64,000 nt of DNA from Acidobacteriota bacterium (lineage in GTDB: Bacteria; Acidobacteriota; Terriglobia; Terriglobales; Acidobacteriaceae). A program made the translations under genes and the position numbers. The stretch is from the NCBI GenBank assembly GCA_013285705.1, contig JABDHA010000003.1, positions 1 through 64,000 on the forward strand, written 5' to 3'. Under the pieces are notes generated by a model. That model saw only the letters and a list, made by a program, of their open reading frames with translations. It was not told the origin of the DNA and did not search any database. Below, one piece after another: positions 1 to 64,000 of the stretch (its first letter is position 1; the number at the start of each line of letters is the position of its first letter).

Positions 1-806
1 ATGAGAGCCACGATCAGGAAACACACGATGAAGGGCGACTGAAACCATAGGTCGCGCTCTCCTCTGCTGAGCGCAATTTGCATGGACCCCAGCGCTGCGA
101 TTAGGAGTCCCGCACCCCAGATATCGACATAGGCCTTGTCGCTGCGCAGATAGAGAAATCCTCGAGGCAAATATTTCCAAATTAGAAATGTTCCGATGGC
201 GAGAAAGGGGAAATCCAACAGGAAGGCATAGTTCCAGCGGAACGTATCGGAGATCCATCCCATGGTCGCGGGATAGACAACTGCGAAAACGTAAAGTTCG
301 CCGTAAAGCCAGGATATGGCGAGGATGCGGGCCTTGCCGGGGAACATCATGCGGACAAGGATAACGGTGCGAACCAGAAATGCTCCGCCGCCGAAGCCCA
401 TGACCACTCGCGAGACGAGCAAAGACTTGAGGCTGTGCGCGCTCGAAAAGCAGCCAATTACTCCGGTGGCGTATAGCGCAATACTGAGGAGTAGGTGTCG
501 GCGTGCACCAAGAACGCGCGTCATCCAATAGCTGATCGCGAGGGAACATAGGAAACCAAGATTGTATAGAATGATCACCCAGCTGACCTCGTCCGAACTG
601 CCCGCGACGTTGCCTTGCAAGTCTGGCAGCAGGACGTTGATTGAGAGCCGGTTCGAAACTTCGATTGCGGTGACCAAGCCAATGCTGAATAGAATGATCA
701 GCCTATGCTTCTGTGACAACTTGGCGAGCATTGGGCTTAGGCGTTGAGCGTATTCCTCTTCCCACGGTTCGCGACCGCGGGGAATGCCGCTTGCAAAATA
801 GCTCAT
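1..806 (-). CDS. MFS drug exporter, DHA2/EmrB-like (3' end off window)
   Basis: This gene is not in the ORF track because it runs off the left edge. I read it from ATG at 806 (MSYFASGIPRGREPWEEEY) without a stop to base 1, about 268 residues. After a short cytoplasmic head come repeated hydrophobic segments with MFS-type loops, including an early helix (LIILFSIGLVTAIEVSNRLS), DEVSWVIILYNLGFL, and VVMGFGGGAF. This is the pattern of 14-TM DHA2 transporters such as EmrB, inner-membrane proton antiporters. It lies 15 bp after the emrA stop in a tolC-emrA-emrB order, so it is the pump of a tripartite exporter. The substrate cannot be read from sequence. Family call is firm; the missing C-terminal half cannot be checked. 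Confidence 0.85.
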   Translation of the reverse strand, partial: MSYFASGIPRGREPWEEEYAQRLSPMLAKLSQKHRLIILFSIGLVTAIEVSNRLSINVLLPDLQGNVAGSSDEVSWVIILYNLGFLCSLAISYWMTRVLGARRHLLLSIALYATGVIGCFSSAHSLKSLLVSRVVMGFGGGAFLVRTVILVRMMFPGKARILAISWLYGELYVFAVVYPATMGWISDTFRWNYAFLLDFPFLAIGTFLIWKYLPRGFLYLRSDKAYVDIWGAGLLIAALGSMQIALSRGERDLWFQSPFIVCFLIVAL

Positions 807-821
807 GACCCTCCCAACACT

Positions 822-2156
822 TCAGCGAGTGTAAATAGTGGCTTCCACGTTCATTCCCGGGCGCAGGACAAAACGCAAGTCACTACTCTGCCTGACCAGG
901 ATTTTTACCGGAATACGCTGCACAACTTTGATGAAGTTGCCGGTCGCATTCTGCGGAGGCAGAAGCGCCTGCCGGGAGCCAGCCGCTCCGGCGATGGAAT
1001 CCACGACGCCATCGAAATCGCGGCCGTAGGTATCCACATGAACCTTCGCGCGCTGACCAGGGCGCACGTGGTCCATTTGAGTTTCCTTGAAGTTCGCGGT
1101 GATATACACACGGTCGAGCGGCACCAGCGTGAACAGCAAGTTTCCGGGCAGAACGTATTGTCCCAAATGCACAGTTAACTGGGTCACCTGGCCGGAGATG
1201 GGCGCTTTGATCGTGGTGTATCCGAGATTCAGCTGGGCTTGCTCCCAGGCGGCTTTGGCGCGTTCGACACCCGCCTGTGCTGATTTGTATGTCGCTTCCG
1301 TGATCGGAACTTGTTGCTCGTGGGCCTTCGTTTCCAGAAGGAGAGATTGTGAGCGTGTTGCTCTAGCCTTTGACGAGTTCAGAGTGGCTCGAGCGATCGC
1401 CACATCCTGTTGCGCGGCGGCGAGTTGCTGTTCAGCGGCGACAAGATCACTTTGTGCAACGCGTGCGGTGGCGTCGACAGCGTCAAATTGAAACTTCGAG
1501 ACGTCGCCAGTTTGGACGAGCGGCTTGTAGCGCTCAAGGTCTGCTTGGGCGCGCTCGTTGGTAGCGCGCTTAGACGCCACTTCCGCTTTCGCTTGAAGCA
1601 CGTTTGCGGTGGCGGTGCGTTCCAGTTGGGCTTCAGACATGGAGTAGTCGGCTGTATCTGATTCAAGCTGTGCAGCGGCACTGCCAGTGCTGTGCGTTGT
1701 GGTGGCGCGAGTCAGCCCGATTTGCAGCTCGGCCGACTTGGCTTCGGCTTCGGCAAGATCGAGAGAGGCTTGCGCCTGATCGACTTCCGCTTTGTATTCA
1801 CGTGGATCAATCTGCACCAGGACATCGTCTTCCTTAACGTTCACGTTATCGTCGATCGAAAGCGCGACGACGTAACCAGAGACCTGTGATGCGACGGCTG
1901 TTATGTGAGCGTCCACTTGTGCATCGTCCGTCGAGACGCGCCCAATCCAGATGTACCAGCCTGCAAGCACGACAAGTAGGAGAACGATCAGGGCGAACTT
2001 GGCCAGGCGAGAGAGTTCGCGAATCGCTTTACCGGCTGTGGCTAGAAAGGATGGCGTCGTGTCCGTTGTCAGAGTCGCCGGCGATGGATTGGGGGGCTCG
2101 GCTAGCGAGCCGCTCCCCGGTGCGGTTTTTTCCTCGTTGGCTCCATTATTTGTCAT
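822..2156 (-). CDS. HlyD/EmrA-family membrane fusion protein
   Basis: Periplasmic adaptor linking the inner-membrane MFS pump to a TolC channel. The ORF track starts at 2246, but the better start is ATG 2156 (MTNNGANEEKT), which gives 444 residues and overlaps the tolC stop by 11 bp, indicating translational coupling. Features in order: a Pro/Thr-rich cytoplasmic head, one TM anchor (LAKFALIVLLLVVLAGWYIW), a biotinyl-lipoyl-like half motif (VKEDDVLVQIDPREY), a long Ala/Gln/Glu-rich coiled-coil hairpin, the second lipoyl half (TTIKAPISGQVTQL), then a beta-barrel domain ending RPGMNVEATIY. This matches EmrA-type MFPs in order and length. Followed after 15 bp by the MFS gene. Confidence 0.9.
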   Translation of the reverse strand: MTNNGANEEKTAPGSGSLAEPPNPSPATLTTDTTPSFLATAGKAIRELSRLAKFALIVLLLVVLAGWYIWIGRVSTDDAQVDAHITAVASQVSGYVVALSIDDNVNVKEDDVLVQIDPREYKAEVDQAQASLDLAEAEAKSAELQIGLTRATTTHSTGSAAAQLESDTADYSMSEAQLERTATANVLQAKAEVASKRATNERAQADLERYKPLVQTGDVSKFQFDAVDATARVAQSDLVAAEQQLAAAQQDVAIARATLNSSKARATRSQSLLLETKAHEQQVPITEATYKSAQAGVERAKAAWEQAQLNLGYTTIKAPISGQVTQLTVHLGQYVLPGNLLFTLVPLDRVYITANFKETQMDHVRPGQRAKVHVDTYGRDFDGVVDSIAGAAGSRQALLPPQNATGNFIKVVQRIPVKILVRQSSDLRFVLRPGMNVEATIYTR

Positions 2157-3507
2157 ATGTGTTCTGCACGTCGCCCATAGCCTGGGCCAGATTGACTCGG
2201 GACTGGTTGAAACGGTAGAGAGCGTCGATCTGGTTGGAGCTGGCACGCGCTAGTGCGTCCTGAGCGGTGACGACTTCGACGTTCGTCGTGACTCCGGCTG
2301 CGAAGCGACGTTCGGCCTGCGCGACCTCGTCGTTCGCGAGTTGAAGTCCCAGGTTGGCGACGCCGACGTTTTTGCGTGCTGCATCCAATTCGTCAATCGC
2401 CGACTTCACTTCGCGAACAATGCGAGCCTCCAGGAGCTGGCGATTCTGCTCGATACGCTCTTGCTCCAGGTCTGCTCGCGCAATCTCGGCGTGAATCCGC
2501 CCACCGGTGAAGAGCGGAACGTTGAAGCCGATCTGATACCTGTACGCGGGAATGCCATTATTAAAACGCGAGCCCTGGTAAAGCCATATCCCAGAGAAAT
2601 CGATCTGCGGCACGCGTTCTTCAGACGCAGATTTCTGTTCGAGATGCGTGATGCGCTCTTGTGACGCCAGCGCCTGCATCTCGGGACGACTCATCAGCGC
2701 GGTGCTGATGGCTGCTGTTTCTTCAAACTCGGGCAAATAAACGAACTGCAGTTTGTCGGTGACCGCCGGTTCCTGGTCGCGCGGGAGATCGAGCAGTTCG
2801 GCCAGAATGTAGTTCGTGGTGTGCGTGGAAGTTTCCGCGTCGATCAGATTCTGCCGTTCGTTCTGCAATTCGACCTGCGCGCGAGTAGTATCGATGTTCA
2901 GGCCGATTCCCGTCTTCTGTAAATTCGACGCTTGTTCGTAAAGGCGCTCGGCGAGATCGACACGGACCTTCGCGGCGTCGTAAATAGCAAACGCACGGAG
3001 TACCAGGATGTATTGGGTTACGACCGATGCGGTGACATCTTCGCGCGTTACGTTCTCTTGCGCGCGCGCTTCGCGAACGCCTTCACGGGATATCTGATAG
3101 TTGCGAAACAGGGGAAGATCGAGAAGCGACTGCGAATAGGCGGGGCCAGCCTGAATAAATTGATAGGGGCCGCCCGTTGTGCGCGTGCTTGTGCGCTCGA
3201 CCGAGGCCCTGTTGTACTGCCTGACCACTCCGATGCTTGTGAGGCTTGCTTGCGGCAGTAAAGCGGAGCGAGAGATCTGGCTTTCGCGGCCGCTTTCCAG
3301 AGAGAGCAACCGCGAGGCCACAACCTCCGGGTTCTGCTTCAATGCCAATTGCACAGCTTCCTTCAGCGTGAGAGGAATAGTTTGAGGGGACGGACCAGGA
3401 GCAGATTGGGCGAGTCCGTCTTCACAAAAAACAGCAACGAACAACAGAGGGCAAAGGATGGCAGCCACAATGCGCGACGAAATAGATGCGTTTGCCTTAG
3501 TGCCCAT
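2146..3507 (-). CDS. TolC-family outer membrane efflux protein
   Basis: Outer-membrane channel of the exporter. I use ATG 3507 (MGTKANASISS) rather than the track start at 3864: a GGAGAGGAG ribosome site sits just upstream and the new N-terminus is a signal peptide (IVAAILCPLLFVAVFC, cleavage after GLAQS), giving 453 residues, the usual size. Two OEP repeats are visible: the first begins LTLKEAVQLALKQNPEVVASR, the second follows the RPEMQALASQE segment, each with long Ala/Gln/Arg helices, ending VNLAQAMGDVQNTYDK. First gene of a tolC-emrA-MFS operon; the TATGACAAATAA stretch holds both its stop and the emrA start. Substrate unknown. Confidence 0.9.
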   Translation of the reverse strand: MGTKANASISSRIVAAILCPLLFVAVFCEDGLAQSAPGPSPQTIPLTLKEAVQLALKQNPEVVASRLLSLESGRESQISRSALLPQASLTSIGVVRQYNRASVERTSTRTTGGPYQFIQAGPAYSQSLLDLPLFRNYQISREGVREARAQENVTREDVTASVVTQYILVLRAFAIYDAAKVRVDLAERLYEQASNLQKTGIGLNIDTTRAQVELQNERQNLIDAETSTHTTNYILAELLDLPRDQEPAVTDKLQFVYLPEFEETAAISTALMSRPEMQALASQERITHLEQKSASEERVPQIDFSGIWLYQGSRFNNGIPAYRYQIGFNVPLFTGGRIHAEIARADLEQERIEQNRQLLEARIVREVKSAIDELDAARKNVGVANLGLQLANDEVAQAERRFAAGVTTNVEVVTAQDALARASSNQIDALYRFNQSRVNLAQAMGDVQNTYDK

Positions 3508-3834
3508 GACTCCTCTCCGGCGAGCACGTCTCTCTGCGCTCCCTTTTCGAAGGAATCCGTCAATGGTGAGTTCATCAAATCGGATCGCAACGCGGTGTGC
3601 CGAACTGTGATCGGGAATGAGAGCGGATTCCGTATGGTTAATGTTCACAAGTTTGCCGTCAATTCTACTGTTCAAAGTTGCGCCAGATTCGTCTCTCGTA
3701 TCGCCCGCGCCCTTATATCTCGCCCTCGGATATTGAAGCTGTTCCTTACACGTCCTTCGATGGTTCAAGAGCATGCGAATCGCCGTTAGATTAGCGACGG
3801 TATTTGTCTGGATATCGGAATCTAAAGGGATCTC
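3508..3834. other. intergenic region upstream of the tolC operon
   Basis: No gene is supported here. ORFs on either strand lack ribosome sites and family signatures; the upstream extension of the TolC ORF in this stretch is low-complexity translation. It presumably carries the promoter of the minus-strand exporter operon, but I cannot identify -35/-10 boxes or an operator with confidence. Confidence 0.4.
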
Positions 3835-3875
3835 GAAAAGGAGCCCTGCGGATTGTGAGTACAATTTCGCAGGGC
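3835..3875 (-). terminator. Rho-independent terminator of the 3894-4946 hydrolase gene
   Basis: GCCCTGCG (3843-3850) pairs perfectly with CGCAGGGC (3868-3875). Read on the minus strand, the hairpin is followed by CTCCTTTTCG, a short T-rich tract. It lies 18 bp after the hydrolase stop, the expected position. Confidence 0.6.
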
Positions 3876-3893
3876 CCGGGAAGCGAGCGCCAC

Positions 3894-4946
3894 TCAGAGC
3901 CTGTCGACGTCAACTACGGCTTGAGCAAACGCTTGCGGGGCTTCCTGCGGCAGATTGTGCCCCACGCCTCCGCTGATGAGGCGGTATGCATATTTGCCAG
4001 AGAATTTTTTTCGATACGCCGAGTCAGGCGGATGGGGCGCACCGTTGGCATCACCTTCAAGGGTGATCGTGGGCACAGTGATGACCGGAGCTTCGGCGAG
4101 CCGCTTTTCGAGGTCGTCGTACTTCTTCTCCCCTTCGGCCAGGCCAATGCGCCAGCGGTAGTTATGGATCACGATGGCTACGTGATCTGGATTATCAAAG
4201 GACGCGGCGCTGCGATCGAATGTAGCAGTGTCGAAGTCCCACTTCGGCGAAGCGAGTTGCCAAATGAGTTTGTTAAAGTCGTTGGTGTTCTTGCTGTAGC
4301 CTAGCTTCCCGCGCTTGGTGGCGAAATAAAACTGGTACCACCATTCGAACTCGGCCGCCGGGGGTAATGGCGCCTCGTTCGCGGCGGGGCTACCAATCAG
4401 ATAACCACTTACGGACACAATCCCTTTGCAGCGTTCAGGCCAGATCGCTGCCATGATGTCGGCTGTCCGCGCTCCCCAATCAAAACCAGCGACGACTGCC
4501 TTCTGGATCTTGAGAGCATCCATCAGGTTGATGATGTCGAGAGCAACCACAGATTGCTGACCGTTCCGGAACGTTTCACCAGAAAGAAAGCGTGTTGTAC
4601 CGTAGCCGCGCAGATAGGGGACGATCACCCTGTAACCTGCCGAAGCCAGCAATGGAGCAACGTCGACAAAGCTATAAATGTCGTAGGGCCAGCCGTGGAG
4701 GAGAATGATCGGTGGACCGGTCGCGGGGCCATCTTCGGCGTATCCGACATTGAGGAGGCCGGCGTCGATCTGTTTGATCGAGGCGAATGAGGTGTGTGTT
4801 CCAGGCTTGATCGCTGGAACATCTGTTGACGCGGGGTTTCGTTGCTGTGCACTCGCTGAGCCGAGAAAACCGAGTTGAGTCGCGGCAACGGCAAGAGCCG
4901 CATTACCGATGAACCGCCGGCGTTGATGATTGATTTCTTCGAGCAT
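3894..4946 (-). CDS. Tat-exported alpha/beta hydrolase, epoxide hydrolase/dehalogenase-like
   Basis: Predicted alpha/beta-fold hydrolase with an Asp nucleophile. ATG 4946 has GGAGG nine bases upstream. The N-terminus carries a twin-arginine-type signal (HQRRRFIGNAALAVAATQLG, then SASAQ), so export in folded form is likely. The catalytic core shows the oxyanion HGWP motif (about residue 85), nucleophile elbow GFDWGAR (Asp in place of Ser, as in epoxide hydrolases and haloalkane/fluoroacetate dehalogenases) and the catalytic His in SGGVGHNLPQ near the C-terminus. Length 350 fits the family plus signal. It is one of four such enzymes in the window, and the only exported one. Substrate (epoxide, haloalkane or other) is not decidable from the sequence. 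Confidence 0.82.
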   Translation of the reverse strand: MLEEINHQRRRFIGNAALAVAATQLGFLGSASAQQRNPASTDVPAIKPGTHTSFASIKQIDAGLLNVGYAEDGPATGPPIILLHGWPYDIYSFVDVAPLLASAGYRVIVPYLRGYGTTRFLSGETFRNGQQSVVALDIINLMDALKIQKAVVAGFDWGARTADIMAAIWPERCKGIVSVSGYLIGSPAANEAPLPPAAEFEWWYQFYFATKRGKLGYSKNTNDFNKLIWQLASPKWDFDTATFDRSAASFDNPDHVAIVIHNYRWRIGLAEGEKKYDDLEKRLAEAPVITVPTITLEGDANGAPHPPDSAYRKKFSGKYAYRLISGGVGHNLPQEAPQAFAQAVVDVDRL

Positions 4947-5067
4947 CGTATTTTTCCTCCAATTGGGTGAATGTGATCTTGGTTGCCATCTTTGTCAGCC
5001 ATTTCCTGAACCGGCTTTGGTGTCAATTCAGGTGGCACTCCTGACGTCAGCGAACCCTCGGTTGAAA

Positions 5068-5910
5068 TCACTTGCATGATGGTTGGTGACCATTAGTTGG
5101 AACTCGCTGCAGGACAATGATCGTCTCATCGTCCGCCGCTTCTGCCCCTTCACGGAACCTGCGCAACGCGGACGGGAGCTGAACACCGAGTGATTCGGCA
5201 GAGCTGCAATCAAGTTGTCTCACCAGGTTCATAAGTCCCTCTGGACCGAGTTCGTCGCCGGCTGGATTCGTCGCCTCCGTGACGCCGTCCGAATAAAGGA
5301 GCACGAGATCGCCGACTTGCAGCTTCACTGCAGTCCTGTCATAGTCGGCGCAAGCGAAAAGTCCAAATGGAACGCCCACAGGCCACTTCCGACGAGGTTC
5401 CGGATTGATCTCAAGCCAGGTCCATTCCTTGCGTTCGGCTTCGAACACACAGGGTATGGGATGACCTGCATTGGCCAGTAAGAGCGACTCTCGCTCGTTA
5501 TGCCATCCGACGGCTACCATCGTGGCGTAATGCACTCCGTCAAGGCCCTGTTGAACGGCCCGATTGAGATCGCGCATGAGCCCGTCATGTTCCAACTCCG
5601 GGAGATATCTCTGCATCAACCGTCGAAGCTCGCCGGACAATGTTGACACCGCCTTCCCATGTCCGCTAACGTCCGCCAATGCGACGCGAGAGACCACGCA
5701 GCCAGGGCAGACCGAAACGTAGTGGACATCGCCTCCCACCCTGCTTGAGCCTGCAGGCGTCGAATGCACCCAAGCCAACATTCCTGGTAGCTCGAGTAGA
5801 CTCGCCGCTCTCTCACTTCCGGCCCAGGTTCCAGCGCACGCGATCTGCGTCCGAATACAGGGAGCCGTAGAGAGATTGCGATCAGGGTGTGTTCTCGATC
5901 CAACAGTCAT
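5068..5910 (-). CDS. SpoIIE/RsbU-type PP2C serine phosphatase
   Basis: Stand-alone PPM phosphatase domain of the RsbU/SpoIIE group, which dephosphorylates anti-sigma antagonists or other Ser/Thr phosphoproteins. ATG 5910 follows a strong GGAGG site. Metal-binding and core motifs run in order: GGDVHYVS, ALADVSGHGKAVS (Asp-Gly-His-type metal site), LLLANAGHPIPCV, LLYSDGVTEATN, and AADDETIIVLQR near the end. The 280 residues leave no room for a sensory GAF, PAS or HAMP domain, unlike many acidobacterial homologues, so input must come from a partner. No STAS or HATPase anti-sigma gene is adjacent. Product family is firm; target unknown. Confidence 0.88.
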   Translation of the reverse strand: MTVGSRTHPDRNLSTAPCIRTQIACAGTWAGSERAASLLELPGMLAWVHSTPAGSSRVGGDVHYVSVCPGCVVSRVALADVSGHGKAVSTLSGELRRLMQRYLPELEHDGLMRDLNRAVQQGLDGVHYATMVAVGWHNERESLLLANAGHPIPCVFEAERKEWTWLEINPEPRRKWPVGVPFGLFACADYDRTAVKLQVGDLVLLYSDGVTEATNPAGDELGPEGLMNLVRQLDCSSAESLGVQLPSALRRFREGAEAADDETIIVLQRVPTNGHQPSCK

Positions 5911-5994
5911 GCGATACCTCCAGCGAAACGCGTCCGGGTTGAGAACTCTGTTGTTGGAATAGGCTGCAGAACATGGAAAGGCTCATCTGTTGCC

Positions 5995-6252
5995 CTACAC
6001 GCTCTGACCATCATTTCTTCCCGGAATTGGCATTGTTTCTTCCCCGAACAGCATTCTGAGGCGTTGATTCTCGATAAGTAACTCGCAAATCCACTGCTCG
6101 AGCACCCGCAACCGGTCGTGCCACCCTTCTGATCCTTGGTCTGGTTGTTCATGCTTCAGTCCCGGCACATGCGCACTTGCCAAGCGCCGCACTTCTGAAG
6201 TGCAGTCTTCCGACTCGTCGGCTAGCGGTTCGGATGTGCCGGGTGCAGCCAT
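5995..6252 (-). CDS. small hypothetical protein coupled to ohr
   Basis: An 85-residue ORF starting two bases after the ohr stop (TGAAATG arrangement on the minus strand), so it is probably translated from the ohr message by reinitiation. The second half (RLRVLEQWICELLIENQRLR) reads as a short amphipathic coiled coil with Leu/Ile heptads; the first half is acidic and likely disordered. No signal peptide or membrane segment. I do not recognise a family. The frame and tight coupling favour a real gene, but low conservation evidence keeps this tentative. Confidence 0.45.
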   Translation of the reverse strand: MAAPGTSEPLADESEDCTSEVRRLASAHVPGLKHEQPDQGSEGWHDRLRVLEQWICELLIENQRLRMLFGEETMPIPGRNDGQSV

Positions 6253-6253
6253 T

Positions 6254-6682
6254 TCAGACTCGATCCTGAATCAGATTGATCACGACGTCGATGTTGCCGC
6301 GTGTCGCCTTGGAATAGGGGCATGTCTGATGTGCTGCATCCACTAAGGCTTGGGCGATGTCACGATCGAGCCCCGGCAGGCTTACGTTGAGGCGAGCTTG
6401 AAGGAGGAAAGCGCCGCCAGAAGTTCCAAGGTCCACTTCGGCGTTGACCGCCCTGTCTGCCGGAAGAGCGACCTTCATTTTGTTAGCCGCAATCCCCATT
6501 GCGCCGAGGAAACATGCCGACCAACCTGCAGCGAATAGCTGCTCGGGGTTGGTGCCGGTGCCGGCGTGGCCGGGAGGTGACAGCGTGATATCCAAACGAC
6601 TGTCGTCACTTCGGGCCGCGCCGTCGCGGCCTCCAGTAGTGCGAACCTTTGCAGTGTAAAGAACCTTTTCGAGCTTCGTCAT
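6254..6682 (-). CDS. ohr: organic hydroperoxide resistance protein (Ohr/OsmC family)
   Basis: Thiol peroxidase reducing organic hydroperoxides in the cytoplasm. ATG 6682 follows AAGGGGG. The 142-residue length is typical of Ohr. Both redox cysteines are present: the peroxidatic Cys in GWSACFLGAM (about residue 57) and the resolving Cys in HQTCPYSKATRGN (about residue 120). The N-terminal KVLYTAKVRTTGGRDG and the NPEQLFAAG turn are Ohr hallmarks that separate it from OsmC proper. It is followed directly by a coupled 85-residue ORF. No adjacent MarR-type OhrR regulator is seen, so control is not evident here. Confidence 0.93.
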   Translation of the reverse strand: MTKLEKVLYTAKVRTTGGRDGAARSDDSRLDITLSPPGHAGTGTNPEQLFAAGWSACFLGAMGIAANKMKVALPADRAVNAEVDLGTSGGAFLLQARLNVSLPGLDRDIAQALVDAAHQTCPYSKATRGNIDVVINLIQDRV

Positions 6683-6779
6683 CGGGAACGCCCCCTTTTC
6701 AAAAAGATGAATTTACGTTCACTGTCGCAACTCTTCCATCAAGAGCAGTATTGCGACGCTTCATGAGCACTGATCTTTA

Positions 6780-7322
6780 TTAGTTCTTCTCGCCTGGAGG
6801 GAAGTGTTCGAACAGCTTATCCACAGCCGTGTCGAGATGTTTTATGTTCTTGTCGGATTTATCGGAGAGAGTGTCGCTCGCTGATCCGCGCCAGATGAGA
6901 GTCTTCGTCTTCGAGTCGAACAAATCCACGACCAGAGTTCCGACTCTATAAGTGGACGTTGTTGTCGTGGCATCTCCGAAGCCTCCCCCTCCCCATCCTC
7001 TCCAGCCCCAACCACCGCCGAAACCGTCGTAATAAGTATTGAGAGTCTGGTGAGTCTGGTTCATTTCCAGGGCCATGATGGACACGCTTCCGTCTGAACC
7101 AACCAGCGTCCAACCCTTCGCTGCCAGCGCCGAATTGACGGCCGACTTGATCCGATCAACCCATAACGGGTTTTCGGTGTGGACATTCTCCCAGGAGAAC
7201 GTCTTGTACTGATTGAAGTCCGCATTTCGATCGTAGTCAGTCTTCACCTGCTGTGCGAAAGATACTGCCGTGAAGAAAGACGCGATTGCGAGGAGGACGG
7301 AAAATCTGCGCCGTAAGCTCAT
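6780..7322 (-). CDS. DUF4136 envelope protein
   Basis: Exported protein of unknown function. I prefer ATG 7322 (MSLRRRFSVLL) over the track start at 7394: it has GGAG six bases upstream and begins a clean signal peptide (FSVLLAIASFFTAVSFA, cleavage near AQQ). The mature part shows the DUF4136 pattern: VKTDYDRNADFNQYKTFSW at the start, a central Gly/Trp-rich loop (GFGGGWGWRGWGGGGFG), then VGTLVVDLFDSKTKTLIWRGSA and a C-terminal helix ending LFEHFPPG. The final FPP motif is common in this family. There is no lipobox Cys, so it is probably periplasmic rather than lipid-anchored. Monocistronic by position. Confidence 0.85.
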   Translation of the reverse strand: MSLRRRFSVLLAIASFFTAVSFAQQVKTDYDRNADFNQYKTFSWENVHTENPLWVDRIKSAVNSALAAKGWTLVGSDGSVSIMALEMNQTHQTLNTYYDGFGGGWGWRGWGGGGFGDATTTTSTYRVGTLVVDLFDSKTKTLIWRGSASDTLSDKSDKNIKHLDTAVDKLFEHFPPGEKN

Positions 7323-8277
7323 AGAGGCTCCTTGTGCGGTGTGAATGTTGGTAATGGCAACCTTTGTCAACGTCACTGGACTCAGGGTGGTCATTGGAGA
7401 ATCGTCGATCTCACATTCAACAGCTGCAAACGTTATGCCAATCAGCCATGGGACGGCGATACGAGCAGAGGGCCATTGAATTGAAATAGTTAGCTATCAC
7501 TCTGGAGTCAGAGCACTAACTGCGTGGCCTCCGAAAGTGTTGTTGAGCCGTCTCGATGTCGGTGCAGCGACACGCGCTCCTCGGCCTCCATGGGTTGTTG
7601 GAAGCGACAGGGAGACGATTCGAGAAGCCCCAACAACATGAGTGCAGTACCCTGACGGAGCCGCCAACCAACTCCGCATCCATGTAGAACAGGGAAGAGT
7701 TCAGCGCTAGCTGCCAGATGCCGCTGTTGTATCAGCTATCTGAATGAGTCGGTCTCAATGTACGCCGTCTTTGACGGGACCTTAGCAGTTTCACTTGCGA
7801 TGTTGCTCCTCTTCGGCAAAGGGGAGCCCTGGGTCCTGTCCGCGACTAGAAGGGGCTGTGAATTGCATACATGGGGTCATCATGAGCGTCTCGCTCGGGA
7901 AGCTAACAGATTCATGCGTACAGTCGATATGGCAACCCGAGCGTCAGTCCATGGACTCACCGTTCTGCCGTCATTGCGCAGATCGTGAAAGGAAAAAGGG
8001 CTGAGTAAGTTCCGCGCGATTATCAGGTCGTCGATTTCTCATTACCAACAAACCCCTACCTTCGTGCACGGACTGCACTCAGGGATCTTGCCGGGAAACT
8101 GAAATGAGAGCGTTTGGCAAATGCCACTGGCGGACGACTCCGCAGTGGTAAGCGTAATTCATCATTGAGAGGATTCGATCGAGTTTCGAGAGGATCCTCG
8201 CACATCAATAACACCAATTGCGCACTCGGCTAGGTTGCAACCTGAGAGTCCGGCTGTTCGAGATAGCTGTAGCGGCC
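7323..8277. other. gene-poor region, nothing supported
   Basis: About 950 bases between the DUF4136 gene and the sigma-54 activator. The short ORFs listed here (for example 7497-7679 and 7758-7988) lack ribosome sites, have Arg/Ser-rich low-complexity translations and match no family I know. I see no repeat, tRNA or clear terminator. It may be decayed coding sequence. Confidence 0.4.
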
Positions 8278-9282
8278 TTACGCAATTTCGAGCGAGGTTG
8301 CAGCTGAATAAGGTATTGGTCTGTCCGAATGTTGTTCGTTCTGTTCTAACGCTTCGCGGGATAGTCCATGCCGTTGCATCATTCCAATCAGGGTCGTTCT
8401 AGGCACTCCGAGCTGCGCGGCCGCTCCGCGCCGCCCTCCAACAACCCAGTTTGTTTCGCGGAGAGTCGCTAAGATGTGTGCGCACTGAGCATCACCGAGT
8501 GTTCGGGCAGAAGCTGACTCCGTGTTGTGTCGTCGAAGGTCTGACGAATGTAGCTTCAGGGTGTGGTCCGCGCTCAAAATCACTGCGCATTCCATGACGT
8601 TCTGTAACTCCCGGATATTGCCGGGCCAGTCATGGCTCATCAACTCCTCAATCACGTTGTCCGGAATGCAGTCGATCATCTTGCCTTGTTGTTTGGCGAA
8701 CTTTCGAACGAAGTGCTCAGCAAGCCGAGGAATGTCGTCCATCCGGTCTCGTAACGGGGGAAGTGTAATTAGGAATACATTCAGCCGGTAGAAAAGATCG
8801 GCGCGGAATTTCCGCTCTTGTACCATCTTCCAGAGGTCCTGGTTGGTAGCCGCAATAATACGCACGTCCACTCGCATAGCTCGGCCGTTACCTAAGCGTT
8901 CCACCTGTCTCTCTTGGAGAACGCGGAGAAGCTTTGGCTGCAATTCAAGGGGAAGATCTCCGACCTCGTCCAGAAAAAGAGTTCCGCTATCTGCGGTCTG
9001 GAATCGTCCTATTGTCTGGGTCACTGCTCCGGTGAATGCCCCTCGTTCGTGTCCGAAAAGTTCACTCTCCAGCAGAGTGGCGGGGATCGCTGCGCAGTTC
9101 ACGGCCACGAATCGTTTCTGACGGCGAGGGCCGGCGTCATGTATCGCTTGAGCGATCACCTCTTTGCCCGTACCTGTTTCGCCTTGAATCAGGACAGCCG
9201 AGTCTACCGGCGCAACCATGTCTATCTGGTCAAGCACAGTCCGGAATCTTGCACTGGATCCGATAAGTTCGAGAGTAGACAT
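8278..9282 (-). CDS. sigma-54-dependent activator (AAA+ and Fis domains only)
   Basis: Enhancer-binding protein that remodels sigma-54 RNA polymerase. ATG 9282 has AAAGGAG upstream. Domains: AAA+ from residue about 5 to 240 with Walker A GETGTGKE, the sigma-54 contact loop ELFGHERGAFTGA, Walker B GTLFLDEVGDL, and arginine-finger region FRADLFYRLNVF; then a Fis-type HTH (GRRGAAAQLGVPRTTLIGMM). At 334 residues it lacks any N-terminal receiver, GAF or PAS domain, so it is either controlled in trans like PspF or is a trimmed GAF-containing regulator. No clear sigma-54 promoter (GG-N10-GC) was identified nearby. Targets unknown. Confidence 0.88.
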   Translation of the reverse strand: MSTLELIGSSARFRTVLDQIDMVAPVDSAVLIQGETGTGKEVIAQAIHDAGPRRQKRFVAVNCAAIPATLLESELFGHERGAFTGAVTQTIGRFQTADSGTLFLDEVGDLPLELQPKLLRVLQERQVERLGNGRAMRVDVRIIAATNQDLWKMVQERKFRADLFYRLNVFLITLPPLRDRMDDIPRLAEHFVRKFAKQQGKMIDCIPDNVIEELMSHDWPGNIRELQNVMECAVILSADHTLKLHSSDLRRHNTESASARTLGDAQCAHILATLRETNWVVGGRRGAAAQLGVPRTTLIGMMQRHGLSREALEQNEQHSDRPIPYSAATSLEIA

Positions 9283-9528
9283 CGTTGAACTCCTTTAGGA
9301 ATCGCGTTGCGAAATGACGCTGATTCCTCATGCTCGTTGATGGCGGCAGCCTGGATCACACCGAACTGGCCGGCGGTGCTGATCTATGGAAAACGTGACC
9401 GGTGTTCCGATCGACTGTCCCCAATGATGAACGGACTTCATTTCGAGGACATCCCTAAATGGGGGGGCTGTGGCCATCTCAAACGATGGCAGTTGAAGAC
9501 AACCCTTTTAGGGGGGAATAGAACTACT

Positions 9529-9903
9529 CTAGTGTTCTCGAATATCAATTCGCTTTCGTCCGAAGAGGCGCGCATCGATCGACCGGACTCCAGGGCCAAG
9601 CACCGCTAGGGCGGCACCGAAAGTGGCAAGCACGATGCAATTACGGAGGTCACCCGTTCTCGACAACATAGACCATAATTCGACGACTATGACCAACACT
9701 CCAGCCATGGGTGTCCATAAACCGACGAGAAGGAGTATCCCGGTGGCGATCTCCAGGAATAGCCGTATGATTCCTGGCCACGAAGGTCCTTCGAGCAGTC
9801 CAGAGACTCCATCGTTGATCAAGAGAATGCCCGAAACGAGCCGCAGGAGTAAAAGACCCCTCCCCGGCCACCCGTTCGGGAACATCGAGAAAAGTCGTTG
9901 CAC
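9529..9903 (-). CDS. DoxX-family membrane protein
   Basis: A 124-residue integral membrane protein with four hydrophobic segments: LLLLRLVSGILLINDGVSGLL, IRLFLEIATGILLLVGLW, MAGVLVIVVELWSML, and CIVLATFGAALAVLGPG. The early RLVSG..L..DG pattern and the GLWTP turn fit small DoxX-like proteins. These are often reported near redox or stress genes, but biochemical function is not established for this subgroup. It lies alone between the sigma-54 activator and the response regulator, all minus strand, with an 86-bp gap to the latter. The family call is moderately secure; function is unknown. Confidence 0.72.
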   Translation of the reverse strand: MQRLFSMFPNGWPGRGLLLLRLVSGILLINDGVSGLLEGPSWPGIIRLFLEIATGILLLVGLWTPMAGVLVIVVELWSMLSRTGDLRNCIVLATFGAALAVLGPGVRSIDARLFGRKRIDIREH

Positions 9904-9989
9904 GGAAACCTCAACGACAAGCTTAGGTGTTCCTCAACTCCGGTCGAATCTCCAAATAATGGCGCCGTCATACCCCTCTTTCGAGGGGA

Positions 9990-10625
9990 TCACAGTTCGA
10001 TGATTCCGCGTTTCAGTGCAATCGTTACTGCGTGCGTTCGATCGTTAGCGCCTAATTTAGAAAGAATGCTTTTGACATGGCCTTTGACAGTCTCTTCCGT
10101 GATCGAGAGTTTGTCCGCAACGATTTTGTTTGCATTTCCCCCAGCAATCAGTTTGAGTACGTCGATTTCACGGGAAGTCAAAGAGTCGTCCGCAAGGTGG
10201 TTAGCGACTTGCGCGGCGACTTCGGCTGGAATTCTCTTTTGGCCTGCATGGACTGCACGAATTGTATCCAAGAGTTCTCTGCGCAGGAGGCTTTTTAGGA
10301 GATATGCGCGAGCCCCAACCTTGAGCGCTCGTGAAATCTGGACATCGCCCGCATAGGTTGTAAGGATAATGAAGCGCGCATCGGGGAACTCATTGCGGAT
10401 CGCGATCATGGCGTCGATGCCGTTCATATCAGGCATTTGCAAGTCCATGAGCACAACGTCCGGCCGGTGTTTTCGAAACTCCTCGATCGCTTCCTGCCCG
10501 CTGGACGCCTCCGCTACAAATTCCATATCGCGTTCATCTGCCGCCAGCGCTCGTACGCCTTGGCGAAGCACATGGTGATCATCGGCTAACAATATGCGTA
10601 TGGGTCTGGATGGTTTGTCCGTCAT
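9990..10625 (-). CDS. NarL/FixJ-family response regulator
   Basis: DNA-binding response regulator paired with the upstream propeller kinase. The chosen ATG 10625 (MTDKPSRPIR) overlaps the kinase stop as ATGA. Receiver domain residues 1-120: acidic pair ADDH, phosphoacceptor Asp in VVLMDLQMPD, Thr in IILTTYAG, Lys in AYLLKSL. C-terminal LuxR HTH: LTSREIDVLKLIAGG and ITEETVKGHVKSILSKL. It shares the tail pattern RTHAVTIALKRG with two other NarL-type regulators in this window (42333-42962 and 44490-45116), which have no kinase beside them. Translational coupling makes the cognate pairing here very likely. Confidence 0.93.
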   Translation of the reverse strand: MTDKPSRPIRILLADDHHVLRQGVRALAADERDMEFVAEASSGQEAIEEFRKHRPDVVLMDLQMPDMNGIDAMIAIRNEFPDARFIILTTYAGDVQISRALKVGARAYLLKSLLRRELLDTIRAVHAGQKRIPAEVAAQVANHLADDSLTSREIDVLKLIAGGNANKIVADKLSITEETVKGHVKSILSKLGANDRTHAVTIALKRGIIEL

Positions 10626-13600
10626 GGATTTCTTTTCCGTCTCCAAAATTGCCAGGAATAATCCTGCGGAAGAACCGTTTCGTACGCAATCGAAGCCGGA
10701 ACTCTCAACTCAATCTCGGTGCCCGCTCCCGGTTCACTCCACGCTTCCAATTCTCCACCAAGGCGCTCAGCGCGCTCGTGCATGCCTTTCAGACCCCAGT
10801 GCCCCGATCGTTCAGCGCGGACCCGCGCATCGGGATCGATGCCCTTCCCATCATCCCGGATTCGCAATCGAAACATGCTCTCGGTGTATGCCATTTCTGT
10901 CTCGATCAGGTGTCCCTGAGAATGGCTGAATGCATTTCGCAGGGCCTCGCGCGCAATGCGGAAAACTTCGATGTGCAGATTTGGGCGCATCGGACACGTC
11001 GAACCTTCAACTACGATTCGGAATTCCACTGGCTCTTTCGTATTGGCGCTCTTCGCAACCAATTCTTCACCAAGCGCTTTGATCTCTTCTGCCAGAGCTT
11101 TGGCGGCAGTTGTGGAGGAGCGTAAATCGTAAATCGCATCTCGTCCCTCTACAATTGCTTCGTCCGCTCCATCCAACGCCTGATCCAATGTGTGAATCGC
11201 CTCGGCGGCGCGATCTGGCAGAAGGTTGCGTGCTCTTTGAAACTGGAGCGTCAATCCCTGAAAGCTTTGCAGCAGCGTATCGTGCAGGTCGCGTGCGATA
11301 CGTTCCCGCTCCTCCATCCGCATACCAAGGCGCTCTTGGATATGTGCGCTGACCTGCCTCAGCCGGAGCGTGTAAGCTGTCCAAACGAGTGTGAGAGCAG
11401 CCACTGCGACTAGGAATTCGAACCAGATTGTCTGGAACCATGCGGGAGCAATGGCAAAGCTAAGGTTCGCACCAACCTTGTTCCAAATGCCATCGTTATT
11501 GCACGCGATGACGTGAAACTGATAACGGCCCGGAGGCAGTCGACTGTACAAAGCCTCTCTCTTTGTGCCGGGGTTCTGCCAATCTTTGTCGATGCCATCC
11601 AGCTTGTATCGAAATTGAACTTTCTCTGGAACCGACAGACTCAGTGCGCTGTAGTTGATTTGAACGTTCGCCGTACGCGCGGGGAGCCGCAGATCGGCCA
11701 GTTGCAAGTGGGGCGAGCCATCCGCCGATACTGATGTAATGGAAACTGGCGGCGGAATTGTGTTTCTCAAAATCTTTCGGGGATCGATCCACGCGACACC
11801 TTTTGTTGCAATGAACCAAATCCGTCCGTCCGTTCCCTGGATGACATGCGGATATGGTTCCGAACGCTTGCCTTTTCCCGGAAGGCCATCTGTTGAATCA
11901 AATTGCTCCCACTGAAATCGATAGGAGGGATTCTTTAGAGATTTCTCTATCTCGTGACGGGGAATGTGAACCACACCATCTACAGTGATGAACCAAACTC
12001 CTTCGTTCCCCGCATCAATAATTCCTGGAATGTGGCCAAAGTGATCCAAACCTGCTGGTTTTATCAGGGTAAAACGGCCATTGTCGAACAAAAGCAGTCC
12101 ATCCCCGCTGGTAATCCAAACTCCTGAGCCACGTCGGGCAAACGCACTTACATATTTAAGGAGGCCATTCGTTTGGGGGGAATAGGTCACGATGTTTCCT
12201 TTGTCCATGATGACGATGTCACCCGAGTAGGTTGACACCCAGATGCGGCCCGTATTATCGCAAAATGCGACGGCAGGCCATAGCTTGGCCACTTCCGGTG
12301 GAGTCGACAAAGCTTTCCATCGATGTCGATCAAGAGAGAGGAAGCCAAGGCCTTTAACAAATGCCCACAGGGTTCCTGAGTTGTCGCTCACGATCTGCAT
12401 ATCGCCCCCGATTCCACTCAGTCCATTCGGAGCACCTGCGACCCTCTGAAATCTGCCTCTTTCCCATCGCTGAAGACCGGAGCCGCCCAATAACCAAGTG
12501 ACGCCGGCGGGGTCGCGATAGGCTGAATAAACCTCGGCGTCTATTAGCGGCAGCTTCATCGAGTAGCCATCAATTCGTGCGACACTCCCAAAGTTAGCGC
12601 TAGCCCAAACGTCTCCTCCGTCAGCCGGAGCTAACCCGATTTCCATTGTCGAGGTCGGAAATATGACCGGAACGAGCCTGGTATCACGGAACTGATCCAA
12701 TCCATCGCGCGTCGCGACCCAGATACTTCCTTCCCGGTCTTCCAGAATGGACGTGCAGTTATCTGCGCTCAAGCCGTCCTTTGAAGTGAAGCTCTGGACC
12801 TCGTCCTCAGCCTCCTTAAGCGGTTCATTTTCGAGCCGCTGAGGATCGGGCAAGCGAAGCAGCCCGTGTGTCATCGCCGTAACCCAAAGGCTGCCATTGC
12901 GGTCGAAGAGCACTTCCATCGCATCAGTCCGGATTTCAAATTGATTATCGCTCGGGCATTTATCAGTAAATCGAAGGGCATTCACCTCGCATCGGGCCCT
13001 TGCAGTCGACATCGCGCTAACAGGCATGCTGATCACGCGGGTCGCCGAGCTATCGTCAGCCATCCATATCTTTCCGTCGGGCGCTTCTGCCATCGATATC
13101 GCTTGACCGGCATATGCGCCCGTCGGTTCAAATCGCTTTGATCCCTGTTTGAGATACATGACGGTATTGCCGACACCAGCCCAGAGAGTCCCGTGACTAT
13201 CCACAAACAACGCGGTGGAGCGAGTGTGTTGCATCTCCCGCGGAACATTCCATTGGCTGTCCACCCGCTCCCATTTCGTACCATTGAGACGAATCAAACC
13301 TGTCCCGGTGTTTGCCCACATCGTGCCTTCATGATCCTCGGCAATGGAAAGGATAGTAGTGTCCACTGGCAGACCGGCAGCCCTGGCGTAGTTCGTGACC
13401 TTGCCGTTCCGAAGGACACTTATCCGGCCTTCGCGGGCAAACCCGATCCACAAACCGCCATCGGGGGCAGCCAGAAGGCTTAACACAGCGCCTCCTTGAA
13501 GCTTGTCACCCGATCTTGAGAGATATCGTTCAAACCGAACTCCGTCGAAGCGGTAGAGACCATCATTGGTACCTATCCACAGAAATCCATCTGTGGTTTG

Positions 13601-13885
13601 TGCCAGTGCCCGCGGCTGACCAGGATACCCGTCCTTCTCGAGCCAGGAGCGGTGGGCAAACTGGTGTATATCGCGCTGCGGATCAAGCGCGAAAAGCGAA
13701 ACACTACATAGGCCCATCACCGCCCAAAGGCAGGCGCTGCGCAAGAGGAGCGCCCTCAGGCGGAGAATCCGAGTTCTGTCTCCCGTTGGCAATACCGTTC
13801 TTACCTCCAACTCGCGACTCGCTCGAACTACTTCCATCCGAGCCGCTTTACTCAACCTCCGGCGAGGGAAAGTCACTACGGCCAT
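10622..13885 (-). CDS. two-component propeller sensor histidine kinase
   Basis: Large membrane sensor. After a signal/anchor (LRLRALLLRSACLWAVMGLC) come many Reg_prop blades (GFLWIGTNDGLYRFDG, GGLWIGFAREG, GSIWVATRDGLDQF and others), a Y_Y_Y domain (VQFRYKLDGIDKDWQNPG), one TM helix (FLVAVAALTLVWTAYTLRL), a HisKA_3 phosphoacceptor (RERIARDLHDTLLQSFQGL) and a HATPase with DDGKGIDPD and GHWGLKGMHERA. Periplasmic propellers of this type are thought to sense glycans or other ligands. The start is uncertain: ATG 13885 lies inside the tail of an upstream kinase remnant and has no ribosome site, so the true start is probably 50-90 bp downstream. Coupled by ATGA to the NarL regulator. Confidence 0.9.
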   Translation of the reverse strand: MAVVTFPRRRLSKAARMEVVRASRELEVRTVLPTGDRTRILRLRALLLRSACLWAVMGLCSVSLFALDPQRDIHQFAHRSWLEKDGYPGQPRALAQTTDGFLWIGTNDGLYRFDGVRFERYLSRSGDKLQGGAVLSLLAAPDGGLWIGFAREGRISVLRNGKVTNYARAAGLPVDTTILSIAEDHEGTMWANTGTGLIRLNGTKWERVDSQWNVPREMQHTRSTALFVDSHGTLWAGVGNTVMYLKQGSKRFEPTGAYAGQAISMAEAPDGKIWMADDSSATRVISMPVSAMSTARARCEVNALRFTDKCPSDNQFEIRTDAMEVLFDRNGSLWVTAMTHGLLRLPDPQRLENEPLKEAEDEVQSFTSKDGLSADNCTSILEDREGSIWVATRDGLDQFRDTRLVPVIFPTSTMEIGLAPADGGDVWASANFGSVARIDGYSMKLPLIDAEVYSAYRDPAGVTWLLGGSGLQRWERGRFQRVAGAPNGLSGIGGDMQIVSDNSGTLWAFVKGLGFLSLDRHRWKALSTPPEVAKLWPAVAFCDNTGRIWVSTYSGDIVIMDKGNIVTYSPQTNGLLKYVSAFARRGSGVWITSGDGLLLFDNGRFTLIKPAGLDHFGHIPGIIDAGNEGVWFITVDGVVHIPRHEIEKSLKNPSYRFQWEQFDSTDGLPGKGKRSEPYPHVIQGTDGRIWFIATKGVAWIDPRKILRNTIPPPVSITSVSADGSPHLQLADLRLPARTANVQINYSALSLSVPEKVQFRYKLDGIDKDWQNPGTKREALYSRLPPGRYQFHVIACNNDGIWNKVGANLSFAIAPAWFQTIWFEFLVAVAALTLVWTAYTLRLRQVSAHIQERLGMRMEERERIARDLHDTLLQSFQGLTLQFQRARNLLPDRAAEAIHTLDQALDGADEAIVEGRDAIYDLRSSTTAAKALAEEIKALGEELVAKSANTKEPVEFRIVVEGSTCPMRPNLHIEVFRIAREALRNAFSHSQGHLIETEMAYTESMFRLRIRDDGKGIDPDARVRAERSGHWGLKGMHERAERLGGELEAWSEPGAGTEIELRVPASIAYETVLPQDYSWQFWRRKRNP

Positions 13886-14160
13886 CTTTTAGTGGCCCTG
13901 CTCCATCTTGGTGCGACAACTGTTTCGTAGGTAATAGAGGCAGGAACCTTCCACTCGATCCCAGTCCCCGCTCCAGATTCACTCCACACTTCCAATTCTC
14001 CACCAACGCGTTCTGCGCGCTCTCGCATACCATTCTGTCCCCAATGCCCCGTCCGTTCGGCGCGGATCCGCTCATGGGGATCGATGCCTTTCCCATCATC
14101 GCGGACTCGCAGCCGAAACTGAGTTTCTGTGTATGCCATTTCTGCTTCGATCAGGTGATA
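13876..14160 (-). pseudogene. C-terminal remnant of a second propeller-type histidine kinase
   Basis: The translation HLIEAEMAYTETQFRLRVRD and onward aligns closely with the last ~90 residues of the downstream kinase (HLIETEMAYTESMFRLRIRD), through DDGKGIDP, GHWGQNGMRERAERVGG and VPASITYETV, to its own stop. Homology ends abruptly at about 14157; nothing upstream encodes HisKA, TM or propeller parts. It keeps the N and G1 boxes of the HATPase fold but no phosphoacceptor His, so it cannot be a working kinase. Best read as the stump of a tandem paralogue removed by deletion. Confidence 0.82.
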
Positions 14161-14579
14161 TCAGTAAGGACAACACGAGTGTTGGCCTGATGTGTGTAGA
14201 CTGATTTGTCGGGCGGCGTCTGCGCGTCGGACTGCACCTGTGACGCGCTGCGGGACGAGCGCTGTTGTCCATATACAGAATGCCAGAACCAACGTCGACC
14301 TTCGCGAAATCATGGGCCCACTTGGCATGCACCTGCTGCACGACACTATGGACGAATGGATGAGCTGGTAAGTTGCCGTATAGCCGGCTAAACGGAAAGC
14401 TGACTCCGAACCTCCCAACAATTCCCTGTTTGCAGTGACTAGGTGAAGCGTTGTGGGCCCGCCCTTCACCACAGAAGCCTATCGCACTACTCTTGACGTT
14501 GGTGTGCTGACCCCGACACGTCGGATAGACAACGTCGCGGCTGCCATGCGAGGCGCAGCCGCGACATTGTGCGCGGAGA
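14161..14579. other. unassigned sequence between kinase remnant and Tat-exported protein
   Basis: Two overlapping minus-strand ORFs (14161-14472 and part of 14096-14605) exist. Fragments such as VQQVHAKWAHDFAKVDVG look protein-like, but they switch frames and I recognise no family. It probably represents decayed coding sequence lost together with the kinase paralogue. Confidence 0.35.
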
Positions 14580-16013
14580 CTATCTGCGGAAGCTGCCGTA
14601 GCCAAGCTGGAAGGGATTTCCGCTCAGGCCGGCGATAACATACCATCCGGTTGCGCCGATATGCAGGTTGGGGAAGTAGGAGAACCCGAAGCCGGTGTCC
14701 ATAAGGCTCGATGCTGCCTGCAAACCTTCTCCGCCTGGAATTACCACCCCATTCACCTTCTGTCCCGTACCGAGTTTCTTCTGCCCACTCTGCAGCTGAT
14801 TCAGGAAACCGACCGCGGTGCTAAGGTCCTCGAAGAGCTTGGGCAGGCTGTCGCCACCCACCTGGACGCGCGCCACCAACGCAGCAATGGTGTGCGCCGT
14901 GCCTTCCAGCCACACCGCATTGGGGTCGTCGCCGGAAGAAGGCGGAGTCGAGAGGCTGGCCGTGTCGAAGACCATGCCGCTAATCTTCTGGCTTCCAGTC
15001 AGGTTGCTGTTGCGTGCCGCCGGGGTGTCAGTGGACTGCAGGTTGGCCAGGGCCCAGTCGATCGAAGCCTTGAACTGATTATCCAGCAGCGCCAGGTACG
15101 ACCAGGTCTGGCAATCCTCGGGTACCGGACTGGGATTGATCGTGATCTGGTCTGCATTGGTGCCGGTAAAGAAGAATCCATCAGTGGAGTTGTACATGGC
15201 CTTCACAAAGGACAGTGCGTGGTCCGCAAGACTCTTCCAGCTTGTCCCGTTCGTCGCCGTTCCATGATTTGTCAGTTCATCGAGCATGGTGAAGAAGGCA
15301 AAGGTGTCGATGTTATGCTCGGTCGACTTGCCATTTCCTGACGGTACCGACTGGTTGAACTGGTTGATATTCGTGCCGAACGAGTAGCCTCCCGGCCCGA
15401 GCGTGTTAAATGTGTTGTTGACGATCCAATTGGCTATGCTGAGCGCCGCCGTGAGGTATTTGGCCTTACCCGTACGCAGGTAAAGCTGCGAAAGCGCCAT
15501 GCCCGCCCATGCCTGGTCTCCCACTGCGCTGGTGTAGAAGAAGAACGGAAAGGCAGCCGGCATAATGAATGCGCCGCTGGCGTCGGGCACGTTCACGTAG
15601 TAGGCCTGCGCAAAACGTCCGTCTGCAATGGGAAAGTTCGTCGTCTGGGCATGGATGAGGCCGTTGCCCAGCACCTCCGCGCGATTCATACTGTCCTCGT
15701 CGCCGCGGACCAGGTAGGCGTGGATGGTGACCGCATTGTCGTAGGTGAAGGCCACCGGCGAAAAAGGTGCGAACTCCTGGTCCGAGTAGCTTTGCGCGAG
15801 CCGGATCGTGTTGCCGGTCGCATAAGCGTCCATTATGGTGTTCAGAAACAGAACCGCATTATCGATGGACCCGGCATGGTCGCCGGCACTATCAAGTGGT
15901 GAAGCTGTGGTTGATGCGTGCGCTGGCGTAACAAAAGTTAGTGGAGCAACCGTTGCTGCCGCGGCAGCGCCAATGCCCATTCCAAAGAGATCTCTACGTG
16001 AAATACCCCTCAT
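14580..16013 (-). CDS. Tat-exported protein, probable alpha/alpha-barrel fold
   Basis: Exported protein of 477 residues. The N-terminus is a clear twin-arginine signal (SRRDLFGMGIGAAAAAT, cleavage near AHAS). The mature region has repeated helical blocks with aromatic and Trp-containing turns (AWAGMALSQLYLRTGKAKYL, AALSIANWIVNNTFN, WLEGTAHTIAALVARV), a pattern typical of six-hairpin glycosidase-like alpha/alpha barrels, and it ends GATGWYVIAGLSGNPFQLG. No catalytic motif can be assigned by eye, so glycoside hydrolase activity is only a possibility. Transcribed alone on the minus strand, with about 390 bp free upstream. Coding quality is high throughout. Confidence 0.7.
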   Translation of the reverse strand: MRGISRRDLFGMGIGAAAAATVAPLTFVTPAHASTTASPLDSAGDHAGSIDNAVLFLNTIMDAYATGNTIRLAQSYSDQEFAPFSPVAFTYDNAVTIHAYLVRGDEDSMNRAEVLGNGLIHAQTTNFPIADGRFAQAYYVNVPDASGAFIMPAAFPFFFYTSAVGDQAWAGMALSQLYLRTGKAKYLTAALSIANWIVNNTFNTLGPGGYSFGTNINQFNQSVPSGNGKSTEHNIDTFAFFTMLDELTNHGTATNGTSWKSLADHALSFVKAMYNSTDGFFFTGTNADQITINPSPVPEDCQTWSYLALLDNQFKASIDWALANLQSTDTPAARNSNLTGSQKISGMVFDTASLSTPPSSGDDPNAVWLEGTAHTIAALVARVQVGGDSLPKLFEDLSTAVGFLNQLQSGQKKLGTGQKVNGVVIPGGEGLQAASSLMDTGFGFSYFPNLHIGATGWYVIAGLSGNPFQLGYGSFRR

Positions 16014-16401
16014 TATTTGTCTCCATGTACTTTGATCGGAACAAGTACGGCGGGGATTTTACGCGCTGCTCGGCAGGGCCGCCAAGGTAGAAACGTAACT
16101 GTTATCGATCGGATTTTGATCACGTCGATTTACAAGATGTTCATGAAGGGTTGTGGACAAAAATGCGCCCTCCGGTCAGATAGGAGGCGGCATCGGATCA
16201 CTTTACCTTCATTGGCCAGCATGGAAGGGTGCGGGCGTCCTGATTCGCCCAAATCAATCAATGGCCAATCTTGCCGGCCGGATTAGTATCGGGAAACACC
16301 GTTCAGTTGAACGATTGAGTTGCTCTTTCTATGAGGCACGCGGACGCGAGGACTGTGCAATCACCTGACTGCCGGATTTTTGTACATTCGGACGGTCATC
16401 G
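16014..16401. other. intergenic region, nothing supported
   Basis: About 390 bases between the Tat-exported protein and immA. Two short plus-strand ORFs here have no ribosome site or recognisable product. It likely holds the promoter of the 14580-16013 gene, but no boxes are convincing. Confidence 0.4.
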
Positions 16402-16926
16402 TCAGCGAAGCAAGCCGAGGTTGGACAATCGATTGCTCATGGCCGCAGTACTTACATGAAACCGTTTGGCCAAAAAGGTGATCGCCTCCTCGTCATCCAG
16501 ATCGAGATCGTTCTTCTTAAGCTCCTGCTGCACTAAGCTCCGAGGCATCAAGAGTGCAGCCCCGAACTGGTTGGCCTCGACCTCTTCATGGTCCACTCCT
16601 CCGGAGGAGTATCCGTCCCGCCGAAAGGTCATGTGACGATCAATAAAGAGCTGGGACTTTTGGTTCTTTTTTACGTGCAATAGATAGTGACTGATTTCGT
16701 GGGCGATCGTGAATCGCTGCCGGACAAGAGCGTGGGTTGAGTTATATCCTATTGCTCCCCGATCCCCTTCGATCACGAGCATGCCCGCTACATTGTCCCC
16801 GAGAGCTTCGGATTGAATCGCGAGGTTAAGGCGGTGCGCAAGCACTTCGATCGCGATCGGAATGCGATAGGTGTCTGTTTCACGAAGAGTTTTTTCAGCT
16901 TTTTCTTCGAGTTTTTCTCTGATCAT
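16402..16926 (-). CDS. ImmA/IrrE-family metallopeptidase
   Basis: Zinc peptidase of the ImmA/IrrE (DUF955) family, which typically cleaves or inactivates a partner XRE repressor. Using ATG 16926 (MIREKLEEKAEKTLRE) gives 174 residues. The catalytic helix FTIAHEISHYLLH holds HExxH, and the downstream acidic ligand region is VDHEEVEANQFGAALLMP, a classical E..AN.FA..LLMP signature. The C-terminal part (LAKRFHVSTAAMSNRLSNLGLL) is the usual small winged-helix-like end. The start lies inside the end of the upstream XRE gene (overlap about 32 bp), so the two are an operon of repressor plus anti-repressor protease. Such pairs control mobile elements or act like toxin-antitoxin modules. Confidence 0.88.
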   Translation of the reverse strand: MIREKLEEKAEKTLRETDTYRIPIAIEVLAHRLNLAIQSEALGDNVAGMLVIEGDRGAIGYNSTHALVRQRFTIAHEISHYLLHVKKNQKSQLFIDRHMTFRRDGYSSGGVDHEEVEANQFGAALLMPRSLVQQELKKNDLDLDDEEAITFLAKRFHVSTAAMSNRLSNLGLLR

Positions 16927-17308
16927 GGGCTTTCCTGTCTGGGGAATCGATTTCGATCGTCGCTTTGAGCTTGCTGGCAAACCTGGTCAGAACCTTGATA
17001 GCGTCTGAATCATTATTCGCCGCCTCTCTAATCTGCTTAACCATCGCCGGGTCCAATGTGGCTTCCTTCGCTGCAGGCGAAAGTTCCTCTCGCCGAGGGA
17101 TCAACAGGCTTAAGTCGGTTGCGAGAGCCTCGGAAAACTGCCACAGCAGGTGCAGTGGAGCTCTCTGCCGGCCTGCTTCGATATTCACGACAGAGGCACG
17201 GCTGATTCCGAGTTGCTGCGCAAGTCGCTCCTGGCTAAGTCCTTGCGTTACTCTCGCTTGACGCAGCTTTCGTCCCACTTCTCCATACAGGTCATCGAAA
17301 TCTGCCAT
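16895..17308 (-). CDS. XRE-family HTH regulator paired with ImmA
   Basis: Predicted DNA-binding partner of the following ImmA peptidase. From ATG 17308 (MADFDDLYGEVGRKL) it has 137 residues: an N-terminal HTH_3 domain (LRQARVTQGLSQERLAQQLGISRASVVNIEAGRQ, residues about 13-47), then a helical tail (IPRREELSPAAKE, FASKLKATIE). The start lacks a strong ribosome site; the track start at 17380 adds 24 residues with no homology. A partial second copy of the gene start lies just upstream (17443-17706). A single HTH followed by a metalloprotease target region is the standard layout of ImmR-ImmA pairs. Confidence 0.82.
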   Translation of the reverse strand: MADFDDLYGEVGRKLRQARVTQGLSQERLAQQLGISRASVVNIEAGRQRAPLHLLWQFSEALATDLSLLIPRREELSPAAKEATLDPAMVKQIREAANNDSDAIKVLTRFASKLKATIEIDSPDRKAHDQRKTRRKS

Positions 17309-17442
17309 TGAGAGGAAGCTAATCCGGAATTTCAATGCGGTCAACAGAAAGAACCTCGTGATTATCTGGCAAAAACACATTGATTCGATTGCGCCTCATA
17401 TGGCGGCGATCTCGAGATGTCAACCAACAAATTTTCTTTCAA

Positions 17443-17706
17443 TCACCTGTCCGTTCTACCCAGATTCGGCACGCTTATAGATAGAAGGTTGATATCGAAA
17501 TGATTCACGTGCCAAGAATAGCGGACAGCAGAACCCCAACTGATTCTGAATTGCTGCGCAAGTCCCATTTGGCTAAGTCCTTGCGCGACTCTCACCTGAC
17601 GCAGTTTTCGTCCCACTTCTCCGCACAAGTTATCGAAATCTGCCACGGAAAGGAATCTAAAGTGGAATTCCGGTGGATTAACCGGCATCGCCTGATTATA
17701 TGGCAA
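17443..17706 (-). pseudogene. truncated duplicate of the XRE gene
   Basis: The middle of this ORF (VADFDNLCGEVGRKLRQVRV, QGLSQMGLAQQFRIS) repeats the first ~40 codons of the XRE gene at 16895-17308. The similarity also covers the upstream DNA (gattatctggcaaaaaca in one copy, gattatatggcaaacatg in the other), so the promoter was copied too. After the first HTH helices the frame runs into unrelated sequence and stops. The recognition helix is changed (ISWGSAV for ISRASVV) and the rest is missing, so it is a non-functional tandem duplicate. Confidence 0.72.
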
Positions 17707-17803
17707 ACATGTTTGTGTTACTTACGGTTTGACAAATGCAGCAATCGCGCTCAGCATAATGAACGAGCCACGGTCAAGACGACCGACCATTGGCTGGGCC
17801 AGA

Positions 17804-18502
17804 TCAGCCCTCTTGTTGAAGGTGGCCAGCTACTATGAGCGTCTCTCGATCTATCCTTTTAGCTGTTGTTTTATCAACCTCCCAGTTGTCGCCTGTCCCG
17901 GCAACAAGCCACCTTCCCTCGGGATCAAAGACGACGCTTCCCCGCGCGACCTGCTCTGATCCAGGAGAGTCGTCCTCAGTCAAAATGAAAAGGTGATCGT
18001 CTTTCACTCTGTAGGATGTGGGACTATCCATATGGAGATCGACAAAACCATCGTTCTTGCTGACTACTTTTGCCTGCACAATGTGCGGGCTTGCATAATC
18101 TATCGAAAAATTACGCAGAGTTACCCGGTCCGAATGCGAAATAACAATAGGAAGCATGGAATCATGAAAGACAAATTCCGATCCGTTGCCATCAAGTTCG
18201 AGGCCGCTAACGTGTTCGATTGATATGGCAACCGCGCGCTCGGCTACTCCATCATGGTTTGAGATAAAAAGGTGGCGTATAACCGCGCCCTGAGGCCAAA
18301 AGTCATACCTTCCTCGTTTGAACAATATCTTGGAACGATGGTGGCGTAATGCAAAATCGATCGCTCTCGCAACGCTTGGACTGCTGTTCTGAGCGGAGTT
18401 AGGTGTCGCTCCATAGAGCGATACGTCAACAGCCTGGCCAATCGCCTCCCCGCGCATGAGTATGGCCGACGAGGCGATGATTGCTGTATAAAGCCAGTGC
18501 AT
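17804..18502 (-). pseudogene. N-terminal fragment of a GH110 alpha-1,3-galactosidase-like gene
   Basis: The product begins with a signal-like segment (WLYTAIIASSAIL) and then reads VDVSLYGATPNSAQNSSPSV, ILFKRGRYDFWPQGAV, LFISNHDG, LDGNGSEFVFHDSMLPIVI and VTLRNFSIDYASPHI. This is the N-terminal pectate-lyase-like beta-helix of GH110 alpha-1,3-galactosidases. Full-length members have roughly 600 residues; this ORF stops at 232, before the region that carries the catalytic residues, and no continuation is seen in another frame. Therefore it is a truncated remnant. The next unit downstream is the XRE duplicate, suggesting a deletion or rearrangement joined them. Confidence 0.72.
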
Positions 18503-18542
18503 TTGGGCGTCCTTTATCTTAGAAAGTAAATTTGCGACTCAT

Positions 18543-18935
18543 TCATATCACCCGATGATTTCGGTCACGATGCTCATGAACAAGAATGTCAAAGGCGTAA
18601 TAGACGATATTGGATTGTGCGGAACGAAACTTTTGTAGGAGATAGAAATCTGCATGGCCATCGGGCCCCAGCCCCACCACCTCGCCATCGATCACGGTTC
18701 CTGAACGCAGATATTCCAACGCAGTGGCGATGTATCCGAATCGATCATTCAGAACATTCTGACGGCGGGAATAGAGCGTGACTTCTTTTGTGTTTCTCAC
18801 TACTTCAAGACGGTATCCATCGAGTTTAATTTCGTAGGTCCATTCCGCTCCCTCCGGAAGCTTCGAGACCGGCAAGCAATCCATGGTCTCGACGAAGCCT
18901 ATCTTTCGTGAAACCGCTGACACCTTCTTCGGCAT
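18543..18935 (-). pseudogene. truncated ATP-dependent DNA ligase (LigD ligase-domain type)
   Basis: From ATG 18935 (MPKKVSAVSRKIGFV) the sequence carries the nucleotidyltransferase motif I YEIKLDGYRLEVV (Lys is the AMP acceptor), motif III-like VIDGEVVGLGPDG, and YYAFDILVHEHRD. It then stops after 130 residues, before motifs IV and V (EGxV and K-x-K) and the OB domain. Functional ligase domains need about 300 residues. It resembles the ligase module of NHEJ LigD. No Ku or polymerase domain is nearby. It is divergent from ardC, at the left side of the mobile region. Treated as a broken gene. Confidence 0.75.
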
Positions 18936-19943
18936 AGCGTTTTTGTACCGACTAAAAGAACGAAGCGCAAGGTGGCTGACGCAACTTCCGGCCACTTCGC
19001 CGATCCCCGTCGTTCCCTCCGCTTAGCCGTCCCTTCGGGTGAGCGCCGACTACGCGCCAAAGTCCAAGAACAACTTTGTCACTGGCCGCGCCTGCCACTC
19101 GGGACTACGCCGGGTCCCGGTCGTCGTTCTGTCCTGTTTGCTCGTTCCGTCGTTTTTGTCTCACTGCGCTGGTGAGAAACAAAAACGTCCGACCGGGCAG
19201 ACGAGGAGCAAAAAAATGGAAGGAAGAGAGCAAAAGCAACAGCAACGGCAGACGGCGAAAGAAGTAATCGCCGCCAACGTGCAACACCTTATCCACCAAC
19301 TTGAACAGGGACATAGCGAAACGCTCACAGCTTACCTCACCGCCATGAGCCACTTTCACAACTACTCTTTCGGCAACATCCTCGAAATTGCACGCCAGAA
19401 GCCGGACGCAACCCACGTTGCCGGACTCTACACATGGAACCAGCTTGGCCGCAGAGTGAAGAAGGGCGAGAAAGGCATCCGTATTCTAGCTCCCATCATT
19501 GGGACAAAACGCAAGGAGCAGGAAGAAGCCGAGAAAGACTTGACGCGACAGCATGTCCCCGTTCTGGTTGGTTTTCGTGCAGCCTATGTCTTCGATGTTT
19601 CGCAGACTGAAGGCAAGGAGCTTCCTGAACATGCACGAGTCAGCGGCGATGCTGGCGCAAACCGCGACCGCTTGATTGAGTTCATCAATACTCAGGGAAT
19701 TGAGCTCGAGTTCAACGAGCGCATTGCACCAGCAATGGGCATGAGCTACGGCGGAAAGATCGTTCTGCTTCCTGGACAGTCGAAGGCCGAGGAGTTTTCT
19801 TGTTTAGTCCATGAGCTGAGCCACGAGATGATTCACAAATCCGAGCGTCGCACCGCAACGACAAAAACCGTTCGCGAGACGGAGGCCGAAGCCATTGCGT
19901 TTGTGGTGAGTAAAGCAGTAGGTTTGGAGACGGGAACGGCATC

Positions 19944-19978
19944 AGCTGATTATGTTGTCTTCGAGGTTATGTGACGTT
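19944..19978 (+). repeat. RIT left terminal inverted repeat
   Basis: Contains TTATGTTGTCTTC and GGTTATGTGACGTT separated by GA. The reverse complement of 23315-23349 is identical except one base in the outer AGCTGA/AGCCGA part and the central two bases (GA here, TC there). The outer six bases coincide with ardC codons for Ala-Asp. Confidence 0.92.
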
Positions 19979-20019
19979 CATCCTCTGCCTCCCTATGAAC
20001 ACTGGAGATTTTCGTTTTG

Positions 20020-20031
20020 AACGTCACATAA
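20020..20031 (-). repeat. internal AACGTCACATAA copy at RIT left end
   Basis: Exact reverse complement of TTATGTGACGTT, the inner 12 bases of the left terminal repeat (19967-19978), 41 bases further in. It sits just after the ritC stop. It probably forms a second recombinase-binding arm. Confidence 0.75.
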
Positions 20032-20037
20032 GCTGGG

Positions 20038-21048
20038 TTAGAGTTGGGCGAGGAAGGTGAGCAGGTCGGGATTGTCCCGCCAGCGTTTCCTTCCGGATGG
20101 ACGCTTCTGTTCGCACATGCCGAGCGCTTTCGCTTTCATGTCGAGGTCCGTCTCGGCATAGATATTGGTTGTGTCGAGCGAGACGTGCCCCAGCCATGCA
20201 CGGATGGTGTTGATATCCACTCCGGCTCGGAGCAGGTGCGTTGCCGTTGTGTGACGGATGGTGTGCGGGCCGATCTTCTTCTTGTGCATTTCGGGCACGG
20301 AGGTCGCTGCAGTTCGTGCATGGCGAGTGACGATGTCATGGATGCCGAAGCGCGTCAGCGGTTGTCCCTTGCGGTTGAGGAACACAGGATCTTTGTCTTC
20401 ACGTCCACGCGTCATCTCACGCAGTGCGTGTGCGGTCGCCGCCCACAGCGGGCAGAGGCGGACCTTATTTCCTTTGCCCTTCAGACGCACCGAAGATAGA
20501 GTGCTCGTTCCATCGCTGCGCAGAGTTAGATCGCCTATCTCCAGTTGCGCCGCTTCATCCGCACGCGCGCCGGAGTTGTAGAGGAACAACAGCAAGACAT
20601 GGTCTCTGTACCCGATCCGTGTTGATTGGTCGGGAACAGCCAGCAACACATCGATCTCATGTTTGTCCAGATAGCCGACGGGGACACGGGTCGATCGCTT
20701 GAACTCCACCGAACGAAGCTGCGCCGACCAGCCGAGATTGTCCGGGCTGCGTTGGCCGATGAACCCAGCCAGCGCATGGATGGCCGCCAAGCGTTGATTG
20801 CGCGTGGAGATCGTGCAGTCACGCTCCTCTTCAAGATGCCGCAGGAAGGCCCGAACCGTGTCAGCATCGAGGTCGACCACAAGAAGCTTGTCAGCCTTCT
20901 TGTGCAACAGATTGGCTGCGAACACGATCATCAGACGCAACGCATCCCGGTAGCTCTGCTGCGTATTGCGCGAGAGGTTGCGGTCGTCGGGCAGATGCTC
21001 CATCAGGAAGCGCCTAACCCAAGAACCGAGAGTATGTTTATCGCTCAT
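20038..21048 (-). CDS. ritC: tyrosine recombinase, third gene of the RIT trio
   Basis: Site-specific tyrosine recombinase of 336 residues from ATG 21048 (MSDKHTLGSWVRRF), chosen because GGAGGTGG lies just upstream; the track start at 21066 is six codons longer. N-terminal SAM-like core-binding domain (residues about 10-100), then the catalytic domain. Catalytic set seen: Arg I in NSGARADEAAQL, Lys in RLKGKGNKVRL, HxxR in PHTIRHTTATHLL, His and Tyr in WLGHVSLDTTNIYAE. The start overlaps the ritB stop by 11 bp. Similar enzymes act as phage-type integrases, but the trio context identifies this as RitC. Confidence 0.92.
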   Translation of the reverse strand: MSDKHTLGSWVRRFLMEHLPDDRNLSRNTQQSYRDALRLMIVFAANLLHKKADKLLVVDLDADTVRAFLRHLEEERDCTISTRNQRLAAIHALAGFIGQRSPDNLGWSAQLRSVEFKRSTRVPVGYLDKHEIDVLLAVPDQSTRIGYRDHVLLLFLYNSGARADEAAQLEIGDLTLRSDGTSTLSSVRLKGKGNKVRLCPLWAATAHALREMTRGREDKDPVFLNRKGQPLTRFGIHDIVTRHARTAATSVPEMHKKKIGPHTIRHTTATHLLRAGVDINTIRAWLGHVSLDTTNIYAETDLDMKAKALGMCEQKRPSGRKRWRDNPDLLTFLAQL

Positions 21049-21976
21049 CGCCACCTCCACATACATAGCGCTCGAAGCGGCGATTGGCCTCTCCCAGAAG
21101 CTCCGGCGTCATCGCCAGATAACGCTGCGTCGAGTGCAACTCGACATGCCCGAGATAGGTCGAGAGAGCAGGCAGCAGGGCTTGCACATCGGCGCCGCTG
21201 CGATACCACTCCGTGAGTCGATGCACCGCGAAGGTATGTCGCAGATCGTGGATGCGTGGTTGGTATGGACTGGCCTTTTCCCGGCGCACGCCCGCAAGGT
21301 TGCATAGCCGGCGGAAGCTGGCCTCAACCACCTGCCGTGGAACTGCCTTATGCAACCGGGATTGGAAGAGTGGCTGGTCGTTGCGGTCAAGCCTCCCCGG
21401 CATGGCAAGATAGACTTGTAACTGCGCCTGAACATCCGGTCCAAGCGGTACTAGACGCGATTTGTAGAACTTCGTTCCTCGGACCGTGATGACGCCAGCA
21501 CCAAGATCCACATCGCCACGAAGTAACCGCAACGTCTCGCCGATGCGCATCCCCGTGCCATAGAGCAGAAGCAGCAGCGTGCGGAACATGGATGCCGACA
21601 TCAGACACGCATCTCTCTGCTGACTGTACAGAAGGGCAGAGAGCAACAGCCGCAACTCAGAGACAGTGTAGATATAGGGAACGAAGCTGGTTGTGTATTT
21701 CGGGGCTGGTGGCGGTAGAGGAACCGTGTGCAACTCCTCTCGCAACCGCCAGTGCTCGAAAAAGACCCGCAACGTGCCATACTTGTTCCGCCATGTTGCA
21801 GGGCCAGTGCGTGCCCCTGCCAGGAAGTGCGACATCTGATCAGGCGTAAGTGAGGCGAGTTCGAGTTCACCATAACTACGGGACAAGGCGCGAAGCACTC
21901 TGGCCGGACTGTAGTACTTCTCGCCTGTAGCCTGACGCTTTGCGATGTAGAGGGTGATTGATTCGGCTAGCTTCAT
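21038..21976 (-). CDS. ritB: tyrosine recombinase, second gene of the RIT trio
   Basis: From ATG 21976 (MKLAESITLYIAKRQATG), which overlaps the ritA stop as ATGA; the longer track start at 22126 lies inside ritA. 312 residues. Core-binding domain with SPARVLRALSRSYGE and WRNKYGTLRVFFEHW, then catalytic residues: Arg in GTGMRIGETLRLL, Lys in VRGTKFYKSRLVPL, HxxR in RIHDLRHTFAVHRL, His and Tyr in YLGHVELHSTQRYLAM. All five are present. It would act with RitA and RitC on the terminal repeats; how the three divide the work is not known to me. Confidence 0.92.
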   Translation of the reverse strand: MKLAESITLYIAKRQATGEKYYSPARVLRALSRSYGELELASLTPDQMSHFLAGARTGPATWRNKYGTLRVFFEHWRLREELHTVPLPPPAPKYTTSFVPYIYTVSELRLLLSALLYSQQRDACLMSASMFRTLLLLLYGTGMRIGETLRLLRGDVDLGAGVITVRGTKFYKSRLVPLGPDVQAQLQVYLAMPGRLDRNDQPLFQSRLHKAVPRQVVEASFRRLCNLAGVRREKASPYQPRIHDLRHTFAVHRLTEWYRSGADVQALLPALSTYLGHVELHSTQRYLAMTPELLGEANRRFERYVCGGGDER

Positions 21977-23247
21977 AGCAGCCCTCCGAGGTCGAAGTCC
22001 GCTACGCGACGCAACATCGAGATATCGACCTTTGCATAGATACCCGTAGACATCGCGCTTCGATGTCCAAGGAGATCGCCGATTTCTTTCAACGACACGC
22101 CCTCCTGCAACAGGTGCGTCGCGCAAGCATGTCGCAGGCAGTGCGGCCCGCTTCGCCGGCAGCTTATACCCACCGCTTTGAGCTGTCGGTTAGTCATCGC
22201 CCACAAGCTCGTAGCAGCGACACTTCGGTAAGGGATATGCAGCGTCACGAACAGATGACGGCATTCGGTGCGCGGACGTGCCTTGGTGATGTATTGCAGG
22301 ATCGCTTCGCCCACCTCGTGCTGTAGCGGGTACGGCTGCCTTCCGCCGCGCTTGGAGTGCGTGACCAGGAACGTCTCGGCTGACCAGTCGAAGTCGCTCA
22401 GCAGTAAACGCGACACCTCGCCGCTACGCAGCCCATAGATCGCGAACAAGAGCAGAACCGCCCTGGCACGGAGCGCTGATGGACTGTCCCCTCCGATGCC
22501 GTGCAGCAACCGCTGTACCTCTTCCCACGTTGGCCCATCTGGCAGTCCTTCGTGAACATACCTCCGAGGCCCTTGGATCGCTCCCGCTATACCTGCCTTG
22601 CACCACCCACGCCGCTCGGCATGACGGAAGAAGGCGCGCAGTGCCTGTGCAGCCACTGATACGGATGTCCGGTTCCAACTGTCCGTCCCTTTCAGCGTCA
22701 GGAACTCATCTACATCCTGAAGCCGCACACGCGACAGGCAAGTATGCCGCGCGGTGAACCACGTCAGGAACGTCGAGGCCTTCCAGCAGTGCGACCGCAC
22801 CGACAGCGGCGATAGTCCCTGCTCTTCCATCATCCGTCGCGCGAAGTCATCCAGATGATCCGTGAACCATGCGCGTGGTTTGGACCGGGTCTCAAGCCTG
22901 CCTGCGAAGCGTAACCACTTCTTTGCCACGTATTCGAAGTAGCTCTCCGTCCGAACATAGGTGCGAGCCCGCGCGTTCGTTCGCTGCCGTTCGCCCCAAC
23001 GCCGCGAAGCCTGCTTGATCTCATCGACCGTGACATCGCGCAGTGCCTCCAACTTCAGCAAATCGATGACGTGCAACAGCTGCCCAGACACATTCCGTAG
23101 CGCTGCGCGGCTTGTTCCTCGCTCCTGCAAATAGTTCAGGAAAGCCAACCGCTCTTCCAGCAACGGGGCGTCACGGTGACGGTTGAGTGCAAATGGAAGT
23201 TCCAAAAGCGTATCCAGCATGATCGGGTCTCCTTGATCCCGGCTCAT
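21973..23247 (-). CDS. ritA: tyrosine recombinase, first gene of the RIT trio
   Basis: Largest of the three, 424 residues. ATG 23247 has GAGGGG upstream; ATG 23220 with AAGGAG is an equally possible start. The N-terminal region is longer than in RitB/C (about 240 residues, two SAM-like segments: ASRRWGERQRTNARARTYV, and LSPLSVRSHCWKASTFL). Catalytic residues: Arg in IYGLRSGEVSRL, Lys in VTHSKRGGRQPYPL, HxxR in PHCLRHACATHLL, His and Tyr in DLLGHRSAMSTGIYAK. Its first codons lie about 70 bases from the right inverted repeat, so its promoter must be within the element end, probably overlapping recombinase-binding repeats and allowing self-regulation. Confidence 0.92.
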   Translation of the reverse strand: MSRDQGDPIMLDTLLELPFALNRHRDAPLLEERLAFLNYLQERGTSRAALRNVSGQLLHVIDLLKLEALRDVTVDEIKQASRRWGERQRTNARARTYVRTESYFEYVAKKWLRFAGRLETRSKPRAWFTDHLDDFARRMMEEQGLSPLSVRSHCWKASTFLTWFTARHTCLSRVRLQDVDEFLTLKGTDSWNRTSVSVAAQALRAFFRHAERRGWCKAGIAGAIQGPRRYVHEGLPDGPTWEEVQRLLHGIGGDSPSALRARAVLLLFAIYGLRSGEVSRLLLSDFDWSAETFLVTHSKRGGRQPYPLQHEVGEAILQYITKARPRTECRHLFVTLHIPYRSVAATSLWAMTNRQLKAVGISCRRSGPHCLRHACATHLLQEGVSLKEIGDLLGHRSAMSTGIYAKVDISMLRRVADFDLGGLL

Positions 23248-23261
23248 GCTAGCCCCTCAAT

Positions 23262-23272
23262 TTATGTTGTCT
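23262..23272 (+). repeat. internal TTATGTTGTCT copy at RIT right end
   Basis: Repeats the outer core of the terminal repeat in inverted orientation relative to 23333-23343 (AGACAACATAA). It lies between the right terminal repeat and the ritA start, mirroring the extra arm at the left end but using the other half of the repeat. Confidence 0.7.
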
Positions 23273-23314
23273 CCAGATTGGCCATCCCCAGCATTCATGG
23301 GCATGATTCGCGAC

Positions 23315-23349
23315 AACGTCACATAACCGAGAAGACAACATAATCGGCT
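23315..23349 (-). repeat. RIT right terminal inverted repeat
   Basis: Reads AACGTCACATAACC, two variable bases and GAAGACAACATAA, then TCGGCT. Its reverse complement matches 19944-19978 at 32 of 35 positions. Confidence 0.92.
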
Positions 23350-23370
23350 TTATGTTGAGCCCAACATAAC
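23350..23370 (+). repeat. terminal hairpin between RIT right repeat and ardC
   Basis: TTATGTTG and CAACATAA flank a four-base AGCC centre, forming a perfect 8-bp inverted repeat. The half-site equals the outer end of the terminal repeats. ardC coding sequence resumes immediately after it at GCCGAC. No equivalent hairpin occurs at the left junction. Confidence 0.75.
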
Positions 23371-23526
23371 GCCGACTACATCCAGCTTTATCACGGCAAC
23401 GCGTCGCTATTGGCTGAAAGTCTTGAAGTCATCCAGAAAGCATCCACCGTCATTCTTGCAGCACTGGAGCCAAAGCCGGAATTCGAGAATCAGGTGCCGC
23501 AAGATGATATGGTAGCCGCCAGTTAA

Positions 23527-24059
23527 TTCGCACCACCCCTACGGCGGACGGCTAGCAGCGGGTGGCGAGAAGAACTTGGAGTGCCTTAGCTCTCTTTGCC
23601 AGTATCGTTCTTACCAGTGAAATGAGCGTTTGGATGTGACGTCGCAAAAAGAAAAATGGTTGTCGGGACAGTGGCAGGCCATGCAAGTGACGAGACTAAA
23701 TATGAGATGAAGTCGAGGATGGTCCGGCTTCAGCTTTCATCTATCGATACCCTGGCGAAGGGACTGAGCTAGGCGGATTATTCCTCTCCTGAAGAGACAG
23801 CGAGATCTAAATGCCAGCAACCAGCTAAAGAACGTAGACACGCAGCATCAACCAGACAAGAAATAGCGCCACTATAGCGAGCACAACATGGGCGATCCAA
23901 TCGCCTGCTGTCCTTGGCTTCCCGAAGTTGAACATCCGGCACAATAGTAGCATTCATATATTCCTGAAAGAAATCATGGTTGTCATAGATGTTCTGTGTC
24001 ATCGACAATGCGGTGTGGTGCGCTTTTACGGCAGATTCGGCCACTGCTTGCAATGGAAA
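23527..24059. other. non-coding stretch right of ardC
   Basis: About 530 bases without a supported gene. The one ORF listed (23778-24053, minus) has no ribosome site or known motif. It presumably holds the remnants of the element that carried ardC. Confidence 0.4.
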
Positions 24060-24605
24060 TTACTTCATCGACGTTTCTGAGGACTCACCCTTCGACTCAA
24101 AATTAAAAAGATACCGGGTTTCTTCACCCTTGGTGACAGCCATCGGTTTAGTATCCTGTGTAGTGAATCGGCACACTGCCCTAGCCCAGAAGCCCATCGC
24201 GGGAGCATTTGTGGTCATGACCCGAACCTCCCATGCTCCGGGAAATCTCCTCCAGATTTGCTCCGCGATCAAATACCCTACACCGCGGCACCGGACACCA
24301 CGCACAACAAAGAAGTCGGCCATATCCCAGACCTCGGTGTTTCCGGAAAAGTCAGAACCCTTCTTCACCAGAGCAAAGCCTGCCAACTTGCGCTCCACTC
24401 TGACGAGAAATGGAAAGCGATTTGATTCCGTCCAATAGAGAGGAAGGGGATCATAGCTGAACCTGCCGTCATCACCAAGCTCCCTCTCTACGAAGTCAGT
24501 GAAATCGTGGATGTAAAGCTGATACAGGTTTGAGAGGGCGGTCCGATCTTCTATCGTCGCGGGCAATAACTCTATCGATTGCGGTGCGTGCGTTTGCTGA
24601 GTCAT
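24060..24605 (-). CDS. GNAT-family N-acetyltransferase
   Basis: Acetyl-CoA-dependent acyltransferase of unknown substrate, 181 residues. GNAT motif A is VWDMADFFVVRGVRCRGVGY, containing the R-x-x-G-x-G-type pyrophosphate loop (RCRGVGYLIAEQIW). The preceding beta strands are FLVRVERKLAGFALVKKG; motif B follows in NAPAMGFWARAVCRF. The N-terminal IELLPATIEDRTALSNLYQL is a typical GNAT opening. Cytoplasmic, no signal. It lies alone, convergent with nothing and divergent from the broken hydrolase at 24660. The start at 24605 has no strong ribosome site, so a few residues are uncertain. Confidence 0.82.
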   Translation of the reverse strand: MTQQTHAPQSIELLPATIEDRTALSNLYQLYIHDFTDFVERELGDDGRFSYDPLPLYWTESNRFPFLVRVERKLAGFALVKKGSDFSGNTEVWDMADFFVVRGVRCRGVGYLIAEQIWRRFPGAWEVRVMTTNAPAMGFWARAVCRFTTQDTKPMAVTKGEETRYLFNFESKGESSETSMK

Positions 24606-24659
24606 CTCAGAAGGATGATTTCACATTGCAGAACAAGCGGAGGCACGAAACGAGGGGTT

Positions 24660-24924
24660 GCACGCACGTTCGGTTGGAAGTGCTCGATTGGGGCGGTTCT
24701 GGCAGGCCGATCATTCTACTGGCCGGGGCGGCAATGCGGCTCACGTTTTCGACGACTTCGCGCCGAAGTTCACGGCTCACTACCATGTCTACGGTATTAT
24801 CCGGCGTGGGTTCGGTGCCTCCGGTTATTCTGCAACGGATCGCCCGGCAGATCGCCTTGGCGATGACGTAGTGGCGGTCGTTAACGCGCTCAATCTGAAG
24901 AGGCCTATCCTCGTGGGACATTAA
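24660..24924 (+). pseudogene. frameshifted N-terminal piece of an alpha/beta hydrolase
   Basis: One frame reads [21 protein letters not shown]; the next frame continues [40 protein letters not shown] and [11 protein letters not shown], then TAA. Together they match the first ~90 residues of an alpha/beta hydrolase. A single-base deletion in ctggccggggcggcaat (about 24732) explains the shift. The chain ends at GH, exactly where the GxSxG nucleophile elbow should follow, so no active enzyme is possible. No start codon with a ribosome site is evident. Confidence 0.8.
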
Positions 24925-25188
24925 TATTCCACCCTGAATAAGCTGCGTGGACAGCGACGGCTCGTCCGCTGCCACTGAGGAATCCTTTCCCTGATTTTTT
25001 TCAGGTCTGAACCTGTAGAAACAGATAGGGCTGCAGTGGGTGATCATATGCGAAGCTTCCAAAAGCGACATCAGTTGCTCATGCTGGTCGGCTGACCAAC
25101 GCGACTCTGCTGACTGAGATATACGGCACCTCCGTAGGCCAACGTGCCGAAGGGGATCAGGCGAGAACCGCATAAGGAGACGCTGTCG

Positions 25189-26172
25189 GTGGAGGTCGCG
25201 AAAAACAGAAAAACGATACAGGCCTTCGCTGAACTCCTCGCCATTCTCTTCATGGGTGCGGTCGCTTTGGCTGCTCAGTCTAGTGGGTTCATGCTCTTGC
25301 TCTTTCCCGAACTCGCGGCTCTTTCCCATGACATCATGACCCGTCCGCACGGCAAATGGGGCAGTCAACCTTTGCGTCTTATCCTGACGCCTACTCTTAC
25401 TGCGATTGTCGGTATTTTCTTCACACGTCGCTTGGGCTTCGGCGCATTCGGCATAGCACTCATTGTTGCGTTTAGCCTCGTCATCATCAAACTCATGAAG
25501 TCCACAATCGTGGCGGCCATCTCCGCTGGCGTCCTTCCCATGGCATTAAGCGAACGAAGTTGGCGATATCCTCTCGCAATCTTTGCAGACTGCACCGTAT
25601 TAGTCCTGCTATTTGTCTTGTGGAAACGTTACGCTGCATCGACAGACGTGTCCTACCAAAGCGAAACTAAGAATTCCAAGATCATTGACTCCCTTGAAGA
25701 TATCTCTCACGATCGTTTCTGGGGATTCGGGCTTATGTTCTTTGTCGTCGCGCTGGGAACAGCTGCCCAAGCCACAGATCTTCGCTTCCTCATCTTCCCG
25801 CCGCTCATCGTAATGGCATACGAACTATTCGGGCATCCTGAAGTTCCAGAATGGATGAGACGACCTGCTCTTTTCCCTTTGGTCTGCCTGCTCACAGCTT
25901 CCGTCGGATTTCTCGCTCACCATCTAATTCGCGTCAACTTTGTAGCGGTCATGCTCACATTTTTATGTTCTGTTGGCATCCTGCGCTTCTTCAATCTGCA
26001 CATGCCTCCGGCCCTCGCAGTCGGGCTACTCCCGTTTGTAATAAGAGCGCCGGACTATAGATTTCCTCTTTCAGTCTTGCTCGGTACCATTGCTCTGGGT
26101 CTGTATTTTATTGGATACAAGCGTTTGCGGAAGCAAGGGCAAAAAGAAATGGCTGTCCCGGAAAATACTTGA
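25189..26172 (+). CDS. polytopic membrane protein with two internal repeats (HPP-like)
   Basis: I place the start at GTG 25189 because AAGGAG lies nine bases upstream; the track start GTG 25144 has no ribosome site. About 327 residues with eight likely TM helices in two halves. Each half begins with a Pro-containing element (FPELAALSHDIMTRPHGKW and FPPLIVMAYELFGHPEVPEW), followed by three hydrophobic segments and an ALxVGLLPFVI-type end. This repeat pattern resembles HPP-family membrane proteins, some of which transport nitrite, but the canonical HPP motif is not conserved, so transport function is only suggested. The gene stands alone on the plus strand. Confidence 0.62.
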   Translation: MEVAKNRKTIQAFAELLAILFMGAVALAAQSSGFMLLLFPELAALSHDIMTRPHGKWGSQPLRLILTPTLTAIVGIFFTRRLGFGAFGIALIVAFSLVIIKLMKSTIVAAISAGVLPMALSERSWRYPLAIFADCTVLVLLFVLWKRYAASTDVSYQSETKNSKIIDSLEDISHDRFWGFGLMFFVVALGTAAQATDLRFLIFPPLIVMAYELFGHPEVPEWMRRPALFPLVCLLTASVGFLAHHLIRVNFVAVMLTFLCSVGILRFFNLHMPPALAVGLLPFVIRAPDYRFPLSVLLGTIALGLYFIGYKRLRKQGQKEMAVPENT

Positions 26173-26214
26173 GAGAATCGCCTTCGATTACGTTAGCCAC
26201 CATGAGCGCTCCTC

Positions 26215-26715
26215 ATGCTTCAAATGGTCTGCCTTCACCTAAAAGTGAAGGAAACGCCTGCCTCCTCCCGATCCCGTAAACTCGATCACGAAGGTGTGGT
26301 CGGTAACTCGCGCAATCCAGAACAGGTCGCACTCGCCTATACAGTCGATAGCCGCTGGCGAAATAAAGCTGAGTTCGTGAACGGGAGAGAAGCGATCGTC
26401 GCTTTTCTCAAGAGGAAATGGAGCCGCGAGCTCGACAATCGTCTGATCAAGGAGTTGTGGGCCTTAGACGGAAATCGAATCAGCGTACGTTTCGCTCACG
26501 AGTGGCATGACGACGCCGGCCAATGGTATCGCTCTTATGGAAATGAGAACTGGGAGTACAACGAGCAAGGCATCATGCTTCACCGCCACGCTTCCATCAA
26601 CGATTTACCGATCAAGGAAGAGGAGCGACCTTATCATTGGCCTCTTGGTCGATGCCCTGACGACTATCCGGGACTCTCGAAGCTCGGCCTCCAGCGACCA
26701 GGCTATTTCTTTTGA
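26215..26715 (+). CDS. DUF1348 NTF2-like protein, N-terminus uncertain
   Basis: Small alpha+beta-barrel (SnoaL/NTF2-like) protein; function not established. From about residue 37 it follows the DUF1348 consensus: [78 protein letters not shown] and [19 protein letters not shown]. The first ~36 residues do not resemble the family and no ribosome site supports ATG 26215, so the 5' end may be damaged. The 3' end extends eight codons past the usual stop and overlaps the convergent AraC gene by 13 bp. The last 20 codons also occur as a remnant at 33039-33101. Confidence 0.7.
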
Positions 26716-28006
26716 TCTCGTCGCCACGCCGCGGGTGTGGTCCCGCGTGCTCTTCGGAATGTTTTGGTCAGATGGCTCTGATCGGCAAACCCGACCTGAA
26801 CCGCGATCTCCGAGACTGGAATGTCTGTGGACGCTAACAAATGTTCGGCAGCTTCAACGCGGCGCCGCAAAGCCCATGAGTATGGCGGTACACCCGTGGA
26901 AATCCGGAATGCGCGCGCGAAACGCGATTGTGAGAGATGCGTAAGGTTCGCTAATTCTGCAAGGCTGATGTCCTGTCGGAAGTATTCCTCAATGTAGGAC
27001 TTTGCAAGCCTCAGTTGCCACGGCACGAGACCGCTTTCGTTCGAAGCCGCCTCCCGACTCAGTTCCTTGTGAGTCGCTGCAAGAAAGGCAGCTACAAGGC
27101 TGTTCCCGTAGAGTTTGTCCTCCGCACCTGCCAGGCATGCGTTTGCAAGCAAGCTGGCACAGGTCGCGATTCGGCTGTCGTGACGCGGGTCGCTCGGGCG
27201 GTTGATCCGCCCGAAATCGAGATCGTTGCCGAGAATCCGCTCCAGCTGCTCAACATCAAACTGAACTTCGAGATACCTTAGGGCTCGCACCTTCTCAACC
27301 CAGCTAAAGTAGGTGACGTTGGGCGGAATCCAGAAAAAGAATCCCGGTCGCTGACTAGCCATAGGAAGGGGTTTTTGGGGATCGCGCCTTGGGCTCAGTT
27401 TGCCTCCGACGTGTCCCAGTACTGCAACCACTTTGAAGGAATTGCACGAGAGATCCAGGGCGGAGATCTCTGCCGTCGGAAGACAGTGGTTGTAGCGAAT
27501 GCTGGCTCCGTTCCACTTACGATTGAGCATGTAATACTCCCGATCGCCAATCCACTCATGGCTGGTATCGATGTTTTTCGGAATTCGTGAGATCAAGCTC
27601 ATATCGCCTCCTTATCCCATCTGCCCTAACTCTGCTCTCGAAGCTGCCGAACGGCAGGTCGCGATTCTCGATCGGATCCGGAGAAACGGCCACGTGCTAG
27701 CCAACGAACTTGCGATCGAATTCGAGACCTCGGAGGACACGATTCGACGTGCGCTTCGCGAACTGGCCGAACGAGGGCTCTGCAAACGTGTCTATGGTGG
27801 TGCTTTAGCGAAGTGCCAGCCTCTGAAGCAATCGTGGTGCGAAATGCAGAGAATATAGATCGGAAAGCCGCATTAGGTGGCGCACTGGCTGAATTAGTGA
27901 CAAAACGGCAATTTGTGTTCATCGATGGCGGCACTAAGAATCTGGCTGCCGCCCGCATGATCCCTAAAAACTTTGACCTGACCGTGACAACACAAGACCC
28001 TGCCAT
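26635..28006. repeat. segmental duplication, copy A (DUF1348 tail, AraC, broken DeoR)
   Basis: Collinear with 33042-34555. Shared from the CATTGGCCTCTTGGTCGA codons of DUF1348, through the whole AraC gene, into DeoR as far as ACACAAGACCCTGCCAT. Copy A lacks about 145 bp of the AraC-DeoR spacer, including the DeoR start. Confidence 0.88.
26703..27602 (-). CDS. AraC-family transcriptional regulator (copy A)
   Basis: 299 residues; ATG 27602 has AAGGAGG seven bases upstream. The N-terminal half is a cupin-like ligand region ([38 protein letters not shown]), and the C-terminal ~100 residues hold two HTHs ([27 protein letters not shown] and [34 protein letters not shown]). It differs from copy B (33110-34009) at scattered positions, with the DNA-binding part nearly unchanged. 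Its 3' end overlaps the DUF1348 ORF tail. The divergent DeoR gene next to it is broken and its own upstream region is shortened, so its regulation probably differs from copy B. Confidence 0.9.
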
Positions 28007-28061
28007 GGCAACATCCGACCGTTTGGCAATTTGCTTATGGTTGGGCATGAAAAGTCTCTGA
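27643..28061 (+). pseudogene. DeoR-family regulator, broken (copy A)
   Basis: Homology to the intact gene at 34170-34946 begins without a start codon at AAERQVAILDRIRRNGHVLA and runs through the HTH to VYGGALAK. There one base is missing (GCGAAGTGCC against GCGATATCGCC), shifting to the frame that continues PASEAIVVRNAENIDRKAAL and GGTKNLAAARMIPKNFDLT. Similarity ends at about 28006; the last third of the protein is replaced by unrelated sequence up to 28061. Missing start and promoter, one frameshift and 3' truncation make it non-functional. Confidence 0.88.
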
Positions 28062-28068
28062 AATCAAC

Positions 28069-29652
28069 TCAGAACTTGTAGATCACATCCATGCCGAAGA
28101 AAAACTGATTCCTGGATCTACCGCCGTTGTATCCCCGTTGGTCCCAGGAGTGGTCGAAGCGGAGTTCCGGGCGAAACATGACCGTGTTGCCGATGTATTT
28201 AGTTGCGTAGAGAGTATTTTCCGTATACTTCCCCGCAATGCCGGTACGCTGCCCCTTCTTGTCGTTGAGAAAGTCTGACCGGAAGCCAAACATCAGCTTC
28301 GAATTGATGTCCCGGTTGATGTAATTCACGACCGCATATTCGGGCGCTGTGCAGCGGAGCTCGCCGGGCGCGCAGAAGGCGCCATTCGCACCGGTCTCCG
28401 GCATGATCGGGTTCGTTACATTTCCAGCAACGTTGGGCACGTCGCGCTCATACATGTACCAGGTTTCCGTCGCCGTGTGCCATTTGCTGCTGAACTTGTG
28501 ATACCAGGTGAAGTCGTAGTCCTGCAGATTGTTGTACGCGTACTTGCCGTCATTAATGCCGTTGGCGCAGCCGTAGAAGTTGTCGTTATTACTTTTCGTC
28601 GAATAGTTTAAGCAGGCGATGGCCGAAGGCTTAGCGTCCGGCGTCCATAGGGCCACATCATGTCCACCTGACATGCCTAGCTGAACCGTCCACTGTTTGT
28701 TCAATTTCAGAGTGCCGTAGATTCCTGTATCGGTGAACGGATCGATCGTATAGAGCAGAGAGTGCGTCATGTTGTAGTTGTTCGGCGCAAGCTGTGCTTC
28801 GATGCCGGGGACGGAGAGGAAGCGGCCGATGCGAATATCGAGGCCTTCTTTTACTGGGAAATAAAGATCCAGGTATTCGAGAACCGGATCGAAGCCATAC
28901 TGACGGTTAAACAGCAGCAGTTGCTGGCTGAAGTAACCTTTCGCCGTCGTGAAGCGGTAGTCGATTCCATAGAACCCGGTGAGATGAAATCCCCAGTCGA
29001 AGTGAGAGTTTTGCACCGTGTTGGGCAGGCGTTCGACATAGACGACGGCCTGGTTGAGTTCTACCTTGTTCGGGAAAATATCGTAAGAGACCGGAAAGTT
29101 GTTGTGGCCCGACGTACTGAAATTAATGCTCGGAGCGATCCAACCATAGATCTTGGTTCGGCTGCTCTCAAATTTGAGTGCCGACAGCAGGGGGTAAGTA
29201 TTGCCGTCTGGTGCCCCGATGTCTGGTGATCCTCCATAACCCCAGTCGGAGAATGGAAACGGAGGCGAGTTTATCGGAGCCGGAAGGCCGCGCTTCGGAG
29301 GCAGAGCTGTTGTAACGCTTGTCCCATTCCAGTCTTGCAGATAAAACTGGCCGAGCCTTTGGAAGAAATTTCCGCTTAAGGGGATACCGGCTGAGTCGTT
29401 CTGACCGTTCGCTGACTTTTGGGGATCCTCTGCGGAGCCTGCACTGGGATCGTCCGGAAGTCCATTGTCCGAGAGGTCGGCAGTTCCCGAGGCAGTTGGC
29501 AATGCTGACGAAGAATTGGGCTCGTGATCAGCTGTGGTTGTGTTTACCTGTCCAAAACAGTGCGAGAGAAATCCGAAAACGGTAAGCAATGTGATCGCAG
29601 ACCAATGGGCCCTCCGTTTGTATTTCATGAAGCGTGAACTGGGTTGATACAT
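28069..29652 (-). CDS. outer-membrane beta-barrel porin (bbp2/OmpL-like)
   Basis: Putative porin of 527 residues. I take ATG 29652 (MYQPSSRFMKYKRRAHW) with AGGAG upstream, rather than the track start at 29874. A signal peptide (SAITLLTVFGFLSHCFGQ) is followed by a Ser/Asp/Pro-rich linker and then alternating aromatic beta strands: FESSRTKIYGWIAPSINFST, DWGFHLTGFYGIDYRFTT, LDIRIGRFLSVPGIEAQLAP, KWTVQLGMSGGHD-type strands, HTATETWYMYERDV, and the terminal strand RNQFFFGMDVIYKF ending in Phe as BAM substrates do. This matches the bbp2 group common in Acidobacteriota. Substrate unknown. About 1.3 kb separates it from the next intact gene upstream (ECF sigma). Confidence 0.85.
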   Translation of the reverse strand: MYQPSSRFMKYKRRAHWSAITLLTVFGFLSHCFGQVNTTTADHEPNSSSALPTASGTADLSDNGLPDDPSAGSAEDPQKSANGQNDSAGIPLSGNFFQRLGQFYLQDWNGTSVTTALPPKRGLPAPINSPPFPFSDWGYGGSPDIGAPDGNTYPLLSALKFESSRTKIYGWIAPSINFSTSGHNNFPVSYDIFPNKVELNQAVVYVERLPNTVQNSHFDWGFHLTGFYGIDYRFTTAKGYFSQQLLLFNRQYGFDPVLEYLDLYFPVKEGLDIRIGRFLSVPGIEAQLAPNNYNMTHSLLYTIDPFTDTGIYGTLKLNKQWTVQLGMSGGHDVALWTPDAKPSAIACLNYSTKSNNDNFYGCANGINDGKYAYNNLQDYDFTWYHKFSSKWHTATETWYMYERDVPNVAGNVTNPIMPETGANGAFCAPGELRCTAPEYAVVNYINRDINSKLMFGFRSDFLNDKKGQRTGIAGKYTENTLYATKYIGNTVMFRPELRFDHSWDQRGYNGGRSRNQFFFGMDVIYKF

Positions 29653-29813
29653 AAGGCGTCGTCTCCTGAAGTTGCCGAACTCGCGTGATTCATTGAGCAC
29701 CGTGCCACGCCCGGGCATGCTTCGGAAAATGCCCGTTTTTGCCCTATGTGTCCTTTCTAGCCCGCATAACATGCATGTGAGAGACCAGACCGAGATCAAT
29801 CCTGCCTCGTCGC

Positions 29814-29874
29814 AATGGCCTTTGAGTTCAAGAACCTCAGGACCACCAGCCGACGCGATTGGAATCGCCTTCAT
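29814..29874 (-). pseudogene. N-terminal scrap of a quinone oxidoreductase/zinc-type ADH
   Basis: The first residues of the ORF upstream of the porin read MKAIPIASAGGPEVLELKGH, which is the standard opening of MDR-superfamily NADPH:quinone reductases (MKAI....GGPEVL). Homology stops after about 20 residues and the frame drifts into the porin leader. Too short to test further by eye. Confidence 0.5.
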
Positions 29875-30236
29875 GGGGCAATTTCCTCTTTGCCCGTGAC
29901 AATCATCACGAAATACCCTACTTGGCTTAGTTGAGAAGGTGCTCGTGCACCTTTTCGGATAGCTTGTGATCTCGCCATAATCTACTCAAAATCCCAATCA
30001 GAACGGGGGCACAATCTCAAATGCTTTTTGAGTACAGTTGCGGATGCGTAAGATTCATCACTCTCAGGTATGGCCGATGTTTTCGAAAGACCGGAACATT
30101 CCTCTTACAGAGGGATAGCACAGAGAAATTATCGAATCCACACCATGCAGGTGTGATCCGAAAATATGCAGGGTTGTACCTGTTATTTTCTCTAGGTAAT
30201 TGTTGCGATCTTCTGGAACACTCACGACAAGGCACG
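29875..30236. other. intergenic region with a small hairpin
   Basis: No gene is supported. AAGGTGC (29936-29942) and GCACCTT (29947-29953) form a 7-bp stem with a TCGT loop followed by TTCGG. It could be a weak plus-strand terminator or chance. The stretch otherwise separates the ECF sigma 3' end from the quinone oxidoreductase scrap. Confidence 0.35.
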
Positions 30237-30923
30237 CTACCGAACAGCTGATTGAATGCTGATCGTCTCGGGCGACTGGACCAGTGCGACCTTTTCGCTC
30301 TTGCCGCCCGCACGAACGGCAGGCAGTAGACGGGCCGCAGCTGAAGCGATGACACGTCGTTTGGCTCTCAACAAGCGGGTCTTGGTGGCAGGCAAGGAGA
30401 GGTGTAAACGAGCCGCAACTTCGTTCAAGGACAAGTCGTCATTAAGTCGTATCTGTAGACCCTCCTTGAGCGAACACGGCAAGGAATCAATCGCGTGTCG
30501 AAGCACTTCGTATTCTTGTTTGACCCGTAACATATTCAAGGGATCGGGACGTGGGTCGGGCACACTCATAAGCAACAAGTCATTCTTCTCAGGCTCGCCT
30601 GTCACCTCATACCCGTTCTTGTGCTTTCGTCGAATCATAAGCGCGGAGTTGATCGCGATGCGAGTGAACCATGTCGAAAATTTTGCTCTGCCGTCGAATG
30701 TAGACAGCTTGAAATAAGAGCGGATGAGCGCCTCCTGCAGGGCGTCTTCTGCATCAGCCTCTGCACGAAGGATTCTGTGTATAGCACGAATTGCTATGGG
30801 TGAGGCATTTTTGACGAGTTCAGCGTAAGCGTCGTCGTTGCCTGCCTTCGCAAGGGCTACAAGCTTTGCGTCCCCCGGCCCGAGGGAGACGTCATCCGTC
30901 TGATTGCCGCACTGTAATGTCAT
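30237..30923 (-). CDS. ECF-type RNA polymerase sigma factor
   Basis: Sigma-70 family ECF factor. From ATG 30923 (MTLQCGNQTDDVS) it has 228 residues. Region 2: YAELVKNASPIAIRAIHRIL, then ADAEDALQEALIRSYFKLSTF and GRAKFSTWFTRIAINSALMI (the -10 recognition and core-binding helices). Region 4: LRHAIDSLPCSLKEGLQIRL, SLNEVAARLHLSLPATKTRLLRAKRRV (HTH for the -35 element). The ~25-residue C-terminal tail is unremarkable. No anti-sigma gene is adjacent on either side, so control is unclear. A second ECF factor lies at 45485-46321. Confidence 0.9.
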   Translation of the reverse strand: MTLQCGNQTDDVSLGPGDAKLVALAKAGNDDAYAELVKNASPIAIRAIHRILRAEADAEDALQEALIRSYFKLSTFDGRAKFSTWFTRIAINSALMIRRKHKNGYEVTGEPEKNDLLLMSVPDPRPDPLNMLRVKQEYEVLRHAIDSLPCSLKEGLQIRLNDDLSLNEVAARLHLSLPATKTRLLRAKRRVIASAAARLLPAVRAGGKSEKVALVQSPETISIQSAVR

Positions 30924-31012
30924 GTCGCTTTTATCCTGCTCGACAATGTGGCGTTTCACAATCTCGGAACTGAGGGTCCATGTCCTGTAATTTCTACAGG
31001 TCAACCTCGTAG

Positions 31013-31282
31013 CCTACAAACTCCATTACTCAAGTATCCGCCAAAGAACTCGCCTCGAAGAAGATTCGAAGAAATGCCGTCAACCTTGGCGCTGTTCACA
31101 CGGAAGGTTTCGAGTCGGCTGGCTTCAAAGACAGTCCATTCGAGGCGCATATTGTCCAGAACACACCGTTGGGTCGTCTTGGCACGCCCAAGGACATCGC
31201 TGACCTGGTTACGTACCTCGCATCGGAGAACTCCGGCTGGATTACCGGCTCATTGATCGATGCAGCCGGCGGCTGGAGATAG
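31013..31282 (+). pseudogene. C-terminal remnant of a short-chain dehydrogenase/reductase
   Basis: A plus-strand frame missing from the ORF track because it has no start reads AKELASKKIRRNAVNLGAVH, TEGFESAGFKDSPFEAHI, NTPLGRLGTPKDIADLVTYL and SGWITGSLIDAAGGWR before TAG at 31280. This is the last ~85 residues of a classical SDR (the N-x-V-x-P-G loop, here NAVNLG, and the W-ITG-x-x-x-D-GG end). The Rossmann glycine motif and YxxxK are absent and an in-frame TAG occurs at 31010. Non-functional stump. Confidence 0.85.
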
Positions 31283-31645
31283 TTTGGCCCGGCGCTCGCG
31301 AGGAAGAGTCGGACTCTGGCGATATGCCCGGTTTATTTGGCACAGAGCAATTCATTTTTCGTAACGATTGCCATAGGCGTGACATATTGAGACGGCACGA
31401 TCGTTCCAAAACAGTGGATTCGACAAGACCACCTCTCCCTCTGGAGCGTAGCCTCTTTAGCTATAAGCCTTCTGCCGCGTCTCGCGTTATCGACCTATAT
31501 TCTGGCGGCTTGCGAATTACGTCCAGGACATCAAGGGCTTGACGCTCCATTGTGGACGGAGAGATGTATGGGACGGCGAGCAGTGGTTAGGTGCGCATCT
31601 CCTCATCCGTTCACCGGGCGAAACATACAAGGATTTAAGCCAGAC
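31283..31645. other. intergenic region, nothing supported
   Basis: About 360 bases between the SDR stump and the GNAT gene. The plus-strand ORF 31324-31542 is Arg/Ser-rich without a ribosome site. It may contain the promoter of the GNAT-ribH pair. Confidence 0.4.
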
Positions 31646-32086
31646 ATGACAACCGCTAATTCAATGACAGGATTTCGTGTCGAAAGTAATCCACCTGAAG
31701 TCGATCTCGTTGGTGTAAGCAATCTCCTTGAGATTGTGGGTATGAGAGCGCGATCGATCGACGCGATGGCGCAAGCTATCAAAGCTTCTACCGAGGTGGT
31801 CGTTGTGCATGACGATAGAAAGATGCTCGTAGGATTCGGTCGCCTTGTTAGCGACGGGATGTATTACGGTACGTTGTGGGATATCGCAGTCCATCCAAAC
31901 GTTCAGAAGCGCGGAGTCGGCAAAGCGATTGTCAGTCGATTGCTGGCCAAGTGCAGGAGCCTTGAGTTAACGATGGTGGGACTTTTCACAGCGTTACACA
32001 ATCGGCAGTTTTACGAGAGTTCGGGTTTCGCGATGCTTGATTATATTCATGCTATGACACTCGATTTAAAGCAATCTGAACATTGA
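31646..32086 (+). CDS. GNAT-family acetyltransferase upstream of ribH-like gene
   Basis: 146 residues from ATG 31646 (MTTANSMTGFRVES). The track start at 31550 adds 32 residues with no homology. GNAT core: VVVVHDDRKMLVGFGRLVSD (beta 2-3), LWDIAVHPNVQKRGVGKAIV (motif A, with QKRGVGKA as the CoA pyrophosphate loop), MVGLFTALHNRQFYESSGF (motif B). Substrate cannot be inferred. The stop is 14 bases from the ribH-like ATG and the ribosome site of that gene overlaps this stop, so the two are very probably one transcript. The region is visibly richer in A/T-ending codons than neighbouring genes. Confidence 0.82.
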   Translation: MTTANSMTGFRVESNPPEVDLVGVSNLLEIVGMRARSIDAMAQAIKASTEVVVVHDDRKMLVGFGRLVSDGMYYGTLWDIAVHPNVQKRGVGKAIVSRLLAKCRSLELTMVGLFTALHNRQFYESSGFAMLDYIHAMTLDLKQSEH

Positions 32087-32100
32087 GAGAGGAAAAAGAT

Positions 32101-32529
32101 ATGGATCGAGATTTGCTCGGCATAGTAGTCACGGAGTTTAATTCGGATATAAGCGAGGCAATGTTAACAGCAGCTCTGAATGAGGCGACGAGTTTAGGTG
32201 CCGAAATAGTGTCAGTTTCTCATGTACCCGGCGCGTATGAGATTCCTTTAATAACTGAAGAACTATTAAAAAACGAAGATATTACTTCTGTCGTAGCTCT
32301 TGGGTTTATTGAAAAGGGAGAAACGCAGCACGGTGAAGTGATGGCTCATACGGTTAGTACTTCGATATTAAACTCCTCTGTGAAACACGGAAAGGCCATT
32401 GGTTATGGACTCATTGGACCAGGTGCTTCATTGGAACAGGCCAATCACCGTAAGGAGCCTTACGCTAGGGCAGCCGTTCGGGCTGCAGTTGCATCTACCA
32501 GCGTGCTTCGGGATATTCGAAAAAGATGA
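32101..32529 (+). CDS. ribH: 6,7-dimethyl-8-ribityllumazine synthase, archaeal-type
   Basis: Lumazine synthase homologue of 142 residues, the penultimate riboflavin step. The track begins at a TTG; ATG 32101 with GAGAGAGG upstream is better. Key features: the N-terminal substrate strand VVTEFNSDIS with conserved Phe-Asn, the VPGAYEIP loop, and FIEKGETQHGEVMAH carrying the catalytic His. The C-terminal part YGLIGPGASLEQANHRKEPY ARAAVRAAV follows the archaeal pattern (GPG..RLQA..R..Y..RAVEAA) rather than the bacterial LT..N..QA. No ribA/B/D/E gene is nearby. Codons such as TTA, ATA and AAT are frequent, unlike flanking genes, suggesting transfer. Paired with a GNAT gene. Confidence 0.8.
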   Translation: MDRDLLGIVVTEFNSDISEAMLTAALNEATSLGAEIVSVSHVPGAYEIPLITEELLKNEDITSVVALGFIEKGETQHGEVMAHTVSTSILNSSVKHGKAIGYGLIGPGASLEQANHRKEPYARAAVRAAVASTSVLRDIRKR

Positions 32530-32898
32530 AAGACGGAGGATAGCTGGGTTTCCTCTTAGTGCTTTGTGAATAAACAATGGTTACAAGCGGAAGAAGTTAT
32601 TGGGCACAGGCAACGAGACGGTTTGCTCTTCGCGGATTCTACCTGAGCGAGATGGTTAACGATCGTCCAAACGTTTGTGCTCAGGGATTAGAATGGCGGC
32701 CGAGATGACCGCGACCGACTGTGTGGAAAGATGAAACAAACTCAACTACTGTGACATATATTTGTAAATCTCCCCTGAGTTCCACTCATACTACTCCGCG
32801 AAGCTTCCACGTTGAGACAACCCGTCGACCCCATTCCATCCGTCGATCTCTTACGAGGGTTTGCCATGATCTGCGTATTTGAGCCCCGCGCGCAATCC
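32530..32898. other. intergenic region, nothing supported
   Basis: About 370 bases after ribH without a supported gene or clear terminator. It leads into small gene remnants at 32899 and 33039. Confidence 0.35.
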
Positions 32899-32985
32899 AC
32901 TGGACGGCTAGGACTGAAGCGGGCTACTTTCATTGCTAAAATGAAAAAGCTCGGAATCTCACGCCAGTGCACAAACACGATTTAA
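32899..32985 (+). pseudogene. C-terminal Fis-type HTH scrap of a sigma-54 activator
   Basis: The plus frame reads GRLGLKRATFIAKMKKLGIS before TAA at 32983. This is the recognition-helix end of sigma-54 activators (RLGLKRTTLQSKMKKLGI). Nothing upstream encodes an AAA+ domain. A short stump of a deleted regulator. Confidence 0.65.
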
Positions 32986-33038
32986 GCCGGCTCAACGAGA
33001 ACCAGTAGAGCGAGCAGTATTAAGCTAGAGGAGGGCTG

Positions 33039-33101
33039 TACCATTGGCCTCTTGGTCGAAGTCCTGACGACCATCCGGGACTTTTCGAATTCGGCCTCTA
33101 G
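33039..33101 (+). pseudogene. 3' scrap of a DUF1348 gene (copy B)
   Basis: Reads HWPLGRSPDDHPGLFEFGL then TAG, matching the last 20 codons of the DUF1348 gene at 26215-26715. The rest of the gene is absent, so the duplication boundary, or a later deletion, falls at about 33040. This copy keeps the canonical family stop, which copy A has lost. Confidence 0.82.
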
Positions 33102-34555
33102 CGATCAGCCTATCTCTTCTGATCTCGTCGCCACGCCGCGGGTGTCGTCCCCAATGCTCTTCGGAATGCCTTAGTCAGATGGCTCTGATCGGCAAACCCG
33201 ACTTGGACCGCGATCTCCGAGAGTGCGATGTTTGTGGACGCTAACAGATCTTCGGCGGCTTCAACTCGACGTCGCAGAGCCCATGAGTACGGCGGTATAC
33301 CGGTGGAAATCCGGAATCCACGCGCGAAACGCGATTGTGAAAGATGCGTGAGGTTTGCCAGTTCTGCAAGGCTGATGTCCCGTCGGAAGTATTCCTCAAT
33401 GTAGGACTTTGCAAGCCTCAGTTGCCACGGCACGAGACCGCTTTCGTTCGAAGCCGCCTCCCGACTCAGCTCCTTGTGCGTCGCTGCAAGAAAGGCAACT
33501 ACAAGGCTGTCCCCGTAGAGTTTGTCCTCCGCACCTGCCAGGCATGCGTTTGCAAGCAAGCTGGCACAGGTCGTGATTCGGTTGTCGTGACGTGGGTCGC
33601 TCGGGCGGTTGATCCGCCCGAAATCGAGATCGTCGCCGAGAATCCGCTCCAATTGCTCAAGATCAAATTGCACCTCGAGATACCTTAGGGCTCGAACCTT
33701 CTCAGCCCAGCTCCAATAGGTCACGTTGGGCGGAATCCAGAAAAAGAATCCCGGTCGCTGAGTCGCCATAGGAAGGGGTGTTTTAGGATCGAGCCTTGGG
33801 CTAAGTTTGCCTCCGACGCGTCCTAGTAATGTAACCACTTTGAAGGAATTGCAGGAGAGATCCAGGCAGGAGAGCTCTGACGTTGGAATACAGTGGTTGT
33901 AGCGGATGCTGACTCCGTTCCACGTACGATTGAGCATGTAATACTCCCGATCTCCGATCAGCTCATGGCTGGTATCGATGTTCTTCGGAATTCGTGAGAT
34001 CAAGCTCATATCGCCTACTTATCCCATCCGCCCTAACTCTGCCCCCAAAGATCAGTTTCCCAACCGCGTGTGGTGTCGCTGTACAGATAAACCTTCGACG
34101 ATTCTTATCATCCATTATTGCACGTTTATGCCTGTTGATGCATGATTATGTCTGGAGTAAAGTTCAAATATGGCTCAAATGGATCTCATGGCTGCCGAAC
34201 GGCAGGTCGCCATACTCGATCGTGTCCGCAGAAACGGCCGCGTCTTAGCCAGCGAACTGGCGATCGAATTCGAGACTTCGGAGGACACGATTCGGCGCGC
34301 TCTTCGCGAACTCGCCGATCAAGGGCTATGCAAACGTGTCTATGGTGGTGCTTTAGCGATATCGCCAGCTTCTGAAGCAATCGCTGTGCGAAATGCAGAA
34401 CATATGGATCGGAAAGCCGCATTAGGTGCCGCACTGGCCGACTTAGTGACAAAAGGGCAATTTGTATTCATTGATGGCGGCACTACGAATCTGGCTGCCG
34501 CCCGCATGATCCCTAGAAATTTTGCACTGACCGTGGCGACACAAGACCCTGCCAT
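33042..34555. repeat. segmental duplication, copy B (DUF1348 scrap, AraC, intact DeoR)
   Basis: Collinear partner of 26635-28006. Retains the full AraC-DeoR divergent spacer of about 160 bp and the complete DeoR gene beyond the shared part. Confidence 0.88.
33110..34009 (-). CDS. AraC-family transcriptional regulator (copy B)
   Basis: 299 residues, same architecture as copy A: N-terminal ligand region ([20 protein letters not shown]) and C-terminal tandem HTH ([40 protein letters not shown]). The upstream sequence matches copy A except that the ribosome site AAGGAGG has become AAGTAGG, which should weaken translation. It is divergent from an intact DeoR regulator with a 160-bp shared spacer, so cross-regulation of the pair is likely. 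No enzyme or transporter operon adjoins the pair, so its targets are elsewhere or lost. Confidence 0.9.
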   Translation of the reverse strand: MSLISRIPKNIDTSHELIGDREYYMLNRTWNGVSIRYNHCIPTSELSCLDLSCNSFKVVTLLGRVGGKLSPRLDPKTPLPMATQRPGFFFWIPPNVTYWSWAEKVRALRYLEVQFDLEQLERILGDDLDFGRINRPSDPRHDNRITTCASLLANACLAGAEDKLYGDSLVVAFLAATHKELSREAASNESGLVPWQLRLAKSYIEEYFRRDISLAELANLTHLSQSRFARGFRISTGIPPYSWALRRRVEAAEDLLASTNIALSEIAVQVGFADQSHLTKAFRRALGTTPAAWRRDQKR

Positions 34556-34946
34556 CGCCGCAGTTCTTGCTACGCGAGAAGACGTCACCCTGATCTTGAT
34601 AGGCGGACAGGTAAAGCCCCATCTCGGTTCTGCCGTAGGAGTTGAGGCGACACGACAAATGATGGATCTTCGACCTGACCTGCTACTTTTGGGTCTTTGC
34701 GCCTTTGACCCGCAGTCTGGAGTGTGGGCCTTCGATGCCGAGGACGCTGCGTTTAAGCGGTCTTTAGTAAAGAACTCCCGGAAGACGGTCACGGCCGCCC
34801 TAAATGAAAAGCTGGATGCATCGGGGCCGTTCCGCGTCTGCCCGGTCGAATCGATTCAGACGTTGATCGTCGAGTCGAACGCACCGCGTCGCGCTACCAA
34901 ACCATTCGTTGCCCGAGGGGTTCAGGTAAGAACGGCCAAGCCATAG
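34170..34946 (+). CDS. DeoR-family transcriptional regulator (copy B, intact)
   Basis: Sugar-phosphate-responsive repressor family. 258 residues from ATG 34170 (MAQMDLMAAERQVAILDRV). HTH domain in the first 60 residues: GRVLASELAIEFETSEDTIR, ALRELADQGLCKRVYGGAL. Sensor domain of the ISOCOT fold: FVFIDGGTTNLAAARMIP, TLILIGGQVKPHLGSAVG, LLLLGLCAFDPQSGVWAFD, and the C-terminal PVESIQTLIVESNAP. Family length and motifs are complete, unlike copy A. Divergent from AraC copy B. The effector is presumably a phosphorylated sugar, which is family knowledge, not read here. Confidence 0.9.
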   Translation: MAQMDLMAAERQVAILDRVRRNGRVLASELAIEFETSEDTIRRALRELADQGLCKRVYGGALAISPASEAIAVRNAEHMDRKAALGAALADLVTKGQFVFIDGGTTNLAAARMIPRNFALTVATQDPAIAAVLATREDVTLILIGGQVKPHLGSAVGVEATRQMMDLRPDLLLLGLCAFDPQSGVWAFDAEDAAFKRSLVKNSRKTVTAALNEKLDASGPFRVCPVESIQTLIVESNAPRRATKPFVARGVQVRTAKP

Positions 34947-35186
34947 GCTCAGCGGCAACTCTGGTCACAAGGTACGTTGTCTATGGGCGGATCATCTTTG
35001 GTCAGCCTCATAGACCTCAATGTGCGCATCAGGCGTGCCTTCGGAATGATCCTCGCATCCTTGCTGCACGTCTCAGTTTCCATCCTGACTTAACCCTTTC
35101 GATCATTGAATTCAAGAGCAAGAACCGGAGTGTGACGTTATGAAAACGCCGCTAGAGTTGGTTATGTAAGCAGAAAGGAACATCCG

Positions 35187-36266
35187 ATGAGCAAGGCGGG
35201 AACAAACCTTGAACTCGCAAACAGTATCCAGCAGGATCCACGGTGGCAATCTGTGATCGATCGTGACTCCAAGGCCGACGGTAAGTTCTTCTACTCGGTC
35301 AGAACAACTCGAGTGTACTGTCGCCCTTCATGCGGAGCTCGCCTTGCTCGTCCCGAAAACGTGCAGTATCACCTGACGTGCGAAGACGCTGAAAAAGCCG
35401 GATTTCGAGCATGCAAACGCTGCAAGCCAGATCAAATGAGTTTGGCTGCAGAAAACTCAGTCAAGATCGCGAGGGCATGTCGGTTGATCGAGCGGTCCGA
35501 ACAGGTGCTGACTCTAAAGCAACTGGCGAAACAAGCCGAGATGAGCCCGTTTCATTTCCACAGAACCTTTAAGTCAATAACCGGACTCACACCCGCCGCC
35601 TATGCGAAGGCGCATCGCAATCAACGGGTACGAGCCTCATTAGAAAGGAGCAACTCCGTGACTGACGCGATCTATGATGCCGGCTTCAATTCGAGCGGGC
35701 GTTTTTACGAAAATACAAACCAAGTTCTCGGTATGACGCCGACTAAATTTCGTGAAGGCGGAGGCGACACGGACATCTTTTTTGCGATCGGCAAAGTCTC
35801 GCTGGGCTCGATTCTGGTCGCCCAAAGTAACAAAGGCGTTTGCTCGATCTTGATTGGCGAGGACCCTGAGGTCCTGATACGCGATCTTCAGGACCGGTTC
35901 CCCAAAGCGAATCTGATCGGAGACGAAGCTGGATACCAGGAGCTGGTCGCAAAGGTGGTTGGACTGATCGAGCAACCTGGAATCAGCCTCGATCTTCCGT
36001 TGGACATTCGTGGCACCGCCTTTCAGCAGCGGGTCTGGAAAGCACTACAACAGATTCCCCCGGGCACGACTGCGACCTATACCGAAATTGCGAAGAAAAT
36101 CGGTATGCCCAAGGCCGTCAGGGCAGTTGCACAAGCTTGTGGAGCAAATGCGCTTGCAGTGGCAATCCCATGTCACCGAGTGATTAAGAACGATGGTTCT
36201 CTCTCCGGCTACCGCTGGGGAGTCGATCGTAAGCGTGCGCTTCTTGAAAGAGAGGCGCGCGCATGA
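35187..36266 (+). CDS. ada: Ada: methylphosphotriester/O6-methylguanine methyltransferase and activator
   Basis: Adaptive-response protein of 359 residues. Domain 1 (1-90) binds zinc and accepts methyl from phosphotriesters: FFYSVRTTRVYCRPSCGARL with FRACKRCKPD, four Cys. Domain 2 (about 95-185) is an AraC-type HTH: LKQLAKQAEMSPFHFHRTFK and SVTDAIYDAGFNSSGRFYE. Domain 3 (about 195-355) is the O6-methylguanine transferase, with YTEIAKKIGMPKAVRAVAQA and active site AVAIPCHRVIKNDG. All methyl-acceptor Cys are kept. First gene of an operon: its stop overlaps the next start as ATGA, and the two following genes are also alkylation-repair type. Autoactivation by methylated Ada is the known control. 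Confidence 0.96.
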   Translation: MSKAGTNLELANSIQQDPRWQSVIDRDSKADGKFFYSVRTTRVYCRPSCGARLARPENVQYHLTCEDAEKAGFRACKRCKPDQMSLAAENSVKIARACRLIERSEQVLTLKQLAKQAEMSPFHFHRTFKSITGLTPAAYAKAHRNQRVRASLERSNSVTDAIYDAGFNSSGRFYENTNQVLGMTPTKFREGGGDTDIFFAIGKVSLGSILVAQSNKGVCSILIGEDPEVLIRDLQDRFPKANLIGDEAGYQELVAKVVGLIEQPGISLDLPLDIRGTAFQQRVWKALQQIPPGTTATYTEIAKKIGMPKAVRAVAQACGANALAVAIPCHRVIKNDGSLSGYRWGVDRKRALLEREARA

Positions 36267-37036
36267 ACACCCTATTTGCTGAGAGAGCAGACTCTGTGCG
36301 GGAGACAGTCGGTCAATCATCTGAAGCATCGAGAGCTGTGGCTCGGATCGAATCGTTGAACTGGCCGCAGATCACGAATGAGTTAAATGATCAGGGGAGT
36401 TCCTTGTTGAAAAATGTGCTCACAGCTGAGGAGTGCGTCAGTCTGTCGCACCTATATCCAAATGAAGACGGATTCCGTAGCCGCGTCGTGATGGGACGGC
36501 ATGGATTTGGTCGCGGAGAATATAAATACTTCAGCTATCCACTGCCCGGAATTATTCAGGGGATGCGGACGGCGCTATATCATGAACTCACCCCGATTGC
36601 GAATCATTGGAACAAGAGCATGGGGATTGAAGTTCAGTATCCGAAGGAACACGCCGAATTCATTCAACGCTGTCACGACGCCGGTCAATCAAGGCCTACT
36701 CCACTCCTGTTGCAATACGGAACTGGAGACTACAACTGCCTGCATCAGGATCTCTATGGTGAGCACGTATTCCCGATACAAGTCGCGTTCCTGCTCTCCG
36801 AGCCGGGGCAAGATTTTGACGGTGGAGAGTTCGTATTGACGGAGCAGAGACCGAGAATGCAGTCGCGGCCCGAAATCGTTCCTTTACGCCAAGGCGACGC
36901 AGTCGCATTCGCGGTTCATCATCGTCCGGTTCAGGGCACTCGAGGTACCTATCGCGTCAATCTCCGCCACGGAGTAAGCAGGCTGCGATCAGGACATAGA
37001 TACACGGTAGGCGTGATTTTTCACGACGCGAGCTAG
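36263..37036 (+). CDS. 2OG-Fe(II) oxygenase of the alkylation-repair operon
   Basis: Dioxygenase-fold protein of 257 residues translated by ATGA overlap from ada. The double-stranded beta-helix residues are HQDLYGEHVFPIQVAFLLSE (His-x-Asp of the iron triad), FDGGEFVLTEQRPRMQS, and a distal His in AFAVHHRPVQGTRGTYRVN with the 2OG-binding Arg following. The short PLRQGDAVAF strand is typical. Members of this group occur beside ada and alkB in many bacteria but their substrate is not well defined; it is distinct from AlkB itself, which is the next gene. The first ~40 residues are probably disordered. Confidence 0.88.
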   Translation: MNTLFAERADSVRETVGQSSEASRAVARIESLNWPQITNELNDQGSSLLKNVLTAEECVSLSHLYPNEDGFRSRVVMGRHGFGRGEYKYFSYPLPGIIQGMRTALYHELTPIANHWNKSMGIEVQYPKEHAEFIQRCHDAGQSRPTPLLLQYGTGDYNCLHQDLYGEHVFPIQVAFLLSEPGQDFDGGEFVLTEQRPRMQSRPEIVPLRQGDAVAFAVHHRPVQGTRGTYRVNLRHGVSRLRSGHRYTVGVIFHDAS

Positions 37037-37047
37037 GAGGATGCGCG

Positions 37048-37698
37048 ATGTCGACACTCTTTGATTCAATTCCCGGGCGGGGACTGCCTCACGATCTCCT
37101 CGGCCCGGGCACCGCCATCTTGAACGGCTTTGCACTTGGGCGCGAGACTGAATTGGCATTTATGATCCAAGCCATTAGTAAACTTGCGCCTTTTCGGCAC
37201 ATGATCACACCCGGTGGCTTTCGTATGTCTGTGGCGCTGACAAACTGCGGAAGATACGGTTGGGTCACCGATCGGACGGGATATCGTTACGACAGCATCG
37301 ATCCCGAAACAGAACAGCATTGGCCGGGAATGCCTGATAACTTTCTCGAATTGGCCAGAGCTGCTGCATCGACGGCTGGCTTCCCGTCATTCATTCCTGA
37401 TGCCTGTCTCATTAATCGTTACGAGCCTGGGTCGCGGCTCACGCTTCATCAGGACAAGAACGAACGAGATTTCACACAGCCCATCGTTTCGGTCTCTCTC
37501 GGGTTGCCGGCAACTTTCCTCTTCGGAGGTATGGAACGCTCCGATAAGACCGTCCGAGTCCCACTACATCACGGCGACGTCCTCGTCTGGGGAGGTCCGG
37601 CTCGGTTACGCTACCACGGGATCAACCCTCTGAAAGAGGGAGTGCATCCGACGTTTGGAGGCTACCGCTACAACCTAACTTTCAGGGCTGCGGGATAG
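37048..37698 (+). CDS. alkB: AlkB DNA/RNA demethylase
   Basis: 2OG- and Fe(II)-dependent dioxygenase reversing 1-methyladenine and 3-methylcytosine. ATG 37048 follows AGGAGG with a 5-6 base spacer. 216 residues, the normal length. Seen: the substrate lid MSVALTNCGRYGWVTDRTGY, NRYEPGSRLTLHQDKNERD (iron ligands His and Asp in HQD), the distal ligand His in LRYHGINPLKEG and the 2OG-binding Arg in YRYNLTFR. It lies 11 bp after the oxygenase gene, third in the ada operon, so induced with Ada. High confidence. Confidence 0.96.
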   Translation: MSTLFDSIPGRGLPHDLLGPGTAILNGFALGRETELAFMIQAISKLAPFRHMITPGGFRMSVALTNCGRYGWVTDRTGYRYDSIDPETEQHWPGMPDNFLELARAAASTAGFPSFIPDACLINRYEPGSRLTLHQDKNERDFTQPIVSVSLGLPATFLFGGMERSDKTVRVPLHHGDVLVWGGPARLRYHGINPLKEGVHPTFGGYRYNLTFRAAG

Positions 37699-37757
37699 GT
37701 AGATCTCGAGGACTAATCAGCTAACAGGAGTCGACAGACACCCAGGAGAAAAAGATT

Positions 37758-38003
37758 ATGCGTTCTAAACGCGATGGAGACACCGTTGCTAGTTTGGGAT
37801 CAGACGAATACATCGTAGAACCCCTCTGTTTCGATACGGACGCGCTCGAGACCTATAAGGAGTTCGTTCTACGGTCTATCACTGAATTTGCGGAATCTGA
37901 CCTTGGCCTCCTTCATCAACCACAAGACGACGTTCAACGTCTTTATCTCATCACGGGTGGAGTCTTCCGTTTGGGGGATTCGGGCGTCACCCGGCTGAGC
38001 TAA
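37758..38003 (+). CDS. small hypothetical protein at end of ada operon
   Basis: 81 residues from ATG 37758 with AGGAG and an eight-base spacer. The chain is acidic (DTDALETYKEFVLRSITEFA, FAESDLGLLHQPQDDVQRLY) with predicted helices and no membrane or signal segment. No family recognised. The 59-bp gap to alkB and the terminator-like hairpin just downstream suggest co-transcription with ada-alkB, so a role in alkylation stress is possible but only inferred from position. Confidence 0.55.
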   Translation: MRSKRDGDTVASLGSDEYIVEPLCFDTDALETYKEFVLRSITEFAESDLGLLHQPQDDVQRLYLITGGVFRLGDSGVTRLS

Positions 38004-38052
38004 TCGAGAGTGTGAAGGATAAGTGCACTTCTAACGCGATTGCTTCGATACA

Positions 38053-38090
38053 GGGCTGCCAGCGTCATTGGCGGCCCTCCTTCTGTCACT
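38053..38090 (+). terminator. terminator of the ada operon
   Basis: GGGCTGCCA (38053-38061) pairs with TGGCGGCCC (38069-38077) with one G-T pair, loop of seven bases, followed by TCCTTCTGTCACTTTC, a pyrimidine-rich tail. It lies 50 bp after the stop of the 81-residue ORF. Confidence 0.55.
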
Positions 38091-38163
38091 TTCACTGTAG
38101 CCGACACCGTCTCAGTAAGACCCCTTGTCCCTGGATCGTCGGAGCAGTCTCCTACCGAAGTCT

Positions 38164-38466
38164 TTAGAGGACTTCAACTGTACTGACTGGCAGTGAAATA
38201 AAGTAGACGACGATCGATATGGATTCGACCAAGTCATTGCTTCTTCTGCCTGAACATCCAGCTCTCGAGCCCGTCGAACGTTGAACAAGTCTCAGAATTT
38301 GGCCCGTCCCGATTTTGTAGTATGTCATGGATTGTGCCACTTCTTCGAGTGACAGCGTAGTTGCATGGCGTTCGAACCATGCGAGGATTTGCTGCTCATC
38401 GAGAGTGCCCTCCGCTAAGAGATAGTCGGCGAGGTGATCAATTGCGGCTTCGTCTGCTCTGATCAA
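38164..38466 (-). CDS. small hypothetical, third of three overlapping ORFs
   Basis: 100 codons from TTG 38466, overlapping the preceding stop as TTGA. The first 70 residues look like a folded helical protein (DEAAIDHLADYLLAEGTLDE, QQILAWFERHATTLSLEEVA), then the sequence turns into a Ser/Val-rich end. No family recognised. The chain of stop/start overlaps with the two ORFs upstream is the main argument that it is translated. Confidence 0.42.
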   Translation of the reverse strand: MIRADEAAIDHLADYLLAEGTLDEQQILAWFERHATTLSLEEVAQSMTYYKIGTGQILRLVQRSTGSRAGCSGRRSNDLVESISIVVYFISLPVSTVEVL

Positions 38467-38684
38467 TCGAGACGCGAGCTTGTAGCCGACATGAGCAAAT
38501 GTGTTCGTGTCTTTTTAAGACTGCGAACAAGTCCCCTTTGCACAGCGGCTTCACGCGCCTCCTGCGCGCTCGTCATGTCAGAGTTCAGTTGCTTTGAAAT
38601 CGACTCCGACAGCGGTTCCGTCGGTGTCTGGTCAACGATCGTGCCGACATAGACGAAAGCAAACCCCCGTCTTATTAACTTCAT
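38463..38684 (-). CDS. small hypothetical, second of three overlapping ORFs
   Basis: 73 residues from ATG 38684 (MKLIRRGFAFVYVGTIVDQT), chosen because it overlaps the upstream ORF stop as ATGA; the track start at 38717 is longer. The beginning (GFAFVYVGTIVDQ) is hydrophobic beta-like; the remainder (SESISKQLNSDMTSAQEARE) is polar and helical. No known family. Coupling at both ends suggests a real operon. Confidence 0.45.
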   Translation of the reverse strand: MKLIRRGFAFVYVGTIVDQTPTEPLSESISKQLNSDMTSAQEAREAAVQRGLVRSLKKTRTHLLMSATSSRLD

Positions 38685-38920
38685 ATCGTCCCGATACGGT
38701 CCTCTGGCTTGTTCCAATCACATGTAGTTCCGCTTGCTCGCTCGCCCGCATCGACTACACCGATGCGTTCAACGGGAAAGTTCGCACGCAAAGCGACGAT
38801 CGCGCGTGCAGCAAGATGCCGAGCTGCTTGTTTTGATCGATGTCGTTCATACTGACTCCATTGTTGGTTCGTCATAACTGCTGCAATCTCGAATACGACA
38901 CCGTTGATCTGGCGAATCAT
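38681..38920 (-). CDS. small hypothetical, first of three overlapping ORFs
   Basis: 79 residues from ATG 38920; no strong ribosome site. Reads MIRQINGVVFEIAAVMTNQQ, then RSKQAARHLAARAIVALRAN (basic helix) and a polar end. No family recognised. It heads a group of three overlapping minus-strand ORFs that is divergent from a 39-residue plus-strand ORF, with 29 bases between the two starts. Confidence 0.42.
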   Translation of the reverse strand: MIRQINGVVFEIAAVMTNQQWSQYERHRSKQAARHLAARAIVALRANFPVERIGVVDAGERASGTTCDWNKPEDRIGTI

Positions 38921-38949
38921 AGGAAAATGTCTGTGATACTCTCGCTCAC

Positions 38950-39069
38950 ATGAGTGCCAGCGACGACAAGATTATCATCAACAAAACGATACTAGCCCTC
39001 CATTCACAGATCGCGGATCTTGACATTGAAATTGGCGAAATAGGCAGCGAAAACTCGAAGATGAATTGA
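38950..39069 (+). CDS. 39-residue ORF, possible coiled-coil remnant
   Basis: Too short for the ORF track. MSASDDKIIINKTILALHSQ continues with IADLDIEIGEIGSENSKMN. The heptad-like I/L spacing suggests a helix. A neighbouring frame continues RQRKLEDELNRLS before a stop, which would be a natural coiled-coil ending, so this may be a frameshifted small gene. Tentative. Confidence 0.3.
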   Translation: MSASDDKIIINKTILALHSQIADLDIEIGEIGSENSKMN

Positions 39070-39299
39070 ACAGACTGAGTTGATTGGCCGCTGACATCCT
39101 GATTTCCCATCTCTCCCAACAGGATCCCGCTAATGTCTGCGCCGCTGATTATAGCTCGGTCAGAAGCCCTCGAAATAATTTGTCTGCAACTCTGCCGAAT
39201 GTCCCGAGAGGGCGCCCTGAAACATTAATCTGAGAGCACCCTCGAATGTCTTTGGTCGTCGGTACGGGTTCCTTGTTGCATACTGCTTTTGCCTTGAGC

Positions 39300-40184
39300 T
39301 TATATTTTGGCCGATTCGAAGAAATTGCGCATCGCTTCTGCAATCTCCTCAACGTGGGTTTCGAGTGCGAAGTGTCCGGCGTCAACGTACTGAACCGTAG
39401 CTTTAGGCATGTCCTTCTTAAAGGCTTCTGCGCCGGCAGGTATGAAGAAGGGATCATTCTTACCCCAGACTGCGAGGAAGGGAGGTTGATGGGCCCGGAA
39501 ATACTCGTGGAATTTGGGATAGATCGTCACATTGTTGCGATAGTCAAAATGCAGATCGAGTTGAATGTCGATGTTCCCGGGGCGCTCGACGAGCGCAATG
39601 TCGAGGGTGTAGCTCTCTGGCGAGACCCGGTCTGGTTCGGGCATGCCCGCGAAGTATTGAAAGCGAATTCCGCCCGCACCAAGAAACCCTCGAATCACTT
39701 CGCGATTCTCCGGCGTCTCTTCCTTCCACCACTTCTTAAGGGGCTCCCATGGCACTCCCAGGCCCTCTTCATATGCGTTGCCGTTCTGGGAAACGATAGC
39801 GGACACGCGCTCGGGACGCGAGAGCGCCAGACGCAGTCCAGTGGGAGCGCCAAAGTCGAAGATGTAAAGGGCGTATCGCTTCAAGTTGAGCGCGTCGGTA
39901 AACGCACCGATTGTTTTCGCCAGGGAATCGAAGGTGTACGTGTAGTTCCTCTCGGCAGGCACCTCGGTAAATCCGAAACCGGGGAGATCGGGAGCGATCA
40001 CTCGGTACTTGTCTCCAAGACGGAGAATCAACTCCCTGAATTGAAACGAAGACGTTGGAAATCCGTGGAGCAGCAAAACGACCGGGCCATCCGCCGGCCC
40101 CGCTTCACGATAGAAAATGGAAACGCCGTCCGCGGATACACGGCGCAGGAATGTGTGAGGAATCATGCTCTCGGAAGTTGACAT
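39300..40184 (-). CDS. alpha/beta hydrolase, epoxide hydrolase/haloalkane dehalogenase-like
   Basis: Cytoplasmic hydrolase, 294 residues from ATG 40184 (MSTSESMIPHTFLRR). Motifs: oxyanion LLLHGFPTSSFQFRELI, nucleophile elbow YIFDFGAPTGLRLA (Asp), third acidic residue region LAVWGKNDPFFIPAGAEAF, and catalytic His in VDAGHFALETHVEEI. Cap domain lies between about residues 135 and 215. Closely resembles the proteins at 40818 and 46957 in cap and active-site sequence, so the three are paralogues; the Tat-exported one at 3894 is more distant. Reaction (epoxide or C-halogen hydrolysis) cannot be settled without cap residue comparison. Confidence 0.86.
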   Translation of the reverse strand: MSTSESMIPHTFLRRVSADGVSIFYREAGPADGPVVLLLHGFPTSSFQFRELILRLGDKYRVIAPDLPGFGFTEVPAERNYTYTFDSLAKTIGAFTDALNLKRYALYIFDFGAPTGLRLALSRPERVSAIVSQNGNAYEEGLGVPWEPLKKWWKEETPENREVIRGFLGAGGIRFQYFAGMPEPDRVSPESYTLDIALVERPGNIDIQLDLHFDYRNNVTIYPKFHEYFRAHQPPFLAVWGKNDPFFIPAGAEAFKKDMPKATVQYVDAGHFALETHVEEIAEAMRNFFESAKI

Positions 40185-40521
40185 AGTGGAAAGCCCCAAT
40201 CGTGAAGTGTGTTTTGCAATACGTATGAATTGCCCAAATGAGAGCCTGAAGTAGATGTGGCGGTTACAAAATCTTTAGCGTTGATTCTAAGCAGCCCTGG
40301 CGGAGACGCTCTCTTCAGGCCTTTTTGCGAATCCACGATGGATACCGATGAACCGAGAAGTAGAGTTCAACTCTGTTAAATAAAATGTAACCCCTCCCAG
40401 AAGTGCGGCTCTCATCTCGGACGAAAGATTCAGTAATTGGTGAACGACCTCTGGTCCCCAAGTGAGGACGGGTCTTACTCGCCGGATGCTAGATATTCAG
40501 TCGACGACAGGAGCACGAAAG
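40185..40521. other. divergent promoter region between two hydrolase units
   Basis: About 340 bases between the minus-strand hydrolase and the plus-strand XapX-hydrolase pair. No ORF with a ribosome site and no obvious operator palindrome. Presumably holds both promoters. Confidence 0.4.
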
Positions 40522-40821
40522 ATGGGCAAACTTGCACTTGGATGCGCATTGTCGCTGGTGATCGGAGCGATGTGCTGCTGGGTAGATATTCCATTACCTA
40601 GTCCGCCGAAGATTCAAGGTGCGCTTCTCGTCGTAGCAATGACCCTGGGGTATCTCGCGACCGATTGGGTCATTGCCAGAAAGATCCCTTCCAGAGGGCC
40701 CGCGACGACGCAGTCCCTTTGTGGCGGGCCGACGGGAGTTCCGTGTGCCCCGAAGCAGCCGCAAAAAAATAATTGTTGTATTGACCAAAATCAGCAACAT
40801 CGATCGGAGAAGCCTAAATGA
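40522..40821 (+). CDS. XapX-domain (DUF1427) small membrane protein
   Basis: From ATG 40522 (MGKLALGCALSLVIGAM), with GGAG upstream, 99 residues. Two TM segments: LGCALSLVIGAMCCW and GALLVVAMTLGYLATDWVI, joined by the DIPLPSPPKI turn that matches the XapX pattern (SPAPP). The C-terminal tail is Cys/Gln/Lys-rich and longer than usual (SLCGGPTGVPCAPKQPQKNN). XapX-domain proteins are often next to hydrolases or xanthosine genes; function unknown. Its stop overlaps the hydrolase start as ATGA, so the two are coupled. Confidence 0.7.
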   Translation: MGKLALGCALSLVIGAMCCWVDIPLPSPPKIQGALLVVAMTLGYLATDWVIARKIPSRGPATTQSLCGGPTGVPCAPKQPQKNNCCIDQNQQHRSEKPK

Positions 40822-41708
40822 CGAATACTGCCACACCGCCATCCCCAACCAAGTCCTATCCCGTCCACTACAAAACCGTAGCCATCGATGAGCAGGAGCT
40901 CTTCTACCGTGAAGCAGGCCCAACCGATGCTCCAGTGATGCTTCTTCTGCACGGGTTTCCGACTTCCTCCAACATGTTTAGGAACCTCATCGCGAAGCTC
41001 GCCCCGAACTTTCATGTGATTGCGCCGGATTACATTGGATATGGGCTGAGCAGCATGCCCGATCCTAAGACATTTGCGTACACTTTCGAAAACCAAACGA
41101 ACTTTGTCGAGAAACTGGTAAAGAATCTTGGACTGACCAAGTTCATCATGTATGTCATGGATTACGGCGCTCCGATTGGCTATCGTCTCGCATTGCGCCA
41201 TCCTGAAAAGGTCGCGGCCTTCGTCATACAAAACGGCAACGCATATGACGGTGGTCTCCTCGACTTTTGGGATCCTATCAAGAAGTACTGGAAGGACCAT
41301 TCCTCTGAAAGTGAAGCGAGCATCGCGCATCTAGTCACACTGGACGCGACGAAATGGCAATACCAGAATGGCGTCTCAGACACTTCGCTTCTCGATCCCA
41401 CAGCGTGGGTCCTGGATCAACACGGGCTCGATCGGCCGGACAACGACAGAGTCCAATTCGACATGTTTTATGACTATCGGACGAATGTTCCCCTTTATCC
41501 CCAATTTCAGGAGTTCTTCCGCAAATACCAGCCGCGGACATTGATTATCTGGGGAGAGAAGGATTTCATCTTCCCACCACCAGGCGCTGAGGCCTACAAG
41601 CAGGACCTGAAGAACCTCGAAATGTATATGCTCCCGACGGGCCATTTCGCGCTCGAGACGCACTGCGACGAAATTGCGCATCACATCAACCGGTTCTTCC
41701 ATAAGTAG
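40818..41708 (+). CDS. alpha/beta hydrolase, epoxide hydrolase/haloalkane dehalogenase-like
   Basis: 296 residues, translated by ATGA overlap from the XapX gene. Motifs: LLLHGFPTSSNMFRNLI (oxyanion), YVMDYGAPIGYRLALRHPEK (Asp nucleophile elbow), IIWGEKDFIFPPPGAEAY (acid region) and LPTGHFALETHCDEI (catalytic His). Cap region includes NAYDGGLLDFWDPIKKYW and FYDYRTNVPLYPQFQEFF, shared with the paralogues at 39300 and 46957. Cytoplasmic, no signal peptide. Pairing with a small membrane protein distinguishes it from its paralogues. Substrate undecided. Confidence 0.87.
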   Translation: MTNTATPPSPTKSYPVHYKTVAIDEQELFYREAGPTDAPVMLLLHGFPTSSNMFRNLIAKLAPNFHVIAPDYIGYGLSSMPDPKTFAYTFENQTNFVEKLVKNLGLTKFIMYVMDYGAPIGYRLALRHPEKVAAFVIQNGNAYDGGLLDFWDPIKKYWKDHSSESEASIAHLVTLDATKWQYQNGVSDTSLLDPTAWVLDQHGLDRPDNDRVQFDMFYDYRTNVPLYPQFQEFFRKYQPRTLIIWGEKDFIFPPPGAEAYKQDLKNLEMYMLPTGHFALETHCDEIAHHINRFFHK

Positions 41709-41782
41709 GCATCCGTGCCTCAGACGTAGATTCGCACTTGCCTGGCTCATAAACTTGTCATCTGAAAGGCAATTCGCTTCGA

Positions 41783-41802
41783 GCGCCTTCACCTGAAGGC
41801 GC
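41783..41802. terminator. hairpin between convergent genes
   Basis: GCGCCTT (41783-41789) pairs with AAGGCGC (41796-41802), loop of six bases, with flanking CTTC/GAAG that can extend the stem. It sits between the hydrolase stop and the convergent ferredoxin remnant. No T-tract on the plus side, so activity is uncertain. Confidence 0.45.
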
Positions 41803-41820
41803 GAAGAAGGCTTACAGGGC

Positions 41821-42284
41821 TTACAGATCTAATTCGACATCTGACGTCGGGCTCGAGCAGCAGATAAGAGCCCGGTCGGAAGTGAGGGTATCGATAGTAT
41901 CCGGGAGTAGCTCAATTCTCCACTGATGACCCCACTCTCACAGTTATGACACATTCCTGAGCGGCACGACCAACGCACAGGAACGTCACATGCTTCCGCG
42001 GCCTCAAGCAGATTATGAAAGCGCGAGCTCCAATGGAAGGCAACTCCGCTCTTGACCAAGGTTACGAGAGGGCCGGATTTCGCAGCATCTTGCGGTGGGT
42101 GTGGTTTGGAAAGCGGAGACGGAGACTGACCCGTTGATGCGGCGGCTGTCGTTCGCAAGAGATGTGGGGAGCAACGATCATCGCTGGGTTCAAAGCAAAG
42201 TTGAGATGAGATCACTCGAGATTGCCCACTGCAGGCACTGCGACTGGTGCGGGGGCATTCGGCCGCAGTGATTTCGAGATCCAC
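41821..42284 (-). pseudogene. remnant of a 2Fe-2S ferredoxin-tailed oxidoreductase
   Basis: Only the C-terminal plant-type ferredoxin domain is recognisable: LVTLVKSGVAFHWSSRFHNL, LEAAEACDVPVRWSCRSGMC (cluster Cys) and HNCESGVISGELSYS. A one-base deletion in TACTCCCGG then shifts the frame; the proper ending PDTIDTLTSDRALICCSSPT SDVELDL reads in another frame to TAA at 41821, supplying the fourth Cys. The upstream 70 residues are not an FNR domain. Such tails belong to FNR- or MOSC-linked reductases. Truncated and frameshifted, so dead. Confidence 0.85.
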
Positions 42285-42332
42285 TTCATGGATAGGTCAC
42301 GTTGATTTAAAACGACGGCTCAGCAGCCATCA

Positions 42333-42962
42333 CTACATCTCAAGCAAACCTCTACGGACCGCTAACGTCACAGCGTGTGTTCGGTCTCTCGCCTGAAGCT
42401 TCTCCGCGATGTTTTTGATATGGAAGTTCACTGTCGTCTCTGAAATCCCTAACTGATCTCCTATCTGCTTGTTTTTCGTGCCGTCTCGGATGAGCGATAG
42501 CACTTCGGTCTCGCGGAGAGTGAGTTCTTCCTCCCCCCAGTGTTCCGCAACGACGCCAGCAACTTCTGGAGGAATGTATTTTTTTCCTTTGTAGACGGTG
42601 CGGATGCTCTTAATCAACTCATCTTTGGATGTGCTCTTCAAGACGTAAGCAGCGGCTCCAGCGCGTAGGGCGCGTTGGATCTCTATGTCTCCCCTTGATG
42701 TTGTCAGCATGATGATTCGGGCGTTGGGAGATTGTTTGCGGATTGTCATCAGGGTTTCGGTGCCGGTCGCACCTGGAAGCCTCTGGTCCATCAGAACAAC
42801 ATCTGGCCTAAGACGGCGGTATTCACTTATTGCCTCGTCAGCAGTTTCCGCTTGAGCAACCAGTTCCATATCTGGTTGAGAAGATATAAGTGTCTCCAGA
42901 CCGCCCCGAAAGATCGGATGGTCCTCAACCGTCATAACTCGTATTCGCTTTCCGGTGGTCAT
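42333..42962 (-). CDS. NarL/FixJ-family response regulator, orphan
   Basis: 209 residues from ATG 42962 (the track begins one codon earlier at TTG). Receiver: TVEDHPIFRGGL, phosphoacceptor in VVLMDQRLPGATG, IIMLTTSRGDIE, AYVLKSTSKDEL. LuxR HTH: LTLRETEVLSLIRDG and ISETTVNFHIKNIAEKL. The tail RTHAVTLAVRRGLLEM repeats that of the regulators at 9990 and 44490. No histidine kinase is adjacent, so it must be phosphorylated by a distant kinase or work alone. Neighbours are a ferredoxin remnant and a DUF417 gene. Confidence 0.92.
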   Translation of the reverse strand: MTTGKRIRVMTVEDHPIFRGGLETLISSQPDMELVAQAETADEAISEYRRLRPDVVLMDQRLPGATGTETLMTIRKQSPNARIIMLTTSRGDIEIQRALRAGAAAYVLKSTSKDELIKSIRTVYKGKKYIPPEVAGVVAEHWGEEELTLRETEVLSLIRDGTKNKQIGDQLGISETTVNFHIKNIAEKLQARDRTHAVTLAVRRGLLEM

Positions 42963-43057
42963 CAAGTTGCTGAATCATGCCTGCGAATCACAAATTGCCT
43001 TCCTAACAGTTGGCGCCAACCATATTCACACTCGAAGAGAAGAACGTCGCGTCGACG

Positions 43058-43573
43058 CTAGAAGATACTTCTTGTGTCTGCCGGCAGAGAATAAGCGGCC
43101 TTTAGAGAATCGGCTAAGGTCCAAAACGAGGCACCAAGCAAGACAAAGTCTTTGATCAGAAACTCGCCGACGCCACCGGACAGAGCCGGAAATCCGCCGA
43201 GGCTTGGTTCCCAGCCTGGCGTTGTGATAATAAAGGAGAGCGTTGTCAGAAACATGCATATGGCGCCCAGACTTCCGACGGCCGAAGCGCGCGGGAACCA
43301 AGGCCTTACCGCGAGCAACGCAACGATGACAAGCTCTGTCACCCCGATGATCATCGTGAAGTGATCAACACTCCAAAGGCTGTATCCCCAACTCAGAAGA
43401 GGGCTGTGGGCAATCAATGGCTGAATGCCCACGGCCTCATAGTGCGTCGCTTTCATCGCGCCAATCCACCCAATCGCAACGACCAATCCATAACGGAGGA
43501 GCAGCCTGGCTGTCAATTCGATCCCAGCCACCCGGCGTGCCACGACGTACGATTCTGGAGCTGATTTGTTCAT
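43058..43573 (-). CDS. DUF417 (YkgB/RclC-like) membrane protein
   Basis: 171 residues from ATG 43573 (MNKSAPESYVVARRVAG) with AAGGA upstream. Four TM segments: LLLRYGLVVAIGWIGAMKA, FTMIIGVTELVIVALLAV, AVGSLGAICMFLTTLSFIIT, and FLIKDFVLLGASFWTLAD. The motif THYEAVGIQPLIAHSPLLSW is the family hallmark. The E. coli relative RclC belongs to a reactive-chlorine resistance operon; no RclR/A partners are seen here. Its role is therefore an inference from the family only. Confidence 0.82.
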   Translation of the reverse strand: MNKSAPESYVVARRVAGIELTARLLLRYGLVVAIGWIGAMKATHYEAVGIQPLIAHSPLLSWGYSLWSVDHFTMIIGVTELVIVALLAVRPWFPRASAVGSLGAICMFLTTLSFIITTPGWEPSLGGFPALSGGVGEFLIKDFVLLGASFWTLADSLKAAYSLPADTRSIF

Positions 43574-44003
43574 TGATGTCCTTTCGCCTCGAACAGCCAT
43601 ACGCTCCTGTCATCCTATTCTTAATGCCAAGGATGCCAGTTCAACACGCGCGGGGCACATTCCTTCTCTCCTTTCGTATTCTGCCGACTAGCGATGGCAA
43701 GCGTCTTCCGAAAACGTGCAGTAGTCAGCCTGTAGTTTCTTTAGGCCTCAACAGAGTGTCTTGCGAGAAGTTCTCAGCGGGGCAACAGATCAAGGTCGGA
43801 TATACCTGTATAAAACACAGGTTTTGAACTGGAACAATTTCGGTTTCTGATCTCTGAGCTTGAAGTTAAATAGACAGAACGATTCATGTTCTTTGTGCTG
43901 GATGACGCCGTGGTCACGCGGAACATTGATCAGACGAAGCGCCTGAATACGATCAGATGAACGCTGAGATCCGTCAGCCGATGCACAACTTCGAGGTAGA
44001 TTC
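43574..44003. other. intergenic region, nothing supported
   Basis: About 430 bases between DUF417 and a divergent acetyltransferase. Listed ORFs here are shadows without ribosome sites. Probably contains both promoters. Confidence 0.4.
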
Positions 44004-44318
44004 ATGACTGAAACGACGGAAGCAATGAAGGGCAAATTCGAAATCGAACGGGATGGCGGTGTCTCATTTCTCGCCTACGAAACTGACGGCGAAGGATGGA
44101 TATCCCTTCTCTATACGGAAGTTCCTCCAGCGCTCCGCGGTCGTGGCATAGCGAATGAGCTTGCTCGGATGGGGCTCGAGTACGCAAAGGCCCATAAGCT
44201 TAAGGTGGATATCGTCTGCCCTATCGTCTTTCATTTCCTCACCAAAAATCCCGAGTACAAGTCTTTGGTCGGGATTCGTGGTTACCAACCAGCGAAACCT
44301 GAGTCGACACAACTTTAA
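44004..44318 (+). CDS. YjdJ-type GNAT N-acetyltransferase
   Basis: 104-residue small GNAT (COG2388-like). ATG 44004 follows TCGAGG. Reads FEIERDGGVSFLAYETDGEG, ISLLYTEVPPALRGRGIANE (motif A with RGRGIA as CoA loop), LARMGLEYAKAHKLKVDIVC and FLTKNPEYKSLVGIRG. The family is short because it retains only the central GNAT strands; substrate unknown. Stands alone in the plus direction. Confidence 0.85.
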   Translation: MTETTEAMKGKFEIERDGGVSFLAYETDGEGWISLLYTEVPPALRGRGIANELARMGLEYAKAHKLKVDIVCPIVFHFLTKNPEYKSLVGIRGYQPAKPESTQL

Positions 44319-44489
44319 CGGAACAATGATTGTCAGATTAACCGCTGGGCCTCGTAACCTGGGCGGCATTGTAGTGCCTGTAGAACGCGATGCTGCAGAC
44401 CGATGTCACGAGAAGATCAATCAGCGCTGCGCAACTTCCGGGATTTAGAGCACGCTGAGTCTAACTTGCCACTCTGAGTGCAGGCGTCC

Positions 44490-45116
44490 TTACATGTGCA
44501 GCAGACCTCTTCGCAGAGCGACCGTCACCGCATGGGTCCTATCATTCGCCTCGAGCTTGTCGACGACATTTTTGATGTGGAAACTCACGGTCGTTTCAGA
44601 TATTCCGAGGTCTCCGGCAATTTGTTTGTTGCGCAGGCCATTGCAGATAAGTCGAAGAACATCCAGTTCACGGGGTGTCAGGTCCTCATGGCCAAGGTGC
44701 TCCGCCAATCTGGTCGCGATGTTTGCAGGAATACACTTGCGGCCGCTGTGCACCTTGCGGATGATATCGAGCAGCTCGTTCTTCTCGATACTCTTGAGCA
44801 CATACGCCAGGGCACCAGCGCGTAGAGCATGTTGGATTTCTATGTCCCCGTCGAACGTCGCGAGCATGATGATCTTTGCTTTTGGGAATTCGCCTCGAAT
44901 GGTACACATTGTCTCGATTCCCGAACAACTCGGCAGCCGTCGATCGATGAGCGTTACATCCGGCTGATGTCGACGAAATTCCTCGATCGCCTCAGCCGAG
45001 TCAGATGCCTGAGCGACGTTCAGCATGTCGGGCTGCGTCGCAATAATCATTCCTAAACCTTCCCGATAAACGGGCATGTCGTCGACCGTAAGGATTCTGA
45101 TTTGTCCCGACACCAT
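44490..45116 (-). CDS. NarL/FixJ-family response regulator, orphan
   Basis: 208 residues. Receiver: TVDDMPVYREGLGMII, phosphoacceptor in VTLIDRRLPSCSG, IIMLATFDGDIE, AYVLKSIEKNEL. LuxR HTH: LTPRELDVLRLICNG and ISETTVSFHIKNVVDKLEAN. The Thr of the active site is Ala-flanked (LATF), which is still within the range for the family. Strong similarity to the regulator at 42333, including HAVTVALRRGLLHM, shows a duplication. No kinase gene next to it. Confidence 0.92.
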   Translation of the reverse strand: MVSGQIRILTVDDMPVYREGLGMIIATQPDMLNVAQASDSAEAIEEFRRHQPDVTLIDRRLPSCSGIETMCTIRGEFPKAKIIMLATFDGDIEIQHALRAGALAYVLKSIEKNELLDIIRKVHSGRKCIPANIATRLAEHLGHEDLTPRELDVLRLICNGLRNKQIAGDLGISETTVSFHIKNVVDKLEANDRTHAVTVALRRGLLHM

Positions 45117-45484
45117 GCCAACCTCTCTTCCAATTCCTGCTGCTCTTCCAGCCTCCTAGACCTGCACAAATTACAGTGTCGAACCTGATGTTTTTCAGGT
45201 GTGCCCGGCTCTTATCTCAGCGCACACTCAGAAGTGTTCCTGACCGGCATCGCTTGAATTATTGCTGAACCGGCTCGATGAACAGGAGGGGCAAACAGCT
45301 CCAACTCACTCTTAGTTTAGTGGAGATAAATACGCTCCGGAGTGACTGACCACGACGCCACAACAGGAACAGACCAAACGGTAATTTGAGACAAAAATAC
45401 GAAGACAGAGAGGCGCTCAACTCGGTCGTATCCCTTGAATTGTCGAAGTGGAACATCGCGTGAGGCGTCGGTCCAACCATCACT
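45117..45484. other. intergenic region, nothing supported
   Basis: About 370 bases between the divergent response regulator and ECF sigma genes. Minus-strand ORFs here have no ribosome site. Presumably the two promoters. Confidence 0.4.
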
Positions 45485-46321
45485 ATGAGAGCAAGCATGT
45501 GCATTGAAACGCCCACGGTCAGCGATGAAACCAGACTTATTTCGCTTATAGTTTCTGGGGAGGCAGACCTCTTCTATGACCTGATCCGCCCCCATGAACA
45601 CCGGCTTCGCCGCGTGGCGCTCGCAGTGGTTAGGAATGAGACCGATGCCGAAGACGTCGTTCAGGAGACACTTCTGAAAGCCTTTCTAAATCTGAGCGGA
45701 TTTCGAGCCGACTCAAGATTGAGGACGTGGCTCATCAGCATCGCGCTTAACGAGGCAAAGGGCCATCTGCGCCGTCGTGGACTCCTCGCTTTTGAGCCAA
45801 TCGAAGCCTATTGCGATCGTTTTTGGAGTGCCACAGACAAGCTGTCCAATCCGTATTGCATGACTGAGCAAACCCAGGTCAAAGAGATCGTCTCGCGGGC
45901 ACTGTCGGGACTTCACCCCCGCTATCGGAACATTTACTGTCTCCGCGAAGTTCACGAGTTATCAACACAGAAAGCCGCTGAACAGTTGGGAATCTCACTT
46001 TCCGTAGCAAAGACTCGGCTCCACCGTGCGCGCCACCTTCTTCAGGAGCGTCTGAATGTGCTGATGGGTTTCCCGGTGAAACACCGCGGTCATCCTTCTT
46101 ACATTTCTACCCGTAACGCTGAATCTTCACGGTCTGTAGCGAAGCGATGCGAGGTAGCTCCACGCGAGACCTCAGACCATAAAAAGCGAGATACTGCTGC
46201 ATCCGAATCGAGCGGTGGCCATCAAATCGCAGATCAAGACTGCGTGCGAGCGCCGCTCATCTACGATGTCGGGTTTCAAACAATTGGAGCTACCTTTTCG
46301 GAGGATACAGCACATGTCTGA
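45485..46321 (+). CDS. ECF-type sigma factor with long C-terminal tail
   Basis: 278 residues. Region 2: LFYDLIRPHEHRLRRVALAV, ETDAEDVVQETLLKAFLNL and ADSRLRTWLISIALNEAKGH; region 4: SRALSGLHPRYRNIYCLREV and TQKAAEQLGISLSVAKTRLH. The sigma core ends near residue 195; the last ~80 residues (Ser/Arg/Asp-rich, ending TIGATFSEDTAHV) are an extra tail with no recognisable domain, perhaps from readthrough into decayed DNA. The stop overlaps the start of an AraC remnant (CATGTCTGA). No anti-sigma gene next to it. Confidence 0.87.
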   Translation: MRASMCIETPTVSDETRLISLIVSGEADLFYDLIRPHEHRLRRVALAVVRNETDAEDVVQETLLKAFLNLSGFRADSRLRTWLISIALNEAKGHLRRRGLLAFEPIEAYCDRFWSATDKLSNPYCMTEQTQVKEIVSRALSGLHPRYRNIYCLREVHELSTQKAAEQLGISLSVAKTRLHRARHLLQERLNVLMGFPVKHRGHPSYISTRNAESSRSVAKRCEVAPRETSDHKKRDTAASESSGGHQIADQDCVRAPLIYDVGFQTIGATFSEDTAHV

Positions 46322-46744
46322 TACGGAACAGACGATTCTTTCAGCCCTTCAGTTGTATGGCGAAAGCCTCACCGCCGCATTGTTCGCGGCGTTCTTCAGT
46401 GCGTGGCGAAACAAGAGCCTACCTGGGTGGGGTCAGGCTTCGCAAGCCGGCGACTGCGGCGTTCCACCAAGTACATGCAGGCACATTTAATTGAAGACAT
46501 CAGCCTTGCTGAGATCGCGAAGGTTACAAAACTATCTCAATCCCAGTTTGCTCGGGCATTTCGTGACTCGACAGGTTTACCTCCTTATCGATACATCCTT
46601 CGATCACGTGTCCAACGTGCTGAACAAATGATTGCGACAACTAAGCTATCCAACTGCGAGATCGCTACAAACGTAAGCTTCGTAGATCAGAGTCATTTCA
46701 CCAAAGCATTTCGTCGTTTTGTTGGAGCGACGCCAAAGAGGTGA
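46314..46744 (+). pseudogene. frameshifted C-terminal half of an AraC-family regulator
   Basis: The first frame reads LQLYGESLTAALFAAFFSAW; the next frame takes over with TKYMQAHLIEDISLAEIAKV, TKLSQSQFARAFRDSTGLPP and NVSFVDQSHFTKAFRRFVGA to a stop at 46744. Together this equals the last ~150 residues of the AraC proteins at 26703 and 33110, but more divergent. The ligand-binding half is missing and a frameshift lies between 46400 and 46440. Two HTHs are intact in the second ORF (46403-46744), so a free DNA-binding domain could in principle be produced. Confidence 0.78.
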
Positions 46745-46956
46745 CGAGAGGATCGCCAGGGCTGAACGAGGGTTCAATTCCCTCAGGGGCTTAACCGTGT
46801 TCTGCCACTCGACTTTGCGATGGCAAGAGACCGTCTAAGCATACGAAATATTTTGTAACCTTGATATAGTCTCCAACTCCAATCTGCGTCTCGGTTGTCT
46901 GGCGAAGCCGTGAACAAAAGAGATCTGCCTTTTTGGGCGAGGAGATGGGAACTAAT

Positions 46957-47868
46957 ATGCGCTTTGAGTATGATCCTTCTGTTTCATCGAAAACTGTGTC
47001 GTTCAAAACAATCGAGGTCGATGGGCTCAACATTGCTTATCGAGAGGCGGGCGATTCCAAGAGCTCTAAAATTGTGCTCCTGCATGGCTTTCCCTCGTCG
47101 TCGCATCAGTACCGCAACCTGATGCGCGAACTAGCAGGCAATTTTCATGTCGTTTCGCCCGATTACCCCGGTTTCGGTAACTCCGACATGCCAGATCCAA
47201 AGTCGTTTGCATACACCTTCGACAACACTGCGGCGATCGTCACCAAATTTCTCGAGAAGGTCGGCTTTACTCGATTCGGCCTCTACGTTCAGGATTACGG
47301 TGGCCCGGTCGGCTTCCGCATCCTCGATAAACACCCTGACTGGCTCGAATGGCTAATTATTCAGAACACCAACGCCTACGAGATCGGCTTCACTGAGGTC
47401 TGGAGCGCACTACGGACGAACTACTGGAAGGGGCGTTCTGCCGAAGCCGAAAAGGCAATCGCAGGCTTCCTCGAGCCGCCGACCGTTTACGCTGTTTACA
47501 CAACCGGCCATCCCGAACCAGAGCTCATCAGCCCTGATAACTGGAACATGGACAACCACTTTCTCGAACGCCCTAACGCAAAGCAGGTACAGCTCGACTT
47601 CTTCTACGACTATCGGACCAACGTGGAGCTCTACCCAAAGTGGCAAGCATTCCTCAAGGATCACCAACCTAAGACGATCATCTTTTGGGGCCAGGGCGAC
47701 ATCTTCTTCACGCCAGCTGGCGGTGAGGCTTTCCTCGAAATTCTGCCTAAGGCGGAGATGCATCGGCTGAATTCAGGTCACTTCGCTGTCGAGGATTGCC
47801 TGAACTACATCGCGAAGCATATGCAGGAGTTCTATCAGACGAAGGTAGCCGGCTCCCTCAAACGCTAA
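46957..47868 (+). CDS. alpha/beta hydrolase, epoxide hydrolase/haloalkane dehalogenase-like
   Basis: 303 residues from ATG 46957 (MRFEYDPSVSSKTVSFK), with GAGGAG 12 bases upstream; the track start TTG 46933 is less likely. Motifs: VLLHGFPSSSHQYRNLM, YVQDYGGPVGFRILDKHPD (Asp nucleophile), IIFWGQGDIFFTPAGGEAF and LNSGHFAVEDCLNYI (His). The cap includes FYDYRTNVELYPKWQAFLKD, as in the paralogues at 39300 and 40818. Cytoplasmic. Followed by a hairpin and then an unrelated alpha/beta hydrolase in the same direction. Confidence 0.87.
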   Translation: MRFEYDPSVSSKTVSFKTIEVDGLNIAYREAGDSKSSKIVLLHGFPSSSHQYRNLMRELAGNFHVVSPDYPGFGNSDMPDPKSFAYTFDNTAAIVTKFLEKVGFTRFGLYVQDYGGPVGFRILDKHPDWLEWLIIQNTNAYEIGFTEVWSALRTNYWKGRSAEAEKAIAGFLEPPTVYAVYTTGHPEPELISPDNWNMDNHFLERPNAKQVQLDFFYDYRTNVELYPKWQAFLKDHQPKTIIFWGQGDIFFTPAGGEAFLEILPKAEMHRLNSGHFAVEDCLNYIAKHMQEFYQTKVAGSLKR

Positions 47869-47890
47869 GCAACTAGTCATTGGATCCATT

Positions 47891-47918
47891 CGCCAGGCCG
47901 TCTCTGCATGGCCTGGCG
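47891..47918 (+). terminator. hairpin after the 46957 hydrolase
   Basis: CGCCAGGCC (47891-47899) and GGCCTGGCG (47910-47918) are perfect 9-bp arms with a 10-base loop, 23 bp after the stop. No T-tract follows, so it may be a Rho-assisted or processing hairpin. Confidence 0.5.
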
Positions 47919-47942
47919 GCAATTCAGGCTTGAGGATTTCGC

Positions 47943-48656
47943 ATGGAAATGGAATCGTGTTTTGCAGAAAAGGCAACAGTCGTCTTGGTTCACGGTCCCT
48001 GGCTTGATGCGGGAATGTGGAATAGCGTGATTCTTCCACTTCGACAGCATGGTCTTCAAGTCTTCGCCGCCCAACTTCCTCTTACTTCTTTCGAGGATGA
48101 TTTAGCGGCGATCGAGAGAACGCTGGACATGACAGACGGTCCGCTTATGTTAGTGGGACACTCGTATTCCGGCGCACTTATTGCAAATGCAGCACTTCGC
48201 TCAAATGCTATTCAGGCTCTGGTGTTCATCTCGGCTATTACTCCGGATGGCGACGAGACAGTTGCTGATGTACTGAGGCAGGATATCTTGCCCGAAGAGT
48301 CGCCTCGGATGATGGCGGATCGACATGGGTTTATATGGATGTCTGAATCTGAGTTCAGTACAACGCTCGCTCCCAATGCTGCTGCCCATCAGTGGGCTCT
48401 CATGACCGCTAAACAAAAGCCGATCTCAGTAAAGTGTCTGAACGGCCGTATTCCGAATTCCGCCTGGCAGCTACTTCCATCGTCCTACCTGATTGCAGAA
48501 CATGATCATGTTCTCAGCGCAAAGACGCAGCGACTGTTGGCGCAGAGGATGAACGCGCACATTTATGCACACCCGCTCGACTACGCTGCAGCGATGACCG
48601 AACCAGAAGTGGTGCTGGACGTCATTCTCGAAGCTGCCCACGACCATCTGGCTTAG
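47943..48656 (+). CDS. alpha/beta hydrolase with Ser nucleophile
   Basis: 237 residues. Motifs: VVLVHGPWLDAGMWNSVILP (oxyanion HG), nucleophile elbow LMLVGHSYSGALIANAA (GxSxG), and a C-terminal His in IYAHPLDYAAAM or the AAHDHLA end. Resembles small salicylate-esterase/EstC-like hydrolases (HGxWxDxxxW). Differs from the four Asp-type enzymes of the window, so it is probably an esterase. The short C-terminus and uncertain catalytic His leave activity open. Same direction as the preceding hydrolase, 74 bp apart. Confidence 0.78.
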   Translation: MEMESCFAEKATVVLVHGPWLDAGMWNSVILPLRQHGLQVFAAQLPLTSFEDDLAAIERTLDMTDGPLMLVGHSYSGALIANAALRSNAIQALVFISAITPDGDETVADVLRQDILPEESPRMMADRHGFIWMSESEFSTTLAPNAAAHQWALMTAKQKPISVKCLNGRIPNSAWQLLPSSYLIAEHDHVLSAKTQRLLAQRMNAHIYAHPLDYAAAMTEPEVVLDVILEAAHDHLA

Positions 48657-48753
48657 TAGACAGTTCCGGAGCCGAGGCAGCGTAAACATCCTTTGAGATG
48701 AGGTTGAAGCTTTGGTTCCGGCACTACACAACAGGCGTCAAATAGATTTACGG

Positions 48754-49545
48754 ATGTCTCTGCCAATGTATGAAGAACTCAACAACTCGTTAACAGCCTC
48801 ACATGTCCCTCCCTTTCGGCCCGACCTTGCGTATCCCGACCTCACACACGAGATGATCGACCGCATAGGAACATATGGAACTGTTGAAAGTGTTCCCGAT
48901 TAAACAACTCTCTTTGTGCGCGACGCACGTCAGGTAGATATGTTCGTCATCATCGAAGGAAGCATCGAGGTTTACACGCTGGCGGGGCGAAACGACGAGT
49001 GCTTTCTGCAGTTGCTCACTCCCCGGCAGTTCTCAGCGGAGCTGGATTTGTTTAATCACCAGCGAACACTGACAGGATGTCGAACCAAGGGTGACAGCCT
49101 CTTAATTCGGATCACTCGGTCACAACTTCAGCATCTGATGCGAGCCGAGGGCGATATCGCAAATCTGATCATGCAAGCTACGATCTGGCGCAAGCTGCGA
49201 TTGATCGGTGAACAAAAGGGCGGTGTCATCCTTGTTGGTCAGCCAAACAAAGTCGACTACCTATTGTTGGAGAGCTTCTTCATCCGTAACGGCTATCCAC
49301 ATCAAACGCTGGAATCGCACCAGGATTGTACCGTGATGCCATCCGTGATGCTCGCCGATGAGCGTGTCCTTCAGAAACCAGAAATTGCTACTTTAGCAGA
49401 TGATCTGGGAATCACTGAATTCCCCGATCCGAACTCCGTCTACGATGTTACTGTCGTTGGTGCTGGACCCTCAGGTCTCGCGGCTGCAGTCTACGCTACC
49501 TCGCATTTGCTCCAGAGTAGCGCTGTCATTCGGTTCAATCTGTAA
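48754..49545 (+). pseudogene. broken cNMP-binding/thioredoxin-reductase-like fusion
   Basis: The N-terminal cyclic-nucleotide-binding domain begins MSLPMYEELNNSLTAS, IDRIGTYGTVESVPD, then has an in-frame TAA, and resumes without shift as TTLFVRDARQVDMFVIIEGS and so on. A linker (GVILVGQPNKVDYLLLESFF) and the start of the FAD/NAD domain (VYDVTVVGAGPSGLAAAVYA) follow, after which homology stops at about 49500. The full family is about 550 residues with a complete TrxB-like part. Nonsense mutation plus 3' truncation; the cut lies directly against the inverted TPR remnant. Confidence 0.87.
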
Positions 49546-50065
49546 TACCTTTCGGTAAAGTGGTAACGCTAGATCATCTCGTCCACTCTGCTGATAGAGA
49601 TACGCGAGATTGAAATAAGGATTCGGATCTAGCGGCTTAAGCTCCACAGCTTTATGAAAATATGAAATAGCCTCGGCTTGCCGCCCCTCGCGAAAGAGCA
49701 TAATGGCAAGATCGTTATAGGGCCCGATTTCTTTTGGCGCCAGGAGAATAGCTTGTTGGAACTGTGATTTCTGCCTTCTCGTTATCTCTGGAGTGTTCAG
49801 CGGCCACGGCGGAGTCAACGAGAACAGGCGTGAGATCAAGTGGCAAGGTTGGACTATTTGGCGTTGCTTCTAGTGAATGTCTATATAACAGGATCGGATT
49901 GCACCAGTCATCGAGACGAGATACAAGACGCCATATGCCCCAGATCATCCAGACAGCGATGCCTGCAGCAGCTACCCTGGTCCAGTTCCTGCCTGCCCAT
50001 GTGATCGAGGACGCTACTGCTATGGCAAAACCCACTGATGCCAGATAAAGATACCTCTCAGCCAT
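49500..50065 (-). pseudogene. C-terminal remnant of a TPR membrane protein (TMTC/PMT-like)
   Basis: The first frame reads MAERYLYLASVGFAIAVASS, a TM segment (IAVWMIWGIWRLVSRL) and LYRHSLEATPNSPTL; after a shift within GCAGAAATCACAG the next frame gives QFQQAILLAPKEIGPYNDLA, GRQAEAISYFHKAVELKPLD and LALPLYRKVLQIEPND, i.e. TPR units. AERYLYLPSVG is a hallmark of multi-TM proteins with C-terminal TPRs (TMTC-like O-mannosylation group). The N-terminal TM portion is missing and a TGA stands just upstream. Dead remnant. Confidence 0.78.
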
Positions 50066-50129
50066 TTCCTTTCAATCGGCTGGTATCTGTGGGTTTAAAA
50101 GTATGTCAAACGGTTGCGCAGCATCGCCG

Positions 50130-50951
50130 TTATTCAAATCTGGCGAAGATTTCGTTTAGCCGGCCGCCCGAGGTTGAGCCTCCTAAAGCGTCGAAGGATC
50201 CTGCCTTGAGTTTTTCACTCGCCGCAACCATAGCTCCCCATCCTGATAAGGAAAGAGCTCCCCCTACGCTAATTCTGCGAACGCCGAGGTCTTCCAATTC
50301 CCTGGCCGTCGAGCCCGGTCCCATAACGAGAATATTTACAGGCTTGGGCGCTACCGCTCGCACCATTGCGGCAATGTCTTCTTTCTTGCTGACACCTGGA
50401 GCGTACAAACAGTCGGCTCCTGCGCCTGCGAACGCGACTAGTTTGTCGATCGCTTCCGTGATCGCCCCAGAATCGATGAGCAGCCCCTCGGTTCGCGCTA
50501 CTAGAATGACATTCTCACCAGTTGCGTCGATCGCTGAACGAGCGGCCCGGATTCTGTCAACAGACTGATAGACGTCATAGAGATTGGAGAGATCCCCAAG
50601 CTTGCGATCTTCAATCGAAACACCTGCAATACCTGTCTCAATCGCCAACTTTACATTTGTCGCGACGACATCTGGATCTGCAGCGAACCCGGACTCAAAG
50701 TCTGCATTGACCGGCAGATCGACTGCTTCGCAGAGCGATCTTAGGTGGCCTAATACGTTCTCCATGGTCATCGCATAGTCCGGTTTGCCCATAGTCCACG
50801 CAAAGCCTGTACTGGTTGAGGCGAGCGCCGAAAAGCCAAGATGTTGGAGGATGCGCGCGCTTCCGATATCCCATGGATTAGGCAGAATGAAGCAGCCATC
50901 GTTGTGAAGAGCACGAAATGTTGCGCGTTTTTTGGTGGTTGTGACTCTCAT
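50130..50951 (-). CDS. isocitrate lyase/PEP mutase superfamily protein
   Basis: 273 residues from ATG 50951 (MRVTTTKKRATFRALH) with AAGGAG upstream. TIM-barrel C-C bond lyase/mutase of the 2-methylisocitrate lyase-PEP phosphonomutase group: FILPNPWDIGSARILQHLGF, LPVNADFESGFAADPDVVAT (Mg site Asp-Glu), GIAGVSIEDRKLGD, ILVARTEGLLIDSG, and ADCLYAPGVSKKEDIAAMV. The canonical lyase loop KKCGH is absent, so isocitrate cleavage is unlikely; a role as oxaloacetate decarboxylase or phosphonate-type hydrolase is possible. Function unassigned. Confidence 0.85.
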   Translation of the reverse strand: MRVTTTKKRATFRALHNDGCFILPNPWDIGSARILQHLGFSALASTSTGFAWTMGKPDYAMTMENVLGHLRSLCEAVDLPVNADFESGFAADPDVVATNVKLAIETGIAGVSIEDRKLGDLSNLYDVYQSVDRIRAARSAIDATGENVILVARTEGLLIDSGAITEAIDKLVAFAGAGADCLYAPGVSKKEDIAAMVRAVAPKPVNILVMGPGSTARELEDLGVRRISVGGALSLSGWGAMVAASEKLKAGSFDALGGSTSGGRLNEIFARFE

Positions 50952-51044
50952 CGGGATCTCCTTGATTCGTGTGTGAGGAACGATTGGCTTCCAGCTCATA
51001 ACGCTGCTTCTGATGTCGATGAGCAGGCGCGGACGACGATAGAT

Positions 51045-51638
51045 TTATTGTTTTAAAGCTTTTGCTTCACGGTCGACCATGGGGCGCTGTCGATCGTTCC
51101 CTCGGTTCGGGCTGAAAGAGAGAGCGCGCTCCTTATGCAGAACTCGATGGCATGGGACAGCAAATGCAAAGGGATTAATTGAGCAGGCATTTGCAACTGC
51201 CCGAATCGCTGACGGTGAGCCAATCGTACGTGCAAGATCGGTGTAGGTCGTCGTTTCACCTATCTTTAGCTTCCGTACGGCCCGCCATACTTTTTTCTGG
51301 AACTCTGTGCCTCGCAGGTCGAGATCAAAATTTACGTCCTCTTTTGCAGATTCGATGTAGCTAACTAACTGTGAGGTTTCGGATACAAGCATCTGGTCGT
51401 CACGAGTTAAACGGGCTTTTGGGAATCGCGTACGAAGGTCATCAATTACTACGGTTGGGGACTCGCCGATCAGGACAGCAGCCACACCCTTATCGCCGGT
51501 AGCGACAAGGACGCAGCCCAAAGCCGATTTCGCGATTCCATAGGTGAGGAGCTCGTGATCGCTATCTCTACGGCTTTTCTTAGGCGGTTTGAGTGACTGT
51601 TGGTGCGTACCTGATGCCGCATTGCGTGTTCGTATCAT
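51045..51638 (-). CDS. ogt: methylated-DNA-[protein]-cysteine S-methyltransferase
   Basis: O6-alkylguanine repair protein of 197 residues from ATG 51638 (MIRTRNAASGTHQQSL) with GGGAGG upstream. It begins with ~25 basic residues, then YGIAKSALGCVLVATGDKGV, FPKARLTRDDQMLVS, FDLDLRGTEFQKKVWRAVRK, YTDLARTIGSPSAIRAVANA (DNA-binding helix) and active site FAVPCHRVLHKERALSF. The tail RGNDRQRPMVDREAKAL differs from the usual GYRWG ending. Resembles the C-terminal domain of Ada in this window, so it may derive from an Ada that lost its first two domains. Separate from the ada operon. Confidence 0.9.
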   Translation of the reverse strand: MIRTRNAASGTHQQSLKPPKKSRRDSDHELLTYGIAKSALGCVLVATGDKGVAAVLIGESPTVVIDDLRTRFPKARLTRDDQMLVSETSQLVSYIESAKEDVNFDLDLRGTEFQKKVWRAVRKLKIGETTTYTDLARTIGSPSAIRAVANACSINPFAFAVPCHRVLHKERALSFSPNRGNDRQRPMVDREAKALKQ

Positions 51639-51710
51639 TCCGATCCTCCCTTTAATTGAGAGCTGTGATTGGAATGGTGACGAGCGAAACAGGTGACAAA
51701 TTTTTTTTTT

Positions 51711-51742
51711 GCTCGGAGGACCTGCTTGCAAGTCCTCCGAGC
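51711..51742 (-). terminator. 11-bp inverted repeat after the biotin operon
   Basis: GCTCGGAGGAC (51711-51721) and GTCCTCCGAGC (51732-51742) form perfect arms with a 10-base loop, 51 bp past the bioZ stop. A run of ten T occurs on the plus strand at 51701-51710, i.e. an A-run after the hairpin in the biotin direction, so it is not a standard U-tract terminator. Confidence 0.5.
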
Positions 51743-51792
51743 GGGTAGTCGCAATCCGTAGTTGCTGGCGCGCTACTGAACGCGACCGGGCA

Positions 51793-52791
51793 TCACACGT
51801 CGCCCACTCCTAAAACAACACTCCCCCCGGCCAGGCCTGCTCCCGCTGTAGTCAAAAGAATTCGTTCGCCCGAGGCAAACGGGCGATCGATGTTAGATAG
51901 GGATAGAGATAATGGTATGGTTGCTGCCGAGGAGTTTCCGAATTCTTCAATCGTGTGGACCGTTTTGCTGCTCGCTATGCCTAGGTTTTCGCAAACTGCG
52001 TCGAAGATACGGATATTAGCCTGATGCGGAACGAAGCGATCGATGTCCCCCGCAGCCAGGCCTGCCTGTTGCATCGCTCGCATGGCGCATTTCGTCATCA
52101 TGCGTATTGCCTGGGAGAAGACCGATCTACCGTCGCTCATTGTCATCATTAGCTCTCGTGGATCCATGCCTGCTGTGAAGGGTCTTCTACTCCCGCCACC
52201 AGGAATGGAAATCAGATCATAGTGACCTCCGTCGGCGGCCAGGTCGACTCCGAGCAACCCGGTTTTAGGCGAATCTGAGGGGGTCAGAACGACCGCTCCC
52301 GCCGCATCTGCAAAGAGGATCGCGCTGCCTTGCTCCTCTGGGTTGATTCGTCGGCTCAAAATGTTCGCGGCGACGATGAGTACGGGCTTACCCTGCGTCC
52401 TTACAAAACCATCCGCCAAGACCAAAGCGGAGAGAAACCCCGAGCAAGCACCGGTAAGATCAAGGGCACCGGAGTTAAAAAGGTCCAAGCGATGGCACAG
52501 CAATGGCGCGGACGGCGGCAGAAGGTGGTCAGGAGTGGATGTCGCGAGAAGCGTAAGGCCTATATTAGTTCGTGCTATACCCGCATTATCAATCGCCATG
52601 GCGCCCGCCTCAACGGCTAGGTCCGTCACCGACTGATAAGGAGCTGCCCAACGCCTCTCCCGGATACCCGTGCGACGCTCGATCCAACCGGCCTCAAGGC
52701 CGAGGCGCTTCTCAATCTCTGAATTCTCCACACGCCTCTCTGGGACATAATGGCCCAGACCAGCCATGCGACTCGATTGCGCCCGCATCAT
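51793..52791 (-). CDS. bioZ: BioZ-type beta-ketoacyl-ACP synthase III (biotin operon)
   Basis: FabH-fold enzyme, 332 residues, start ATG 52791 overlapping the bioA stop (ATGA). Catalytic triad Cys in [14 protein letters not shown], His in [10 protein letters not shown] and Asn in [12 protein letters not shown]. The position as last gene of bioB-F-D-A-Z and the absence of bioC/bioH point to BioZ, which condenses glutaryl-CoA with malonyl-ACP to feed pimelate synthesis in some bacteria. A general FabH would normally lie in a fatty-acid cluster. Substrate-pocket residues separating BioZ from FabH were not checked. Function by context: good, not proven. Confidence 0.85.
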
Positions 52792-54065
52792 TTGATTGCC
52801 TTGCCGATTACGTCAGCAGCCTCATCGATCGCAGCATACGCACGGTCGAGTTCGTTTGGAGTTACACAATAAGGCGTCATGAGGTAGATCACGTTTCCGA
52901 GTGGACGGATAAGCAGATCTCGGTCCTTGAAAAATCGTCTCAGCTTGGGCCCAACGTCCGAGAAATAACCTGCAGTCGAGACGTCGAGATCGAGCGCAGC
53001 GATGGTTCCGGTCTGCCGGACGTTGGTGAAGCGCGGATCCAACCGGAATGGTTCCAATCGCTCGCGATGCAGGCGCCCTAGTTTCTCGATACGTTGAGTA
53101 ACCGGCTCGGTCTGCCAGATCTTGAGATTCGCTACGGCTGCTGCACAGGCAATGGGGTTGGCCGTGTAAGAGCTCGAGTGGAAGAACATTCGGCTTCGGT
53201 CGACAGAGAGGTGAGCTTCGAAGATCTCGCGGGAGCACAGCGTCGCTGCCATTGGCAACGCGCCGCCAGTAATCCCCTTGGAGGTGCAGAGGATATCCGG
53301 AGTAATACCTGCTTGTTCGCAGGCGAACAGCGTACCCGTTCGTCCCCAGCCGGTCATCACTTCGTCGACGATCAGCAGCGTATGGAAGTGCTCGGCGATC
53401 TGCTTCAGCTCAGTCAGCAGACGAGCCGGATACATCTTCATCCCCCCGGCTCCCAGCACCAAGGGCTCGATGAGAAGCGCCGCTATCCTGCGCTCCCTGC
53501 AGAGTCGCTCAAATGCATCGAGTGTGTCCTGTTCCTGGCCCTTTTCAGGGAAGCGCACCGTGTCCACATCAAACAATAATGCTCCATAGGGCGCGTTGAA
53601 GAACCCTCGCTCTCCTGCGGACATCGTGCCAATGGTGTCACCGTGATAGCTGTGCTCCATCACGACAATGCGCGAACGAGGGTCTCCTGCATGATGAAAA
53701 AACCCGAGTGCCATCTTCAGCGCTACTTCCACTGACGTAGAACCGCTGTCGGAGTAAAAAACGTGAGCCAGGCCGGGTGGGGCCACCTGTAGCAGACCCT
53801 TTGCAAGTTCTTCCGCCGCCTCATGGGTGTATTCGGCAAAAATAATCTGATCAAAGATCTCGGCTGCAACCTGAATCGCTTCCGCAATGGCTGGATGCCG
53901 ATGACCATGAGTAATGACCCACCAGGACGAGATTGCATCGAGAACCGAGTGGCCGTGTTCATCGATGAGATAAGCACCTTGCGTCCTAACGATCCTGGTG
54001 GTTATGGCGTCGAGACCGTGCTGGGTAAATGGATGCCATACAGGAGACTGCGGGTAGGAGTGCAT
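52788..54065 (-). CDS. bioA: adenosylmethionine-8-amino-7-oxononanoate transaminase
   Basis: PLP aminotransferase making DAPA from KAPA, 425 residues. Start overlaps the bioD stop as TAATG. Seen: N-terminal [35 protein letters not shown] (the Trp-Trp of BioA), [19 protein letters not shown] (PLP phosphate), [31 protein letters not shown] (Asp to PLP N1) and the Schiff-base Lys in [14 protein letters not shown]. The length and the HPFTQ motif identify BioA rather than other class III enzymes. Fourth gene of the operon. Confidence 0.96.
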
Positions 54066-54703
54066 TACGTGATTGCCTCCCAGATCGATGAGATATCGAA
54101 CTGTTCTCGCAGAGCCCGGCGTAAGGTCTCCGCCGTCAATGGATTGAGATAAGGCAGTCTGCCAAGAATACGGACATGTCCCATCTCCTCGATCGTCTTT
54201 TGTGTGTCGAGATACTCATCCCCAATGAACGCGACACCCAATATCGGAATCAGGCGCTTCCTCATTGCCTCCACGGACAGCAGGGTATGGTTAATCGTTC
54301 CGAGACCTGTCCGGGCACATAGAATCGCTGGAATCTGCCAGCGCGCGAAGACATCGGCGAAAGTTCTGTGGCGGGTCAGAGGAACCAGCAAGCCGCCAGC
54401 CCCTTCAATAATGAGCGGCGAGCTGGTGGCCGGTGGTTGGATCGTTTCCGGGGTCAGCGTCAGACCGTCGTTTTCTGCCGATAGATGTGGAGAGACCGGC
54501 GTATTGAGCCGCCACGCCTCGGGCATAATTCGCTGAACTGGTATTTGCCCAAGCCGGGCTACGATCTCGCTGTCAGTCTCGTCAGCCAGCCCGGATTGAA
54601 TGGGCTTCCAATAGCAGGCACCAAGTGCGTCAGTCAGTCCAGCGGAGAACACTGTTTTGCCGATCCCAGTGTCAGTACCCGTGACAACGATTCGCAGGGT
54701 CAT
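54065..54703 (-). CDS. bioD: dethiobiotin synthetase
   Basis: ATP-dependent carboxylase closing the ureido ring, 212 residues. P-loop [34 protein letters not shown] (substrate Lys), [14 protein letters not shown] (Mg/ATP Glu), and [19 protein letters not shown]. Start ATG 54703 overlaps the bioF stop (ATGA), and its own stop overlaps bioA. Coupled all along, so equal expression is likely. Third gene of the operon. Confidence 0.96.
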
Positions 54704-55845
54704 AGCTGGGCCTCAGCGATCACAGTTGCGAGCCGATCGAACATGCGAGAAACGGTCGACAGCTCTACGTTAAGCGTCACGGAGATACGTAGGCGGGCGG
54801 TATTCGCGGGAACTGTGGGGGGGCGGATGGCTCGAAGGTCGAATCCATCCGCCTGCATCTGCTGCGCGATGCGTAAAGTACGAGCATTATCACCAAGGAT
54901 TACGGGCAGAATCTGAGAGCCGCTACCTTCGCGTCCGAAATGACTAAGTATTTGGTCATTCGCGTAAGTGATCATGCTGTGGAGCTTTCGTCGACGCTCC
55001 GGTTCGTCATACAGAATCTTCAACGCTTCGCGCACAACTGCTGCCGCAAGTGGAGAGGGCGCAGTGGCGTAGATGAAGGGACGTGCGTGGTTGATAAGGT
55101 AGTCACACAATACCCCACTTCCTCCGACGAGCGCGCCCTCCACCCCGAGTGCTTTGCCGCAGGTGTGAAGTACGATGACGTTGTCCCGACCTTCCAATTC
55201 GGCAGCGAAACCGCGGCCGTCCATGCCGTGAACGCCTGTTGCATGAGCTTCATCAACAAAAAGAAATCCGTCATATCTATCGGCCAAGTCCATTAGCCCG
55301 GCAAGAGGAGCCTTGTCGCCATCCATCGAGTAGAGACTTTCAACCACGATCCACGGATGCCCCTTGCCGTCCGCCTGCCGCCACTTACGAATGACATCTT
55401 CCGTAGCTTCAAGATCGTTGTGTGACACGCTGGCCGCTCTACCCCGCCCTGCCGCTATCCCGGCATGTGCGCTCGCATGAATCAATTCGTCATAGATAAT
55501 CAGGTCGTTGCGCTGCGGCAACGTCGAAAGAACTGCCAGATTGGCAGCGTAACCGCTCCCGAAATACAACATCCGTTCGGAACCGAAGAACGTTGCAGCT
55601 TCTTCTTCAAGCATCTCGTGCTCGGGGTGATTGCCGCGAAGGAGCCGCGATCCTCCTGCTCCGACCGGAACGCCTCTCTCGATTGCAGAGATCACGCTCG
55701 CGCGCAATCTCTGCGATCCGACAAGGCCGAGATAATCGTTCGAAGTGAAATCCTTGCCGCTTTGTGCGAATAGCTTGCGCCGCCGCCCCTTCCGTTCAAG
55801 CTGGTTCAGTATGGTCTCGTAGCGAGCCAGTCGCTCCTGCATCAT
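54700..55845 (-). CDS. bioF: 8-amino-7-oxononanoate synthase
   Basis: PLP-dependent alpha-oxoamine synthase joining pimeloyl-ACP and alanine, 381 residues. Seen: [112 protein letters not shown] and the PLP-Lys in [15 protein letters not shown]. Start ATG 55845 overlaps the bioB stop as ATGA. Second gene of the biotin operon. Confidence 0.96.
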
Positions 55846-56837
55846 TTGGCTGCGGCCATGGGTGCCGGCGAGATTCCAAGCCGGCGAAGCAGACTTGTAT
55901 CCCGATCGCTCCCGGGGTTGGCAGCCGTGAGTAATGTGTCCCCAACGAATATCGAGTTGGCCCCTGCAAAGAAACAGAGTGCCTGCAGTTCGTCGGACAT
56001 GTTCTTTCGTCCTGCGGACAGGCGTACGTGAGATTTCGGCATAAGAATCCGCGCAAGCGCGATGATCCGGATGAATTCGATTGGATCGACCGGCGTCGCA
56101 TCGGACAGTTTCGAGCCTGGAATAGGAATGAGCATATTGACCGGCACGCTCTCAGGCGGCGATGGCAGGTTAGCCAGGGTCAGTAGCATGTCGATGCGGT
56201 CTTCTGGGGTTTCACCCATACCGATGATGCCACCGGCGCACATCTTGATCCCTGCCTGCCGGACATTCTCCAGTGTTTCGATACGGTTCCCGAAACTTCT
56301 GGTGGTAATGATCTTCGGGTAAAACCGCTCAGAAGTATCGATATTGTGATTGTAGTAATCAAGCCCGGCCTCGGCTAGGGTCGCGGCCTGGCCCGATGAG
56401 AGCATGCCAAGTGTCATGCACGTCTCGAGGTTGAGTGCTTTCACGCCCCTCACCATTGCGACAACACTGTCCATGTCGCGCTGTTTGGGACTGCGCCAGG
56501 CGGCCCCCATGCAATAGCGAGTAGCGCCCCCATCTTTCGCCTTGCGTGCCTCGTCGATTACCTGATCGACGTCCATCAACCTCGAAACGTTGAGACCTGT
56601 CGCGGAGCGTGCGGACTGACTACAATAACCGCAGTCTTCAGGACATCCACCGGTCTTTATGCTCAGTAATTTGCTGAGTTGGATTTGATTGGGGTTGAAG
56701 TTCTCCCGATGAGCTGACTGTGCACGAAAGAGAAGATCGTTGAACGGCAATTCGTAAATTGCGCGAGCGTCAGTGGTCGTCCAGGTATCTCGATCAGGCG
56801 AAGGGTACTGCGTTGAGACTGCGCTAACAGACGGCAT
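55842..56837 (-). CDS. bioB: biotin synthase
   Basis: Radical SAM enzyme inserting sulfur into dethiobiotin. From ATG 56837 ([17 protein letters not shown]) it has 331 residues, the normal size; the track start at 56912 would run through the operator. Radical SAM cluster [20 protein letters not shown]; second-cluster residues [15 protein letters not shown] and [12 protein letters not shown], and Arg in [12 protein letters not shown]. First gene of the operon, with TTATCTATGA-type operators in the divergent region to bioR, so transcription is probably repressed by BioR when biotin is sufficient. Confidence 0.96.
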
Positions 56838-56893
56838 TATAAGTTCTTTCTCCAAGCGGCACCGCACCTTTTCTTTAACAAGCTTGGGCCAAA

Positions 56894-56903
56894 TCATAGA
56901 TAA
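56894..56903. promoter_or_regulatory. predicted BioR operator 1
   Basis: TCATAGATAA, reverse complement TTATCTATGA, matches 8 of 10 positions of the published BioR box TTATMKATAA. It lies 57 bp upstream of the bioB start and is repeated within operator 2. Confidence 0.65.
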
Positions 56904-56965
56904 TGGCCCCATGCAGACTTATTTCTGTCTCAATGTAGCAGCGGAGGTGGCTGTTGGAGGCAACA

Positions 56966-56984
56966 ATCATAGATTATCTATGAT
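56966..56984. promoter_or_regulatory. predicted BioR operator 2 (perfect palindrome)
   Basis: ATCATAGATTATCTATGAT has 9-bp perfect arms around a central T and includes TTATCTATGA. It ends 11 bases before the bioR start, so bound repressor would block its own promoter or initiation. Confidence 0.75.
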
Positions 56985-56995
56985 AAAAGTGGTAA

Positions 56996-57610
56996 ATGGC
57001 AGAAACGACGGCGGAACGGATTGCGCGAACTCTTGCGGAGCGGATTGTCTCGGGAGCGCTCGCCCCCGACGCTCCTCTGCGGCAGGACAGGATTGCGGAG
57101 GAATTTGAATCGAGCCATGTGCCAGTACGAGAGGCATTGCAACTCTTGCGAGCCCAATGGCTGGCTGTCAGCGAACCGCGTCGCGGAATGAGGGTGGCTC
57201 CTCTCGACCACGTCACAATGCAGGAGATCGTTGAGATCCGTGCTTCGCTCGAAACGCTGGCTCTGTCTCACGCGGCTCCTAAACTAAATGCGGGGTGTTT
57301 CGAAAAGATCGAACATGCCATGCTGAATGGCGATCAGGCACAAACGATGCTCCAGTGGGAACAGGCCAACAGATCATTTCATCGGGAATTAGTCGCGCCT
57401 TGCAAAATGCCAAAATTACTCGAGATGCTCGATCAACTTCAGCTTGCCAATTCCCGCATCATCCTATCCGTAACCCGCTCCGGCGGCTGGAAGCCCACTT
57501 CCAGTCACGCTCATCGCCAGATTGTTGATGCTCTGAAGATGCGGAACTTTCCAGAAGGTGTAGAACTACTTCGACGTCATATTCGTGGCTTAGAGCGTGT
57601 AACCAGGTAA
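56996..57610 (+). CDS. bioR: GntR-family biotin regulator, BioR-like
   Basis: 204 residues, divergent from bioB. Winged HTH in the first ~70: RIARTLAERIVSGALAPDAP, RQDRIAEEFESSHVPVREAL, LRAQWLAVSEPRRGMRVAPL. C-terminal FCD-type helical domain: EIVEIRASLETLALSHAAPK, WEQANRSFHRELVAPC, HAHRQIVDALKMRNFPEGVE, LLRRHIRGLE, with the FCD His/Asp pattern. Position opposite the biotin operon and the twin TTATCTATGA sites support BioR, a repressor known from alphaproteobacteria; its presence here instead of BirA-type control is notable. ATG 56996 lacks a good ribosome site. Confidence 0.85.
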   Translation: MAETTAERIARTLAERIVSGALAPDAPLRQDRIAEEFESSHVPVREALQLLRAQWLAVSEPRRGMRVAPLDHVTMQEIVEIRASLETLALSHAAPKLNAGCFEKIEHAMLNGDQAQTMLQWEQANRSFHRELVAPCKMPKLLEMLDQLQLANSRIILSVTRSGGWKPTSSHAHRQIVDALKMRNFPEGVELLRRHIRGLERVTR

Positions 57611-57663
57611 CGAAATTGTTGTAGTTCGGTACCTGGCATGTGCCAAGAAATTGCGTACCGTAT

Positions 57664-57698
57664 CGGAAAAAGACGGGGGCGTTGAGAATATGCCCCCG
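57664..57698 (-). terminator. Rho-independent terminator of the haloacid dehalogenase gene
   Basis: CGGGGGC (57674-57680) pairs with GCCCCCG (57692-57698). In the minus direction the hairpin is followed by TCTTTTTCC. It is 8 bp from the dehalogenase stop and could also stop bioR readthrough. Confidence 0.72.
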
Positions 57699-57705
57699 AG
57701 GTCAA

Positions 57706-58464
57706 TCAGACAGCTTTCATTGGAGGAAGAACGTTTGCCAGCTGCATCAGGTCTTTTGCAACGAAGTTCGGCTGAGGTAAGCCAGGAATTGGCAGGGGCG
57801 CATTTCCTGGGCGAGTGATGAGTGCGGCCGAGAATCCCGCACTTTGAGCTCCGATTGTGTCCCAGACGTGCGCGGCAACCATGCAACACGAGGAAGGTCG
57901 GACGTCGAGCTCCTGTGCAACCATGTGATACACGACCTGGGCCGGCTTATAAGAACGCGCCGTCTCGATGCTGAATTGATGCTCAAAGTATTCGGCAAGA
58001 CCGGCCTGTTCGAGGGGACTCTTGCCGTTGGGATTTGGCGGCGAGTTCGTCAACGTCACCATGCGATACCCCAGCTTCTTCAAGTGCTTCAACCCTTCGA
58101 CAACATCTGGATGTGCCGGCATAGTCATCATCGCAGTTCTGATCTCTTCAATGTCCTGGAGACTAACTTTAACCCCTTTGATCGAGCCAATCATTTGGAG
58201 CAGACCCTGTCCCAGGGAATAGTAGTCCACATAAAGTCCGGACGACGTAAGTGTCATTGAGTACATGATCAGATGGCCTAACCATTCGCGCATCACATGC
58301 CTGTCACCGTAAATCCGTTCGAACAGCGAATTCATCGATTCGAAGTTAATCAGCGTCTCATTGACGTCGAATACAAGCACCGAGGGTTTTTCGCAGTTCC
58401 ACTGATACTTTGGGTCGATCCCATCCGGTTGAACAGTTTTTTCTTTGTTGGATTTGGTAGTCAT
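57706..58464 (-). CDS. haloacid dehalogenase, type II
   Basis: HAD-superfamily enzyme, 252 residues. Motif I VLVFDVNETLINFESM (nucleophile Asp; NETL is the L-2-haloacid dehalogenase variant), motif II MVTLTNSPPNPN (Ser/Asn), motif III Lys in ARSYKPAQVVYHM, motif IV SCCMVAAHVWDTIGAQSAG (acidic pair reduced to His-x-x-Asp, as in the dehalogenase subgroup). The N-terminal ~28 residues (TTKSNKEKTVQPDGID) are an extra polar head. Probably hydrolyses (S)-2-haloacids. Could act with the Asp-type hydrolases of the window on halogenated compounds, though not co-transcribed. Confidence 0.88.
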   Translation of the reverse strand: MTTKSNKEKTVQPDGIDPKYQWNCEKPSVLVFDVNETLINFESMNSLFERIYGDRHVMREWLGHLIMYSMTLTSSGLYVDYYSLGQGLLQMIGSIKGVKVSLQDIEEIRTAMMTMPAHPDVVEGLKHLKKLGYRMVTLTNSPPNPNGKSPLEQAGLAEYFEHQFSIETARSYKPAQVVYHMVAQELDVRPSSCCMVAAHVWDTIGAQSAGFSAALITRPGNAPLPIPGLPQPNFVAKDLMQLANVLPPMKAV

Positions 58465-58589
58465 TTGTCTCGTACTCCTCTCATTTCATGTTTTCGTGCG
58501 TGTATCAGCGATTTTTGAATAATCGCTGATGCAACCTCGAAGGCCACATTCCTGCTTCGGCCGATCTCGTGTTACCTACTCTCAACAAG

Positions 58590-60050
58590 CTAGTAATTAG
58601 GAAGCTGAGAAACGTCCCACCCTCCTCCAATCGCCTTAACCAACAGGACACTCGCGTCCATCTCGCGCTGACGTAGATCGATATCGTTTTGCTCGTTTTG
58701 TAAGGCGGTCGTCTGGGAGGTGACGACTTGCAGGTAGGTGTCCACGCCGTCCTGATAGCGTTTAGTGAACAGATCGAGTGCTTTTTCCGCGGAGGCCGTC
58801 GCGGTCCGTTGGTGTTCCACCTCTTTTGCCAGAACGCTGAGTGCAACAAGATTGTCTTCGACCTCCTCAAATGCAGTTAGGCTGTCCTGGCGGTAGATCG
58901 CAACCGTCGCGTCGTAGTTGTCGCGCGCACTCTCGGAGACTGCACGGCGCCGTCCGCCGTCGTAGATGACCTGAGATACAGACGGGCCTACAGCCCAAAG
59001 CCTGCTGGGCCAGCTAAACCAATTCGAAGCCTGGGTGGATTGAAATCCCGCCGCCGCACTGATGGTCACCTGAGGGAAGTAAGCGGCCTTGGCGATACCG
59101 ATCTGTTCATTGGCGGCGGCTACTCGACGTTCAGCCGCTGCCACATCCGGTCGGCGTTCAAGAAGAGTGCCGGCGACCCCAACAGGTATCAGAGGTGGCT
59201 GAAGCACATAGTCCGTGTCGGGGGCGATTGAGAGTTGGGCGGGTGTCTTTCCCACTAGGACTGCAATAGCATGCTCGTAGTTAGCCCTAGCTTGAACGAT
59301 ATCCGTCTCGAGAACCCGTGCAGACTGAAGTTGAGTGTGGGCCTGTTCAACATCGGCACGAGGTGCCGCCCCGCCCTTGTACCGATCTTCTGTAACCTTT
59401 AGCGCATGCTCATACGTTTTGACTGTGTCTTGAAGGAGCCGCTCTTGAAGATCGGCACTCCGCACGCCGAAATAGTCCCGGGCAAGTTCGGCATGAAGAC
59501 TCAGCTTGGCAGCTTCTACATCACCGGCCGAAGACTGTGCTTCCTCTTTCGCTGCGGTCACCGAACGGCGAACACGTCCCCACAGGTCTACTTCATAGGA
59601 AAGCTCGAGTGGAAAGACAAAGTTACCCGTACCGTTATTGACGAGAGATTGACTGAAGTACGGCTGATTGCCAGAGTCTCTCTCGTTCAGAATGCTCGGC
59701 GACAAGCTGATCGATGGAAACTGAGAAGCGCGATTGAAGCGAATGGTGGCCCGCGCCTGCCGGAGACGCGCCTCCGCGAGTTGAAGGTTCTGATTTGCCT
59801 GGGTGAGCTGTTCTTCGAAGTTGTTCAGGCGGGCATCTCCAAAGATCACCCACCATTTCCCACGCTCTACCTGGTCCTTGGGATCGGCTGTTTTCCAGTC
59901 GGAAGAGTCAGTCGCATTAGGGGGCAACGATTCCTTAAAGGCTGGTGGCGATGGTAACGCAGGTGGTTTGACATACTTCGGGCCAACCTCGCAGCCTGTC
60001 GCGAAAAGTGTCCCTAACGCCAGTAAAACAGCAATGCGCTTATCCATCAT
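58590..60050 (-). CDS. NodT-family RND outer membrane lipoprotein
   Basis: Outer-membrane factor of the RND pump, 486 residues. Lipoprotein signal VLLALGTLFATGCEVGPKYV with lipobox Cys about residue 20, then PPALPSPPAFKES, and two OEP repeats: ANQNLQLAEARLRQARATIR in the first, ERRPDVAAAERRVAAANEQI in the second, with the GPSVSQVIYDGGRRRAVSES turn. Ends LLVKAIGGGWDVSQLPNY, the standard NodT tail. Third gene of the operon in the minus direction; its start overlaps the MFP stop as ATGA. Confidence 0.93.
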   Translation of the reverse strand: MMDKRIAVLLALGTLFATGCEVGPKYVKPPALPSPPAFKESLPPNATDSSDWKTADPKDQVERGKWWVIFGDARLNNFEEQLTQANQNLQLAEARLRQARATIRFNRASQFPSISLSPSILNERDSGNQPYFSQSLVNNGTGNFVFPLELSYEVDLWGRVRRSVTAAKEEAQSSAGDVEAAKLSLHAELARDYFGVRSADLQERLLQDTVKTYEHALKVTEDRYKGGAAPRADVEQAHTQLQSARVLETDIVQARANYEHAIAVLVGKTPAQLSIAPDTDYVLQPPLIPVGVAGTLLERRPDVAAAERRVAAANEQIGIAKAAYFPQVTISAAAGFQSTQASNWFSWPSRLWAVGPSVSQVIYDGGRRRAVSESARDNYDATVAIYRQDSLTAFEEVEDNLVALSVLAKEVEHQRTATASAEKALDLFTKRYQDGVDTYLQVVTSQTTALQNEQNDIDLRQREMDASVLLVKAIGGGWDVSQLPNY

Positions 60051-61273
60051 TTTCCACCCTCGCGATGCTCTGGAGCGATTCTCACGAGCGTCCCAGAGGT
60101 TAGAGAGTCGGAGGGGTTCAAAATTATTTTGTCTCCCTTGGAGAGCCCTGATGTGACCTCTAATGTTGAACCGAAGTCCCTGCCGATCGTTATCGGAACC
60201 AGCTGTGCTTTGCTGTCACGAACCACAGCTGTGCGCAAACCTTCGGAACGGAACAGAACTGCATTGGCTGGAACAGTTAGAGGACCGGCAGCCTGATCTT
60301 TAGCATTTGTCGCCTTGAAGTGTGCTAGAACATATGCGCCGGTTTTGATCTCATCCTTTGCGTTGTCGATGTCGATCTCAACATTGAGAGTTCTTGTTGT
60401 TTGGTCGATCGCATCGGAAGTCCGGACAATCGACCCCTGAAACGTCCTGTTTGGGTATTCATCGAGAGTAAGTTCAACCGGAGCCCCTAACCGTACTACG
60501 GCGGATTCTGCCTCCGGAACAGACACGTAGATACGCAGGCGTGACACCGACGCCATATGAAACAGCTCCTTTGGACCGCCCGATCCGGAGTCGATGAGGG
60601 ATCCGATGTCCGTATTTCGCGCCGTGATCACGCCATCGAAGGGAGCGTAGACATTCTCAAAGGACTGCAGTTGCAGCAATCGATCGACGTTCGCAGAAGC
60701 TGAGCTCGTCGTGAACCTTTTTGCTTTGTAGTCGCTCTCGTATTGTTCCGCTTCTTGCTTCGACACAGCATCATCGTTTATCAGTCGTCGCCAACGGACG
60801 GCGGTCGTATAAGCGAGCTCTTCGTTCTGTTTCGCAGTAGACAGGTCCTGCTGAGCTTGTTTTAGCTGCTGGTCGAGCTCTGGTGTTTCGATATCAGCTA
60901 ATAGCTGTCCCTTCCTAACGTGAGCGCCGATATCGAAATACCACTTCTTGAGATAACCGTTTGTACGAGCGTAAATTGGCGCTTCTATGAAAGATTGGGT
61001 CGTCCCAGGCAATATCAGTTCGGGTGTGCTTTTGGATGGCGCAATAGAAATCACGTTGACGAGTGGAACTGCAGCGCGATCCGTGGTCTCAGTCAGATGG
61101 GCTGAAGCTGACTTACGACTCAGCAGTCCGGTCACGACGACAATCAATACGAAGACCATCGCAACAATTGCGAAAAGTTTCTGCATGCCTGAGAACGGCT
61201 TGCGTTTTACGACCAAAGTAGACTTATCGATCTGGTTTCCACTATTCATGTTTGCGGAGCTCACGTTTTCCAT
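60047..61273 (-). CDS. RND efflux membrane fusion protein
   Basis: Periplasmic adaptor, 408 residues. TM anchor MQKLFAIVAMVFVLIVVVTG after a 30-residue head; lipoyl halves GAHVRKGQLLADIETPELDQ and YAPFDGVITARNTDIGSLID with the hairpin between; beta-barrel SVSRLRIYVSVPEAESAVV; membrane-proximal end VTSGLSKGDKIILNPSDSL. No N-terminal lipobox, so it is anchored by the TM helix. Second gene of the pump operon, 20 bp after the pump stop, coupled to the outer-membrane gene. Confidence 0.93.
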   Translation of the reverse strand: MENVSSANMNSGNQIDKSTLVVKRKPFSGMQKLFAIVAMVFVLIVVVTGLLSRKSASAHLTETTDRAAVPLVNVISIAPSKSTPELILPGTTQSFIEAPIYARTNGYLKKWYFDIGAHVRKGQLLADIETPELDQQLKQAQQDLSTAKQNEELAYTTAVRWRRLINDDAVSKQEAEQYESDYKAKRFTTSSASANVDRLLQLQSFENVYAPFDGVITARNTDIGSLIDSGSGGPKELFHMASVSRLRIYVSVPEAESAVVRLGAPVELTLDEYPNRTFQGSIVRTSDAIDQTTRTLNVEIDIDNAKDEIKTGAYVLAHFKATNAKDQAAGPLTVPANAVLFRSEGLRTAVVRDSKAQLVPITIGRDFGSTLEVTSGLSKGDKIILNPSDSLTSGTLVRIAPEHREGGK

Positions 61274-61293
61274 TTCTTGGTTACTCCCTTTCG

Positions 61294-64000
61294 CTACGCA
61301 CGCGCTGTCAGTTCCTGTTCTGGAAGGTTTTCGTCGGCGTTTTTCTCATTCCGCTTATGAACGAGGCTGAATACCGAAGGCACAAAGATGAGCGTGGCAA
61401 CAGTAGCGACGAGTAGGCCTCCAATAACTGCGCGGCCGAGAGGTGCATTCTGTTCACCGCCGTCACCAAGGCCCAACGCCGTTGGGATCATTCCGATGAT
61501 CATTGCCAGGGCGGTCATGAGGACTGGGCGAAAACGCGTAGTGCCTGCCTCGATCGCCGCGACGACCGGGTCGCCATGATGGCTTAACCGCTCCTTCGCG
61601 AAGGAGACCACGAGAATACTGTTGGCGGTCGCTACACCCATGCACATGATGGCTCCCATCAGAGCGGGGACGCTGAGCGTAGTGTGCGTGATAAACAGGA
61701 ACATCACGATACCCGCAAGCGCCGCCGGCAGCGCCATCACGATGACGAATGGATCCAGCCACGACTGGAAATTGACAACAATCAGCATGTAGACCAGAAG
61801 AACCGAGAAGATAAGGCCACCGATGAGACCGATGTACGCACTTTGCATCGTCCCGAACTGCCCCCTCAATGTGACAAAGCTTCCTCGCGGCAGGTCTTTT
61901 TTGTGACGGTCGACGATCTGGTTCACTTCGCGCCCAACAGCGCCGAGATCTCGGCCCTGGACGGCCCCATAGATATCGACCACTCGTCGAATGTTGTAAT
62001 GGTTTATAGACCCTGGTTCCATGGTCCGGTGAATCGTCGAGACATCTGTCAGGAGATCCTGATGAGTCTGGTTGGAGCTTGTTACGGGGATATTTTTGAT
62101 GTCCTGATCAGACTGGACTCCGTATTGGGGATTCTGAACAACAATGTCGTACTGAACTCCATTCTTGGGATTTAGGTAGTACATAGGAGACACCTGGAAG
62201 CTGCCACTTAGAGCAACGAGCATGCTGTTGACAACGTCATGTTCGGTGAGGCCAGCCTGTGACGCTTTGGTCCGATCCACATTGATATGAAGCTTTGGAT
62301 AGTCCTGTTGTTCCTGCACCCGAATGTCGGTGAGCCCAGGAACGTGACTCAGCTCAGATAACATCTCTCCGGCCACCTTGGTGTTCGCGGCCACGTTGGC
62401 GCCCTCGATCTGAATATCAACAGGGGCTGGGAGACCGAAGTTCAACGTTTGGGTGATGATGTCTCCTGGAAGAAAGTAAAAGGTATTTCCCGGGAACTTG
62501 TTCGCGAGATTTGCGCGGAGGGTGCGGACATATTCCCCGGTTGGTCGATGCTTTTCATTTAGAGAAACGAGAATGTCCGCATCGGCTTCTCCGGTCAGAC
62601 CGGATGTGTTGTACATGTAATTGATGGAACTGAAAGGGAGCCCGATATTGTCGAGGATGTTGTCCATCTCACCGGCAGGGACAACTGTTCGAATATACTG
62701 CTCTACTTCATCGGCCAGCCTCGCTGTTTCCTCTACGCGCGTTCCTGTCTTGGCTCGCACGTGAAGGATGAAGTGTCCGCTATCACTCTCCGGGAAGAAG
62801 TCCTGTCCAAGGAACGGGACGAGAACGAACACCCAGAGGCACAGAATAAGGAAGGTCGGAACGAAGAGTTTTCTGCGAAGGACCAATTGCTCCAAAAGCG
62901 AGTGGTACGCGTCACGGAACCGCATAAAGAGTCGCTCGAACCCCTCTTGAAAACGCGAAAAGATATTGGTTGAGGGCTTCGCGTGTTCGTCATGCGGCTT
63001 GAGGAGGAACATAGCCAACGTTGGAACGAGGGTTCGCGAGAGGATGTACGAGGCAATCATCGCGAAGATCACTGCTTCAGCCAATGGGATGAAGAGGAAT
63101 TTTGGAACTCCCTTTAGAAAGAACATTGGTAGAAACACGATGCAGATGCACATGGTGGATACGAGCGCTGGAATCGCAATCTGTGCTGCACCCTCAAGGA
63201 TTCCGTCATGAAGATCGGCGCCCTCTTCGAAGTGCCTTTCGATGTTTTCGATGGTAACCGTGGCATCATCAACCAGAATGCCGACAGCAAGAGCCAGCCC
63301 GCCGAGGGTCATGATATTGATCGTTTGGTGGAGGAAGCTCAACGCAATCACAGAGGACAAGATCGAAAGCGGGATAGAGATCGCGATGATCACCGTGCTT
63401 CTCCAGCTTCCGAGGAACAGCAGAATCATCAGGCCGGTCAGCGCCGCCGCAATTATCGCCTCTCTGACTACTCCATTGACAGCGCCCCGTACAAAGATCG
63501 ATTGATCCGTCAACGGCTGAATGCGAAGTTCGGGAGGCAAGGTCTGCGCCACCCTGGGAAGTAACTGACGAGTCTTCGTTACAATGTCAATCGTTGACGC
63601 GTCGCCAGCTTTGAACACAGTCAAAAGCACCCCACGTTTTCCGTCCTGGCGCACAATATTTTTCTGAGGCGCGAACCCATCACTTACCGTCGCAACGTCT
63701 CGAATGTAGATCGTCGTGCCGTTGATGGTCTTGATTGGCAGGTCGTTCAATTCCTGAATCGTCTCGGCGTCTGAATTGAGGTCTACGTCATATTCGAATT
63801 GGCCGATCTTTGCTGTCCCTCCGGGCTCGATCAGGTTCTGTGCCTGCATCGCAACGAGAACGTCATTCGCCGAGAGGCCCTTTGACTGAAGCCGCTGTTG
63901 GTTCAGAGTTACCATCGCCTGGCGAGTCTTGCCCCCGTAAGGGTACGGGATGGACGCGCCGGGAACCGTGACCAGTTGCGTACGCAGGAAATTGATCGCA
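61294..64000 (-). CDS. HAE1/AcrB-type RND pump (5' end off window)
   Basis: Inner-membrane proton-driven pump. The ORF track starts at an internal Met (63915), but the frame stays open to base 64000 (INFLRTQLVTVPGASIPYPY), so the N-terminal part is beyond the window. About 902 residues are seen. Features: periplasmic porter repeat (NQQRLQSKGLSANDVLVAMQ), TM4 with the proton-relay Asp pair GILVDDATVTIENIERHFEE, second porter domain, and the C-terminal TM block ATANSILVVSFAKERLSHHG, FRPVLMTALAMIIGMIPTAL. First gene of the pump-MFP-NodT operon in the minus direction. Substrate is unknown. Confidence 0.93.
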   Translation of the reverse strand, partial: AINFLRTQLVTVPGASIPYPYGGKTRQAMVTLNQQRLQSKGLSANDVLVAMQAQNLIEPGGTAKIGQFEYDVDLNSDAETIQELNDLPIKTINGTTIYIRDVATVSDGFAPQKNIVRQDGKRGVLLTVFKAGDASTIDIVTKTRQLLPRVAQTLPPELRIQPLTDQSIFVRGAVNGVVREAIIAAALTGLMILLFLGSWRSTVIIAISIPLSILSSVIALSFLHQTINIMTLGGLALAVGILVDDATVTIENIERHFEEGADLHDGILEGAAQIAIPALVSTMCICIVFLPMFFLKGVPKFLFIPLAEAVIFAMIASYILSRTLVPTLAMFLLKPHDEHAKPSTNIFSRFQEGFERLFMRFRDAYHSLLEQLVLRRKLFVPTFLILCLWVFVLVPFLGQDFFPESDSGHFILHVRAKTGTRVEETARLADEVEQYIRTVVPAGEMDNILDNIGLPFSSINYMYNTSGLTGEADADILVSLNEKHRPTGEYVRTLRANLANKFPGNTFYFLPGDIITQTLNFGLPAPVDIQIEGANVAANTKVAGEMLSELSHVPGLTDIRVQEQQDYPKLHINVDRTKASQAGLTEHDVVNSMLVALSGSFQVSPMYYLNPKNGVQYDIVVQNPQYGVQSDQDIKNIPVTSSNQTHQDLLTDVSTIHRTMEPGSINHYNIRRVVDIYGAVQGRDLGAVGREVNQIVDRHKKDLPRGSFVTLRGQFGTMQSAYIGLIGGLIFSVLLVYMLIVVNFQSWLDPFVIVMALPAALAGIVMFLFITHTTLSVPALMGAIMCMGVATANSILVVSFAKERLSHHGDPVVAAIEAGTTRFRPVLMTALAMIIGMIPTALGLGDGGEQNAPLGRAVIGGLLVATVATLIFVPSVFSLVHKRNEKNADENLPEQELTARA

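Follow-up and report, generated by a model that had tools for sequence, protein, structure and literature searches.

An archaeal-like lumazine synthase gene paired with an acetyltransferase gene in a putative transferred unit of Acidobacteriaceae

The window analysed here, a stretch of 64,000 nucleotides from a soil bacterium of the Acidobacteriota (Acidobacteriaceae; contig JABDHA010000003.1), carries a gene for a lumazine synthase-like protein (RibH) directly behind a gene for a GNAT-family N-acetyltransferase, and the question is where such a pair comes from and what it is for. An earlier note on this DNA took the protein for an archaeal-type RibH and the two genes for a transferred unit, which might modify a lumazine or deazaflavin-like product, or form a repurposed RibH shell. 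It withstood the two tests that it had set in advance, namely whether the GNAT neighbour recurs in another genome and whether RibH falls outside the RibH of Acidobacteriota. A lumazine synthase and a GNAT are both quite ordinary proteins; what is unusual is an archaeal-like RibH lineage in bacteria and its union with a GNAT gene in one mobile unit. We consider it rather probable that the window RibH works as a lumazine synthase and belongs to a transferred unit, since a member of its clade is the sole RibH found in a Gemmataceae genome that also bears riboflavin synthase.

The gene pair and the active site

The GNAT gene (146 aa, positions 31646-32086 of the plus strand, ATG at 31646, stop codon at 32084-32086) and the RibH-like gene (142 aa, 32101-32529, same strand, ATG at 32101, stop codon at 32527-32529) are separated by 14 bp, the gap that had been noted before. 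The sequence GAGAGGA at 32087-32093 on the plus strand, 7 nt before the ATG of the RibH-like gene, reads as its ribosome-binding site, and AAGGA at 31629-31633, also plus strand, is a possible one for the GNAT gene; the latter is kept in Granulicella sp. dw_53, the second genome with the pair, which has an equivalent of the former as well. The genes are adjacent and probably co-translated. No consensus promoter or terminator was found at 31250-32750. That the RibH-like gene sits away from riboflavin genes was borne out by its surroundings, as none occurs among ten Pfam-tested neighbours (24-40 kb), and no FMN riboswitch was found at 24-38 kb of the window or in seven related loci. Its A/T-ending codons set it apart as claimed: the GC content at third positions (GC3) is 37% in RibH and 50% in GNAT, whereas the five neighbours that were measured lie at 55-65%. 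A role of the pair in anti-phage defence was considered and dropped, as PADLOC gave no match.

Profile searches place both proteins in their families. The GNAT scores 45.8 bits with PF13508 (cut-off 27), and RibH scores 102.1 bits with PF00885 (DMRL_synthase, cut-off 26.7) and 89.6 bits with the lumazine synthase profile TIGR00114 (cut-off 84.6), the dw_53 copy falling just below the latter at 80.7. The motifs GETQH, GPGASLEQA and ARAAVRAAV can all be found, and the His of GETQH aligns with H88 of Bacillus RibH. Equivalents of F22, N23, E58, T86, H88 and R127 are kept in the alignment, so that the aligned columns hold both the catalytic His (H88) and the phosphate-site Arg (R127). The canonical phosphate-site lysine K135 has no counterpart, its loop being absent; the archaeal sequences also lack it, and its loss therefore appears to separate subtypes of RibH and does not exclude the protein from the lumazine synthase family.

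Recurrence and probable mobility of the unit

A scan of GTDB genomes for relatives of the RibH led to the same pair at a non-homologous site in Granulicella sp. dw_53. The proteins are 74% (RibH) and 73% (GNAT) identical to those of the window, and the dw_53 GNAT gene lies 12 bp upstream of its RibH gene, so that order, strand and spacing are kept. What the two genomes share is a unit of 958 bp (window 31616-32573, plus strand; dw_53 L032:4520-5471), 78% identical in DNA by blastn, which consists of both genes together with about 30 bp on the 5' side and 44 bp on the 3' side. It is the sole blastn match between the whole 64-kb window and the 10.4-kb dw_53 locus. A genome search with a 16-kb region recovered the same match independently, again without shared immediate flanks. 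The stretch at the 3' edge (32530-32573, plus strand) can fold in dw_53 into a hairpin of marked stability (-23.3 kcal/mol, z = -5.1), and its window counterpart is degenerate (z = -0.4). At this edge of the dw_53 unit, at L032:5425-5455, lies a near-perfect palindrome, AAGAGACGGAGATATCTCCGTCTCTT, degenerate in the window.

Between the two copies dN/dS is about 0.24 for GNAT and 0.14 for RibH, which points to purifying selection on both genes. The dw_53 unit is AT-rich too, with a GC3 of 46% in GNAT and 40% in RibH against 55-60% in two upstream genes. Elsewhere among 100 relatives a similar GNAT did not turn up at E <= 1e-10, nor did a similar RibH at E <= 1e-20 elsewhere among 300 genomes of the family. 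As only the 958-bp unit is shared and not its flanks, and as it is under purifying selection and AT-richer than its neighbours, the pair behaves like a cassette, and these patterns fit a co-transferred one with defined edges. The earlier idea of a transferred two-gene unit is thus well supported. Carriage by phages or viruses was rejected, as scans of viral contigs with the query and with the alignment gave no relative; the phage matches are weak, at most 38% identical, and unannotated.

Several features of the surroundings deserve mention in their own right. The GNAT-RibH region is flanked, at 26619-28006 and 33027-34555, by a direct repeat of an AraC-type plus a DeoR-type regulator, its copies being 89-91% identical and the DeoR frame broken in the first. 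Three consecutive ORFs resembling tyrosine recombinases lie on the minus strand at 20038-23247; by eye, and from the translations only, they recall the integrase trios of the Tn554 type. Just upstream of the unit, at 31139-31283, there is a C-terminal fragment of a short-chain dehydrogenase (LGTPKDIADLVTYLASENSGWITGS), apparently a remnant. An Ada-type methyltransferase, an Oxygenase-NA protein and an AlkB-like 2OG oxygenase stand in a row at 35187-37698 and make up a DNA alkylation repair cluster, part of which has a match in dw_53 as well, about 79 kb from the GNAT-RibH unit there and on one contig with it.

An archaeal-like lineage and its probable function

The RibH phylogeny comprised 59 sequences, only two of them archaeal: one fetched, and a second whose sequence is presumed accurate. 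A search of viral contigs and plasmids for archaeal RibH gave one plasmid sequence, from Natronosalvus. The window RibH and its sparse bacterial relatives form one clade (support 96/85), which is joined to the two archaeal sequences by a 100/99 branch that excludes canonical bacterial RibH; when the second archaeal sequence is left out, the split from canonical RibH still has a support of 99. A place within the RibH of Acidobacteriota was rejected by the tree and by the AU test, where holding the window pair together with two canonical Acidobacteriota RibH (L004 and dw_53's own) cost 75 log-likelihood units (p = 0.00015). A constraint uniting only the window pair and the two archaeal sequences was not rejected (p = 0.27), which is compatible with direct descent from an archaeal donor.

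The label "archaeal-type" is supported in part: the relationship to the archaeal sequences stands, but in the tree the protein falls within a bacterial clade next to them, and the archaeal side consists of only two sequences. The likeness that had been seen in the second half of the protein is there; it is not confined to that half, as the N-terminal part alone separates the clade and the archaeal sequences from canonical RibH with a support of 97 (84 with the fetched sequence only). With archaeal RibH the window protein shares a GPG motif in place of the canonical T-x-E, the loss of the GTKAGNK loop, and an active-site His motif of like shape together with the Arg, whereas it differs in belonging to the separate bacterial clade and in being only 33% identical to the fetched archaeal RibH. 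Type II RibH2 (PRK12419) was also considered and rejected, since the window protein scores 33 bits with NF009084 (cut-off 160) and the Pantoea/Agrobacterium type branches elsewhere in the tree. Among 396 genomes sampled from the phylum, the high-scoring matches that were read, a subset, were all canonical RibH.

Relatives with about 40-44% identity were found in a Myxococcales MAG, a Gemmataceae MAG (L034), a Burkholderia stagnalis plasmid and Azospirillum plasmids, and profile and family searches added the genomes G884 and G1366 and an apparent algal contig. Most genomes related to the Gemmataceae MAG give a strong match at the level of canonical RibH; G102 and G1366 give only the archaeal-like type, which in the latter (Gemmataceae, a single 6.59-Mb contig) was read directly as GETLHGEVM...GIIGPGATEEQA. 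G884 and G101 also have the archaeal-like type only. In all four of these genomes (G1366, G102, G884 and G101) the clade member is the only PF00885 match, and the riboflavin synthase domain PF00677 is found in 4 of 4. As the clade member is the sole RibH found in these genomes with riboflavin synthase, lumazine for riboflavin is most likely what the lineage makes. The RibH of G1366 and L034 share the clade and the motifs GET-HGEVM and GIIGPGA with the window protein (42% identity for L034), but differ in being the sole RibH found in their genomes and in having no GNAT partner.

Two other functions for the protein have to be set against this one. RibH may condense another carbonyl partner into a special lumazine or a deazaflavin-like product, for which the lost K135/GTKAGNK loop, the changed F113 position and the absence of riboflavin genes and FMN riboswitches nearby could be cited; a like loop change is however seen in archaeal RibH and in the clade members that are the sole RibH beside riboflavin synthase, and we regard this as quite unlikely. 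A repurposed RibH shell or nanocompartment without a catalytic role seems far more improbable still, since nothing speaks for it other than that some lumazine synthases form capsids, and the catalytic residues are kept under purifying selection in a unit with no cargo gene. For neither proposal of the earlier note was any positive evidence found; active-site residues are kept, relatives in the clade are the only RibH found in genomes with riboflavin synthase, and the window RibH is most likely not a repurposed shell.

Since dw_53 also has a canonical RibH, the archaeal-like one is accessory there; the window's assembly yielded no canonical RibH and no riboflavin synthase, but at about 59% completeness it is uninformative on this point. 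The case of dw_53 resembles that of the accessory lumazine synthases of Mycobacterium smegmatis (RibH2) and of the Agrobacterium/Pantoea type, where a second RibH exists beside the canonical one, although the window RibH is not of the PRK12419 type and the M. smegmatis likeness is one by description rather than by sequence comparison. M. smegmatis RibH2 is a second functional lumazine synthase (PMC12240317).

Of the other members of the clade, the Burkholderia stagnalis and Azospirillum plasmids (L035 and L036) carry RibH that are about 60-65% identical to each other and adjoin non-riboflavin genes (PEP mutase, a PAS-domain protein). The contig L078, from a genome of the Myxococcota search, looks eukaryotic (algal), and its archaeal-like RibH (6616-7500, minus strand) is interrupted by a GT-AG intron and begins with a basic N-terminal extension of low complexity, which suggests that the contig is contamination and that it holds an algal lumazine synthase of the archaeal-like type.

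The acetyltransferase partner and what the pair may mean

The closest known arrangement is that of RibH and RibT in Bacillus subtilis, where a GNAT gene also adjoins the lumazine synthase gene. There ribH comes before ribT; in the window the GNAT gene comes first, and the pair has neither a rib operon nor an FMN riboswitch. The B. subtilis RibT sequence used for comparison matches 5xxr in the PDB from end to end. The window GNAT is not recognisably RibT: homology was rejected, with only the acetyl-CoA motif in common (20 bits over 20 residues), and RibT is absent from its PDB matches even at E <= 5. Counted from the aligned F22/N23, with residues 22-29 of B. subtilis RibH as presumed here, the position of K29 is Ala20 in both copies. 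This lysine is the one that RibT acetylates in B. subtilis RibH, and RibT reportedly shifts capsid assembly (PMC9048828); the known target is thus replaced by alanine here. The window and dw_53 RibH have three lysines in common, K72, K98 and K118, of which K118 adjoins Arg117, the phosphate-binding residue. These lysines also occur in relatives without the GNAT, and for that reason they are candidate acetylation sites and not evidence of acetylation.

The nearest solved structure to the window GNAT is the chloroplast serotonin N-acetyltransferase 1 (E = 3e-10), followed by other GNATs. The GNAT might accordingly act on an unrelated arylalkylamine, amino acid or toxic amine while RibH works as a lumazine synthase, the genes having merely travelled together, and we give this a real though minor chance. 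None of the other clade members examined has a GNAT beside it (a GNAT gene 4 kb from the clade RibH in Azospirillum was rejected as a counterpart, being unrelated), which means that the archaeal-like RibH type does not require one; moreover, the two known pairs are close relatives, and joint transfer alone could explain the linkage. Against this, both genes and their spacing are kept under purifying selection at two unrelated sites, in a unit without a third gene. The same structural match, together with the fact that RibH uses an aromatic amine as its substrate and that the genes are adjacent and probably co-translated, could also mean that the target of the GNAT is a small molecule from the pathway, for instance 5-amino-6-ribitylaminouracil with its amino group, and that the pair serves to remove a reactive riboflavin intermediate or to turn it to another use. 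We find this unlikely; the substrate specificity of a GNAT is unreadable from sequence at such a distance, and we know of no enzyme that acetylates a riboflavin intermediate in this way.

In the reading that we prefer for RibH, a small GNAT-ribH unit would have moved horizontally and provided its host with a lumazine synthase of the archaeal-like lineage, as an addition or as a replacement. This enzyme would condense 5-amino-6-ribitylaminouracil and 3,4-dihydroxy-2-butanone 4-phosphate to 6,7-dimethyl-8-ribityllumazine, which may feed the riboflavin synthase of the host. More tentatively, the GNAT might serve RibH as RibT does in Bacillus, by acetylating one or more lysines and so tuning its activity or assembly; drawn by analogy, this is possible, though we would not expect it. 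That the unit as a whole is a mobile, regulated-enzyme cassette, in which a transferred archaeal-like RibH brings its own dedicated acetyltransferase, arisen independently of Bacillus RibT, is a little more doubtful still.

The archaeal-like RibH lineage is scattered over Acidobacteriota, Planctomycetota, Myxococcota, Azospirillum, Burkholderia and an apparent algal contig, and some of these genomes gave no other lumazine synthase. Our literature searches on archaeal-type or paralogous lumazine synthases in bacteria gave no description of such a clade. Acetylation control of lumazine synthase has, to our knowledge, been put forward for RibT only. A GNAT adjoining a lumazine synthase so far from Bacillus offers a second, independent case in which such control can be tested, and through this unit one can ask by experiment whether it evolved more than once.
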